Positions 1 through 41,758 of a DNA stretch of 41,758 nt are shown in pieces. This DNA comes from Bacillus cereus (lineage in GTDB: Bacteria; Bacillota; Bacilli; Bacillales; Bacillaceae_G): NCBI RefSeq assembly GCF_002584535.1, contig NZ_NUOT01000036.1, positions 1-41,758 on the forward strand. The letters run 5' to 3'. A model generated the notes under the pieces. The model had not been told where the DNA came from and ran no database searches. It saw only the letters and a program-made list of their open reading frames with translations. Position numbers and translations under genes: made by a program. Position 1 is the stretch's first letter. Each line of letters opens with the position of its first letter.

Positions 1-1736
1 CATGTCCAAGTAGTCGTTCCGAGTGATCCTGTACCAGACTTCTTAGGTGCAAAAATAGCACCTTGATGACCACCAATGTTATCAATCGTCCAAGATGTCC
101 CTTGAAGTTGTGAATTTACATATGATGATGGTGTATAGTTAATTGGTCCCGCAAAATCGCACCATCCAAAGAATTTACCATAGGCATGAGATTCAAAGAA
201 TGGGGCATTTATCGCAACATTACCCGATTCGCCATCCACAAAGATGTTATTTCCTACAGAACCATTTGATTCACGAACACCTATACTTAACGATGCCTTT
301 GGGTTTCTAATCCGTTCAATTGTCCAATACGTAATTTCCCGTCCGTCTGGCCCTATCGCTTGCGAAATTGTGGATGCTGGTGATCCAGTTAAACTGTAAA
401 ATTCGATTGATGATTCATTAAGATTGATACCGAATCGATTATTAATAGCCTTCATAATTCCTGCTCGGATGTTATTTGCACTAAGAAAACCAACGAATCC
501 TGCATCTGTTACTAAACCTTCATAAGTGAGGGAGTTTTTGAATGTGTGACCACCATCTCGACTTATACCGATTCCTGCACTGTTAAATACAACGATTTCA
601 TTTGGATTTTTAGGATTAATTGCTAAAATCCCATTCTCGAATTTTAATTCGGTTTGAGCACTCTTAATTGCTTCAGTAGCAATTTTTACAGCTTCATCTA
701 GTACGTTGTATCTAACTTTTCCGTCATCAGTCACAATCTCTCCCAGGGTCTTATTAACGTTTTGTAATAACGTACCAGCAAAGTCTTTTCGATAATTTGC
801 TAATGTGACTCGACAAGCGATCGGTTCTAAATTGAAATCATATTCTTCTTCGATTTCCATAATCCTAGTTTCAATATCGACATCCATTGGCTCATAAATA
901 AGAAGGACTCGATCACCTTCGTTCGGGACAATATACGGATACCCCGCTTTCCTCATGTCCACAAAATCAATTGTGATACTTACAAGCGGTGTATCCTGGA
1001 TTGCCTCTCTTAAAGCTCGATCAAGTCCTTCTGTTGTTGTGAAACGATCATCATTTATCTGTGGTGATTCAATAAAGCCGAATATATCTTTGTTAGGGCT
1101 TGTGTATTCCCTCATTAACCCATCTGCGCCATATCCACGAATGTACGTACCAAGATTTTTTGTATCGACATTTCGTTCAAATGTTTTGATATTAAAGTTA
1201 TAGCGGAACTGAAAATCTGTGTCCTCACCAATTCGCGTTTGAAATTTAACTATATTCCCACTGATAGACATTTCAGCTTTATAACGCTCTAAGACTTTCT
1301 TTAATAAAGCTAATCGATTGTCTTTACCGAAGTTTTCAAAGTCTTTAGCATAAAAATTTTCAATTGATACCGGTTGGTATCTTGTATCTTTAAAAACAAA
1401 ATCCAATGCATCTAAAAATTGCATGCTACCATTGTGGACTTCGTATTTTTGTTTATTGATCATATTTACAAAGAAATCATGTATACATTCAACTTGCTTG
1501 TAATAGGTGTTTCCAATAGTTCTTTCTGTTAAAGATTTAATAACATATGTTTCATTATCAAATTCAACTTTATGTTCTTCCTGGACCATTGGAAAGGAAT
1601 GCTGATTATCTTCAGTCGGTAAGGTTAAAAAACTTATTATTTTTTCTCCGTTCACTCGACGGTTTCGTTTAAAGTTTTTAAATCCTGTAAGGATTTCCGT
1701 ATTTCCTTGTAAATCTGTAATTGTGAGAGTTTGCAA
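1..1736 (-). CDS. tail-associated lysin/endopeptidase (Tal), C-terminus cut by window start
   Basis: This is the tail-tip protein that follows Dit in siphoviruses and usually carries the Prophage_tail (endopeptidase tail) fold. The frame is open from 1736 to the first base of the window, giving 578 codons plus two bases, so the C-terminus lies outside. The start is a TTG at 1736 behind AAAGGAG with a 7-nt spacer; no ATG fits. The N-terminal half (about residues 1-370) reads like the hub domain of tail endopeptidases. The part after residue 400 looks like a fibre or carbohydrate-binding extension (for example the GISRDGGHTF segment). It lies 15 nt downstream of dit in the same operon. The family assignment rests on position and sequence style; whether the full protein has a lytic domain cannot be seen. 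Confidence 0.8.
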   Translation of the reverse strand, partial: MQTLTITDLQGNTEILTGFKNFKRNRRVNGEKIISFLTLPTEDNQHSFPMVQEEHKVEFDNETYVIKSLTERTIGNTYYKQVECIHDFFVNMINKQKYEVHNGSMQFLDALDFVFKDTRYQPVSIENFYAKDFENFGKDNRLALLKKVLERYKAEMSISGNIVKFQTRIGEDTDFQFRYNFNIKTFERNVDTKNLGTYIRGYGADGLMREYTSPNKDIFGFIESPQINDDRFTTTEGLDRALREAIQDTPLVSITIDFVDMRKAGYPYIVPNEGDRVLLIYEPMDVDIETRIMEIEEEYDFNLEPIACRVTLANYRKDFAGTLLQNVNKTLGEIVTDDGKVRYNVLDEAVKIATEAIKSAQTELKFENGILAINPKNPNEIVVFNSAGIGISRDGGHTFKNSLTYEGLVTDAGFVGFLSANNIRAGIMKAINNRFGINLNESSIEFYSLTGSPASTISQAIGPDGREITYWTIERIRNPKASLSIGVRESNGSVGNNIFVDGESGNVAINAPFFESHAYGKFFGWCDFAGPINYTPSSYVNSQLQGTSWTIDNIGGHQGAIFAPKKSGTGSLGTTTWT

Positions 1737-1751
1737 ATTATCACTCCTTTC

Positions 1752-2543
1752 TTAGAAACAATAAAAGCGAAAATCAAATGAAATAGAAAAAGCGCCTGTA
1801 GTGCCTGTAATTTCAAATTCATTGACTCCCGCATTTAATCGAATTACTTTTTTATTTGTATCTCGTACAATCGATAAACTATTTTTTGTACTTCTTACTC
1901 GATCTAATCGAATAATATCTGTAGCTGTTGTTTTTCCGTTATACGACCATTCGTCTCCAGTTGTTTTATTCTTGATTTTCAACTTATCTGATGAGCCTGA
2001 AAACGTAATAAGTAATGGAGTGTGTGGGCTTCTTGGATCAACTTTCTCATCACCAGCGTTGTATACAGAAAATGAGTTTGTATTGTACGTATAGCCACTA
2101 CTATTTGATTCTAAGGTTGTATAAACGGATTCTGAGAAAGGAGAAGCTGATTTAAATACAATGTCAAATACTCCGTAATTACCATTTCCTTTTGGTTCAA
2201 TTTCATATCTAGATGCAACTTTTACCTTCCATCTTCTTTCAGGAGTACGGCTACTTATAACATAAAAAGGTTCTTGTGAAGCAAATAAACTAAATATTTG
2301 ATTGCGAAATAAACAAAAGGAATCGATATTTTTTGAACGAAAGAAAATACGAGACTTAATACTGTCTTGTGACTCGAATGTCCCACCTAAATCTATTAAT
2401 CCATGCATACCTGTAACCTTTTCATACACAGTATTAAAGAAGGGTGAAGAAGGTAAAAATGTCAAAACCCTCATTTTCTCATTTGTAGAAATAACAAATG
2501 TTTCACCATTCTCTTTTACTATTGTGAGAGTTTGTTCATTCAT
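1752..2543 (-). CDS. distal tail protein (Dit)
   Basis: The protein has 263 residues, a normal size for Dit, the hexameric ring that joins the tail tube to the tip complex. It opens with a short beta-rich N-terminus (MNEQTLTIVKENGETFVIS) typical of siphovirus tail-component proteins, and its C-terminal half is Ser/Thr/Asn-rich beta sequence like a galectin-type domain. Its ATG overlaps the tape-measure stop by four bases (ATGA), so the two are probably translationally coupled, and tal follows immediately. The order tape measure, Dit, Tal is the usual one for Gram-positive siphoviruses. Confidence 0.85.
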   Translation of the reverse strand: MNEQTLTIVKENGETFVISTNEKMRVLTFLPSSPFFNTVYEKVTGMHGLIDLGGTFESQDSIKSRIFFRSKNIDSFCLFRNQIFSLFASQEPFYVISSRTPERRWKVKVASRYEIEPKGNGNYGVFDIVFKSASPFSESVYTTLESNSSGYTYNTNSFSVYNAGDEKVDPRSPHTPLLITFSGSSDKLKIKNKTTGDEWSYNGKTTATDIIRLDRVRSTKNSLSIVRDTNKKVIRLNAGVNEFEITGTTGAFSISFDFRFYCF

Positions 2544-5500
2544 CCTTTCACCCCTTGTATAAATAAATCTGTACTAAATTTATTTCCTTGTAATAAATCT
2601 AGTGGTGATAATAGTACTTCAGCTAATGCCATGTCATTGACTACAATTTGAACTGGCTGTTTTTGTGATAAATTATAATTGTTGTGATTATACCCTTGTG
2701 TCTGTGCGTTAGGCATTCTTGTAGTTTCTTGTGAATTCATTTGACCTGGCATAGAAAAACTAGGTGTATATACTGTAGGCATATTATTCATTTCAGATTG
2801 AAGTGTATTTGCAGATCGTCGTGCAGCATCTATTAAAAAACGCTTCCCACGATCCATACCTACTCCCATTCCTTCTGGAACGGCGCTACCCACAGGGATC
2901 ATTACTTTTGAAGGACTGTTTATGTCTAAAGCTCCAGAAATGGTACTTTTAATTTCTCCTGCAATTTCTTTCGCTTTACTATAGAGACCACCAGTCGCAG
3001 AATCTAAACCACTTTCAAGTCCTTCTATAATTGATGAACCAATTGAAGATAAATCTATTGAACTGAAAAAACTTTCAACTTCGTGCCACTTATCTTCAAT
3101 GCCGTTTTTTACTTCTGACATTTTATCTTTTACGGCTTGTACCTTTTCTTCAAACTTTCGAGATACAGTATTTTTGATTTCTTCAACTGCATTACTTGCT
3201 GAAGTTTTTGTGTCTTCCCACCATGTCGTTACACCTGACCAGAGGTCTTGCATTTTTCGAACTACATCATCTTTCATAACTTGGTACTTAGATTTTATTT
3301 CTCCAGTTTCCCAATCCACCTGGTTTACATGTTCACCCGCTTGCGCTTGTGCTTCACTCACAATTTCTTGATGTTTATCTCTTGCTGTTGAAACAGTGCC
3401 GTCATACTGGCGTTTTGCTTCAGCGATAATTGCATCAGCTTCTTCAGCTGTAATGGTTTTATTTTCATCACGTTGACGAATAGCTTCGGCAATTTTGTCG
3501 TCACAGGTTTTCTTAGCATCGGCTATAACTTTATCCCTTGCTTCTGCACTATGCTGTACAACTTCCGCTGCTTGTCTAGCTGAAATTTCACTAGCCTGTA
3601 AACGCATATTTTCGAGAATTACCTTTTGTTCCATTTGGTTTTTAGACATATGTTCAACGGCAACTCTGTCCATTTCATCTTGTAAAGCTTGTAAAGAAAT
3701 TCTTTCTGATGTAGTCAATTCACGTTTTTCATTCGCTGCTGTTTGAATAATTTCTTTGATTTTGTTTTCTTTTTCTTGTGTCTTTAGCTTTTCTTGTTCA
3801 TAACGTTGATTCATTTGTTCCATTCTTTTGTTTTCTTCCTCAGAAGTTAAAACATACGAATCAGCAAAGAACTTTTTAAGTCCTTCCATCTCTTTTTGTT
3901 GTCTTGCGTTTGTTTTTTCAATGATTGTGTTAGTTAATTTATCATACTGTCCGATTAACTTTTGTGACTGTTCTTCTGTTATTACTTCGTGATTCAATCT
4001 AATTTCAGTTAACTTTTGTCTAATGCCATCAGATAACTTGAAATACTCACCTAGCACTTTCTTTGTGGAGGAACTTACTTTACCCTCTGTATTCGTAGCA
4101 AAACGATCCACTGAAGCAATACTGTCCTCAGTTGCTTTTTGATACGCTTTATAAGCGACCACACCAGTTCCGATCAGCGCCGCTGCTACCAATCCGACCG
4201 GACCAAGTAATAACCCTATGGCACTTCCTAAGAATCCAACTGCAGCACTAGCAAGACCTGCAGCACCACCAACAATCCCCAATGATGTTGCTAATGCTCC
4301 AATCCCTGACATAATCATTCCGACTGCTGCTAGAACTACACCTATCGCTGTAGCTACTGCAGTTAATGCAAGGACAATACCACCTGTAATTGCAATAGCT
4401 TTTTGCACAGGACCTGGAAGGGCATTGAATCCCTCAACAAGTTTTTGTAAACCAGCAACAAATACACTAATCACAGGAGCTAGTGCATCACCAATTGTTT
4501 TTTTCATTGTAGAAAATGCTGAATTGAGTAGTGTAATACGTCCTTTTAAAGTATCAAGTTTAGTTGCTGCAACATCAGCTGCTGTAACTTTTGACATGGA
4601 ATCCCACATCTCGTTAACACCTTTAGCTCCTTCTTTAAATAGTATTGTTGCACCACGTACAGCATCAGAACCAAATAATGTCTCTAACGCCATACTACGT
4701 TGTTGGTCGGTTAAGCCTTTCATTGATTCATTAAGAGTTCCAGAGATATTTTCTAAACTTTGAATATGGCCTTGTTGATCATAGAACTTTGATGATAAGA
4801 ATGATGAACTTACTGCCAGTTCGCGAAACGTAGTATCGCATTTGTCATTCCATTTTTTCACACCTTCTAATTGCATTACATACTGCCCTAATGAATTTTC
4901 TATATCCGTAACACTATGAGACACAGGAGTAATTCCATTTTTGACTAAGAAATCAAATCCAGCTTGTGCATTATATGTTATCAGCCCTAAATCTCTCATT
5001 TGCTTAAAAGCTTCTTTAGTTGTTGGATTCAGTCTCATAAGCATCGTTTTAAGTGATGTACCTGCATCAGAACCTTTTAATCCGTTTTGTGCAAAAACCG
5101 CTAAAGCTGTAGCAGTATCCTTGAATGTCATCCCCGCTCCTGCTGCGACTGCTGATGATGCTGAAAGTCCATATTTTAACTCGCGTACATCAGTTGCAGA
5201 AGCATTCGCTGCACCACTCAAAATATTTGCCGCATCTGCCACTGAGAGATGATCTGCTTTAAATGCGTTTAGTGCTGTTGATGCAATTTCAGCTGCCTCT
5301 CCTAGTTCCAATTCTCCTGCGGTTGCTAAGTTAAGAGCACCCTCTAAGCCACCATTAATAATGTCAGTTAAACCAACACCTGCTTTTATTAATTCCTCAA
5401 CGCCTTTACCTGCTTCCACAGAAGAAAATCTTGTTTTCTCTCCCATTTCTACTGATAATTCGCTTAACTTTTTCATCTCTTCGCCAGTAGAACCCGATAC

Positions 5501-6358
5501 TGCTTTGACGTTAGCCATCTGTTGTTCAAAGTTCATGGATTCTTCCACAGCTGATTTTAGTCCTCGACCAATTGCGTAAGTCATCCCACCAAATACCATG
5601 CTGATTTGCATTCCTGCATTTTGTAAATGGTTACCCAATGTCTCCATGCGACTCCCGAAGTTCAATAGACGATTGCTTTGCTGATCTAATTCATTATTTG
5701 ATTGACGTAATTCATTTTCAAATCGATTAAGTTCAGCAGTAGCACGATGAATTTGTTCAGCATAATGTTGCGCTGATTGACTCGCTTCACCTTCTTCTGT
5801 TTTGGCGCGATTATACGCTTGTTGAAGTTCCCTAATTTTCTCTTTTTGTTTATCCACCATACGAGATAAAACATCAACTTTAGCTCGCGTTTGTTCAGTC
5901 GCATTAGAAAATCCGCCCATACCTGTTGTAATAGACTGAAATTCAGCCTGTAGGGATTTTAAAGAATTATTTAACTTATCCATCCCTTTTTGTTCAGCTT
6001 GCTTATTAACTTGCTTTAATTCATTTTCAAATCTATTTAAATCAGCTACAGCTTTATTTACTTGTGAAGCATACCGCTGGGTTGCAGCATCATTTTCACC
6101 TAATTTAGCTTTATTTTGATCGTAGGCTTGTCTTAATGCTCTAATTTTTTCTTTTTGCGCTTCAATGATCCTATTAAGTGCATCCGTTTTAGCTCGTGTT
6201 TGTTCACTGGCATTAGCAAAGCCACCCATACCTGTACTGATTGATTTCAATTCATTCTGTAATGTCCTTACTGCACGGCCCGAATTTGCTATACCTTGAC
6301 GAAAATTCACGTTATCAAGGGAAAGTCTAACTACTAAATTGTTCATTTCATTTGCCAA
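2540..6358 (-). CDS. tail tape measure protein
   Basis: At 1272 residues this is the longest gene in the window and sits where the tape measure belongs, after the gpG/gpGT chaperones. Residues about 30-118 and 133-222 are two copies of one coiled-coil repeat, each containing an STGMGGF or TTGMGGF motif about 103 residues apart. A PhageMin_Tail-type region follows at roughly 260-480. A long Gly/Ala-rich hydrophobic stretch lies at about 646-736, and a second charged coiled coil at about 790-1000. The start is TTG at 6358 behind AAGGAGGTGAGA. With the usual rule of about 1.5 angstrom per residue the tail would be near 190 nm, which makes this a siphovirus. The antisense frames within it are shadows. 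Confidence 0.95.
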   Translation of the reverse strand: MANEMNNLVVRLSLDNVNFRQGIANSGRAVRTLQNELKSISTGMGGFANASEQTRAKTDALNRIIEAQKEKIRALRQAYDQNKAKLGENDAATQRYASQVNKAVADLNRFENELKQVNKQAEQKGMDKLNNSLKSLQAEFQSITTGMGGFSNATEQTRAKVDVLSRMVDKQKEKIRELQQAYNRAKTEEGEASQSAQHYAEQIHRATAELNRFENELRQSNNELDQQSNRLLNFGSRMETLGNHLQNAGMQISMVFGGMTYAIGRGLKSAVEESMNFEQQMANVKAVSGSTGEEMKKLSELSVEMGEKTRFSSVEAGKGVEELIKAGVGLTDIINGGLEGALNLATAGELELGEAAEIASTALNAFKADHLSVADAANILSGAANASATDVRELKYGLSASSAVAAGAGMTFKDTATALAVFAQNGLKGSDAGTSLKTMLMRLNPTTKEAFKQMRDLGLITYNAQAGFDFLVKNGITPVSHSVTDIENSLGQYVMQLEGVKKWNDKCDTTFRELAVSSSFLSSKFYDQQGHIQSLENISGTLNESMKGLTDQQRSMALETLFGSDAVRGATILFKEGAKGVNEMWDSMSKVTAADVAATKLDTLKGRITLLNSAFSTMKKTIGDALAPVISVFVAGLQKLVEGFNALPGPVQKAIAITGGIVLALTAVATAIGVVLAAVGMIMSGIGALATSLGIVGGAAGLASAAVGFLGSAIGLLLGPVGLVAAALIGTGVVAYKAYQKATEDSIASVDRFATNTEGKVSSSTKKVLGEYFKLSDGIRQKLTEIRLNHEVITEEQSQKLIGQYDKLTNTIIEKTNARQQKEMEGLKKFFADSYVLTSEEENKRMEQMNQRYEQEKLKTQEKENKIKEIIQTAANEKRELTTSERISLQALQDEMDRVAVEHMSKNQMEQKVILENMRLQASEISARQAAEVVQHSAEARDKVIADAKKTCDDKIAEAIRQRDENKTITAEEADAIIAEAKRQYDGTVSTARDKHQEIVSEAQAQAGEHVNQVDWETGEIKSKYQVMKDDVVRKMQDLWSGVTTWWEDTKTSASNAVEEIKNTVSRKFEEKVQAVKDKMSEVKNGIEDKWHEVESFFSSIDLSSIGSSIIEGLESGLDSATGGLYSKAKEIAGEIKSTISGALDINSPSKVMIPVGSAVPEGMGVGMDRGKRFLIDAARRSANTLQSEMNNMPTVYTPSFSMPGQMNSQETTRMPNAQTQGYNHNNYNLSQKQPVQIVVNDMALAEVLLSPLDLLQGNKFSTDLFIQGVKG

Positions 6359-6373
6359 TGTCTCACCTCCTTG

Positions 6374-6583
6374 CTAGATAATGTTTTCTGCCAGAACTTC
6401 TATTTCATTAGGATTTTCATTGTTTGAATTATCTTGACTACGTTCTTTTTGCATAAGTCTTAAATAATGCCAAATATCCATTTCATTATCGATATGATAA
6501 TGTTTATACCCTTGTCGCAATAAAGAGAGGTAGAGTTCGTCCATAAATTCACTGAACGTTAACCCTCCTCCCTCTACGCGTTT
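6374..6583 (-). CDS. gpT-like extension of the tail assembly chaperone, reached by -1 frameshift
   Basis: A short frame with no start of its own continues past the gpG stop codon (6574) in the -1 frame and ends with TAG at 6374, 16 nt before the tape measure start. It begins KRVEGGGLTFSEFMDELYLS, a sequence style typical of the second half of gpG-gpGT fusions. The heptamer A AAC CCA at 6583-6589 fits X XXY YYZ in the gpG frame, so slippage there joins the two parts. The fusion chaperones the tape measure during tail assembly. It would otherwise be missed because it lacks an ATG. Confidence 0.75.
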   Translation of the reverse strand, partial: KRVEGGGLTFSEFMDELYLSLLRQGYKHYHIDNEMDIWHYLRLMQKERSQDNSNNENPNEIEVLAENII

Positions 6584-6891
6584 GGGTTTTCTTCTTCTCC
6601 AGTTCCAGGTGTACCACCAGCCGCTTCCACAGTTTCATTAATAATTGCGTTAATTACATCTGAAGTTGTCGATAAGAATTTACGGGCATCCACACCATCC
6701 CAATATTGATCTAATGTAAATTGATTACCATACACTTTCACTACATATTGAACCATTTTATCCATGTCTTCTGGACTAGGATTGTTTGGAATATCGGCAA
6801 GTTCAGGGGCTTGACGTATAAGACGGGCCGGAATAAATTCTGGCATGTTAAAAGTTTGTTTTTCTCCAGCGATTATTAAAGCTAATTTCAT
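6574..6891 (-). CDS. tail assembly chaperone (gpG-like)
   Basis: This 105-residue acidic protein lies between the major tail protein and the tape measure, the fixed position of gpG-type chaperones. Its C-terminus is a run of Gly, Glu and Pro ending at TAG 6574, within which the slippery heptamer sits. The start ATG at 6891 has a good AAGGAGG site. An intrinsic terminator hairpin lies about 20 nt upstream of that site, so expression relative to the major tail protein is probably reduced. Confidence 0.8.
   Translation of the reverse strand: MKLALIIAGEKQTFNMPEFIPARLIRQAPELADIPNNPSPEDMDKMVQYVVKVYGNQFTLDQYWDGVDARKFLSTTSDVINAIINETVEAAGGTPGTGEEENPNA
6583..6589 (-). promoter_or_regulatory. -1 ribosomal frameshift slippery heptamer A AAC CCA
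   Basis: In the gpG frame the codons read GAA AAC CCA AAC GCG TAG. A -1 slip re-pairs the AAC and CCA tRNAs on AAA and CCC, and translation then continues into the open gpT frame. A GA-rich, SD-like stretch (AGAGGGAGGAGGG, 6563-6575) lies downstream rather than upstream. The heptamer is plausible but less common than AAAAAAG-type sites. Confidence 0.6.
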
Positions 6892-6913
6892 AGTTTATTC
6901 CTCCTTAGTTAAT

Positions 6914-6942
6914 AAAAAAAGAGAGAGCCTTTGCTCCCTCTT
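6914..6942 (-). terminator. intrinsic terminator after the major tail protein gene
   Basis: In the minus-strand transcript AAGAGGGAGC, a four-base loop and GCTCTCTCTT form a 10-bp stem with one G-U pair, followed by a run of seven Ts. The stem overlaps the stop codon of the major tail protein. Only about 20 nt separate it from the next ribosome site, so it probably attenuates rather than ends the operon. Confidence 0.8.
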
Positions 6943-7546
6943 ACTGTCCTGTTGGTGGTGTAACTGTTTTTTCATATACCTTTTTAAACCAATTATCTCC
7001 GATAGCTTTTGTGAATGTAGGTTCATCGGCATCAGCCGTGAATTTCGGTCTATCATCGAAATCACGTTCAATAAACGATCCTTTAAGTTTTGTAGTCTGG
7101 AAGTTTGGTTTATCCTTCTTAGTTTCAGCTTCTTCTTCCTCTTGTGAAAGCTTCCCTTTAAGTAACCAAACATAACGATACTTGCCATTTGCCTTTAAAA
7201 AACGGTATCCAATCGCTAAATAAGGTTTATCTCCTTCGCGTTTTTCGTCTAATACACCGTCTGTAACTTCTGGATATCCTTCAATATCTGCTTTTGCTGA
7301 TAATGAAAGTCCACGAACTTCAATTTCAACTTCCACTTCTCCATCAGATTCAGCAATCTCTGATTTTTTATTATCACTATACATTATTTCTGATGCTACC
7401 TTTTTTGACGTTTTCACTTTAACTGCGCCTTCTAATTTTTTTACATCTGCATAAGAAACACCTGACGCATCATCTTTTATTAATTTTGCATAAACAAGAC
7501 TATCAACACCGACAGTCGAACTAATTGTAATAATTTCTCCAGCCAT
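6941..7546 (-). CDS. major tail (tube) protein
   Basis: A 201-residue protein of the phi13-type major tail family. It assembles into the hexameric rings of the tail tube. It lies after the tail-completion genes and before gpG, as expected. It is beta-rich and charged, with a Lys/Glu-rich segment at about 130-150. It abuts the upstream gene directly (7547) and is followed by a strong hairpin terminator, a common way of making this gene the most highly expressed of the tail block. Confidence 0.85.
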   Translation of the reverse strand: MAGEIITISSTVGVDSLVYAKLIKDDASGVSYADVKKLEGAVKVKTSKKVASEIMYSDNKKSEIAESDGEVEVEIEVRGLSLSAKADIEGYPEVTDGVLDEKREGDKPYLAIGYRFLKANGKYRYVWLLKGKLSQEEEEAETKKDKPNFQTTKLKGSFIERDFDDRPKFTADADEPTFTKAIGDNWFKKVYEKTVTPPTGQ

Positions 7547-7906
7547 TTATAATTCCACTCCTTTCGCGAATCGCATCGCGTAATGAAAAATTTGTGTATC
7601 TTCTTCATATAAATCAGCAACCGCATAGCGTGAAAAATCAATACTTTTCATGATTTCATTCACTTTTTTATGAATTGCTGTTGTACTACCCTTTGACCAA
7701 ATATCAATTTGAAATGTGATTTCACTTTCACTTTCCTCGTTATCTGCAAAGCCATCTGGCCTATTGTTTAATTCAAAGAATGTAATCCGCGGAAACTCTT
7801 CTGCATTCTTGGCTTTGCGATAATAAACGCGTTTTCCACCTAATAAAGAAACAAGCTCCTGACTATTTTCAAGAGCTTGCACAATTTCGGGGCGCAAATT
7901 TATCAT
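7547..7906 (-). CDS. tail completion/terminator protein (DUF3168-like)
   Basis: This 119-residue protein has the features of small tail-terminator proteins: an N-terminal helix with LVSLLGGKRVYY, and an ITFQIDIWSK strand typical of DUF3168. It caps the tail tube at the head-proximal end. It overlaps the upstream HK97 gp10-like gene by four bases (ATGA) and abuts the major tail gene. Confidence 0.75.
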   Translation of the reverse strand: MINLRPEIVQALENSQELVSLLGGKRVYYRKAKNAEEFPRITFFELNNRPDGFADNEESESEITFQIDIWSKGSTTAIHKKVNEIMKSIDFSRYAVADLYEEDTQIFHYAMRFAKGVEL

Positions 7907-8337
7907 AAATTCAGCCTCATTTCATTCTCCAAGATGTCTGTCATAGCACGAATTGCAGCTTCTTTTGAAGAATTAAAGCCTGGTTCTATAAATGGTTCAG
8001 CAGCCATTTTAGATGTTCCCCATTCTACGAACTTTCCATAGAAATAAGGGGAACGATCCGCTTTATCTATCCCAATCTTGATAGTTTTTATACCATCTTC
8101 CATTCTTGCTTTCGTAACTCGTATATTATCAGCCAAATGTTGTCCTGTGCGCCACGGCTCGCTTTTTGTTGCCTTTTTAGGGCTAGCACTTCTTGGAGCT
8201 ATTTCTGAAATAGCTTTTCTAATAGGCTCGCCACCTGCTGCAAGAGCTTTATCTTCAATCTTTTCTCCACGTAGACCCATTTGTTCTAATTCCGAAATCA
8301 AACGATCAAAACCTAATAAATCTACACCATCAGCCAT
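7903..8337 (-). CDS. HK97 gp10-like tail completion/head-tail protein
   Basis: The 144-residue product matches HK97 gp10-type proteins: an N-terminal helix (GFDRLISELEQMG), a central basic stretch, and the EWGTSKMAAEPFIEPGF motif near residue 108 that marks this family. It takes part in tail completion and head-tail joining. Coding overlaps of eight and four bases with its neighbours show a tightly packed operon. Confidence 0.85.
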   Translation of the reverse strand: MADGVDLLGFDRLISELEQMGLRGEKIEDKALAAGGEPIRKAISEIAPRSASPKKATKSEPWRTGQHLADNIRVTKARMEDGIKTIKIGIDKADRSPYFYGKFVEWGTSKMAAEPFIEPGFNSSKEAAIRAMTDILENEMRLNL

Positions 8338-8653
8338 TCATTCCACCACGCTTCCACATGATTGATAACGTGTGTTTATCAGTTGGAATAACTGAAACAA
8401 TGTCATAAATTGTGTTCTTATACTTAATTTTCATATCGGCAGTTACATCATTACGAAATCGGATTTCTGTTTCACCTTGGATTTCGCTATTAGCTGCGGC
8501 TGCTTCAAAGTATTTTCTTCCCTTTAAAAAAATGAAAGAACCCCATACAGTAAAAGAATCTTTATATCCTTCTATTGGCTCACCATCTGGGCTCTTTACA
8601 TCCTCGTCTATTACTTGGAACGTAAGACGTTTATCTAATTTACCTGGATTCAT
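8330..8653 (-). CDS. head-tail adaptor/stopper protein (SPP1 gp16-like)
   Basis: The protein has 107 residues, and its start MNPGKLDKRLTFQ is the classic opening of the Phage_H_T_join family. It contains the DSFTVWGSFIFLKGRKYFEA segment also seen in these stoppers. It seals the connector after DNA packaging and provides the docking surface for the tail. It overlaps both neighbours. Confidence 0.88.
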   Translation of the reverse strand: MNPGKLDKRLTFQVIDEDVKSPDGEPIEGYKDSFTVWGSFIFLKGRKYFEAAAANSEIQGETEIRFRNDVTADMKIKYKNTIYDIVSVIPTDKHTLSIMWKRGGMNG

Positions 8654-8937
8654 GTGGAATCACCTACACAATATTGCAATTGAACTAGTATCGACTGTAA
8701 ACTAAATGCTAATTGTTCAGCTTTCCCAACCGCTTCGCGATTTTCATGCCAATGAGAAATTAAAATACGAGCTGCTAATTTAGCAAGCTCGCTCTTAAAA
8801 TCTACATTTTTACTTGTTGCATTCTTAATATATATTTCAGCCGCTTCTATGAAAGATGTAATGAGATCGTCCTCCTCATCACCATCCACACGAAGATATT
8901 TTTTTGCTTCCTCTAATGTTAGCACCAAGAAGGACAC
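8650..8937 (-). CDS. head-tail connector protein (HK97 gp6-like)
   Basis: A 95-residue mostly helical protein starting MSFLVLTLEEAKKYLRVDGD, the typical opening of the gp6-like connector family (also called the QLRG family of DNA-packaging proteins). It forms a ring beneath the portal. It lies directly after the capsid gene and overlaps the stopper gene. Confidence 0.85.
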   Translation of the reverse strand: MSFLVLTLEEAKKYLRVDGDEEDDLITSFIEAAEIYIKNATSKNVDFKSELAKLAARILISHWHENREAVGKAEQLAFSLQSILVQLQYCVGDST

Positions 8938-8948
8938 CCCCTACTTTA

Positions 8949-10121
8949 TTAAGCTCCAGTTTTAGGTGCAACTGTAATTTGTCCATACACAACTGCTTCT
9001 GCATCCCATAATGTAACGTCTTCACGTTCAATTGCTCGGAATTCAGAAGTGTTTGTTCTCCAAGCATTTCCGCCTTCTTTTGTCATATCGATAGACAATT
9101 GTTTTCTATCCCAAAGAACGATTGCTTCTTTTAAATCACCAACGATGAAAGGAGCTTTACCCGCACCATCTGTTGCAATTGTTTTATTTGATAAGACAAT
9201 TACTGGCTTACCAGCAAACAATTTGCGTGTTGGGTTTGTTGGATCCGGTTGAAGTAGTGGACGGCCGTATTTATCTTCTAACTGATCTAGGTAATTAAAT
9301 CCATCTTGGTTTGTAACAATATTAGCCACTGATGCAAAAATTGGATCTAATGTAACGTTTAATGCTGTTTTAAGACCGTTATAATCCTTCAAGTCAACTT
9401 TTGTTAATTTATTGATCTCCTGTAAAATTAAATAGTTTCGAGTTGCAATAGATTTTTTCGCGATCCATTGGCGTAAATATTCTTCTAAAGCTTGATCAGT
9501 ATCATCTAATAAATCATTCGGTACTGGTAAGAATCCTGCATAATCTTCAACAGCATAAGATAAACGATCGAATTCAGGAGAAGCAATTTCTTGCATTGCA
9601 TTCGGTTTACCATACTCAGATAATGGCGCAAAAGGTGTAGATGCCGCACGTTTTTCTAATGTACGAGCTCCCTTGTTTGTTGAAACAGGTTGTACATTTA
9701 CATATTGTTCTAAGCTATCAACCGTTTGTTTTAACTGATTAATAGTTGTAGTAATATCTTCTGGAACAATATAACCACCATCTTTACCTGTATTCTCAGA
9801 TAAGGCCGCTTTATATTCCTGCATAACACTTGCTTCTTCATGGCTTAAATTTTGACCACGGATAGCTTTCATAAATACTTCTTTATATGATGCATCTTCA
9901 TTTTTAATTGAGTCTGGAACTAATGCCCCTGTCTGTGAATTTACAGGTTCAGGAACTTTAATTTGATTCATTGCTAGATAGTTATCTAATTCGTTTTTCG
10001 CGTTCTTTGCTTCTTCAATTTTTGCTTTTGCATCTTCATATTTACCGCTGTTATTAAATTCCTCAGCTTTCGCTTTTAAATCAGCAACTCTTTGACGTAA
10101 TTCTTGTTCACGTTTATCCAT
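8949..10121 (-). CDS. major capsid protein (HK97 fold)
   Basis: A 390-residue HK97-type major capsid protein. Residues 1 to about 95 are a charged coiled coil (delta or scaffold domain) of the kind removed by the prohead protease. The mature fold follows, with GGYIVPEDI near 115 and a conserved C-terminal part containing RAIEREDVTLWDAEAVV. It directly follows the protease and portal genes. An intrinsic terminator lies just upstream of its AAGGAGG site, so read-through or processing must supply its message. Confidence 0.95.
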   Translation of the reverse strand: MDKREQELRQRVADLKAKAEEFNNSGKYEDAKAKIEEAKNAKNELDNYLAMNQIKVPEPVNSQTGALVPDSIKNEDASYKEVFMKAIRGQNLSHEEASVMQEYKAALSENTGKDGGYIVPEDITTTINQLKQTVDSLEQYVNVQPVSTNKGARTLEKRAASTPFAPLSEYGKPNAMQEIASPEFDRLSYAVEDYAGFLPVPNDLLDDTDQALEEYLRQWIAKKSIATRNYLILQEINKLTKVDLKDYNGLKTALNVTLDPIFASVANIVTNQDGFNYLDQLEDKYGRPLLQPDPTNPTRKLFAGKPVIVLSNKTIATDGAGKAPFIVGDLKEAIVLWDRKQLSIDMTKEGGNAWRTNTSEFRAIEREDVTLWDAEAVVYGQITVAPKTGA

Positions 10122-10147
10122 TCTGTATTTCCTCCTTGTTTTAGCAC

Positions 10148-10178
10148 AAAAAATAGACCTATAGTTCTAACAGGTCTA
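10148..10178 (-). terminator. intrinsic terminator between protease and capsid genes
   Basis: On the minus strand TAGACCT, an 11-nt loop and AGGTCTA form a 7-bp stem followed directly by six Ts. The protease stop codon lies inside the hairpin. About 17 nt later the capsid ribosome site begins, leaving no room for a promoter. Confidence 0.7.
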
Positions 10179-10869
10179 GTGCATTTTGTATTTTTAATTG
10201 TTCTTTATTATCCTTCTTTGGAATAGAAGGAGCTTTTGCTACTACTTTATTAGGTGTTTTTTGATATTTATCAAAGTAATCACTCATACAAGCTGCAACC
10301 TCTTTCGCTTCCACAACTTCAATGTTGAAGTATTTTTCGGCTTCTTCACCACTTAACCAGGTCTCAGCATCTACTAATTGTTGAATTTCTTCAATTTCAA
10401 TGCCTTCTTTTAAGTTTTCTTTGTATACATTCATGATTCCAGACTCAATATTATCCAAATCCTCTGCCATTTTACGAAGGTCATTTGCATTGCCTACACC
10501 AACAGTCCATGGCTTGTGAATCATTAAGAATGCATTTGAAGGAACAACAACGCGATCACCGGCTAAAGCAATTACAGAAGCAATAGAAGCTGCTACACCA
10601 TCCACATAAACAGTTTTTTGTGCTTTATTGCGTTTCAGCATATTATAAATAGCCAAACCAGCGAATACAGAGCCTCCACCACTATTTACATAGATATTTA
10701 AGTTACTTTTATCATCCAACTGTCCTAAAATGCTTTTAACATCATCAGGCATAACATCGGAATCGTCCCATTTCCATCCCGTATTGTTAATGATGTCGCC
10801 ATAAATGAATAAATCAGCTGAAGAATCCGTTTGATTTTTAATAGTAAACACGTCTTTAATTGTCCTCAC
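10159..10869 (-). CDS. ClpP-like prohead protease
   Basis: This 236-residue protein belongs to the ClpP/S14 group that processes capsids in many Gram-positive HK97-type phages. The nucleophile serine is in DGVAASIASVIALAGD (near residue 98), the histidine in MIHKPW (near 123), and an acidic residue in the VDAETWLSGEEA segment (near 170). It overlaps the portal gene by 14 bases and is followed by the capsid gene whose N-terminal domain it should remove. Confidence 0.93.
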   Translation of the reverse strand: MRTIKDVFTIKNQTDSSADLFIYGDIINNTGWKWDDSDVMPDDVKSILGQLDDKSNLNIYVNSGGGSVFAGLAIYNMLKRNKAQKTVYVDGVAASIASVIALAGDRVVVPSNAFLMIHKPWTVGVGNANDLRKMAEDLDNIESGIMNVYKENLKEGIEIEEIQQLVDAETWLSGEEAEKYFNIEVVEAKEVAACMSDYFDKYQKTPNKVVAKAPSIPKKDNKEQLKIQNALDLLEL

Positions 10870-12118
10870 CTCCTTTCAGTGACAAACCTCCATTAGCTTT
10901 CGCTAATTGGTATTCATCCGCAATTTCAATAGATACATGATTTAAATCGACTCGGTGTTTATCACCATGTTCTCCAATTCCATCCATATCCTCTAGTTCT
11001 AGTACTTTATTGATTGAGAAAGCACCAGCATCTAACATAATTTTATAGAATTCTGCTCGTGATTTAGAATCAGCGCGTAATAAGCTTGTAAGATTGAATT
11101 TTAGGTAATATCGCTTTTGTTCACTAAACGAAAATGCCTTATACGAGAACTCTTCTTCATATTGGATAAGTATTGGACTCAATGTATTCTGAATGAAATC
11201 AAGTGCCTGTTGCTCTATGTTTGAGAAAGTAGCACGATCTAACTCATTAATCATGTGCAATGGAATATTAAAGATATTTGCAATCTCACCTTTATCAAAT
11301 TTCATACCTTCAATAAATTGAGCATCTTTTAAAGGCATTCCAACCTTTTCAAACTCTAGTCCAGCATCTAAAATTGCAATCCTTTGGGCATTATTTAACC
11401 CTGTATTCGCCTCTTCCCAAGCATCACGAAGTACATCTTTCGCTTCTTTACCAAGTGCTTGTTGTGTTTTTAATATCCCACTATGAGCCGCACCATTTGT
11501 AAAGAATTTCCCTTTGAATTTTTGGGCTGCTTGTGAGCTCCCTATAGACTCTCTTGCAATTTGAATAGGTGGTTTCCCTTTCAATCCATCAGTGGACAAT
11601 GTAGTAAGATGAATAATGTCATCATCAGGTATTTTTACAGGTGTACCATCTGGCAAACTAGTAAAATACCATAACTTATTTGTCTTTAGGTCCACAATTT
11701 CAGTTGTGACAGCTGGATTTAATACCCACAACTCTTTCGGTCTGCCATCCACACCCCAATGGATATTGATATATGCATTCCCCCATGTATTACGGTGTGT
11801 TTCGATTAAATGTTTAAATTTGAATGGACTTTGATATGGATTTGGTCGTCTTTCTAACACAAAAGAAACTTGATGCATCTTATCTCGTTCTCTTCCCTTT
11901 GTTGTCTTTTTGAAAACTTGAAAAGGAAGCATTGCAACACTATTTGCAAGGATGTTAATGCATCGATAAACTGTCGGAACACCTAAAGATGATTCAACTG
12001 TTACCTTTTCACCGCTTGCAGCTTGATAGCCAAATAGACTTTTAAACCAGGGAGAAGGATTTTTTAAATCTGTTGTATCCTGATTCCTAAATAATTGCCG
12101 AAAAATCAAAAGTTTCAC
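10856..12118 (-). CDS. portal protein (HK97 family)
   Basis: The protein has 420 residues, a normal length for HK97-type portals. It forms the dodecameric vertex ring through which DNA is pumped. Recognisable segments include VYRCINILANSVAMLPF near residue 50, NPYQSPFKFKHLIETH near 95, and the crown-side IEQQALDFIQNTLSPI near 300. It lies between the DUF1056 gene and the protease. No truncation is seen. Confidence 0.95.
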   Translation of the reverse strand: MKLLIFRQLFRNQDTTDLKNPSPWFKSLFGYQAASGEKVTVESSLGVPTVYRCINILANSVAMLPFQVFKKTTKGRERDKMHQVSFVLERRPNPYQSPFKFKHLIETHRNTWGNAYINIHWGVDGRPKELWVLNPAVTTEIVDLKTNKLWYFTSLPDGTPVKIPDDDIIHLTTLSTDGLKGKPPIQIARESIGSSQAAQKFKGKFFTNGAAHSGILKTQQALGKEAKDVLRDAWEEANTGLNNAQRIAILDAGLEFEKVGMPLKDAQFIEGMKFDKGEIANIFNIPLHMINELDRATFSNIEQQALDFIQNTLSPILIQYEEEFSYKAFSFSEQKRYYLKFNLTSLLRADSKSRAEFYKIMLDAGAFSINKVLELEDMDGIGEHGDKHRVDLNHVSIEIADEYQLAKANGGLSLKGGEDN

Positions 12119-12125
12119 CTCCTTT

Positions 12126-12287
12126 CTATTTTCTGATCATTACCACCCCCAGGATTGTAAGAATAATACCTAACAAGTACCATCCATAAATGGGATTAAT
12201 AAAAAAAGTCGTCCCTATAATAATGGACAACCCTGAAACAAATAAAATATCATCTAAAATATTGAAAAAGAACCTTAAAAACCACAT
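12126..12287 (-). CDS. small membrane protein, DUF1056-like
   Basis: A 53-residue ORF begins MWFLRFFFNILDDILFVSGL and ends MIRK. It has two hydrophobic stretches separated by a short NPIYG turn. The start ATG at 12287 follows TAGGAGG. DUF1056 proteins of this size and opening are common between terminase and portal genes in siphoviruses, and this is exactly that position. The function is unknown; it is predicted to be membrane-embedded. Confidence 0.8.
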   Translation of the reverse strand: MWFLRFFFNILDDILFVSGLSIIIGTTFFINPIYGWYLLGIILTILGVVMIRK

Positions 12288-12297
12288 GTAATTCCTC

Positions 12298-14004
12298 CTA
12301 GAATGAGAAATCTCGACTTAAAATATATGAATTTAAGTCCATCTCACCAGAATTGAGCATACAGCGAACGTGTGAGTTAATTACGGCCGCTATTGGATCA
12401 ATTCTTTCTGTTGTTTTCGACTTGTCCAACATGATGTTTTCGTTAGCATCTTGTTTTGTTATAGCGTTACTAATAGCCCAGTTCAGTACAGGGTTGTTGT
12501 TGTGGATGACCTTCTTTTGATACACTTGTTCACGAAAGTCCTTTGTAGGTCCTGATAAAGTTGCCATGCCTTGGCGTATCTCTATCATCGTATAACCCTC
12601 AGCTTCCATGTCTTGCATAAATTGCGTTGCATTCCAAGGATCGGCACAAATTTCTTTGATTTTGAACTTATTTTCTTTTTCCATGCTTTTAATATGCTTT
12701 TTAATAAATTCATAATCAACTACCGCACCAGGCGTTGTTGTAATCCATCCTTGCTGTATCCATAGATCATATGGAACTTTATCTGTCTTTCTTTTCTCAT
12801 GTAAGGTATCTTCTGGCATAAAGCTATGACTAATTACTATATACTTGTCATCCTTTTTAAACTCAAAATCGACACTCGTTAAGTCAATTTTAGCTGATAA
12901 ATCGACCCCTACCGTGCAATCTAGTCCTTTTAGTTCGGATAATTCTACAGTTTCTTTACAATCTTTCCATTTTTGCATGTCCATGTAGCCATTTTCTTTC
13001 ATATCAACCCATCTATTCATGTTCTTCGTAAGATAATTCCGCATTTTCTCAGGTACATCAAGTGCTGATTGAAGTTCTCCTTTTAGGAAAGAACGTCCTT
13101 CTTCATAGCTACATAAGATTGGATTTGCTTTCTCCCACACTTCTGAATTTGTAATCTCATCATCTTTGTCTAATTCATTAATCATGACAAAATATTCTTC
13201 GTTTTCAATATCAATATTAGGGTCCAAAATCTTAGAAACATACTGATACTCCACACGATAGCAAGGATTACTTAAATTAAATCCCGCTGTTGTAATAATC
13301 ATCATTAATGGATTAGGTCGAGCGCCCGAACCAGAAACAAGTACATCATATATTTCAGAAGTAGTATGAGCGTGATATTCATCGATAATTCCACACTGAA
13401 CATTGAGTCCATCGCCTGATTTACCAGCATCTTTAGATAGTGCTGATATAAATGAATCGGTTTTTAAATGTTGAATTTTCCCATAAGCAACACTGAATTT
13501 ACCTTTAAGATCTTCGCACCCATTCATTTGCGCCTTAATCTCATTCCATACAATTTTACTTTGTTCAGATTTAGTTGCACCGATATATACTTCAGACATA
13601 TTTTCACCAAAAGCCATCGCTTCATAAGAACCAACACACGCTAATGATTGCGACTTTGCGTTTTTACGTCCTACTTGCCAATACGCCTTTTTAAAACGCC
13701 TTAACCCTGTATTCCGATGAACCCATCCGTAAATGTTACTAAAAACAAAAATTTGTATAGAGTGTGGTTCAATTCTTTTACCAGCCAATTTCCCTTTTGT
13801 ATGTTTAAAAAGAGACATCCATTTTAAAAAGCGGAGTGCCTTTTCTTCATTGAAAACATAAGGGAAATCCTCAGATCCTTCACGCTCAATATCTCTTAAA
13901 AATCGTTTGCAAGACTGTTTATGCTTTTCACATGCAACAACTTCACCACTTAAAACATCATCACAATAATCCAACATCCATTGTCTTATCATGTTATACA
14001 TCAA
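12298..14004 (-). CDS. terminase large subunit
   Basis: At 568 residues this is a full-length large terminase of the HK97/Terminase_1 type, the ATPase and nuclease that pumps DNA into the prohead. A divergent Walker A lies in YWQVGRKNAKSQ near residue 110. A Walker B-like CGIIDEYHAH lies near 210. The nuclease half shows VGVDLSAKIDLTS near 365. It overlaps the small-subunit gene by 11 bases. The start MMYNMI at 14004 could also be the next Met. Confidence 0.95.
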   Translation of the reverse strand: MMYNMIRQWMLDYCDDVLSGEVVACEKHKQSCKRFLRDIEREGSEDFPYVFNEEKALRFLKWMSLFKHTKGKLAGKRIEPHSIQIFVFSNIYGWVHRNTGLRRFKKAYWQVGRKNAKSQSLACVGSYEAMAFGENMSEVYIGATKSEQSKIVWNEIKAQMNGCEDLKGKFSVAYGKIQHLKTDSFISALSKDAGKSGDGLNVQCGIIDEYHAHTTSEIYDVLVSGSGARPNPLMMIITTAGFNLSNPCYRVEYQYVSKILDPNIDIENEEYFVMINELDKDDEITNSEVWEKANPILCSYEEGRSFLKGELQSALDVPEKMRNYLTKNMNRWVDMKENGYMDMQKWKDCKETVELSELKGLDCTVGVDLSAKIDLTSVDFEFKKDDKYIVISHSFMPEDTLHEKRKTDKVPYDLWIQQGWITTTPGAVVDYEFIKKHIKSMEKENKFKIKEICADPWNATQFMQDMEAEGYTMIEIRQGMATLSGPTKDFREQVYQKKVIHNNNPVLNWAISNAITKQDANENIMLDKSKTTERIDPIAAVINSHVRCMLNSGEMDLNSYILSRDFSF

Positions 14005-14497
14005 ACTCCTTTTCTACAGTGGATTTCGCTCCTTTTTTTGCACTTGGAATCACTATTTTCGCCCTCGCGCTTGGAGTAAGTCCGAATTCCACAGCTAGAG
14101 CCTTCATTTGTTCATGCAATTGCTTTTTCTTTGTTAGTAGTGGATGCGGAACCTTGTTGGTTTCAGCCGCTTTATTGGTGTATTCCACAAGTAATCCTTC
14201 TTCTTGAATGATTTTGGTGCATCCAACATAGTCCGAATAAGCATCACAATACGTTGCTAAAGCATTAACATCTATATTTGTAATAACGTCTAATTCTAAT
14301 AACTCACTTGCGATACGTTCAAATTCTTTCTTTGCGATTGGGTCTAGCCATTCTGGAGGATTTACCTTGTCACTTTTGGCTTGTAATTGTTTTTCTGCTT
14401 CTAATCGCTGTTCAATTTCCGCCTTTGTTAATCGATTTGTATTTCCTTCTAAAACATGCAAATTAATTGGTTTTGCTTTCCTTCCTATGAGAACCAC
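13994..14497 (-). CDS. terminase small subunit (P27 family)
   Basis: A protein of about 167 residues beginning GRKAKPINLHVLEGNTNRLT, characteristic of P27-type small terminases that bind the packaging site. The start is odd. The only in-frame canonical candidate, GTG at 14497, lies inside its own Shine-Dalgarno sequence (GGGAGGTGG). An ATA at 14488 sits 8 nt after GGAGG and would give a product beginning Met-Gly-Arg-Lys, as in relatives. The probable cos site lies immediately upstream. Confidence 0.9.
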   Translation of the reverse strand: MVLIGRKAKPINLHVLEGNTNRLTKAEIEQRLEAEKQLQAKSDKVNPPEWLDPIAKKEFERIASELLELDVITNIDVNALATYCDAYSDYVGCTKIIQEEGLLVEYTNKAAETNKVPHPLLTKKKQLHEQMKALAVEFGLTPSARAKIVIPSAKKGAKSTVEKEFDV

Positions 14498-14529
14498 CTC
14501 CCTCAGCTGAACCCCCTTTTATGAAATAA

Positions 14530-14580
14530 AACGAAATTTTTACACGGAAAGCTAGGCGGCGGTCTTTCCATATTTAACTT
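14530..14580. other. probable cos packaging site
   Basis: The 126-bp gap between HNH and terS contains a GC-rich island in otherwise AT-rich DNA. The core GCTAGGCGGCGGTC is flanked by GGAAAG (14546-14551) and CTTTCC (14564-14569). An HNH gene next to P27-type terminase genes is the usual arrangement in cos phages with short cohesive overhangs, and cos normally lies here. The exact nicks cannot be read from sequence. Confidence 0.5.
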
Positions 14581-14623
14581 TTAGAATATTCAATAGGGGG
14601 GATATTTAGAAAAATAAATATTT

Positions 14624-15001
14624 TTATTTTTTATAAATTTTTTCATCTTCTTTTGTTTTCTTATTGTGACAAGAATGACAAAGTGTTTGTAAATTATCTG
14701 GATCTAACCGCTTTGACCAGTCTATAAGTAATGGAATGATGTGATCGACTACATCACCTATCTTAATGATGTCATTCCTTCTACATTGAACACATAAGCC
14801 ATGATCTCTACGATAAATAAACTCACGCATATCCTTCCACAATCTAGAGTTGTAGAATGAACGTGAGCTTTTGTTTCGAATATGTTTGTCGTAATATCTT
14901 ACGGTTTCTTTTTCCTTTTCTAAATGTTTAGCGCAATACTTATCCCTTGTCAGTTCGTTGCAACCTAATGACTTACAAGGCTTGAATGGTTTACTTGGCA
15001 T
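14624..15001 (-). CDS. HNH endonuclease (packaging-associated)
   Basis: A 125-residue HNH nuclease. The motif order is a CVQC pair near residue 75, the DHIIP histidine motif near 90, and NLQTLCHSCHNKKT near 105. An additional N-terminal Cys/His group (CKSLGC, YCAKH) may bind another zinc. Proteins of this type assist terminase at cos in HK97-like phages. The gene is the last before the cos gap and terS, fitting that role. Confidence 0.92.
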   Translation of the reverse strand: MPSKPFKPCKSLGCNELTRDKYCAKHLEKEKETVRYYDKHIRNKSSRSFYNSRLWKDMREFIYRRDHGLCVQCRRNDIIKIGDVVDHIIPLLIDWSKRLDPDNLQTLCHSCHNKKTKEDEKIYKK

Positions 15002-15008
15002 CTTTATT

Positions 15009-15347
15009 TCATTCCTCTGAATACTTCTTTAACCAACCTGTTATCATCATTAGTCCTTTCAATTTCCACACATCTATTTTATTTTTCACCCGTACAAAAA
15101 AAGAAGGACAGAATCGTTTATGATTTAATTTATCCTGTTCCAAAAGAACTTCTATCGTAGAATCCATCAGATAACTTTTAGAGTAAAACATAGGTTCCTG
15201 ACCATATATCTTGTAATATTTATAACGTGTTAAATTGCTGTCTCTTTCTTCGTAAGGCATAAGATACTTAGCGTATATTAGGTTACTCACTGGATGTAGG
15301 CTGAGCATATCAATTTTCTTTTGTAAATCCGCATTGATATTATCCAT
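15009..15347 (-). CDS. hypothetical phage protein
   Basis: The 112-residue product is not recognised. It is basic and rich in Tyr and Lys, without a clear membrane segment or zinc motif. It lies seven bases before the HNH gene in the leading part of the late operon, where small packaging-associated genes are usual. Confidence 0.6.
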   Translation of the reverse strand: MDNINADLQKKIDMLSLHPVSNLIYAKYLMPYEERDSNLTRYKYYKIYGQEPMFYSKSYLMDSTIEVLLEQDKLNHKRFCPSFFVRVKNKIDVWKLKGLMMITGWLKKYSEE

Positions 15348-15364
15348 CTGTATCCTCCATCATT

Positions 15365-15619
15365 TTATTTAGTTCCTTCTATCCTCTTCCTCAACCGTTT
15401 CATCTCATCCTCGATAGCAATGTTCTTTTTATTAATCCGTTCATGACACTTTGCTATATCTGATTGATGCTTACGAATCTTATCGTTCACATATGCAGCA
15501 ACATGTTCATGGCCACAATGAGGACATATGAAGTAACACTTCTCAATACGATTAGGAAGTTGTGATACTTGTGGTTGCATGTCGTATCCTTTATTGCAAT
15601 TAGAACAATAGACTTGCAT
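15365..15619 (-). CDS. zinc-ribbon and coiled-coil protein
   Basis: This 84-residue protein has two CxxC pairs (CSNC near residue 4 and CPHC near 32) that would form a zinc ribbon. A Lys/Glu-rich helix likely to be a coiled coil follows from residue 45. No enzymatic motif is seen. Similar small zinc-ribbon proteins are common in Bacillus phages before the terminase genes; the role is unknown. Confidence 0.7.
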   Translation of the reverse strand: MQVYCSNCNKGYDMQPQVSQLPNRIEKCYFICPHCGHEHVAAYVNDKIRKHQSDIAKCHERINKKNIAIEDEMKRLRKRIEGTK

Positions 15620-15632
15620 CTATCCTCACTCC

Positions 15633-15767
15633 TTATCTTTCCGTAACAACACGCTTACTCATCATTGGTCCATTACATTTAGGACATCTCCATCCATCAC
15701 GAATCTTATGAGATGTTTCCTCAAAGTCACATGTTTTATCTATACAGTAATGCTTCGTTAGCGGCAT
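15633..15767 (-). CDS. small zinc-binding protein
   Basis: A 44-residue ORF (start ATG 15767, stop TAA 15633) encodes two cysteine pairs, CIDKTC and CPKC, compatible with one zinc ribbon. It lies tightly between two other small late genes. The ribosome site is weak (GGAAG). The function is unknown, but its packing and cysteine pattern suggest a real gene. Confidence 0.6.
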   Translation of the reverse strand: MPLTKHYCIDKTCDFEETSHKIRDGWRCPKCNGPMMSKRVVTER

Positions 15768-15790
15768 CTTCAAAACTTCCTCACCCCTTA

Positions 15791-15895
15791 TCAATCTAAT
15801 TCCTTAACTTCTTTTGCTTTGAGGACTTGAATCATGATTAGCAAACCAACTATCAATCCTGTTCCACATCCAAGAAAATAACTAAACCAATCCAT
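15791..15895 (-). CDS. small membrane protein
   Basis: A 34-residue ORF starting MDWFSYFLGCGTGLIVGLLI with a single hydrophobic helix and a charged tail. Its start at 15895 has an excellent AAGGAGG site 8 nt upstream. It is the first gene of the late operon, directly after an intrinsic terminator, so it depends on read-through. Confidence 0.6.
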   Translation of the reverse strand: MDWFSYFLGCGTGLIVGLLIMIQVLKAKEVKELD

Positions 15896-15912
15896 CTAAT
15901 CACTTCCTCCTT

Positions 15913-15940
15913 CAAAATAAAAAGCATCCATTCGGATGCT
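15913..15940 (-). terminator. intrinsic terminator at the early/late boundary
   Basis: On the minus strand AGCATCC, GAAT and GGATGCT form a perfect 7-bp stem with tetraloop, followed by TTTTTATTTT. It lies immediately upstream of the ribosome site of the gene starting at 15895. A late transcript coming from further upstream must pass it, which suggests antitermination or partial read-through. Confidence 0.8.
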
Positions 15941-16132
15941 AAATTAAATTTACATTTTATATCGTTTTCTAATTAAATTAAAATTGTTGTGATATGAAAT
16001 TCTATTACAACTATAGAAAAGAGTTTATTTTCTATGTTTATACTTTGCTTTCTTTTTTATATAAATAGAGTTTAAAAGTTATTAAAATTAAAATAAAATC
16101 CGGTATGTGATATTTTATTGTCCGTACACAAA

Positions 16133-16165
16133 CAAAAGAACAACCGATGCGTTCAGTTGCTCTTT
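16133..16165 (-). terminator. probable terminator after the late regulator gene
   Basis: In the minus-strand transcript GAGCAAC, about 10 nt, and GGTTGTTC form an imperfect hairpin followed by TTTTGTTTG. It lies about 75 nt after the stop codon of the gene at 16241 and would end the early transcript. Confidence 0.5.
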
Positions 16166-16240
16166 CGTTAATTCTTTATGTTATTACTATAAACCTTTTT
16201 TGCAATAGTTAACATGAACTAATGTGAACTTAATATTTTG

Positions 16241-16630
16241 TTAACTTAGCTTTTGAGCATATTCAATCATACGCTTTATTTGCGAGTGTTTATTATAGAT
16301 ATAACGTGGACTGTAATTCAAATCTTCAGCAATCTTTTCTAATGTTTTACCCTCCACATACTTACCATACATAATCTTGTGTTCTAAACCGTGGAATGTA
16401 CTGATTACTTTTTTGAAATCATACATATCATTCATCTTATGAGCTAAATCATGTTCACGAACAGCAATACGATCTTCCAGTTTTGCTCCTTCTGATTCAG
16501 CCGTTAAACGTACTTCTCGCAAATCGCCACCAACCCAGCGTTTTAATTCTCGTTTACTTCGATACAAGTCATTTTCTAAGTAGATAATTTCATCTTCTAA
16601 CTTTTGATAGTCTTTTAACCAATCTAGCAT
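16241..16630 (-). CDS. late-gene transcriptional regulator, sigma-region-4/ArpU-RinA-like
   Basis: The 129-residue protein has an N-terminal coiled coil (about residues 1-70) and a C-terminal helix-turn-helix of the sigma-70 region 4 type: KIMYGKYVEGKTLEKIAEDLNYSPRYIYNKHSQI near 87-121. ArpU/RinA-like proteins with this plan sit at the end of the early operon and switch on packaging and structural genes. This gene occupies that place, just before the late operon. The late promoter or antitermination site it acts on is probably in 15896-16240 (inference). Confidence 0.78.
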   Translation of the reverse strand: MLDWLKDYQKLEDEIIYLENDLYRSKRELKRWVGGDLREVRLTAESEGAKLEDRIAVREHDLAHKMNDMYDFKKVISTFHGLEHKIMYGKYVEGKTLEKIAEDLNYSPRYIYNKHSQIKRMIEYAQKLS

Positions 16631-16645
16631 GTATGAGCACCTCGC

Positions 16646-16768
16646 CTATTTTAAAATACCAGCTTGTACAAAAATATTTCTCCAAGCAGTATCGAATCTA
16701 TGTTTTTCAAATAATTTCGTTCTACGAGCAATTGCCTTCTTTATTTTTCGTTTTTTATGCTTTTTCAT
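16646..16768 (-). CDS. small basic protein
   Basis: A 40-residue ORF, very rich in Lys and Arg at its N-terminus (MKKHKKRKIKKAIARRTKLF), starting ATG 16768 after a GGGGGAAAAACG leader. The C-terminal part contains aromatic residues. It lies 15 nt before the late regulator and is probably co-transcribed. It may bind nucleic acid; this is inferred from charge only. Confidence 0.5.
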   Translation of the reverse strand: MKKHKKRKIKKAIARRTKLFEKHRFDTAWRNIFVQAGILK

Positions 16769-16970
16769 CGTTTTTCCCCCTTTAATTTCACCTCAAAACC
16801 GATGAATCATTTTATACGCTGTTATTACACGTTTTCAGACGTTTTATCGTCCACAAGACCTATTACATTAGAAAATAATTTAAACGTTTAATTTCCTTAT
16901 TATATAGAGCCGTTTTTTCGTGAGAAATGAAATTCTTAAATTTAGGGTCAGGTACATGATGCACCTAACC

Positions 16971-17321
16971 TTACTTTCTATTTTCAGCTGTATCTACATT
17001 CGGAAACATAGATAAAACTGGAAAACGATAGCCACGCAATTTAAATTCATATTGTTCACCGTTATGAACTTTAGCTTGAATATCTGCTGAGTCATATTTC
17101 ATCATGAATAAACTGTCTTTATTTACAATTACCTTTTCAGAACCGTCTTTTTGTTTTACAACGATATAAAATCTATCATGATCATTACTACGTTTTGTAT
17201 ATTTATCAACTACCTCACCTTTAACTGTTGTTACATGTGTATAGTTAATTACTTCAAAAACAATTGAAAACAAAATTATTACAGCAATTGCTATAAGGCT
17301 AAAAAACTCTTTACTATTCAT
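16971..17321 (-). CDS. membrane-anchored phage protein (DUF1372-like)
   Basis: The product is about 116 residues from ATG 17321, which has GAGG 8 nt upstream; a TTG at 17345 is an alternative. One N-terminal membrane helix (FFSLIAIAVIILFSIVFEVI) is followed by a beta-rich domain with GEVVDKYTKRSNDHDRFYIV and a C-terminal FKLRGYRFPVLSMFPNV. This pattern resembles small phage membrane proteins of the DUF1372 type. An imperfect inverted repeat (16947-16971) adjoins the stop codon. The function is unknown. Confidence 0.6.
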   Translation of the reverse strand: MNSKEFFSLIAIAVIILFSIVFEVINYTHVTTVKGEVVDKYTKRSNDHDRFYIVVKQKDGSEKVIVNKDSLFMMKYDSADIQAKVHNGEQYEFKLRGYRFPVLSMFPNVDTAENRK

Positions 17322-17358
17322 TCTCCTAACCTCACTTTCTATCAAAGGATTATTTTGT

Positions 17359-17631
17359 TTAGTTTGCTAATCCAACCACTACGCATGGTGTATCATCCGA
17401 CCAAACTGTTTCTTTCTCCGTGTGGATCTCCTCTAAAGTTTTATAAACCGGGAATCCGATACATTCCCACTCAATTTTTTCAGTCGGTTCCATTTCTTCG
17501 ACAACAACATCATGAATATCTCCATACTTCATAACATCCATTAAGTAATAGCCAACCGCTTCATATCGATTCTTCGCTCTAATGACTTTAATGTTTTCAC
17601 CAAAAGCAAACATTACTTTATAAAAGTTCAT
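17359..17631 (-). CDS. hypothetical phage protein
   Basis: A 90-residue acidic alpha/beta protein that is not recognised. The opening MNFYKVMFAFGENIKVIRAK resembles small phage proteins that share a short fold with the gene at 17965 (IRAKNRYEAVGYY against ALIAAENAEKAIGIY), so these two may be distant paralogues. It lies within the early operon of small accessory genes. Confidence 0.6.
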   Translation of the reverse strand: MNFYKVMFAFGENIKVIRAKNRYEAVGYYLMDVMKYGDIHDVVVEEMEPTEKIEWECIGFPVYKTLEEIHTEKETVWSDDTPCVVVGLAN

Positions 17632-17727
17632 TTCCCTCTACCTCCCTGAATAAAACTCAATATTCCGTAAATACTATAGATGACACGGTGATCTTTTCTC
17701 CTTGTTCCCCCTTGGAGAACCGAGCAG

Positions 17728-17931
17728 TTAGCTTTTGCTAGCTGCTCTTATTTCATCTTCAGTAGCATGTCTTAAAAATTCGATATGAACCCACCGTTCG
17801 CTATTATCTACATACAGGTAAACCCACACTAACGCTATTTCATCAGAAGCCTTTGTAACTTTTGCTAATCCCTGAAGTTCTGGATAATCAGGATGGATAA
17901 CCATTACCAAATCATCTTTATAAAATTTCAT
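17728..17931 (-). CDS. hypothetical phage protein
   Basis: The product has 67 residues from ATG 17931, which is 7 nt after GGGGG; an ATG two codons earlier is too close to the ribosome site. It looks like a small beta-barrel (MKFYKDDLVMVIHPDYPELQ followed by a KVTKASDEIALVWVYLYV strand pair). Its last codons lie in an 18-bp sequence repeated perfectly upstream of the gene. The function is unknown. Confidence 0.6.
   Translation of the reverse strand: MKFYKDDLVMVIHPDYPELQGLAKVTKASDEIALVWVYLYVDNSERWVHIEFLRHATEDEIRAASKS
17732..17749. repeat. 18-bp direct repeat, copy 1
   Basis: CTTTTGCTAGCTGCTCTT occurs here within the 3' end of the gene ending at 17728, and again at 17947-17964. A perfect 18-bp repeat flanking one small gene is the trace expected of a tandem duplication or cassette insertion. 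Confidence 0.85.
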
Positions 17932-17946
17932 ATCCATTCCCCCTTT

Positions 17947-17964
17947 CTTTTGCTAGCTGCTCTT
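17947..17964. repeat. 18-bp direct repeat, copy 2
   Basis: This copy of CTTTTGCTAGCTGCTCTT lies between two small genes, immediately upstream of the ribosome site of the gene starting at 17931. Here it is non-coding, while in copy 1 it encodes a C-terminus. Confidence 0.85.
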
Positions 17965-18243
17965 TTAAATTAATGAACTGTGAATCAATATAGGATCATC
18001 TTTATATCCATTAAACTCCTCTTCCCATTTGTACTTTCTTTCTGTTGAGCATATTGCATTTAGTGTATTTGTAAATATCTCTAACGCTTGTTCTCTTGTT
18101 ACTTCTGAAGGAGCTCCTTCTTCTTTTATCTGATCTACACTATCACCAGCAACGTTTTCTACATATATCCCAATCGCCTTTTCTGCATTTTCTGCTGCAA
18201 TCAACGCATAGTATTCATGTTTATCAAACTCAAAGTATTTCAT
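17965..18243 (-). CDS. hypothetical phage protein
   Basis: The product has 92 residues from ATG 18243, with GGGG 7 nt upstream; an ATG at 18249 is too close to it. It begins MKYFEFDKHEYYALIAAENA and is acidic and mostly helical. Its 5' leader (GGGGAATGGATATGAAAT) is nearly the same as that of the next gene, suggesting shared origin of the start regions. The function is unknown. Confidence 0.6.
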   Translation of the reverse strand: MKYFEFDKHEYYALIAAENAEKAIGIYVENVAGDSVDQIKEEGAPSEVTREQALEIFTNTLNAICSTERKYKWEEEFNGYKDDPILIHSSLI

Positions 18244-18275
18244 ATCCATTCCCCTTTTCTAATAAAATAACGATT

Positions 18276-18542
18276 TTATTCAAAATGACCATAACGTTTC
18301 ATAACTTCGACGATTTCACTTATATAAGGTTCATCTGTATTAATTACGATATAACTGTTGTATGCCTTTTTATCGTCACACATGCGACCATCTTCAATAT
18401 CGCCTAACACTTCATCTAATGTTTGACGAAATTCTTCACGCTTTGATAAATCTACATATTTTTCTAAATCTCTTTCATTTATCACCGTATATCTTCTCTC
18501 ACGACCTTCTAAAACAGTCCCTTCAAATGCACTTTCTGCCAT
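18276..18542 (-). CDS. hypothetical phage protein
   Basis: An 88-residue acidic protein starting at ATG 18542 with GGGAG 8 nt upstream. It has no membrane segment, cysteine cluster or recognised motif. It belongs to the row of small early genes. Confidence 0.6.
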   Translation of the reverse strand: MAESAFEGTVLEGRERRYTVINERDLEKYVDLSKREEFRQTLDEVLGDIEDGRMCDDKKAYNSYIVINTDEPYISEIVEVMKRYGHFE

Positions 18543-18581
18543 CTCTCATTCTCCCTTTCTTAATAAAATTCAAATTTGGTA

Positions 18582-18845
18582 CTACTTTGCTATTCCTGCT
18601 AATATCGCTAACTTAGCATTCTTAATCTCTAGCATTAGATCCTTAATACTCGTTGCTTCGCTATCCTTCAAGTCCTTGTCCAATAAGCCTACACATGCCT
18701 TTTCTAAATTCGGATAAAATCCAACTGCCTTGTAATCGAATTTAGGTTCTTCGCCTTCCTTTATTTCCTTCTGATACTTCTGATTAATCACCACGTTATA
18801 AGCATCTGATGTAATTTTGTATTTGTCTCCAATTTGAATGTTCAT
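18582..18845 (-). CDS. hypothetical phage protein
   Basis: An 87-residue protein starting MNIQIGDKYKITSDAYNVVI. The EGEEPKFDYKAVGFYPNLEK core is a pattern I associate with conserved small early proteins of Gram-positive siphoviruses. The ribosome site GGGGG is 7 nt upstream. The function is unknown. Confidence 0.65.
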   Translation of the reverse strand: MNIQIGDKYKITSDAYNVVINQKYQKEIKEGEEPKFDYKAVGFYPNLEKACVGLLDKDLKDSEATSIKDLMLEIKNAKLAILAGIAK

Positions 18846-18859
18846 TTCAATTCCCCCTA

Positions 18860-19375
18860 TTATTTAGTTCCTGTGCTTCCAAATCCACGATTTCCTCTTT
18901 CACTGATAGAAAGCTCATCCACCTCAACAAAATGTGCTGTTTCCACTGGCGCTATGACACCTTGTGCGATTCTTTCGCCTTTACTAATCTTGATTACTTC
19001 ATATTTAGTCGTTTTAACAATATTGAAGTCGTTATCTCCAACGAACGCCCCCTTTAACAACCTTGGTTGAGACGAATATTCGATTAATGATGTATTATCC
19101 GCAATCACCCCAACCTCTCCCCTATATCCGCTATCAATAGTTCCTAATACTACTCTTAATTTTGTTTTACGTGACATACCGCTACGTGGTCTTATCTGCA
19201 TTTCATATCCTGGTGGTATTTCGAATGCAAGCCCTGTAGGTATTACCTTTGTTTCTCCTGGCTTGATAACTACATCCTCCGCTGCAACTAGATCAAAACC
19301 CGCATCTCCAGGCTTTGCATATCGTGGAATCTCCACTGATTCATTTAATCGCTTGATTTTCACTCTTAAATTCAT
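18860..19375 (-). CDS. dut: dUTP diphosphatase (dUTPase)
   Basis: This trimeric-type dUTPase removes dUTP and supplies dUMP for thymidylate synthesis, keeping uracil out of phage DNA. All five motifs are present: DAGFDL near residue 24, RPRSGMS near 62, GTIDSGYRGEV near 78, GERIAQ near 132, and the C-terminal RGNRGFGSTG. At 171 residues it is longer than the usual 145-150. The extra part is a loop of about 25 residues between motifs 3 and 4, a region that in some phage dUTPases forms a regulatory insertion. Confidence 0.95.
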   Translation of the reverse strand: MNLRVKIKRLNESVEIPRYAKPGDAGFDLVAAEDVVIKPGETKVIPTGLAFEIPPGYEMQIRPRSGMSRKTKLRVVLGTIDSGYRGEVGVIADNTSLIEYSSQPRLLKGAFVGDNDFNIVKTTKYEVIKISKGERIAQGVIAPVETAHFVEVDELSISERGNRGFGSTGTK

Positions 19376-19562
19376 TTCCTTGCCCCTTCCATCTCATAAC
19401 CAAAGTTTGTAATCGTTCACTTTCTTCCTTATGATGTTTGTAATGTGACTCTGCCATCTGCAACTGCGCTCGTAAATTATTAATCTCGCAAAACCACTTA
19501 TTAGCTTGTCCTTGCTCATGATTAAGTGCCTCTGCATACAGTTCAATATGTTCCGCCTTCAT
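19341..19562 (-). CDS. hypothetical coiled-coil protein
   Basis: A 73-residue, strongly helical and charged protein. It overlaps the dUTPase start by 35 bases in another frame. The ribosome site AAAGGGG precedes ATG 19562. No motif is recognised. Confidence 0.55.
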   Translation of the reverse strand: MKAEHIELYAEALNHEQGQANKWFCEINNLRAQLQMAESHYKHHKEESERLQTLVMRWKGQGNEFKSENQAIK

Positions 19563-19574
19563 CCAAACACCCCT

Positions 19575-19814
19575 TTACAGTCCTAATTCGTTCATAAGCT
19601 TCCCTTCATGAAATCCATGTATGATATTTCCGTCTTCCATCAAGAAAGCTGGTAATGTCATTAACCCTTGTTGTTTTATGTGGTGCTCATTTTCTTTTAA
19701 TTCAACGTTAATTTCCTCAATTTCCACATCAACTGGACAATGTTGCAGCATGAATTTCGCACGTTTGCAATCTCCACAATTATTTTTCGTAAACATAATA
19801 ATCTTAGTTGCCAT
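19575..19814 (-). CDS. glutaredoxin/NrdH-like thiol protein
   Basis: A 79-residue thioredoxin-fold protein with the redox pair CGDC (in KNNCGDCKRAKFML) near residue 12 and the cis-Pro loop LMTLPAFL near 56. These proteins reduce ribonucleotide reductase or other disulphides. No reductase gene is in the window, so it may serve the host enzyme. The start at 19814 is preferred over 19823 because of ribosome-site spacing. Confidence 0.88.
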   Translation of the reverse strand: MATKIIMFTKNNCGDCKRAKFMLQHCPVDVEIEEINVELKENEHHIKQQGLMTLPAFLMEDGNIIHGFHEGKLMNELGL

Positions 19815-19884
19815 TCTCTTCATTCTCCTTCGCTTCTGCTAGTAATTTAGTAATTTCATAAACACCGTTTTGTAATTCCATCAT
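19804..19884 (-). CDS. possible 26-residue leader-type ORF
   Basis: An ATG at 19884 with an AAGGAG site opens a 26-codon frame rich in Glu and Asn that ends overlapping the glutaredoxin start. It may be a small peptide gene or a translational coupler for the following gene. The short length keeps confidence low. Confidence 0.35.
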   Translation of the reverse strand: MMELQNGVYEITKLLAEAKENEENGN

Positions 19885-20276
19885 TCTTTATCCGCTCCTT
19901 TTAATAGATTTTCATTTTCAAATTTATTCCCAATTACTTCAGCCCAGTGCCTCATTCTGTGAAGATACAAACTGCCACAACATAATTCCATTAACTTGTT
20001 ATATCCAACCTTATAAATTCCATCTATATCAATTGAACCCTGGAATGGATGGCCACTAATTTTTACAATGTCACCTTCGTAAATTTCGTTACCTTTCGAA
20101 TCCTTTAGTCCTGTGTACTGTATTAACTCCACTTGTTCAAAATTGAAATATTCCGTATCAATACGCTTTGAATATGTTGCTAGCACTTCTACTTTTTTGA
20201 AATCAAATTGTATCGAAAGTACCGGCAATACCAAATTTAATTCCTTTACATACGCTCTATACTTAATCTCCCTCAT
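19881..20276 (-). CDS. YopX family protein
   Basis: The product has about 131 residues. It opens MREIKYRAYVKELN and contains the QYTGLKDSKGNEIYEGDIVK box (near residue 56) and an IGNKFENENLL end. All are hallmarks of YopX, a small phage-encoded family of unknown function. ATG 20276 lies 9 nt after AAAGGAG. It follows directly on a second YopX gene. Confidence 0.88.
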   Translation of the reverse strand: MREIKYRAYVKELNLVLPVLSIQFDFKKVEVLATYSKRIDTEYFNFEQVELIQYTGLKDSKGNEIYEGDIVKISGHPFQGSIDIDGIYKVGYNKLMELCCGSLYLHRMRHWAEVIGNKFENENLLKGADKE

Positions 20277-20637
20277 TCTCCCCATCTCCTTTTAGTAGTT
20301 CTGGGTTTTCGTAGATATTTCCGATTACTTCAAATGTTTGTTTTTCAACTTTTTTGTTTCTTAAAAGTTCAAATAATGTCCATTCAAAAGTGTGAAAATA
20401 CCCTTCTCGATATTCAACAGCTTGATTTTGCACATCTTTTCTTAATTCAAAATTTGATGATATTCTCAAGATGTCACCTTCATAAATTTCCTCGCCATGT
20501 ACGTCTTTCAATCCTGTGTATTGCATAACTACTACCATTTCATGATCAATGTGTTCGCTAAAATGTAACTTTATAGATTCCCAATCAACCATTGACTCTG
20601 CACCTAAATCCCAAGCACGAAACTTAATCTCTCTCAT
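20263..20637 (-). CDS. YopX family protein
   Basis: The product has about 124 residues. The start is MREIKFRAWD, the core is QYTGLKDVHGEEIYEGDILR, and the end is EVIGNIYENPELL. It is a paralogue of its downstream neighbour. The nucleotide sequence around its own start and around the next YopX start is nearly identical, as if the cassette had been duplicated. Confidence 0.9.
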   Translation of the reverse strand: MREIKFRAWDLGAESMVDWESIKLHFSEHIDHEMVVVMQYTGLKDVHGEEIYEGDILRISSNFELRKDVQNQAVEYREGYFHTFEWTLFELLRNKKVEKQTFEVIGNIYENPELLKGDGENEGD

Positions 20638-20767
20638 TCTCCCCATCCCCTTTTATCAATTCGAACAACTCCTGCTCCGTCATCTCATAAAGCTGCCGTC
20701 CTGTATCTTCTTCCTTGTAAATCCCTTTATGTAAGAGAACATCGATGTAGATTTGCTTCCTGTCCAT
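20624..20767 (-). CDS. FbpA-like small protein (Fur-regulated basic protein family)
   Basis: A 47-residue ORF with IYIDVLLHKGIYKEEDTGRQ followed by LYEMTEQELFELI, matching the short FbpA pattern (a K/RxGIYK core followed by LYELT-ELE). In Bacillus, FbpA-type proteins are small Fur-controlled proteins. In phages the role is unknown. It ends in KGDGENERD, almost the same as the last residues of the first YopX protein. The stop overlaps the YopX start. Confidence 0.65.
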   Translation of the reverse strand: MDRKQIYIDVLLHKGIYKEEDTGRQLYEMTEQELFELIKGDGENERD

Positions 20768-20769
20768 TG

Positions 20770-21087
20770 TTATTTCCTTATCAATTTAATTGCGTCTTCT
20801 GGCGAACGTGCAACCCCAGCAATTGCACCGTTTTTATGCATCGTTTCAATAAAATGTTTCTGATCTGGTCTTAATCTGCCGTTTTCATTTTTCACTTCAA
20901 TAAAAAACATCTTCCCATCTGATTTACGATAACCGAATAAATCACTAAACCCTTTAGGTAATCCAGTTGATACAGTTCGACCATCTGCCGTTTTAAATGT
21001 CCCCACATTCGCTCTAAATACAATGGCATACGGATTCAATGCCAATCGAATAGCATTTTGCACATCTATTTCTTTAATAAAAATCAA
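20770..21087 (-). CDS. VRR-NUC domain nuclease
   Basis: A small stand-alone VRR-NUC nuclease of about 105 residues. Core residues are in GLPKGFSDLFGYR (D near residue 48) and MFFIEVKNENGRLRPDQKHF (E and K near 64-66), the PD-(D/E)XK-like catalytic set. The C-terminal GAIAGVARSPEDAI is typical. Such proteins lie beside the D5 primase in many Gram-positive phages. The start is unclear: TTG 21087 abuts GGAG, while ATT at 21078 has good spacing. Confidence 0.9.
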   Translation of the reverse strand: MIFIKEIDVQNAIRLALNPYAIVFRANVGTFKTADGRTVSTGLPKGFSDLFGYRKSDGKMFFIEVKNENGRLRPDQKHFIETMHKNGAIAGVARSPEDAIKLIRK

Positions 21088-21250
21088 CTCCTAATCACAC
21101 TTGGACACTTTGGACGGATACTACCGTTTTTCCAAAAGCTTTATATATAATAAAATTAATTTTTCTATATACTCTTTATTCCTTTCAACTATCCAACTAT
21201 CCAAAAAAGAATAAATAAAGTAATAAAAGAGTAGATATATCAAGGGTTTA

Positions 21251-21299
21251 AGAGTTTGGACAGTTTTAGAAGAACTGTCCGTAAACCTTCCTAAACTCT
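21251..21299. other. long inverted repeat downstream of the primase gene
   Basis: AGAGTTTGGACAGTT (21251-21265) is mirrored by AACTGTCC (21273-21280) and, after a 12-nt interruption, AAACTCT (21293-21299). TTTGGAC-type motifs recur at 21101-21113 in the same 220-bp gap. There is no T-run, so it may be an RNA-processing or protein-binding site rather than an intrinsic terminator. Confidence 0.5.
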
Positions 21300-21307
21300 C
21301 CAGAAAT

Positions 21308-23608
21308 TTAATAACCTAATTTAAAAAATGACTTTTTATTTTCTTCTAACAAGTCGATTCCCTTATAATGAATCGTTCCACTTTTAAATTTCACAAATTT
21401 CTTTCCCATCTCACGACCAAATTTTGTACTACTCATCATATATTGACCGTTATCGATCGCCCACTCTCTATATGATTGATATAGGTCTTTGGCTTGTACT
21501 TCTAAATTTGTACCTCGATTGCAACATTCTTCAATAAATGCTTCTACTGCATCCATTTCTGTGCGGTACTCATCACGTTGATCTTTAATAACTTGCGGTT
21601 CTGGTAATCCGTTTTCACGCCACTTTATATATCCTTCCACAGCCCAATGTAAAATTGCTTTTAATTCACGTCTTAGCTTATGTTTTAAGCGCTTATCTAC
21701 CTTTTCTTTCGGTATCTGTACTGTGAATGGAATAATCGCCATACGTCTCCAAATACCATCATCAGTACCTCGTATAATTGGTTTATGGTTGGTTGCCATC
21801 CATAATTTAAACTGTGGCATGAAATCAAATTCATTTTCATATAAGAAACGTGCTGTTACCTTATCGCCACCTGTAAGCTGTTTAACTAATCCTTCATCTA
21901 AGCGCACTCCTTCGTTTGGTTCTGTGGTAGTGACTAAACGAGCTCCATCTAATCTAGCAATATCTGAGTTCGCTCCTGAACTTTGCTGTTTAACCATAAT
22001 CGTTTGTGGTTGAATATTAGTTGCATAGTTTCCGAATATTTCGGTAATTATATCTAAAAATACTGACTTACCATTTCGACCATTTCCATATAAAATAAAC
22101 ATCATTTGTTCTTCTGTAGATCCAGAAAGGGAATACCCCACAGCCCGTTGCATATATTCAATAAGTTCCTGATTACCATCGAATATTTGATTTAAAAATT
22201 CAATCCATAGCGGACAATCAATTTTATCTGTATACTCAACCGAAGATATTTTTGTAAAAAACTTCGTTTTATCGTGATCGTAAAGTTTTCCTGTTCGTAA
22301 ATCTAAATATCCGTTTTGAACATTGAATAAATCTAATTCATTATCAAATTCCTGTGGCTTAATAGGTAACAAATGCTCACTTTCTTTAATCATATTTGTT
22401 TTCCCGTTGCTACCTCGCGATGATTTCAAATGTTTATTAAATGCTTTTGTTGCTTCTTCTTCATCTACACCGTCCATCACATGAATCGGTTCGTTTTTCA
22501 TCTTTTCAATTACTTTATCAGCGATATTTTTAATCATCCCTTGTTGGTCAATCAACCATATCTTACCGTCATAAAAGTACCAATTCTTACGGATATAGCT
22601 ATATCGAATAACCTCGCCATATGCATCTGTAAATCGTTTTGCATTACCCGTATCATCGTAACTATAAAATTTCTTTTCGATTGTTTTCACATCGTCTTCA
22701 AGTACATATAAGTTAAATTCTTCATCACGCTCTCTTGGAATAAAAACGTTTGTACAATCAGTAATTGCTTTATTTAATGTTTCAGCACCATATGTGGAAT
22801 TATTTTGTTTTCTATCCCATTTTTCACGATAAAGAGAAGAACTTCGAAAAATACTATCCATCTTATTGAAATCACGGTTTGTCCAAAAAGCTAAATCATT
22901 CGCAAAAGCCATATCCGCTTCTGATTGTGAATCATAAAATTGTTCCCATCCACCACTCATAAACAATTTGAAACGCATTCCGTTTTTGCTATTACAAGCA
23001 ATCTGAATGATTTCCGCTTCTGGAATATCTACACCTTGTGGCGTACTATGCGAAACGCTACTTTCAGTCACTTCACTTTTTGCGATATATTTATTGTGGA
23101 GGTATCCTACTTTTCCATAATCGTCATCTTCAACCCGTGAATAATTACTGATAATATTTCCCGTCATTGCAAAAAATCGACCACTATCATACATTTCTAC
23201 ATTTCCTTTACGTCTACCACCTTTAGGTAAATCACCTTTAGCGATAATATGAATGCCATTTCCACTCACCGAGTATTCTGTATAACTGCACATCATTTCA
23301 ATAAATTCAGATACAATATTGTCCTCATGTTCTCCTGATTGATAACGTTCAATTTCCTCCTTCACATTATCAATATCGATTCCAAAGTATGGAGGTTTGA
23401 AATAAAACCCTACTCCATCACAATTAAATGTATTGATGGCAGCCATGGCGACTTCGAAAGTCGCCCATGTGCTTTCATCGTTTGATTTACCTAATCCTCC
23501 GGTATTAGCATCTATAGGGATTTTAGTCATTTTGTCTCCACGTTGTTGCAACTTAAAACAGCACCATTGTTTTAATTCCTGTAATTCTTCTGGTATTGCT
23601 TCATACAT
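21308..23608 (-). CDS. D5-type primase-helicase with N-terminal prim-pol-like domain
   Basis: A 766-residue replication protein. The N-terminal 250 residues resemble an archaeo-eukaryotic-type primase (prim-pol) domain: GVGFYFKPPYFGIDIDNV near 75-95 and SVSGNGIHIIAKG near 135. The C-terminal half is a superfamily 3 helicase of the D5/P4 type: YGNGRNGKSVFLDI Walker A near 508-517, DGARLVTTTEPNEG near 550, and LWMATNHKPIIRGTDDGIWRR near 602. It would prime and unwind at the phage origin. It follows the DUF669, helicase and RecA-fold genes in one operon. Confidence 0.93.
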   Translation of the reverse strand: MYEAIPEELQELKQWCCFKLQQRGDKMTKIPIDANTGGLGKSNDESTWATFEVAMAAINTFNCDGVGFYFKPPYFGIDIDNVKEEIERYQSGEHEDNIVSEFIEMMCSYTEYSVSGNGIHIIAKGDLPKGGRRKGNVEMYDSGRFFAMTGNIISNYSRVEDDDYGKVGYLHNKYIAKSEVTESSVSHSTPQGVDIPEAEIIQIACNSKNGMRFKLFMSGGWEQFYDSQSEADMAFANDLAFWTNRDFNKMDSIFRSSSLYREKWDRKQNNSTYGAETLNKAITDCTNVFIPRERDEEFNLYVLEDDVKTIEKKFYSYDDTGNAKRFTDAYGEVIRYSYIRKNWYFYDGKIWLIDQQGMIKNIADKVIEKMKNEPIHVMDGVDEEEATKAFNKHLKSSRGSNGKTNMIKESEHLLPIKPQEFDNELDLFNVQNGYLDLRTGKLYDHDKTKFFTKISSVEYTDKIDCPLWIEFLNQIFDGNQELIEYMQRAVGYSLSGSTEEQMMFILYGNGRNGKSVFLDIITEIFGNYATNIQPQTIMVKQQSSGANSDIARLDGARLVTTTEPNEGVRLDEGLVKQLTGGDKVTARFLYENEFDFMPQFKLWMATNHKPIIRGTDDGIWRRMAIIPFTVQIPKEKVDKRLKHKLRRELKAILHWAVEGYIKWRENGLPEPQVIKDQRDEYRTEMDAVEAFIEECCNRGTNLEVQAKDLYQSYREWAIDNGQYMMSSTKFGREMGKKFVKFKSGTIHYKGIDLLEENKKSFFKLGY

Positions 23609-23620
23609 GTTTTAACCCCC

Positions 23621-24136
23621 TTAGAACGGAAGATCCTCATCCTTAATTGTCATTCCACTTTGCTGCATTTCAGAAAACGTTTGATTTTTTTTATCATTCT
23701 TAAAAGCATGATTTAAAGGACCTGCAACTTTTGATGGAGACCAATTTTTTACGTTGGTATTGTCATATGTTTTTCCGTTGTATTCAGATTGTTCATTTTT
23801 CACAGTTACGATGACAGTTTTTAATATGAAGTCATTCAATAATTCTTCTAATGATTTATAACTCTTACCATTTTGCAATTGACATGCTTTACCGATGGTA
23901 TTAAAAGTTTTCATATTATACTTCCCAGTATCTTTCGACTTCCAAACACGATGGAAGATATGACAATTTTTATATGCCTGTTCTACATCATTACGAATAA
24001 TTAAATCAAATTGAATAAATTCAGCTCCACCTGGTGTAGCATCTTCATTACATTGATTAATAACTACCTCATAATTACCGTCCGCAATACGTCCATTACT
24101 TTCAAATACCTCATTAAAATCTAAAGTGAATCCCAT
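23621..24136 (-). CDS. DUF669 protein (probable single-strand DNA-binding replication factor)
   Basis: The product has about 171 residues and opens MGFTLDFNEVFESNGRIADG, with EFIQFDLIIRNDVEQAYKN and the acidic tail KDEDLPF. The DUF669 fold is found beside phage helicases and primases, and the acidic C-terminus resembles SSB tails. Binding of single-stranded DNA is a common inference. ATG 24136 has a better-spaced ribosome site than the ATG at 24142. Confidence 0.85.
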   Translation of the reverse strand: MGFTLDFNEVFESNGRIADGNYEVVINQCNEDATPGGAEFIQFDLIIRNDVEQAYKNCHIFHRVWKSKDTGKYNMKTFNTIGKACQLQNGKSYKSLEELLNDFILKTVIVTVKNEQSEYNGKTYDNTNVKNWSPSKVAGPLNHAFKNDKKNQTFSEMQQSGMTIKDEDLPF

Positions 24137-24162
24137 GTTCATTCTCCATTCTGTTTTTTATT

Positions 24163-25494
24163 TTAAATAAATCCTAATAACTTTCCTTGATGGTACGCCC
24201 ATCCCCGCTTATAGTTACGCGATTTTGCTAATTCATACAGTTCCTTCATATCCTTACAATCTTTCGGTTCTCTAAAATCAAGTGTTATATGAATATCTTC
24301 TTTTGTAATCTCTTCAAGTGTTGCGGTTTTATCTACCTCGTAGTCTGTTACAGGTTTTATTTCTGGCTTGTGCCCACATTCAGGACATTCCTTTTCACTC
24401 GATGGATAAACCGCAAAGCAATTTGCACATTGTTTAATTTTAATTTCTGATTCAGTTGATGATTTTTTTTTACTTGATAAACTCCAGTGCCTCTTTTGAT
24501 CTGGTAATCCAAACCTTCTTACATTATCTACATGATCTATAATGATTGATGTTTTATTAGGTTTGTATCTCATCCCTCTCATACTTTGTTGAATATAGAG
24601 AGAAAGAGATTGTGTCGGTCTAAGCATGATGACCGTAGAACAGTCCGGTACGTCAAAACCTTCCCCTATCAAGTCCACATTTGTTAATACTTTAATTTCT
24701 TTATTACGAAACTTTGTAATAATCTCTTCTCGCTCTAGCTTTGGCGTTTTCGCATCAATATGTTCTGATACAATGCCATAATTCAAAAATTCCTGTTTTA
24801 CCATTTTGCTAGATTCGATATTGTGGCAATAGCATATAGCTTGCTCTCCTAATGCTAATTTTTGATAATGTTCAACCACATCACCGTAAATTGTTTTACT
24901 TTCCATCGCTTTATCAATAGATGTACTTGAAAATTCATGTAGGTTATTCAATTTAAGTAAAGATGTATCTATCAGTTTCGGTGCGTAATATTTATATGGA
25001 GATAAAAAACCGTTTTGAACGAGCCATTCGGCATCAACTTCCTCAATTAGAATGTCGTTTATGTCTCCTAAACCACTACCATTTAACCGAATCGGTGTAG
25101 CAGTAAAACTAAGACGTAACACATCATAAAAATGGTCATATATCTTACGATAAGACGCGGCTAAACCATGATGTGATTCATCTGTAATAATTAAAGATGG
25201 TTTAACTGTTTTATCTAATCGCCTTACTATTGTTTGAACCATTCCAAATTCTACAAAATCCATATTTACTTCATTTTTTATAAAAGTGTTCCGAATCTGA
25301 TCAATCAGTTCTTTCCTGTGGACTAAAAATAAAACTTGTTTTTCATTATTTGTAGTCATTCTGGCTATATCTGAAATAATGACAGATTTACCAGCACCAC
25401 ATGGTGCAACAACACAAGGAGATTTAAACCCATCCATATAAGCTTTTCTTGTTTTCTCAACTAATTTATTTTGATAATCATGTAGTTGGAACAT
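24163..25494 (-). CDS. DEAD/DEAH-box (superfamily 2) DNA helicase
   Basis: A helicase of about 443 residues from ATG 25494; an upstream start at 25536 would overlap the previous gene further. It has Walker A APCGAGKSV near residue 30, motif II DESHH near 124, TATPIRL (motif III), and in the second RecA-like domain LTNVDLIGEGFDVPD and QSMRGMRY. Near 350 a four-cysteine zinc ribbon (CANC, CPEC) is added. It belongs to the replication block and probably unwinds or remodels DNA at forks. Confidence 0.93.
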   Translation of the reverse strand: MFQLHDYQNKLVEKTRKAYMDGFKSPCVVAPCGAGKSVIISDIARMTTNNEKQVLFLVHRKELIDQIRNTFIKNEVNMDFVEFGMVQTIVRRLDKTVKPSLIITDESHHGLAASYRKIYDHFYDVLRLSFTATPIRLNGSGLGDINDILIEEVDAEWLVQNGFLSPYKYYAPKLIDTSLLKLNNLHEFSSTSIDKAMESKTIYGDVVEHYQKLALGEQAICYCHNIESSKMVKQEFLNYGIVSEHIDAKTPKLEREEIITKFRNKEIKVLTNVDLIGEGFDVPDCSTVIMLRPTQSLSLYIQQSMRGMRYKPNKTSIIIDHVDNVRRFGLPDQKRHWSLSSKKKSSTESEIKIKQCANCFAVYPSSEKECPECGHKPEIKPVTDYEVDKTATLEEITKEDIHITLDFREPKDCKDMKELYELAKSRNYKRGWAYHQGKLLGFI

Positions 25495-26158
25495 CGGAAT
25501 GTAACAGCTCGCTTTGTACGCAACCTTTACGATCATCGATTTGATTTTTTGCGTATGTGCTATTTGTAGCGCTTAAAATAAACCCTCGTGTGCCATCCTC
25601 TTTAACCTGTAAACGGCCCACAATATCACATAAACCTAGAACATTATTCATGATTTTCTTATTGATTTGAGGGTAAGATCGGTTATATTGTTGCCCATCG
25701 CTATCAATATAAAGATCGTCAGTTTCCCAAGCAGTCCAGATAAGGTTTGCACCTAAATTTTTCAAATATCGTAAACTGTTTACAATCCTAAATTGCATAT
25801 ATTGATAATCACCTTGTGATGGAACCCCTTTGTTTTTTCCTTTGCTTCCAAGATCGGATAATAGACACCGTTCTAATTCGCTTATGTTATCTACAACAAT
25901 GTTGTCATACACATCTTTGTAACTCTTGTCCAATTCAAGAATTAGTTTTTCCCAAAATGTCCATGTATCAGTATTATCCACATATACAATATCGATATTT
26001 TCTTGACCTTTTAACACTTTCGAAGTTCGGTCTACATCTAAAACAAGTGTTTTTCCTGGAAAGTATTTAATTGATGTTGTCTTTCCCATTCCAGGTGGAG
26101 CATAAATCAAATATGTTTTTTGAGTATTTGTAATTTCCTTTGCACTTGTTATTTTCAT
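25478..26158 (-). CDS. RecA-fold ATPase (AAA_24, Sak4-like)
   Basis: The protein has 226 residues. Its Walker A YAPPGMGKTTSIKYF is near residue 19, its Walker B NIVVDNISELE near 86, and a sensor-like LIWTAWETDD lies near 140. AAA_24 phage ATPases include Sak4-type single-strand annealing recombinases that work with SSB. The gene order ATPase, helicase, DUF669, primase is a known siphovirus replication set. Its 3' end overlaps the helicase start. Confidence 0.85.
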   Translation of the reverse strand: MKITSAKEITNTQKTYLIYAPPGMGKTTSIKYFPGKTLVLDVDRTSKVLKGQENIDIVYVDNTDTWTFWEKLILELDKSYKDVYDNIVVDNISELERCLLSDLGSKGKNKGVPSQGDYQYMQFRIVNSLRYLKNLGANLIWTAWETDDLYIDSDGQQYNRSYPQINKKIMNNVLGLCDIVGRLQVKEDGTRGFILSATNSTYAKNQIDDRKGCVQSELLHSDVPTT

Positions 26159-26352
26159 TTTTTCACCTCCGCCATGTTTTTCAAAACAAAAATAGAAGCT
26201 TCAATATCGAGAATTTTTGTTTTAGTGTTCTTAATGTTATTTTCAACAATAGGCTTCTTTTCTATCAATCTTTCTAATTCACCCTTGTGTTCACGCAACT
26301 TTCTATTCATAACATTTAGCGACTGTTCTAACTCTTCAATAGCAGCGTTCAA
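26155..26352 (-). CDS. small coiled-coil protein
   Basis: A 65-residue, nearly all-helical protein starting TTG at 26352 with GAGGTG upstream and overlapping the ATPase ATG. Heptad-like Leu/Ile spacing suggests a coiled coil. The role is unknown. It is in the replication operon. Confidence 0.6.
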   Translation of the reverse strand: MNAAIEELEQSLNVMNRKLREHKGELERLIEKKPIVENNIKNTKTKILDIEASIFVLKNMAEVKK

Positions 26353-26540
26353 AAAGGAATCACCTCTTCTTTCTTAAGGTCCTCATATATTTCCATGAGA
26401 TCCTGTAATCCATGCTCATAAGCGGTAACCATTGATGAAGCATGTGGATCATCACTATTTTTATATCGTTCTATTAAATTCATTGTTATTTGTATTTTCG
26501 ATTCAATTCTCCCTTGCAAAATCCAATCTTGTAAGTTCAT
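26349..26540 (-). CDS. hypothetical phage protein
   Basis: A 63-residue helical protein from ATG 26540, with AGGTG 6 nt upstream; a GTG at 26549 is possible. It starts MNLQDWILQGRIESKIQITM and contains no known motif. It overlaps the next gene by four bases. Confidence 0.55.
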   Translation of the reverse strand: MNLQDWILQGRIESKIQITMNLIERYKNSDDPHASSMVTAYEHGLQDLMEIYEDLKKEEVIPF

Positions 26541-26541
26541 A

Positions 26542-26727
26542 TCACTCACCTGCTATTCGCTTTGTAGAATGGGACTCTACATATTGTTTGATGCATTCTG
26601 TTTCATCGTGTATGTAATCACCATCAATATCTCGGTACTCTTCACCAAAATAGATTTCCTTACCGCAACTTTCACAGTTACTCATAACATCACTTACTAC
26701 TGAATCATGAGAATTTCCGATTACCAT
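26542..26727 (-). CDS. small zinc-finger protein
   Basis: The product has 50 to 70 residues depending on start; ATGs at 26757, 26727 and 26685 are possible. The invariant part is CESCGKEIYFGEEYRDIDGD followed by ETECIKQYV, a single zinc-knuckle pattern (Cys-x2-Cys, then His and Cys) seen in many small Bacillus phage proteins. It overlaps the upstream gene. Confidence 0.6.
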   Translation of the reverse strand: MVIGNSHDSVVSDVMSNCESCGKEIYFGEEYRDIDGDYIHDETECIKQYVESHSTKRIAGE

Positions 26728-27007
26728 CGAGTTTTCGACTATTTGGAATCCCTCCAATCTTCTCTTCCAATCTTTTCGATGTGTAAAGAGAATAATAGAC
26801 TACATTGTCGCTTATGAACGCTACCTCGAAAGGGAAATCTTTTGATTCACGAGATGCTATTATTGGTTTAACCCTAGATTCACATAACAATGATTCAAAC
26901 ACTTCATTATTAAGATGAACTTCATTTCCCCTAACACTGAGAATGCCGTTTTCGTTTCGCGCTTCTCGTATGGCTTGTACAGCTTTAGCAACCTCTTTCA
27001 TGCTCAT
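26705..27007 (-). CDS. hypothetical phage protein
   Basis: A 100-residue protein beginning MSMKEVAKAVQAIREARNEN. Its ATG overlaps the stop of the previous gene (ATGA), and AAGGGAG lies upstream. No motif is recognised. It belongs to the early operon. Confidence 0.6.
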   Translation of the reverse strand: MSMKEVAKAVQAIREARNENGILSVRGNEVHLNNEVFESLLCESRVKPIIASRESKDFPFEVAFISDNVVYYSLYTSKRLEEKIGGIPNSRKLDGNRKFS

Positions 27008-27213
27008 ACGTAGTACACTCCCTTTTCAGGTTTCTTCACTGTGAAAGGTTGTTGATTAGCAGCCCCTCTGCGACCAGCTTCAGCCTTTGATACTTTAGGG
27101 GTAGTTATAGCTGTCTCGACATCCATTCCTTTACGTGTACGAGAATATAGCATTGATACACTGATTCCGTTATTAGCTGCACGATCAATCTGATCTTGTG
27201 TGAATTTACCCAC
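27004..27213 (-). CDS. small DNA-binding-like phage protein
   Basis: A 69-residue basic protein with a GTG start (27213) behind AAAGGAG. The NGISVSMLYSRTRKGMDVET segment resembles a short helix-turn-helix motif repeated in many phage proteins (NGIS-x5-R-x2-KGWD-x2-A). DNA binding is inferred from this motif only. Confidence 0.6.
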   Translation of the reverse strand: MGKFTQDQIDRAANNGISVSMLYSRTRKGMDVETAITTPKVSKAEAGRRGAANQQPFTVKKPEKGVYYV

Positions 27214-27275
27214 TACCTGTTCGCTCCTTTTCTATATAAAATTTTCATGTTATGATTCTGATAAGTTTATTTTGT

Positions 27276-27905
27276 TTAAATCACCTGTTGGCGCAGGTGG
27301 TTTTTTCTTTTAGTAGTTCTAATTCCAAAACCCTTACTCTCTGGATTTAGTTTTTTAGTTGCTTTATTTTTAATTCTGCTTACTGTAGATGTATCAACAT
27401 TTAATTTTGAACCAATTTCTTTATCTGTATATCCATAGGATTTTTGTATTAACACAAATTTTTCTTTTTCACCTAAACCACTAACTGTTTCTTCAAATGC
27501 GATCGATCCAATCACTTCTTCCTCCATATTTATTGGAGATACTGCAAAGAATTCATTTATTACATATCCATTTGTATATAAATCGATCGATTGGAATTCG
27601 AATTCATCCCTAATTTCTTTCTTAATGTTTTTAGGAAATTTAATCGTCTTTCCTTTTTCAAACAACTCATTTAGAATTACCCCTTGAATTCCAATTACTG
27701 CGTATTGATTAAAAGATTTCTTTTTTTCTGGATTGTAGTTTAGGCATAATTGCCACAATCTTATAGAACCAACTTGAATTAGATCTTCTAAATCCATGTT
27801 ATTTTGTTTTGCAATATTTTTTGCTGACAATATATTTCCAAACTTTTGTTTAATAGCTGCAATCACTAGGTGTTGTTTCTCTTCAAACAACTCTTTCGCT
27901 GTCAT
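27276..27905 (-). CDS. phage-encoded sigma-70-like factor
   Basis: A protein of about 209 residues from ATG 27905; an ATG at 27926 lacks a ribosome site. A region 2-like block DLEDLIQVGSIRLWQLCLNY near 40-60 and QYAVIGIQGVILNEL near 70 match core-binding and -10 recognition. Region 4 is LGEKEKFVLIQKSYGYTDKE and IGSKLNVDTSTVSRIKNKA near 150-190. It resembles SigB/SigF-type alternative factors. Early position suggests it redirects host RNA polymerase to phage promoters. Target promoters are unknown. Confidence 0.82.
   Translation of the reverse strand: MTAKELFEEKQHLVIAAIKQKFGNILSAKNIAKQNNMDLEDLIQVGSIRLWQLCLNYNPEKKKSFNQYAVIGIQGVILNELFEKGKTIKFPKNIKKEIRDEFEFQSIDLYTNGYVINEFFAVSPINMEEEVIGSIAFEETVSGLGEKEKFVLIQKSYGYTDKEIGSKLNVDTSTVSRIKNKATKKLNPESKGFGIRTTKRKNHLRQQVI
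27280..27310 (+). terminator. plus-strand terminator-like hairpin in the 3' end of the sigma gene
   Basis: Read on the plus strand, CACCTG, TTGGCG and CAGGTG are followed by GTTTTTTCTTTT. It is antisense to the last codons of the sigma-like gene. It could stop antisense transcription, or act only as a hairpin in the sense mRNA. Confidence 0.4.
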
Positions 27906-27942
27906 TTTCTTTGACCATCCTTTCATTATTTTTGATGAAATA

Positions 27943-28059
27943 TTATTTATTTAATCCTTTTGTAAAACGTCCAATAGGCTTGTCCAACAAAGCTACTAGT
28001 GTAATCACACTACATACAATAAGACCTACAATAAAAAGAGAAAACGTACTTTCTTCCAT
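27943..28059 (-). CDS. small membrane protein
   Basis: A 38-residue ORF starting MEESTFSLFIVGLIVCSVIT with one membrane helix and a basic C-terminal tail. ATG 28059 has GGAGG 8 nt upstream. It lies near the head of the early operon. The function is unknown. Confidence 0.6.
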   Translation of the reverse strand: MEESTFSLFIVGLIVCSVITLVALLDKPIGRFTKGLNK

Positions 28060-28076
28060 TTTTATTACCTCCTAAA

Positions 28077-28232
28077 CTATGAATTTGGAATAACACGTTT
28101 AGCAAAGGTGTTTCGATGAATCAAATGTAGTTCGTTGTCTACCTTTTTAAAGATCAACCAATTTGCAGGGTTTAAGTTATACGACTGTATTTGAACCTTT
28201 TCACGTTTAGTTGGATTCTTACCGTTCTTCAT
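28077..28232 (-). CDS. DUF6906-like small protein
   Basis: A 51-residue ORF starting MKNGKNPTKREKVQIQSYNL followed by NPANWLIFKKVDNELHLIHR. This opening is typical of the small DUF6906 phage family, whose function is unknown. The start at 28232 lies 7 nt after AAAGGAGG; an ATG at 28235 overlaps the preceding stop codon (TGATG). Confidence 0.75.
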   Translation of the reverse strand: MKNGKNPTKREKVQIQSYNLNPANWLIFKKVDNELHLIHRNTFAKRVIPNS

Positions 28233-28234
28233 CA

Positions 28235-28384
28235 TCACCCCTCCTTTGTTTCAGATAATTCCTTAGCCTTACGTTTCCAGTAGCGATCTTGATTTGCTTT
28301 TACCTTATCTTTGTTTTTCGCTCTCCAAGCTCGCATATAAGCGTTTTTTGCTTCACGAGCTGCCGTTTCTTTTTCGTTCGTCAA
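28235..28384 (-). CDS. small charged protein, first gene of the early operon
   Basis: A 49-residue ORF with TTG start (28384) behind AAGGTG. It contains AYMRAWRAKNKDKVKANQDR followed by YWKRKAKE, a Lys/Arg/Trp-rich pattern that recurs in small phage proteins and may bind nucleic acid. Its stop overlaps the next ATG. It is the promoter-proximal gene of the leftward early transcript. Confidence 0.6.
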   Translation of the reverse strand: MTNEKETAAREAKNAYMRAWRAKNKDKVKANQDRYWKRKAKELSETKEG

Positions 28385-28403
28385 ACTTTTCACCTTCTTT
28401 AAA

Positions 28404-28422
28404 ACTTTGCTTGTAGCAAAGT
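28404..28422. promoter_or_regulatory. operator-like inverted repeat ACTTTGC-N5-GCAAAGT
   Basis: A perfect 7-bp inverted repeat lies 18 bp upstream of the first early gene. A half-site GCAAAGT recurs at 28524-28530, where it overlaps the -35 box of the leftward early promoter. The neighbouring XRE protein is the obvious candidate to bind here (inference). Confidence 0.6.
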
Positions 28423-28498
28423 GTTTTTTAAAAATAAAAAGCTGTTAAATCAACAACTTTATCTTAATCATTTTCTTTATCTTTATTTCTACAATCTC

Positions 28499-28527
28499 AT
28501 TGTACAATAAAACTTTTCTTCTTGCAA
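28499..28527 (-). promoter_or_regulatory. leftward early promoter (TTGCAA-17-TACAAT)
   Basis: The minus strand has -35 TTGCAA at 28522-28527 and -10 TACAAT at 28499-28504, spaced exactly 17 bp. The spacing and boxes are those of a vegetative sigma-A promoter. Transcription would start near 28490 and read the whole early operon. The -35 lies in the repeat half-site GCAAAGT. Confidence 0.75.
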
Positions 28528-28556
28528 AGTATTTTTTAACAAAAAAATAAAAAAAC

Positions 28557-28590
28557 TTGTCTTGATGCTAATAATTGTTGTACATTATAT
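28557..28590 (+). promoter_or_regulatory. rightward promoter of the XRE regulator
   Basis: Two overlapping readings fit: TTGTCT-18-TACATT (28557-28586) and TTGATG-17-TTATAT (28562-28590). Either would transcribe the XRE gene at 28663. The transcribed leader holds AAAGAT tandem repeats. Confidence 0.55.
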
Positions 28591-28662
28591 AGTAAAGATA
28601 AAGATAAAGATAAAAATGATAAATTGAATTTATATAGTTTGGAAGGAAAAGGGGTGATAATA

Positions 28663-28992
28663 ATGACTGAAACTATTGGTAGCCGTATTAAAGAGGTTCG
28701 AAAATCTTTGAAGATGAAACAAAACGAACTTGCTGAAGCAATTGGCATTCACTTTGCAATGATTTCATTATATGAATCGAATAAACGTACCCCAAGTCGT
28801 GAAACAGTAGAAAAGATGGCTCCTGTTTTAAATGTTTCAGCTGATTATTTATTGTGTTTATCCGATCATAAAACCTTAGATAAAAATAAATCGGAAAAAG
28901 TATCAAAAGAAGCAGCTGATCTTCTGGAGCGTATCAATAAATTACCGCCAGAGAAACGACAGGCGATTATAAATTTAATTGATAACTTCTAA
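28663..28992 (+). CDS. XRE-family regulator (Cro/CI-type)
   Basis: A 109-residue protein with an N-terminal helix-turn-helix (residues 5-60: IKEVRKSLKMKQNELAEAIG and SLYESNKRTPSRE). The short helical C-terminus (KLPPEKRQAIINLIDNF) is typical of small phage repressors. ATG 28663 follows AAGGGGTGAT; an in-frame ATG at 28624 lacks a site. It is divergent from the early operon, with the paired promoters and GCAAAGT sites between, so it probably controls both (inference). A terminator follows. Confidence 0.85.
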   Translation: MTETIGSRIKEVRKSLKMKQNELAEAIGIHFAMISLYESNKRTPSRETVEKMAPVLNVSADYLLCLSDHKTLDKNKSEKVSKEAADLLERINKLPPEKRQAIINLIDNF

Positions 28993-29003
28993 AAACAAAA
29001 AAA

Positions 29004-29030
29004 GAGAGCCTTTCAGCTCTCAACCTTTTT
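29004..29030 (+). terminator. intrinsic terminator of the XRE gene
   Basis: GAGAGC, a six-base loop CTTTCA and GCTCTC form a stem followed by AACCTTTTT. It begins 12 nt after the stop codon of the XRE gene. Confidence 0.75.
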
Positions 29031-29061
29031 CCTTATCATTCTTCTTTTTTCGGCAAATGTC

Positions 29062-29070
29062 TGTTATGAT
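29062..29070 (+). promoter_or_regulatory. candidate extended -10 promoter for rep
   Basis: TGTTATGAT matches the TGnTATAAT extended -10 form. Transcription starting near 29077 would give a structured leader of about 240 nt before the rep start codon. The -35 region is poor (TTCTTT). Confidence 0.4.
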
Positions 29071-29122
29071 GAGGGATATATACATAAATTATTAAACAAC
29101 TAAGTTTATATAAAATAAAAAA

Positions 29123-29320
29123 ACCCCCGACGAAAGTTTTTAGATGGTTGAAGGTTGGTCGCCAGAACACCATTTAAAAACCGGAAACAGAGGTTTTTGT
29201 GAATTACGTAATTAAATTGATACTTAGATAGTATCATAACTTCAAAAAAACGTAAACACAAATCCTCTATTTTGTCATACCCAATTTTTGTCGGGGTAAG
29301 AAAATGGAGGATTTTTTATT
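29123..29320 (+). ncRNA. structured leader of the replication initiator mRNA, with possible antisense RNA
   Basis: Three pairing elements are visible. GTTTTTAGATGGT (29136-29148) pairs with ACCATTTAAAAAC (29169-29181). A 14-bp stem joins 29260-29273 to 29301-29314 and locks the rep Shine-Dalgarno GGAGGA. CCCCGAC (29125-29131) is complementary to GTCGGGG (29290-29296) inside the loop of that stem, offering an alternative fold. On the opposite strand TTTACG-17-TACTAT (29228-29256) could start an antisense RNA of about 100 nt that covers the first element. This layout fits plasmid copy-number control, but no transcript is shown. Confidence 0.55.
29228..29256 (-). promoter_or_regulatory. candidate antisense promoter in the rep leader
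   Basis: On the minus strand TTTACG (29251-29256) and TACTAT (29228-29233) are 17 bp apart. The transcript would run toward 29114 and end near a stretch of Ts (plus-strand As 29114-29123) after a 13-bp hairpin. Confidence 0.4.
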
Positions 29321-30370
29321 ATGTCAAATTTAGAAGTAATGGAAGAACAAGAAGTAAGAGAATTACAACGTGTAGTTATTAAAGAAGAATTAGTTGCATT
29401 AACAGGAAAACATTTTGATGCAGCATTATTGAACAATTTGATTTTCTGGGCTGGTATTACAGAAAAAATGGACAATAACCTCAAATTACAAATTACTCAA
29501 ATGGAATCTCGTAAAACTAAGCAATCCATAATTGATAAAAAGAAAAAGAAAATCCGAAATGGATGGTTTTATAAAACTGGAGATGAACTTTTAGTTGAAA
29601 TAATGAATTGGGGCAGTGCTTCCACAATTAGTAGAGCAATTAATAATTTTGTAAAACAAGGTTGGGTTGAAAAAGGAAACAATCCTGATCCAACTAAAAA
29701 GTGGGATAGAACAACTTGGTACAAAATGAACCTTACAAAAATCGCATCTGATTTACATGAACTTGGTTATGCATTAGAAGGGTACACTTTAGCTCAAAAA
29801 CAAGAAGAAAAAACACCAGAACATGACCTAAAACAAGGAGAAACCGCGTCATCATGCATTTTGCAAAATGAAATATGCATCTTGCACAGTGAAAAATCCA
29901 TCTTGCACAGTGGTGAAACAATACCAGAAGGTTTACTTCAGAAAGACACTTCATTACCTATTACTGAAGAAGAAGAAATTATAACTAACCCTGTCACTGA
30001 ATCTATGATTCTTGATTTAATGAATCAAAAAATCAAAGAACGAGAGATTACAAACAAAAAAACTATTAAAGCAATTCATGATGTTTCTAGTAAATGCAAA
30101 GCAATTGGAACTACCGATCTAACTACAGCTGAGAATTACGTCATAAAAGTTGTGGAAGAAAAAATGTCTAAACTTGGCCAAAAACAGAAAGTACGACAAG
30201 GTAAAGCAAAAGTAACAGGTAATAAAATAGTACGTAGTGAAATGGTTCCAGATTGGGTAAAAGAACAAAAAGAAGAAAGCTTAAAACAAAATGTGGATTC
30301 TAGTCCACAAGATGATGTAGAAGCTGAACGTAAACGTTTGGAGGAAGAGTTGAAGAAATACCATAAATAA
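29321..30370 (+). CDS. replication initiator-like protein (plasmid/phage Rep, winged-helix)
   Basis: A 349-residue protein. The N-terminal 150 residues read like the winged-helix domain of phage/plasmid initiators: LLNNLIFWAGITEKMDNN near 38 and LVEIMNWGSASTISRAINNF near 90, with VKQGWVEKG as the wing. Residues 155-230 are low-complexity and contain three seven-residue repeats coded by 21-bp iterons. The C-terminus is basic and charged, similar to replisome organisers that load helicase. It stands alone on the plus strand behind a structured leader, which suggests plasmid-type replication control. The assignment as Rep is by motif and context, not by a specific named family. Confidence 0.7.
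   Translation: MSNLEVMEEQEVRELQRVVIKEELVALTGKHFDAALLNNLIFWAGITEKMDNNLKLQITQMESRKTKQSIIDKKKKKIRNGWFYKTGDELLVEIMNWGSASTISRAINNFVKQGWVEKGNNPDPTKKWDRTTWYKMNLTKIASDLHELGYALEGYTLAQKQEEKTPEHDLKQGETASSCILQNEICILHSEKSILHSGETIPEGLLQKDTSLPITEEEEIITNPVTESMILDLMNQKIKEREITNKKTIKAIHDVSSKCKAIGTTDLTTAENYVIKVVEEKMSKLGQKQKVRQGKAKVTGNKIVRSEMVPDWVKEQKEESLKQNVDSSPQDDVEAERKRLEEELKKYHK
29857..29912 (+). repeat. three 21-bp iterons inside rep (candidate origin)
   Basis: CATTTTGCAAAATG (29857), CATCTTGCACAGTG (29878) and CATCTTGCACAGTG (29899) are spaced exactly 21 bp. That is two helical turns and seven codons. The first is a perfect palindrome and the other two are identical. Iterons inside the initiator gene are a known form of phage origin. 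Confidence 0.7.
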
Positions 30371-30395
30371 AAAAAAGAGAGCTAATTTGCTCCCT
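30371..30395 (-). terminator. intrinsic terminator of the leftward XRE gene
   Basis: On the minus strand GGGAGC, AAATTA and GCTCTC (with a G-U pair) are followed by eight Ts. It lies directly after the stop of the repressor gene and also separates it from the convergent rep gene. Confidence 0.75.
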
Positions 30396-30742
30396 TACAA
30401 TAAATCCTTGTTTTTCATTAACATTTTCGAATAGACAGCAATATGTTTAGCATATTGCCCTTGCTCGCGTCCGTCTAGTCCGTTGTAGTCTCTTTGAATG
30501 TCACTCAATAGTAAATCTAACAAAGGATCATTCTGTTCGTTCTCGAAGCCGATAAGGGTGTCTATTGTTACGTTAAAAAATGATGCCAGTGTTTTTAAAC
30601 CTGCTACGTCAGGTTCGTAACGATCGGTTTCCCAATTTTTTAGTTGTCCACGCGTAATATTTGTTTTATCAGATAGTTGTTCTTGTGTTAGACCATAAGA
30701 TTTTCTTAAGTTTTTAATGTTTTGTCCGACTGTGTTTTTCAT
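30395..30742 (-). CDS. XRE-family repressor
   Basis: The 115-residue product has a classical N-terminal helix-turn-helix: IKNLRKSYGLTQEQLSDKTN, then RGQLKNWETDRYEPDVAGLK. A helical C-terminus (LLDLLLSDIQRDYNGLDGRE) is likely to be for dimerisation. It is convergent with rep and divergent from aimR, with the 493-bp regulatory region between. An extended -10 (TGGTATAGT) and the palindrome TACCATATTTGGTA just upstream suggest autoregulation (inference). Confidence 0.82.
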   Translation of the reverse strand: MKNTVGQNIKNLRKSYGLTQEQLSDKTNITRGQLKNWETDRYEPDVAGLKTLASFFNVTIDTLIGFENEQNDPLLDLLLSDIQRDYNGLDGREQGQYAKHIAVYSKMLMKNKDLL

Positions 30743-31235
30743 AGTTTAAAGTATAAATAGCAAAATATCACTATACCATATTTGGTACGTAACAAGACAT
30801 TTTATGTTATTTTGTCCTTAAAAAATTTATCTAAAAATAAACATAGAACAATTGTTCTGTAAGTGGTAAAATATTCATGTACTATCAAATCGTTAGTTGA
30901 TATGCAAAATTGCATACATGTTTAAATCTTGATTTATAGCGATAAAAAACTTTCTCAACAAATGTCTGGTGACCAAGTCATCAAAAATTAGAAAATTCGT
31001 GATAATATTTAGTTAACTAAATTGAACGAAAAAAAGACCCATATGAGCGTGTTCAAGAGGCGTCTGTCAAACTCTCTCTTGAACCGTTCCCTAACCATAG
31101 CTTAGGAAACACTTTGCTACATACGAGTCACATCTAAGTATAACACAAAAACACAATATTCTTTTCTCGTATTTTTGTTTCCAACTTGAAAAAAATGTTA
31201 GGACGCGGTTTGTTTTTTCAAGGAAGGAGAAATTC
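30743..31235. promoter_or_regulatory. intergenic control region between the repressor and aimR
   Basis: This 493-bp stretch has no convincing gene but many symmetrical elements: TACCATATTTGGTA (30774-30787), AGAACAATTGTTCT (30845-30858), TATGCAAAATTGCATA (30901-30916), and the perfect 16-bp palindrome ATTTAGTTAACTAAAT (31007-31022). A GTTCAAGAG/CTCTTGAAC hairpin (31051-31084) and a CTTGAAAAAA/TTTTTTCAAG hairpin touching the aimR ribosome site (31185-31222) follow. It is probably the core switch for lysogeny; the proteins that bind each element are unknown. Confidence 0.6.
30846..30857. promoter_or_regulatory. LexA/DinR SOS box GAAC-AATT-GTTC
   Basis: The site matches the Bacillus LexA consensus GAACnnnnGTTC exactly and is part of a perfect 14-bp palindrome. 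It lies about 100 bp upstream of the leftward repressor start. TTGTTC within it could be a leftward -35 box followed 16 bp later by TAAATT. It would link the repressor, or a rightward transcript, to host DNA damage. Confidence 0.6.
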
Positions 31236-32366
31236 ATGCAAGAAGTAATGAATCAATTATTAAACAAAATGGAGCATCTAGGATATTCAAGAAGAGGTTT
31301 TGCTGAAAAACTTAAAGTGAGTCGTGAAAAACTTAGAAGAGGACTTACATGTGAATATGAAATGGATGTAAATGTATTTTTTAATGCTATTGACCTTCTA
31401 TTTGAAAACAAAAAAGAAAAGAGACAAATTACAAGAGAATACTTTAGTAGATGTACTAGTATATCAAATATTGAAGTTGGTTTAATATATTGCCAGGTTC
31501 ATGGTGAGTACGATCTTATGAACCAACTCATAAGCGAGAATGAAAATAAAGCAAATTTAGGTATATTCTTCAGTGTCTATAAGCTTTTTAACAAAAGAAA
31601 TAACAACGAACTAAGAGGAAAAGAGCTTTATGATGAACTTAGCCACAAACGTTTTTCTTCTAATCCACATTGTCAGGTGTTAGTTAATATTTTATTCATG
31701 CTTTCTCTTGCTGATATGCCAAATAACAATGCAATTATTCAATATGTAGATGAAGTAGAACATAATTTAGCAAAACTGGAACAAGGATATATTAAGGATT
31801 ACTTACGTATGTTAGCTGATGAACGAAAAGCATACATGTACTTGTGGAGAGTGCAACTTGAGAAATGCCGGGATACATGTTATCAAATAATTAATTCATG
31901 TATAGATGTTCCAATTATTCAAGCAACTGCCTTTTGTTGTTTAGGGGAAAGTTATCAATTCGAAAATCCCACAAAATCAGAAGAATATATATTAAAGGCT
32001 ATTGAAAAGTTGGAAGAAGTCAATGTTCCCCTAAAATCTCAAAAATATGTCGCTTTTCAATCAACACTTGCACATGTACGCTTAAATTGTGAGATTAATA
32101 TTAAAGAGATTAATTTATCAGCCATCCACAAGAACGAAAAAGCAAGTTATGAATATAACTTCGGTAATCGTCAACTAGGATTATCGCTCTTTAAGGAAAT
32201 GGAAGTAGAGGGGTTTAGTCCTTTTCAACGTTTTTCATACAGTAAATGTATTGGCGATTTAGAAGGAATTAAACAAGCTTTGCTAGAATTTGAATTGGCA
32301 GGATTAAGTTTTTATGGACAGTTATGTAAGAACATTCTAATGAATAAAGGGGAAGTGCTACAATGA
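31236..32366 (+). CDS. aimR: arbitrium receptor AimR
   Basis: A 376-residue protein in the AimR size range. It has an N-terminal helix-turn-helix (RRGFAEKLKVSREKLRRGLT, residues 19-38) and thereafter only helical repeats of the TPR type. Examples are SISNIEVGLIYCQVHGEYDL near 76 and FCCLGESYQFENPTKSEEYI near 228. AimR binds DNA until a phage-encoded peptide, imported by the host oligopeptide system, binds its TPR groove and favours lysogeny. The decisive support is the following gene: a small secreted-peptide precursor starting within the aimR stop (ATGA). Rap/PlcR-type regulators are alternatives, but the N-terminal domain and phage context favour AimR. Confidence 0.85.
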   Translation: MQEVMNQLLNKMEHLGYSRRGFAEKLKVSREKLRRGLTCEYEMDVNVFFNAIDLLFENKKEKRQITREYFSRCTSISNIEVGLIYCQVHGEYDLMNQLISENENKANLGIFFSVYKLFNKRNNNELRGKELYDELSHKRFSSNPHCQVLVNILFMLSLADMPNNNAIIQYVDEVEHNLAKLEQGYIKDYLRMLADERKAYMYLWRVQLEKCRDTCYQIINSCIDVPIIQATAFCCLGESYQFENPTKSEEYILKAIEKLEEVNVPLKSQKYVAFQSTLAHVRLNCEINIKEINLSAIHKNEKASYEYNFGNRQLGLSLFKEMEVEGFSPFQRFSYSKCIGDLEGIKQALLEFELAGLSFYGQLCKNILMNKGEVLQ

Positions 32367-32491
32367 AAAAGAAATTAACTGCACTAGTATTATGTTTCGG
32401 TGTACTCGGATTTGGAGTATTTGGTAATGTAGAACAATTAGAAAATACAAACCCAGTTCAATATATGATAGCGGACCCGGGTGGCTCTTGA
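32363..32491 (+). CDS. aimP: arbitrium peptide precursor AimP
   Basis: A 42-residue ORF whose ATG overlaps the aimR stop (ATGA), with AGTGCTACA upstream and GGGGAAG further off. It opens MKKKLTALVLCFGVLGFGVF, a signal-peptide-like helix. A polar stretch rich in Asn, Glu and Gln follows, ending in MIADPGGS. In known arbitrium systems the mature peptide is the last 6 to 10 residues, so the candidate signal is ADPGGS or a slightly longer form. The exact cut cannot be read from sequence. Confidence 0.82.
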   Translation: MKKKLTALVLCFGVLGFGVFGNVEQLENTNPVQYMIADPGGS

Positions 32492-32520
32492 TTAATTAAA
32501 TATAGTTAATTTGCAAAAAG

Positions 32521-32546
32521 AAAGTCGTTACTTCGGTAGCGACTTT
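32521..32546 (+). terminator. stable UUCG hairpin after aimP
   Basis: AAAGTCGTTAC, TTCG and GTAGCGACTTT form an 11-bp stem with one G-U pair and a UUCG loop. No T-run follows, so it may be an attenuator or RNA-stabilising element rather than a strong terminator. Confidence 0.55.
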
Positions 32547-32561
32547 CAGTGCGTTTAAGGG

Positions 32562-32600
32562 GTGACACAAATAAAATGCCGAATCGTAAAACTGTGTCAC
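32562..32600 (+). promoter_or_regulatory. candidate AimR operator (GTGACACA-N23-TGTGTCAC)
   Basis: Two perfect 8-bp inverted arms (32562-32569 and 32593-32600) are 31 bp apart, three helical turns. The long spacer and the position just downstream of aimP and upstream of the next small gene match the layout described for AimR operators in SPbeta-like phages. The left arm overlaps a -35-like GTGACA. Confidence 0.6.
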
Positions 32601-32636
32601 TTACATATTTAATAAAAATTAGGGAGGAAAATTACT

Positions 32637-32795
32637 ATGATGAATCAAGGGGTTGCATTACAAACAGAGAAAGAAAGCAGTGTGGAGGAAAAGTTACATA
32701 TCATTTTAGAAAAAGCAGAGAACGGAGATCCACAGGCGATTGAAACGTTAGCAGAAATTAATCAAACGTTATTAGAAGGGGAATTTATTTTTTAA
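32637..32795 (+). CDS. small acidic protein in the aimX position
   Basis: The protein has 52 residues starting MMNQGVALQTEKESSVEEKL, with an excellent AGGGAGG site 9 nt upstream. It is acidic and helical, rich in Glu and Leu. It lies directly after the candidate AimR operator and is followed by a strong terminator, so it forms a compact transcription unit like aimX, the lysogeny-controlling product downstream of aimP in known arbitrium phages. Homology to a known aimX is not claimed. An overlapping 64-codon frame (32549) was rejected for lack of a ribosome site. Confidence 0.65.
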   Translation: MMNQGVALQTEKESSVEEKLHIILEKAENGDPQAIETLAEINQTLLEGEFIF

Positions 32796-32829
32796 GACCT
32801 AAAATAAAGGGGTGCTCCCATCCAATTTT

Positions 32830-32863
32830 AAAGCTGTCACTTCGGTGATGGCTTTTTGTTTGT
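32830..32863 (+). terminator. intrinsic terminator after the aimX-position gene
   Basis: AAAGCTGTCAC, TTCG and GTGATGGCTTT form an 11-bp stem with two G-U pairs, followed by TTTGTTTGTTT. It closes the arbitrium unit. Confidence 0.85.
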
Positions 32864-32939
32864 TTAGGATGTATAGATATTATGAAAAATAGTAAGAATG
32901 GTAGCTAATGTCATACAGGAATTTTCTGTTATCAAGGGA

Positions 32940-32979
32940 ATATGTTATATAGTACAAGCTGTATAACATATGTTATACT
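32940..32979 (+). promoter_or_regulatory. toxin-antitoxin promoter/operator
   Basis: A perfect 10-bp inverted repeat ATATGTTATA (32940-32949) and TATAACATAT (32962-32971) is directly followed by an extended -10 TGTTATACT (32971-32979), about 30 bp before the antitoxin start. This is the arrangement expected for autoregulation by an antitoxin or TA complex. Confidence 0.6.
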
Positions 32980-33009
32980 CAGTTTGATACACAAAGGGGG
33001 AATTGGATT

Positions 33010-33144
33010 ATGTTACGTATAAAAGATAATCCACTAATTAAAAACAATAACGATCAAAATGACAACATCATGATTCTCGACAGTGAAGTTTATGATTTCT
33101 GGAAAAGCGAGGAAGATGACCTGTATGACGACCTCATCGAATGA
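33010..33144 (+). CDS. probable antitoxin
   Basis: A 44-residue ORF, strongly acidic at its C-terminus (DFWKSEEDDLYDDLIE), with GGGGG 11 nt before ATG 33010. It ends 20 bases inside the toxin gene, the tight overlap usual for type II pairs. No DNA-binding domain is obvious; the acidic tail could occupy the toxin RNA groove. It is assigned as antitoxin by position and composition. Confidence 0.6.
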   Translation: MLRIKDNPLIKNNNDQNDNIMILDSEVYDFWKSEEDDLYDDLIE

Positions 33145-33499
33145 ACCGAATTTCACTAAGTGCATTGGAGAAATCTGGCTCATGAAGGTAGCTTTCATAG
33201 AAGACCCTTCTCGATTTAAACCTCGTCCTGTAGTAATAGCATCCGAAAATGAAGTGTATCCACTTGAAATTCAAGCGACTCCTATTACTACACAAGGGAC
33301 GAGAGATCCTTATGATATTAAGATTGAGGATTGGCGAGAAGCTGGACTGAGAGCTCCTTCTGTAGCTAGAACCTTCAAAACTTTCCCTACAGTAAAAGGG
33401 AAGTTAATTAGACCGTTAGGAAAATTGACACCAGAAGACTTACATAAGATATTACTAGCGTGCCAACGTAAACATAATATTCCTGGATTAGTAGATTAA
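33125..33499 (+). CDS. MazF/PemK-like endoribonuclease toxin
   Basis: A 124-residue protein with the family's opening strand GEIWLMKVAFIEDPSRFKPR followed by PVVIAS, a central ITTQGTRDPYDIKIEDWREA and the C-terminal VKGKLIRPLGKLTPEDLHKI. PemK/MazF enzymes cut mRNA when the antitoxin is lost. Beside a plasmid-type par locus this is a post-segregational killing module. ATG 33125 is chosen for its GAGGA site; the frame stays open upstream to 33083, inside the antitoxin gene. Confidence 0.82.
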   Translation: MTTSSNEPNFTKCIGEIWLMKVAFIEDPSRFKPRPVVIASENEVYPLEIQATPITTQGTRDPYDIKIEDWREAGLRAPSVARTFKTFPTVKGKLIRPLGKLTPEDLHKILLACQRKHNIPGLVD

Positions 33500-33521
33500 T
33501 AGTTACGTAACTAGGAAGAGG

Positions 33522-33551
33522 AAAAGCATCCATAACGGGTGCTTTTTTATT
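33522..33551 (+). terminator. intrinsic terminator after the toxin gene
   Basis: AAAAGCATCC, ATAAC and GGGTGCTTTT form a 10-bp stem with one G-U pair, followed by TTATTTT. A 14-bp palindrome TAGTTACGTAACTA (33500-33513) lies between it and the toxin stop. Confidence 0.85.
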
Positions 33552-33597
33552 TTGTTCTAATTTGAAATTTCACATACCTGAATGAAAGTATTTTTAC

Positions 33598-33628
33598 ATA
33601 AAAAAAGAACAAGCATTAAGCTTGTCTT
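33598..33628 (-). terminator. terminator of the par operon
   Basis: On the minus strand AGACAAGC, TTAAT and GCTTGTTCT are followed by TTTTTTTATG. It starts immediately after the stop of the parB-like gene. Confidence 0.75.
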
Positions 33629-34072
33629 CTATTTTTTCTCTATTCGATCTAAAAGCATTTCTAATGCTTGATTAACAAGTTCAGTCTTAAAACCTTTCTT
33701 TTTCCCCTTAGCAAGCTTGTCTAATCGTTTAATAGTTTCGTTCTTAATTAGCCAAGTTTGGCGCGTGTGAGTGTCTTCTTTTGTTGCCTTTTCAGTAAAC
33801 TGTTTAAGAAACTGTTCAGTAAACTTATCATGTTCATGTTTAGTTTCATGTTCCTTTTTCTTTTTATCTTCAGGTTCAGGAGTCGGAGTATGTTCAGATT
33901 CAACCTTCTGAACAGGAGAATCATTATTAGATTTAGGGGTTTCGTCATGTGGAAGTTCAATTATATTTGTATCAGCAACTTCATCGAACCCAGTGACCTT
34001 AGGTTTTTCTTTTTTTGTTTGCCCCTTATTTTTACCCCAATCTGCTAAATCCTCACTTTTTGTACGAGCCAT
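33629..34072 (-). CDS. ParB/ParR-like centromere-binding protein
   Basis: A 147-residue protein. Residues 1-90 are charged and disordered (Lys/Glu/Pro-rich). The C-terminal 45 residues, TRQTWLIKNETIKRLDKLAK then GFKTELVNQALEMLLD, look like a ribbon-helix-helix DNA-binding domain. It overlaps the ParA stop (TAATG) and forms a two-gene operon with it. Proteins of this plan bind plasmid centromeres and stimulate ParA. No classical ParB nuclease-like domain is present. Confidence 0.75.
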   Translation of the reverse strand: MARTKSEDLADWGKNKGQTKKEKPKVTGFDEVADTNIIELPHDETPKSNNDSPVQKVESEHTPTPEPEDKKKKEHETKHEHDKFTEQFLKQFTEKATKEDTHTRQTWLIKNETIKRLDKLAKGKKKGFKTELVNQALEMLLDRIEKK

Positions 34073-34860
34073 TATACAGTCACCTCCGCTAATAATTCAT
34101 TTGCTAAATCAACATACAATTCTACAACATTATCTTTCTTTTTAGTAAGTGTTGCTGGTTTTTTCTCGTAAGCTATAGCTTTAGCAAACTTAATCGATTT
34201 AGGAATAATTGTTTCGAAAACTTTAATATCATTTTGCAAACAAAATTTACGGCATTCTTGTAATACTTCTTCATGAAGCGTGGCTCTTCTGTCATAAAGA
34301 GTCGGAACTACACCAAGTATATTAAGCTCAGTATTTGTTTTCGTTTTAAACTTATTAATGACTTTTATGATTTTTGTTAATGATCTCATTGAATAAACTT
34401 CTGGTTGAAATGGTATGAGTACATCAGTAGCAAGTTCCAATACGTTAGCTTGTACTAATCCTAAGTTCGGTGGTGTGTCGATAAATACACAATCATAATC
34501 GTTTATAACATCTTTCATTGCGTTTTTTAATAAACCAAAAGGCTCAGGATATTTCTTAATTTCTGGAAGTATGTCTAATTCGAAAAATGACATATCATCG
34601 TTTGAAGGTAAAACATCTATGTTTTTATGTACATTCATGATTGCATGTTGAACAGGTAATCCATCTACTAATACATCATACAAAGTATAGTGACACTTAT
34701 CGGGATTTTGATTGAAAGAAACTAATGAGTTTCCCTGGTTATCTGTATCAATAATTAATACACGTTTTCCTTGTGTAGCTAATACACCAGCAAGGTTTAC
34801 TACAAGCGAAGTTTTAAGAACACCGCCTTTGTTTTGGGATATAGATATAACTTTAGTCAA
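34072..34860 (-). CDS. parA: ParA-type partition ATPase
   Basis: The 262-residue product is a short ParA (Soj/MinD superfamily) without an N-terminal DNA-binding domain. The deviant Walker A region is SQNKGGVLKTSLVVNLAG (residues 8-25), where most ParAs read KGGVGKT. Walker A' is DTDNQGNS near 40 and Walker B is VFIDTPPNLG near 125. It moves plasmid copies apart by cycling on the nucleoid with its partner encoded just downstream. The presence of a par operon argues for extrachromosomal prophage maintenance. The ribosome site GGAGG lies upstream of ATG 34860. Confidence 0.93.
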   Translation of the reverse strand: MTKVISISQNKGGVLKTSLVVNLAGVLATQGKRVLIIDTDNQGNSLVSFNQNPDKCHYTLYDVLVDGLPVQHAIMNVHKNIDVLPSNDDMSFFELDILPEIKKYPEPFGLLKNAMKDVINDYDCVFIDTPPNLGLVQANVLELATDVLIPFQPEVYSMRSLTKIIKVINKFKTKTNTELNILGVVPTLYDRRATLHEEVLQECRKFCLQNDIKVFETIIPKSIKFAKAIAYEKKPATLTKKKDNVVELYVDLANELLAEVTV

Positions 34861-34905
34861 AGTATTTCCTCCTTTTTTTATCGGCTAAATAATAACATAA
34901 TGAAA

Positions 34906-35021
34906 ATGAATAGTAAAATGAATATAAAGATTAACAATTTAATAAACAGTTTACTATTAATTAACATATTCATTAATTTATTCATAAAACTGAACAGTTT
35001 GATGATAACTTTTATATTCAT
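34906..35021. repeat. phased ATGAATA repeats upstream of parA (candidate centromere)
   Basis: ATGAATA occurs at 34906 and 34918, and its complement TATTCAT at 34967, 34979 and 35015. Intervals within each orientation are 12, 12 and 36 bp. The stretch is gene-free, AT-rich and directly precedes the par operon, where plasmid centromeres are often found. A 53-codon frame over it has no ribosome site. Confidence 0.5.
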
Positions 35022-35055
35022 GATGATATTACTCTTTATATTAATGAAATTCTTC

Positions 35056-35093
35056 AAATAAAATAAAAGCCCTGCTTATGTGCAAGGCCTCTG
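35056..35093 (-). terminator. terminator of the FtsK/Replic_Relax operon
   Basis: On the minus strand GCCTTGC, a six-base loop and GCAGGGC pair with one G-U, followed by TTTTATTTTATTT. It begins a few bases after the stop at 35094. Confidence 0.7.
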
Positions 35094-35702
35094 TTATGAG
35101 TTCACCGCTAGTTTATCCATGAAATCATTTATAGAAGTAGCTTGGAAAATACGCAAATTGGAGGATTGGGTGTCATATTTTTTATCGGTGATTATAAGGA
35201 TTGAAGGGAAGAATTTAGATGTTTTCGGCTGCCATGATTCGTTATGCCATTCATTACTATGGAAGTATAATTCATACCTGTTGATTTTATCTTGCATAAT
35301 TTTTTTACTGTAAACTGACTTTTGAACTTCAATAAAAAATGGAGACATACGCCAAATTGTAAATGCATCGGGTTCCATAAATTCTTTTCCGTATTTCGGT
35401 TCTACTTTAAATAGTTTTGGTTTTTCATAGTGTATGAGTTGTTTGTATACGTCCACAATGGCAAGAAAGTGAGGAATCTTTTGACTGTTTTTTTGAATGG
35501 TAGAAGGTTTGGGGAAGTAAATGTATGGCTGCTGCGCAACGTTGGCATCCACATGAAAATCTCTACGTAATCTTTTTAATACCGTATTACAGCAAGTAAC
35601 CGCGTTTTTTAACCCTTGAAAATGCAAATCTATAATATCGTCCCTGGACATACATCTGAAACGCTTCAAATCACTCAGAATGGCTTTGTCTCTATTCTTC
35701 AT
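35094..35702 (-). CDS. Replic_Relax (replication-relaxation) family protein
   Basis: A 202-residue protein with an N-terminal winged-helix-like part (RDKAILSDLKRFRCMSRDDI, then IDLHFQG), a feature of Replic_Relax proteins of plasmids and phages. A nuclease-like core follows: KYGKEFMEPDAFTIWRMSPF then FIEVQKSVYSKK, in which D and E-x-Q may be catalytic. Its start overlaps the FtsK-like gene by 11 bases. In plasmids the family has been linked to replication and DNA relaxation; here the exact role is unknown. Confidence 0.75.
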   Translation of the reverse strand: MKNRDKAILSDLKRFRCMSRDDIIDLHFQGLKNAVTCCNTVLKRLRRDFHVDANVAQQPYIYFPKPSTIQKNSQKIPHFLAIVDVYKQLIHYEKPKLFKVEPKYGKEFMEPDAFTIWRMSPFFIEVQKSVYSKKIMQDKINRYELYFHSNEWHNESWQPKTSKFFPSILIITDKKYDTQSSNLRIFQATSINDFMDKLAVNS

Positions 35703-36858
35703 AATCTAACACCCCAAATACATCAAGCACTTCTTGTGGAGGATTCTGTGGCGTTACATTCTCTTTTGGTACGCGATACGGTTCAATAATTTGTTTAGCC
35801 CTACTTAATTCTAAATAAGGTGCTTGCACTTTCTTTAATCCATTCAGTTTTAAAATCATTTGCCCGGACTGTTCAAGATGCTCAGAACCAGGTGTACCCA
35901 TAATGTTACTGTTAATTGTATCTGCACATTTAAAGCCCATCCTCACGGTCATATTGAGCTTTAATTTACCATCCAGTATTTTTGAGTCTGGACGTTGCAT
36001 GGAAAGCATGAGGTATATCCCCAACGCTCTAGAAACTGCTGATATTTTTTCTAATGTTGCCATACATTCTTTTTCGTCTTGCAACATAGCTACTTCATCA
36101 ATAGCAAGTAATATATACGGTTTCTGATTGTCAGCATTCAATTTGTTGTATTCATCAATATGATCCACTTCGTACTCTTCCATTAATTTTCTTCTTTCTT
36201 TGATTTCCTTCCACACTTTCTGAAGCATTATCTTCATTTCGATTTCTTCCATGCAAACCTCTTTTACATGTTTGATCCTTCTCAAAAAGTGAAACTCAGA
36301 GTTTTTCAAGTCTCCAAGATACAAATGTAATTTATCTGGTGACATGTGTTGAATTAGTGTGGAAAGGACAACACGTACCATACTACTTTTTCCGCTCCCT
36401 GTCTCTCCACAAACAAGAAGATGCGGTGTATTCGGATCAATCATGTCATACACAATCATATTGCCGAATTGGTCCCGACCAACCACAACTGGAAGGCGGT
36501 ATTTTTTTAAGAACGGCTGCCATTTCCTATAACTATAGTTGTATTGTTTTAACCCAGCATCTGAATGAAATACATTAAGTACAAATTTTTTAATATCTCC
36601 TTCAATTGCAACGTTTCTCCCTAATACTTGCTGAAAACAAAACCATTTCTTTTCGATGCTCTTAGGATCCAAGCCATTTGGAATGGTAAATACATACCGA
36701 ACATTTTCTTGTGTGGAAGAAATGTCATGTATCTTTGGATAAATTTGCACTTTACCACCTCGCGTTTGATGGTCCACATATAAACCGGCTTTTCCGAATA
36801 CTTCTATAAGTTGATTCTTTAAACTTTGTTTATGAAACCAATCTTTTACAACCCTCAT
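35692..36858 (-). CDS. FtsK/SpoIIIE-type DNA translocase
   Basis: A 388-residue ATPase without an N-terminal membrane domain. Walker A is LLVCGETGSGKSSMVRVVLS near residue 145-160, Walker B YILLAIDEVAML near 248, and a sensor-like LMLSMQRPDSKIL near 285. This is close in plan to ConQ/TcpA-type coupling proteins and to FtsK-like proteins of B. anthracis phages. Together with the Replic_Relax protein it may pump or segregate plasmid DNA, or couple a relaxase; the downstream membrane partner may be the small protein at 36870. Confidence 0.88.
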   Translation of the reverse strand: MRVVKDWFHKQSLKNQLIEVFGKAGLYVDHQTRGGKVQIYPKIHDISSTQENVRYVFTIPNGLDPKSIEKKWFCFQQVLGRNVAIEGDIKKFVLNVFHSDAGLKQYNYSYRKWQPFLKKYRLPVVVGRDQFGNMIVYDMIDPNTPHLLVCGETGSGKSSMVRVVLSTLIQHMSPDKLHLYLGDLKNSEFHFLRRIKHVKEVCMEEIEMKIMLQKVWKEIKERRKLMEEYEVDHIDEYNKLNADNQKPYILLAIDEVAMLQDEKECMATLEKISAVSRALGIYLMLSMQRPDSKILDGKLKLNMTVRMGFKCADTINSNIMGTPGSEHLEQSGQMILKLNGLKKVQAPYLELSRAKQIIEPYRVPKENVTPQNPPQEVLDVFGVLDYEE

Positions 36859-36869
36859 ATGAGCACCCC

Positions 36870-37190
36870 TTAAAACATGATTACGATTCGAATAAATACA
36901 TATCCAATCAAACAGACCCCACCTATTCGCATTCCGTGATAAATTCCATCTGATATAAATTTAGCTGCTGATACATGATCATTCTTTACTAGATACTTCT
37001 CTAACAAAACTGCTCCAATTAAAACAGTTCCCATTACCCCTAATGCAAGGTAAGTATTTATTATTTGGTCTGACATATGAAGAAAAGCCAATGGACTTAT
37101 AGAATTATATTTTCGTATTTTCTTGTCTTTATTTTTGTATGATCCATCCACAAATGAACGAAAAGGGATTACTTGTTTTCTTGTAAACAT
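36870..37190 (-). CDS. small membrane protein of the FtsK operon
   Basis: The product has 106 residues from ATG 37190, with AAAGGAG 9 nt upstream. The N-terminal 40 residues are basic. Two membrane helices follow (YLALGVMGTVLIGAVLLEKY and GMRIGGVCLIGYVFIRIVIM). It lies immediately upstream of the FtsK-like gene, which lacks its own membrane anchor, so it may tether that ATPase (inference). An ATG at 37226 is also in frame. Confidence 0.65.
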   Translation of the reverse strand: MFTRKQVIPFRSFVDGSYKNKDKKIRKYNSISPLAFLHMSDQIINTYLALGVMGTVLIGAVLLEKYLVKNDHVSAAKFISDGIYHGMRIGGVCLIGYVFIRIVIMF

Positions 37191-37203
37191 AAACGCAGCT
37201 CCT

Positions 37204-37332
37204 TTAATTTTTATCGTATTCCGCACAAGATTCAGAGCAATACTTCTTTCCGTTTAATCTCCAATACAGCCAATCGGATAAAAGACATTTACAATACTCA
37301 CAAGTTTCTTCTGATGCCATCTTGATGTTCAT
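37204..37332 (-). CDS. small zinc-finger protein
   Basis: A 42-residue ORF with CEYCKC and YCSESC, a pattern for one zinc site resembling treble-clef or MYND-like fingers. The GGGGAG ribosome site precedes ATG 37332. It is the first gene of the leftward operon and lies beside the TTGATAG array, so a role in DNA or protein recognition is possible but unproven. Confidence 0.65.
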   Translation of the reverse strand: MNIKMASEETCEYCKCLLSDWLYWRLNGKKYCSESCAEYDKN

Positions 37333-37398
37333 TAGATTCTCCCCTTTATAAACAGAATTTCAATCGCTGATTATACATAGAGTTATCGCCTTAAAACC

Positions 37399-37539
37399 TT
37401 GATAGTATTACTTTGATAGCTAACTTGATAGCTATTTTGATAGTACAAATACTATTTACCTTGATAATACATTGACTATTTATCTTGATAGCAACTTTGA
37501 TAACAAATTCGCTAGTTACTTTGATAGCGACTTTGATAA
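37399..37539. repeat. array of TTGATAG/A heptads on a 12-bp pitch
   Basis: Copies start at 37399, 37413, 37425, 37437, 37461, 37472 (variant TTGACTA), 37485, 37497, 37521 and 37533. The steps are 14, 12, 12, 24, 11, 13, 12, 24 and 12 bp, so two slots are degenerate. All are in one orientation. The array lies in the gene-free 37333-37631 interval between divergent genes. Such arrays serve as centromeres, origins or cooperative operators. Confidence 0.8.
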
Positions 37540-37631
37540 AGCATATGGCGTATAGCTTAGACAATTTCTTATTTTTTTGCCTGAGTTTAAAAAAGTAAGA
37601 AATAGGTCAAGCTGTGGATGAGGTGATAAGC

Positions 37632-37853
37632 ATGTTTGGATTGGGGAAAAAACGCACAAAATTTGGTCACTATCTTGATCGAAATGGAATAGCACAAATC
37701 GAATTAGAAAGAACATCAAAATTAAGTACAGCAACTATTTCGAAATTGTGTAATGATAAAAAATACAGACCGAAATTTTCAACGATAATTCAAATTGTTA
37801 AGGGATTAAAAAAGTTAGGTAAGAATATAGATCAGAATGATTTTTGGATGTAA
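37632..37853 (+). CDS. XRE-family small regulator
   Basis: A 73-residue protein, almost entirely a helix-turn-helix: HYLDRNGIAQIELERTSKLS then TATISKLCNDKKYRPKFSTI. This short type is frequent on Bacillus plasmids and mobile elements. GAGGTGATAAGC precedes ATG 37632; an earlier ATG (37614) lacks a site. It is divergent from the FtsK operon and adjoins the heptad array, so it is a candidate regulator of that operon. Confidence 0.78.
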   Translation: MFGLGKKRTKFGHYLDRNGIAQIELERTSKLSTATISKLCNDKKYRPKFSTIIQIVKGLKKLGKNIDQNDFWM

Positions 37854-37887
37854 TTAGAAAATTAATCTTACATTTTTACCCTTTAAT

Positions 37888-37896
37888 TGGTATGAT
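37888..37896 (+). promoter_or_regulatory. extended -10 promoter of the lipoprotein gene
   Basis: TGGTATGAT fits the TGnTATAAT form, and a weak -35 TTACAT (37868-37873) is 17 bp upstream. It lies about 90 bp before the lipoprotein start. A separate promoter is expected for a gene expressed in the lysogen. Confidence 0.5.
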
Positions 37897-37983
37897 TTAC
37901 TTAATTTAATGGAACATTTTTATGATGTTTCATAAACCAACTAATTAAGAAACTTTTGTTATCTAATTAGAGGAGGAGTAAAA

Positions 37984-38475
37984 ATGTATAAAAAGTTAAT
38001 AAATCTTTGCATAGGTGGATTTCTAATTATAGGACTAACAGCATGTAGTTCAACTGGCGAAAATAAAACAAATGAAAAAGTCGATACTAAACCTCATACT
38101 GAAAACAAAAAAGATTTAACATCTCAAGATGAGCTAAATAAAAAAATTAAACAAGAGGCAACGGAAGTAAGTTTTGTTAAGGCTAATGGTGATCAATACA
38201 AGCAGGGAACACGTCTAAAAGCCACTGGAACTGTAGACTTATTGTTAAAATCCGCGACGCTACCTTCTTTTACCATAAGCACAAATGAAAATGATGGAAA
38301 AGGTATGTACACTATTCAAATTGCCCAAAGCGGAGTGCAATCGAACGAAAGTGAAATAACACTCAAAAATGGAGTGAAAATTACTAAAGGTACAACTGTA
38401 ACTATTTATGGTGCCTATGATGGGAAAGACAAAACAGGCATACCTAAAATTAGTGCAACAGTTATTGAGCAATAA
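37984..38475 (+). CDS. secreted lipoprotein with OB-fold-like domain (possible superinfection exclusion)
   Basis: A 163-residue lipoprotein. The signal peptide MYKKLINLCIGGFLIIGLTA ends at the lipobox cysteine (LTAC, residue 21). A Lys/Glu-rich linker follows, then a beta-rich domain (VDLLLKSATLPSFTISTNEN, GTTVTIYGAYDGKD) like tRNA_anti-type OB folds. It stands alone on the plus strand among lytic genes and has its own promoter and terminator, as lysogenic-conversion genes do. Lipoproteins at similar sites (for example Ltp of Streptococcus phage TP-J34) block superinfection; that function here is a guess. Confidence 0.75.
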   Translation: MYKKLINLCIGGFLIIGLTACSSTGENKTNEKVDTKPHTENKKDLTSQDELNKKIKQEATEVSFVKANGDQYKQGTRLKATGTVDLLLKSATLPSFTISTNENDGKGMYTIQIAQSGVQSNESEITLKNGVKITKGTTVTIYGAYDGKDKTGIPKISATVIEQ

Positions 38476-38507
38476 AAAAAGCCGTCATAATGACGGCTAT
38501 TATTTTT
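38474..38507. terminator. bidirectional terminator between lipoprotein and endolysin genes
   Basis: AGCCGTCA, TAA and TGACGGCT form a perfect 8-bp stem. On the plus strand it is followed by ATTATTTTT, and on the minus strand by TTTTTTTATTG. It ends both convergent transcripts, including the whole late operon. Confidence 0.9.
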
Positions 38508-38536
38508 GTTAATCAAACTATTCTTTTGTTAAAAAA

Positions 38537-39595
38537 TCACTTCACATATACAAAGGATTCGTTTGCAGTTACATAGTATGTCTGTCCTTTGCTATTGTGT
38601 ACTTTGTATTGTGGTGAACCATTGACAGTAACCTTTGCATCGATTGAAAATCCTAATCCTGCATCTAAAGTTCCAGCGACATCTTTATCCTGCCAAGATG
38701 GAGAATCATAGAAACGTAGGTTGTCCACTTTAGAAACAACGCGTTTTCCTACAATCGGATTAACTGGTTCTTTCTTCTCAAACTTCATGTAAGAAGGATT
38801 GTATTTAATCCACTGATTTCCACCAAGATTTAACCAACCATCTTTTTCACCAAATACTTTATAAGCTTCCGGTTTGTTCAACTGACGAATAACAGAATAA
38901 CTTGCATCCGGTCCTTTGCGAAGATTTACATTGTAACCTTCAATATATGCAATGCCTTCCACATTAGCGATTGATTCGCCTGGCTTAGATGGCTTTTCTG
39001 GAATAGAAACTTCTACACTAGAATTATTGTATGCTCTCTGTACATCTGCTCTGAATTGCGCTTCAGAAACACCATGAGATTTTAAATAATTAAGTGGATC
39101 TTCATGGTCTGTTCCACCAAGATATTTCGTTACATCATAGTGAGTCCACAATCCTTTTTCTACAGATAGATTGTTATCTTTTAAGATTTTTGCAAGAAGC
39201 TTTACATATTTATCATAGCTGCGTTTAAATTTCTCATAGTCTTTTGTTTCACAAAGCTCTACATGTACAAAACGTTTATTCGCACCTGGTCCAGCACCAT
39301 ATGCAATATAATTTGTATCCGCAATTTGAATTGTTTCATTCCAATCTACTGCATAATGTACGAAAGCTGAACGCCATGTACGAGTTTCATACTTTTGGAT
39401 ATTAATAGCTGGAGCTTCTGGAGTTGCTGTACTATGTGCCACAACGCCCTCATAAGCACCTACACCATAACGATAAGGTTGTTTTGGTAAATCTGGAATA
39501 ATAAGCGTTCTATCAGCAAAAGCACTTGTTGTAATGGATAATACTAAAACAATGGCTAATAAAACTGATGAGATCCCTTTAAATGTTTTTCTCAT
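38537..39595 (-). CDS. endolysin: N-acetylmuramoyl-L-alanine amidase with signal peptide and SH3-like domains
   Basis: The protein has 352 residues. An N-terminal Sec signal peptide (SVLLAIVLVLSITTSAFA) with an AFA|D cleavage site is clear. The Amidase_2 domain spans about 40-195, with zinc-ligand candidates in VVAHSTA, THYDV and TDHEDP. Two SH3-like wall-binding domains follow (about 215-275 with NVNLRKGPDASYSVIRQL, and 285-352). It cleaves the amide between muramic acid and L-alanine at lysis. Export by Sec is unusual for a Bacillus phage lysin accompanied by a holin. It overlaps the holin gene by four bases. Confidence 0.93.
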   Translation of the reverse strand: MRKTFKGISSVLLAIVLVLSITTSAFADRTLIIPDLPKQPYRYGVGAYEGVVAHSTATPEAPAINIQKYETRTWRSAFVHYAVDWNETIQIADTNYIAYGAGPGANKRFVHVELCETKDYEKFKRSYDKYVKLLAKILKDNNLSVEKGLWTHYDVTKYLGGTDHEDPLNYLKSHGVSEAQFRADVQRAYNNSSVEVSIPEKPSKPGESIANVEGIAYIEGYNVNLRKGPDASYSVIRQLNKPEAYKVFGEKDGWLNLGGNQWIKYNPSYMKFEKKEPVNPIVGKRVVSKVDNLRFYDSPSWQDKDVAGTLDAGLGFSIDAKVTVNGSPQYKVHNSKGQTYYVTANESFVYVK

Positions 39596-39831
39596 TTTGC
39601 ATCAGCATCCTTTTTTAAAATTTTTGTGTGGTCAAATAATCCACTTGCTGACAGTCCGATGATGATTCCTTGAAATACATTCATTTTCAAATCTTGTGGC
39701 AAAAATAAAACGCCTAGCGCAATGCCAAGCGTTAAATTTAATAACGGAATGTATTTTGTTTGTAACCCAATCGTTTTTGCAATTTGTGAAAGACCTACTA
39801 CAATGGCAATCATTACGCTTATTTCAATCAT
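39592..39831 (-). CDS. phage holin
   Basis: A 79-residue protein with two to three hydrophobic helices (MIEISVMIAIVVGLSQIAKT, YIPLLNLTLGIALGVLFLPQ, FQGIIIGLSASGLFD) and a charged C-terminus. The pattern fits small A118-type/Phage_holin_5 holins. It permeabilises the membrane and times lysis. It is coupled by overlap to both the XhlA-like gene and the endolysin gene. Confidence 0.88.
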   Translation of the reverse strand: MIEISVMIAIVVGLSQIAKTIGLQTKYIPLLNLTLGIALGVLFLPQDLKMNVFQGIIIGLSASGLFDHTKILKKDADAK

Positions 39832-40076
39832 TACATACCACCTCCTTTCAATAAGAAAGTGAGAGCTGTTCCAATAATTCCACCCACAATAAGACGTAGA
39901 ATCCAGGTAGTGTTAGCACTGATTTTATCTAGTTGTTTATTGATATTATCAATGTCCTTTTCGTTACCTGTTGTACGCATTTCTAAACTTTTAATATCAA
40001 ACTTTATTTCTTTAATTTCTTGCTTCATTTCCAGTACATCTTGTTTAATTTCTTGTAATCCCTCCACATTGACCAC
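39831..40076 (-). CDS. XhlA-like haemolysin/holin-associated protein
   Basis: An 81-residue protein with a long N-terminal coiled coil (EIKQDVLEMKQEIKEIKFDI) and one C-terminal membrane helix (WILRLIVGGIIGTALTFLL). This is the XhlA plan; in phage PBSX XhlA works with the holin and amidase for lysis. The order XhlA, holin, amidase is the same here. Confidence 0.9.
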   Translation of the reverse strand: MVNVEGLQEIKQDVLEMKQEIKEIKFDIKSLEMRTTGNEKDIDNINKQLDKISANTTWILRLIVGGIIGTALTFLLKGGGM

Positions 40077-40091
40077 CCCTTTTAGGCAGAA

Positions 40092-40112
40092 TAAAAAAGC
40101 CCACTATTGTGC
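40092..40112 (-). terminator. weak terminator at the end of the 40104 gene
   Basis: On the minus strand GCGCAC, AATA and GTGGGC form an imperfect 6-bp stem with one mismatch, followed by six Ts. It overlaps the stop codon and may attenuate lysis-gene expression. Confidence 0.45.
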
Positions 40113-40250
40113 GCTATCCGTAATTAAATCTGCTCTTCCATTGTCAGTTAAATATTTATCAATTCTGTCTTTATAAATCTTCAGCTTTGTAATAACAACA
40201 ATATACGTAAAAACTCCATCGATTACTCGTTGCGCCATGTACTCAGCCAT
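40104..40250 (-). CDS. small tail-region protein (CD1375-like)
   Basis: A 48-residue ORF from ATG 40250 behind AAAGGAG. It begins MAEYMAQRVIDGVFTYIVVI and ends with a helical KIYKDRIDKYLTDNGRADLI. Small proteins of this form, annotated CD1375- or XkdX-like, lie between tail-fibre genes and the lysis cassette in many Firmicutes phages. The function is unknown. Confidence 0.65.
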   Translation of the reverse strand: MAEYMAQRVIDGVFTYIVVITKLKIYKDRIDKYLTDNGRADLITDSAQ

Positions 40251-40277
40251 TTTGCACCAGCTCCTTTTTATTAGACG

Positions 40278-40757
40278 TTACATGTCACTAGTCATAATTA
40301 AATCATCTAAAGCTTTTTTCATTAATTCCTGTTCCTGTTTAAGTTTTTCTAATTCTGATGGTTCTTGTGGTTTAGGCTTATTCATCTCTTCTAGCTCTTC
40401 CTCTGTAATAGTTTCAATCCACTTTTCGCCATCCCATACCGGCTTGTAATAAGCTGGAACAGGAACTTCTGTATAGCATTCTGGATAGTTATAAATTTCG
40501 GTATAACCATTAGGAATTAACTCTTGATAATACAATTCAACCGTTTGATATTGTAAGATGTCTTGATCGACCTCTTTTTCTTGATACACTTTGTTTTCGT
40601 CTAAAAACGTATGCATAGTCTTGATTGTTGTAATTTGAGGAATATCAACTGTTCGTGTCCGATTTTCTAATTTATTTAGTGTTTTATATTCGGGAATTAC
40701 TAGTTTTGTCCCTGTGTAAGCCCTCGTTTCCTTGTCGTACATGTATACTGTTTTCAT
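40278..40757 (-). CDS. XkdW-like tail protein
   Basis: A 159-residue protein. The N-terminus MKTVYMYDKETRAYTGTKLV is a strand-rich domain, with KPVWDGEKWIETITEEELEE near 105-125 and a charged helical tail. This DGEKW-E pattern and its place just after a baseplate/fibre gene are typical of XkdW/YqcD-type proteins. It may be a chaperone or minor part of the tail fibre. Confidence 0.65.
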   Translation of the reverse strand: MKTVYMYDKETRAYTGTKLVIPEYKTLNKLENRTRTVDIPQITTIKTMHTFLDENKVYQEKEVDQDILQYQTVELYYQELIPNGYTEIYNYPECYTEVPVPAYYKPVWDGEKWIETITEEELEEMNKPKPQEPSELEKLKQEQELMKKALDDLIMTSDM

Positions 40758-40780
40758 GTAAACTCTCCTATTCTTTTATT

Positions 40781-41758
40781 TTAAATAATATACGTAAAAG
40801 TAAATGACCAATGTTTTAATGGATTTGTCCCCTCTGCAATCCATTCACAATGTACAGAGCCATCAGTTCGAAGTGTAACAAAACCCGTATTTGTATCTAA
40901 ATTGTTTAAAACATAAGTTGCCGAAAATGTTAAATCACTTACAGGTCGATAATTCGTTGGAAGTGAAGCAATGATGTGATTATTTTTCACACCTACTACA
41001 TTCATATTGAGGCATACTGTATTTCCACTGCGTTTTATTCTTGATGTTTTACCGGACTGGTTTGTTACACCGTTGATTGGAGTGATATTTGTCCAATCGG
41101 TATCTGTCGATTGTTTCACTGTGCCGTTTACTTCTAAATTATTTTCAATACGAAATCCTGTTGCAGTCTTTGACAGAACATTACTTCCATTGAGTTGTAA
41201 TGCAGTAGTTGTAAATTTCCATCCGTTAAGAGTCTTAAGTAAGTCATTTAACGTTACATGTTCTTCCCACCCAATCCAAGTACCATTGTCGATGTAATTT
41301 GTAAAAAATTTATTTTGATAATCTTTCGCAATAACAAATCCGAAAGTTGGGGAATTTATAAATGAGATACCTCGCCAGGATTTAGCATTAGGTGTATTAC
41401 CTTGTACGCTGCCATGGCAATAAATTGTGTTTATTCCTAGTCCCCTAGATACAATTTCATCAAGAATATTTTTGGTAGCATCACTAACCGAAAGTAACGC
41501 ACCACCCACATCTGTTGTGATTTTTGGCACTTGTACATTTTTTGCATTAATTAAATTTGTTAACTCTACGATTTTTTTATTTGTATCATCTATTTCCTTT
41601 CGATAACCAGCTACAGCTTCAAGAGCTTTGTCAAAATCGGAAATATAATTATCTAGGTTAATTTTCCCTTGCTTCACATCACGACCTAGTACAATTTTTA
41701 AATCTTGTGTAGAAAATCGCTCTGTTGTACTTTTTTCAAACGCAAAATAAGCTGCCCA
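40781..41758 (-). CDS. baseplate upper protein/tail fibre (BppU-like), N-terminus cut by window end
   Basis: The frame is open from the last base of the window to TAA at 40781, 325 codons. The first visible residues, WAAYFAFEKSTTERFSTQDL, followed by DNYISDFDKALEAVAGYRKE, match the C-terminal part of the BppU N-terminal domain and its linker helix. A trimeric coiled coil comes next. A fibre domain (GVKNNHIIASLPTNYRP, a small beta-sandwich often ending fibres) closes it. It probably contacts the host receptor. A GTG at 41677 is in frame but the coding sequence clearly continues upstream. Confidence 0.8.
   Translation of the reverse strand, partial: WAAYFAFEKSTTERFSTQDLKIVLGRDVKQGKINLDNYISDFDKALEAVAGYRKEIDDTNKKIVELTNLINAKNVQVPKITTDVGGALLSVSDATKNILDEIVSRGLGINTIYCHGSVQGNTPNAKSWRGISFINSPTFGFVIAKDYQNKFFTNYIDNGTWIGWEEHVTLNDLLKTLNGWKFTTTALQLNGSNVLSKTATGFRIENNLEVNGTVKQSTDTDWTNITPINGVTNQSGKTSRIKRSGNTVCLNMNVVGVKNNHIIASLPTNYRPVSDLTFSATYVLNNLDTNTGFVTLRTDGSVHCEWIAEGTNPLKHWSFTFTYII

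Follow-up and report, generated by a model that had tools for sequence, protein, structure and literature searches.

A DPGGS-type arbitrium locus in a Bacillus cereus phage and a conserved structured RNA, a candidate small RNA gene, divergent from aimR

Arbitrium is a peptide messaging system of phages that guides the choice between killing the bacterium and dormancy. In SPbeta, the receptor AimR protects two 6-bp boxes that lie 3' of aimP and are separated by 25 bp, and its affinity is similar across box spacings of 23-28 bp (PMC6458997); by our count the SPbeta hairpin ends 14 nt before the known operator. Both the SPbeta and the phi3T AimR function as antiterminators at such a hairpin, an altered hairpin-operator distance abolished antitermination in phi3T, and the phi3T AimX is a 51-codon ORF whose product binds MazF (accessible part of PMC10769878). 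The peptides of the family differ among phages: Wbeta-type phages use EIKPGG/TIKPGG (excerpts of PMC8878798), while the phage-plasmid vB_BtS_B83, whose propeptide ends MADPGGSVG, assigns itself to arbitrium clade 7 of Stokar-Avihail et al. (excerpts of PMC6669507). A 2025 paper finds the DPG motif widespread in the peptides of AimR.

The locus described here lies in a stretch of 41,758 nt of Bacillus cereus DNA (hereafter the window), corresponding to positions 1-41,758 of the forward strand of contig NZ_NUOT01000036.1 (assembly GCF_002584535.1). The original prediction named this element a phage-plasmid. It is a phage, with genes for the large and small terminase subunits, portal, capsid, tape measure, tail, and endolysin; the plasmid half of the name is likely, based on profile matches to ParA, an FtsK/SpoIIIE-like protein, and Replic_Relax, and it stands without a terminal overlap, as the window ends share no exact sequence of 10-400 bases. 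A Pfam scan of 29 window proteins, a subset of the ORFs, turned up no integrase. The host element of the locus is taken to be a temperate Bacillus phage, probably of the phage-plasmid kind.

The receptor gene aimR (31236-32366, + strand) encodes the predicted protein of 376 aa, which as a whole exceeds the curated cut-offs of the AimR family, scoring 317.3 bits against the NCBIfam equivalog NF038310 (cut-off 70) and 91.1 bits against Pfam PF22871 (cut-off 26.7), in addition to 357 bits against phrog_1728. Of the HTH-plus-TPR receptor first proposed, the fold holds in the structure model, in which an HTH plus degenerate TPRs lies nearest to AimR structures: AimR chains top the structural comparison and NprR, PlcR, and Rap structures fall far below, with residues 203-328 poorly modelled. 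The HTH itself is not called by Pfam and is suggested by the AimR match and the model. A single-sequence search of solved structures with the window AimR returned no AimR and two weak matches to P450 enzymes (E 0.04). Among relatives, tblastn at E 1e-5 found none in the phage records, a search for which the AimR of phage SpaA1 is too distant, and the genome contig scans gave no relative. Two plasmid records matched, from Bacillus arachidis (about 41-42.5% identity) and Anoxybacillus (20.6%), and the viral-contig scans identified four contigs, L002 (86%), L003 (85%), and L006 and L007 (both 57%).

Two of the more distant loci deserve a separate mention. The protein P31 of phage SpaA1 (HE614281.1, L014 5172-6474), whose annotation says no more than XRE DNA-binding protein, scores as an AimR with 282 bits, and the unannotated ORF that follows it ends VEIKPGG, a Wbeta-type arbitrium peptide. 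The 217-kb Bacillus arachidis plasmid NZ_CP127373.1, typed as mobilizable, carries at L001 7962-9231 an AimR, an AimP-like ORF that is absent from the gene table and ends MRVDPGGG, and a hairpin after it.

Directly 3' of aimR, the gene aimP (32363-32491, + strand) starts with an ATG that overlaps the receptor stop codon as ATGA and encodes a 42-aa propeptide with the C-terminal end MIADPGGS, as in the original prediction; it has a hydrophobic segment near its N terminus and is a putative secreted precursor. The family searches proposed along with that prediction assign the receptor to AimR and the small ORF to phrog_2682 (E 3.5e-8, residues 2-42), and the aimR-aimP layout is further supported by the relatives of the DPGGS type, where aimP homologues of 41-47 codons lie at the identical overlap with aimR, starting with GTG in L015 and L025. 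Their ends align with that of the window: L002 and L003 have YMVDPGGS and YMMISDPGGS, L006 and L007 both have MTIQDPGGS, and contigs found via the operator pattern described below add TDPGGS, VDPGGS, and NDPGGS. Throughout this group the final five residues are invariant, and the position before them holds A, V, S, T, Q, or N. Contigs found via the RNA patterns carry propeptides ending in DPGGH, EPGGL, EPGGH, or EPGGY, and L107 ends EIKPGG. Since a variable residue precedes the fixed DPGGS, a hexapeptide whose first residue confers specificity is favoured, and the mature peptide is most likely ADPGGS, to judge from the aligned ends; a mature form longer than six residues, as initially suspected, would then be less likely.

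The predicted likeness to PGG-containing peptides of B. cereus-group phages is borne out by two printed cases, consulted in excerpt. B83 is a phage able to be a plasmid and resembles the window in that its AimR and AimP are encoded close to XRE regulators, its propeptide contains ADPGGS, and a small ORF follows aimP, whereas its peptide extends two residues further; the part of its account available to us mentions no operator, hairpin, or upstream RNA (PMC6669507). The Wbeta/J5a clade likewise has a PGG-containing AimP, but its peptide ends at PGG with no further residue (PMC8878798, in part); SpaA1, which is of this type, shares with the window the upstream RNA described below in addition to its EIKPGG peptide, and a SpaA1-type receptor (L107) has 19% identity to the window AimR. 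Because DPGG-type arbitrium peptides, including that of B83, are in print, the window pair taken by itself adds a member to an established type, and an AimR-AimP pair as such is ordinary by now.

Upstream of aimR and on the opposite strand, the window contains a conserved structured RNA (31029-31129, - strand), a candidate sRNA gene to which a DNA match in SpaA1 (76%) first pointed, at 31020-31150. It has the layout of a three-way junction, with a closing helix (GACUCGUA/UAUGGGUC) and two hairpins, followed by a U tract, and just before it lies the putative extended -10 element TGTTATACT (31137-31145, - strand), of the form TGnTATAnT that is nearly invariant in the alignment, a candidate for the sRNA's own promoter. 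The covariance model R1, which has the window among its sequences, scores the window element at 140 bits, and this copy folds with a z of -5.2 (0/200 shuffles as good). In an alignment of 25 sequences, 98.3% of the cells pair and 32 cells are changed on both sides versus 8.4 in shuffles (0/500 as high); the pairs that show a double change number 5, a value reached by 154/500 shuffles, and the count of further pair types is reached by 15/500. The letters fixed by the search patterns account for part of the invariance in the second helix and parts of the first, and the covarying third helix is free of them except at its foot. When diverged copies are included (29 distinct rows), 16 pairs show double changes versus 6.5 in shuffles (0/500 as high), in an alignment that is fitted to the covariance model and hence leans towards the structure. 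Moreover, the cells read on the RNA strand include 134 G-U and 2 A-C, so that the complementary strand would mispair. An RNA under selection is well supported by these data. Rfam 15 gives no match over the whole window at gathering and, for 30745-33100 at E up to 5, two weak matches only, neither of them in the element.

The distribution of the element was traced with two patterns. The first, AARGACCCATANNAGCGTG, has 77 occurrences across the examined loci, counting the window and SpaA1, and 16 of them carry the full element; a 17th, L060, has a truncated locus and came to light through the covariance model. AimR lies within the locus in 15 of these 17, while L042 stops at a contig end before aimR and L060 has AimR beside the element in the full record. 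The second, GTTTCCTAAGNNNNNGTTAGG, from another part of the element, occurs at 34 places (again with the window and SpaA1), comprising 27 elements, with a divergent AimR in 26 and one cut off (L042), and 7 unrelated sequences without any covariance-model hit at E up to 1. Additional diverged copies, likewise next to aimR, are detected by the model in L022 and in the single contig that is both L007 and L025. Overall, the element is divergent to the adjoining aimR in 30/30 records with a readable flank (window and SpaA1 included); these are not 30 independent cases, because many resemble one another (the 28 sequences used for the alignment comprise 25 distinct ones). Twelve contigs with AimR loci (L001-L003, L006, L007, L015-L025) were fetched without using the element: L006 holds no upstream sequence, and the element is present in 10 of the remaining 11, the exception being the B. 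arachidis plasmid. In the phage collection the element matches SpaA1 only (two records), and in the plasmid collection nothing. The AimR of element-bearing loci ranges down to 19% identity to that of the window.

Second, diverged copies of the RNA occur in SpaA1 (L014 3260-3382, + strand), divergent to a replication-protein gene, and in G013 (L114 1140-1257, - strand), divergent to an ORF that by eye resembles a replication gene. Past the RNA, as seen from aimR, the window encodes an XRE-family regulator (30395-30742, - strand; HTH_19 and HTH_3, with an RstR-family match below its cut-off) that may be CI-like. An XRE-like ORF on the same strand, 255-290 nt beyond the RNA, is present in 13 of the 28 places examined; in the remaining 15 the leftward gene is integrase-like or other, as named by eye, or none is listed.

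These observations can be read in two ways. In the first, which we rate at about an even chance, many related Bacillus phage arbitrium loci hold an undescribed three-way-junction sRNA of about 100 nt, divergent from aimR and kept as AimR and the peptide change, which would bring RNA-based control into the choice between lysis and lysogeny and perhaps, via the second copies, into phage-plasmid replication. In the second, a serious contender that we hold to be somewhat less probable, the element is the 5' leader of a leftward transcript or acts at the DNA level, for instance as an operator or a replication signal, and is not a separate sRNA. The XRE-like ORF recurring on the same strand agrees with this, as does the position of the second copies beside the replication gene of SpaA1 and the similar ORF of G013; however, the leftward gene is different or unlisted in the other places, and since the neighbour varies, a leader of the leftward gene loses weight. 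The closing helix that runs into a U tract after an extended -10 also speaks against this second reading, as does the excess of G-U over A-C cells, with the mispairing expected on the other strand. As for the function of a separate sRNA, its best duplexes with neighbouring sequence, taken over about 0.9 kb to one side and 1.9 kb to the other with shorter flanks for L021 and L056, fall at differing places across 12 loci, and no target is therefore proposed. UACAU is a motif tied to MazF, and the idea of the RNA as a MazF decoy was dropped, as by eye no UACAU is found on the window RNA strand. In the literature on arbitrium/AimR, phage-encoded small RNAs, and B. cereus prophages, sampled as titles, abstract openings, and some passages mostly from outside subscription papers, no upstream RNA is described.

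Downstream of aimP, the window contains a 12-bp hairpin (32520-32547, + strand), a candidate regulated terminator, in a stretch that folds with a z of -5.3 (0/200 shuffles as good); it is present in relatives, and the consensus terminator scan, which needs a T run, does not list it. After a further 15 nt follows the candidate AimR operator GTGACACA-23-TGTGTCAC (32562-32600), which contains TGACAC-25-GTGTCA (32563-32599), that is, two boxes about 25 bp apart as in described arbitrium loci. When the gap between aimP and the candidate aimX is shuffled with free spacing, 30/300 shuffles reach the inverted-repeat score of the window, and the candidate operator thus rests on conservation and architecture. 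The left half, written as the pattern GTGCGTTTAAGGRRTGACA from the window, L002, L003, and L007, identifies 11 viral contigs (the three pattern sources, the already known L006, and seven new ones), and in 11/11 an AimR with 57-86% identity to that of the window and an AimP ending DPGGS lie just upstream. The right arm, outside the pattern, is complementary in at least 6/7 positions in 9/9 distinct sequences, window included, with a spacing of 25 in six and 26 in three, and varies along with the left arm (GTGACAC/GTGTCAC versus GTGACAA/TTGTCAC). The exact 8-23-8 repeat is found in six stretches, with AimR in five and, in L026, without AimR in its stretch. A chance origin was tested and set aside: the shuffles reach the repeat score at free spacing, but the operator pattern, which was composed with the site already known, has one site in the window versus 0.03 expected, and the nine distinct sequences keep the spacing at 25-26. 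In the DPGGH/EPGGL-type loci, which have a hairpin at the equivalent place, in the SpaA1 type, and on the B. arachidis plasmid, the like search gave no similarly perfect repeat of long spacing beyond the hairpin.

Beyond the operator lies a candidate aimX, a 52-codon ORF (32637-32795, + strand) recognised by its position and by similar small ORFs in relatives (74% identity in L002, 65% in L003, 26-33% in three others; a weak conservation overall), and then a predicted intrinsic terminator (32830-32855, + strand; consensus scan, z -4.0 for the stretch). The place of the ORF matches that of the 51-codon phi3T aimX, whereas its product has no MazE-like match and no family match of note among the Pfam, NCBIfam, and PHROG profiles. 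Just past it, a MazF/PemK-like gene (33083-33499, + strand; profile matches) adjoins the candidate aimX as a copy carried by the phage itself, in contrast to phi3T, in which AimX acts on the host MazF; L002 and L003 have in its place, as the next long ORF, one that looks ParA-like by eye. A near-perfect 13-bp inverted repeat, ATATGTTATATAG/CTGTATAACATAT (32940-32971), precedes the MazF-like gene and is possibly its operator.

The locus shares with SPbeta and phi3T the AimR fold, the order aimR-aimP-hairpin-operator-aimX (operator and aimX as candidates here), the 6-bp boxes 25 bp apart, and a hairpin 14-15 nt before the operator (available parts of PMC6458997, PMC9232636, and PMC10769878). It differs from both in its DPGGS-type rather than RGA-type peptide and in its boxes (TGACAC versus ATCACT), and from SPbeta in the stop-codon overlap that replaces a short aimR-aimP gap and in the upstream RNA, an element absent from SPbeta. 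Because the 6-25-6 operator and the hairpin distance closely resemble those of SPbeta, antitermination by AimR is likely here too. On the observed family membership of AimR and AimP, their gene overlap, the hairpin, the operator architecture, and their conservation, a model can be built that borrows antitermination, the peptide form, and the effect on lysogeny from SPbeta and phi3T. Specifically, peptide-free AimR would bind the long-spaced operator 3' of the aimP hairpin and let RNA polymerase read through the hairpin into the candidate aimX, favouring lysis. AimP would leave the cell and be processed to a short peptide from its C terminus, most likely ADPGGS, which would then be taken up again; AimR with bound peptide would leave the operator, so that the hairpin would terminate the transcript and lysogeny would be favoured. 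We hold with high confidence that this is an arbitrium locus of such a kind, with a separate conserved RNA beside it.

Alternatively, AimR may be a classical activator or repressor at the long-spaced operator, with the aimP hairpin as an ordinary constitutive terminator. The original arbitrium model was one of activation and is still given in the accessible text of a 2026 review, and an operator alone is silent on the mode of action; this reading is nonetheless unlikely, as no sigma-70-like site is listed by the scan in the interval from the operator to the small ORF and the hairpin-operator distance is near that of SPbeta, where antitermination has been shown. A receptor of another RRNPP subfamily (Rap, NprR, PlcR) with a plasmid role in place of lysis-lysogeny control, a grouping that the original prediction named as its counter-case and that the plasmid genes of the element and the AimR homologue of the B. 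arachidis plasmid could suggest, is highly improbable, for Pfam and NCBIfam match AimR models only and the structural comparison, with NprR, PlcR, and Rap far under AimR, points the same way.

For the arbitrium family, xDPGGS represents one more dialect, and the relatives with receptors of 70-86% identity and a single difference within the final six peptide residues are a ready set for specificity tests. By analogy, the operator and hairpin suggest that the antitermination by AimR described in SPbeta and phi3T extends to the DPGGS branch. Lastly, the upstream RNA is the part that matters most, as a conserved and testable candidate RNA gene in a system described until now in terms of three parts (aimR, aimP, and aimX).
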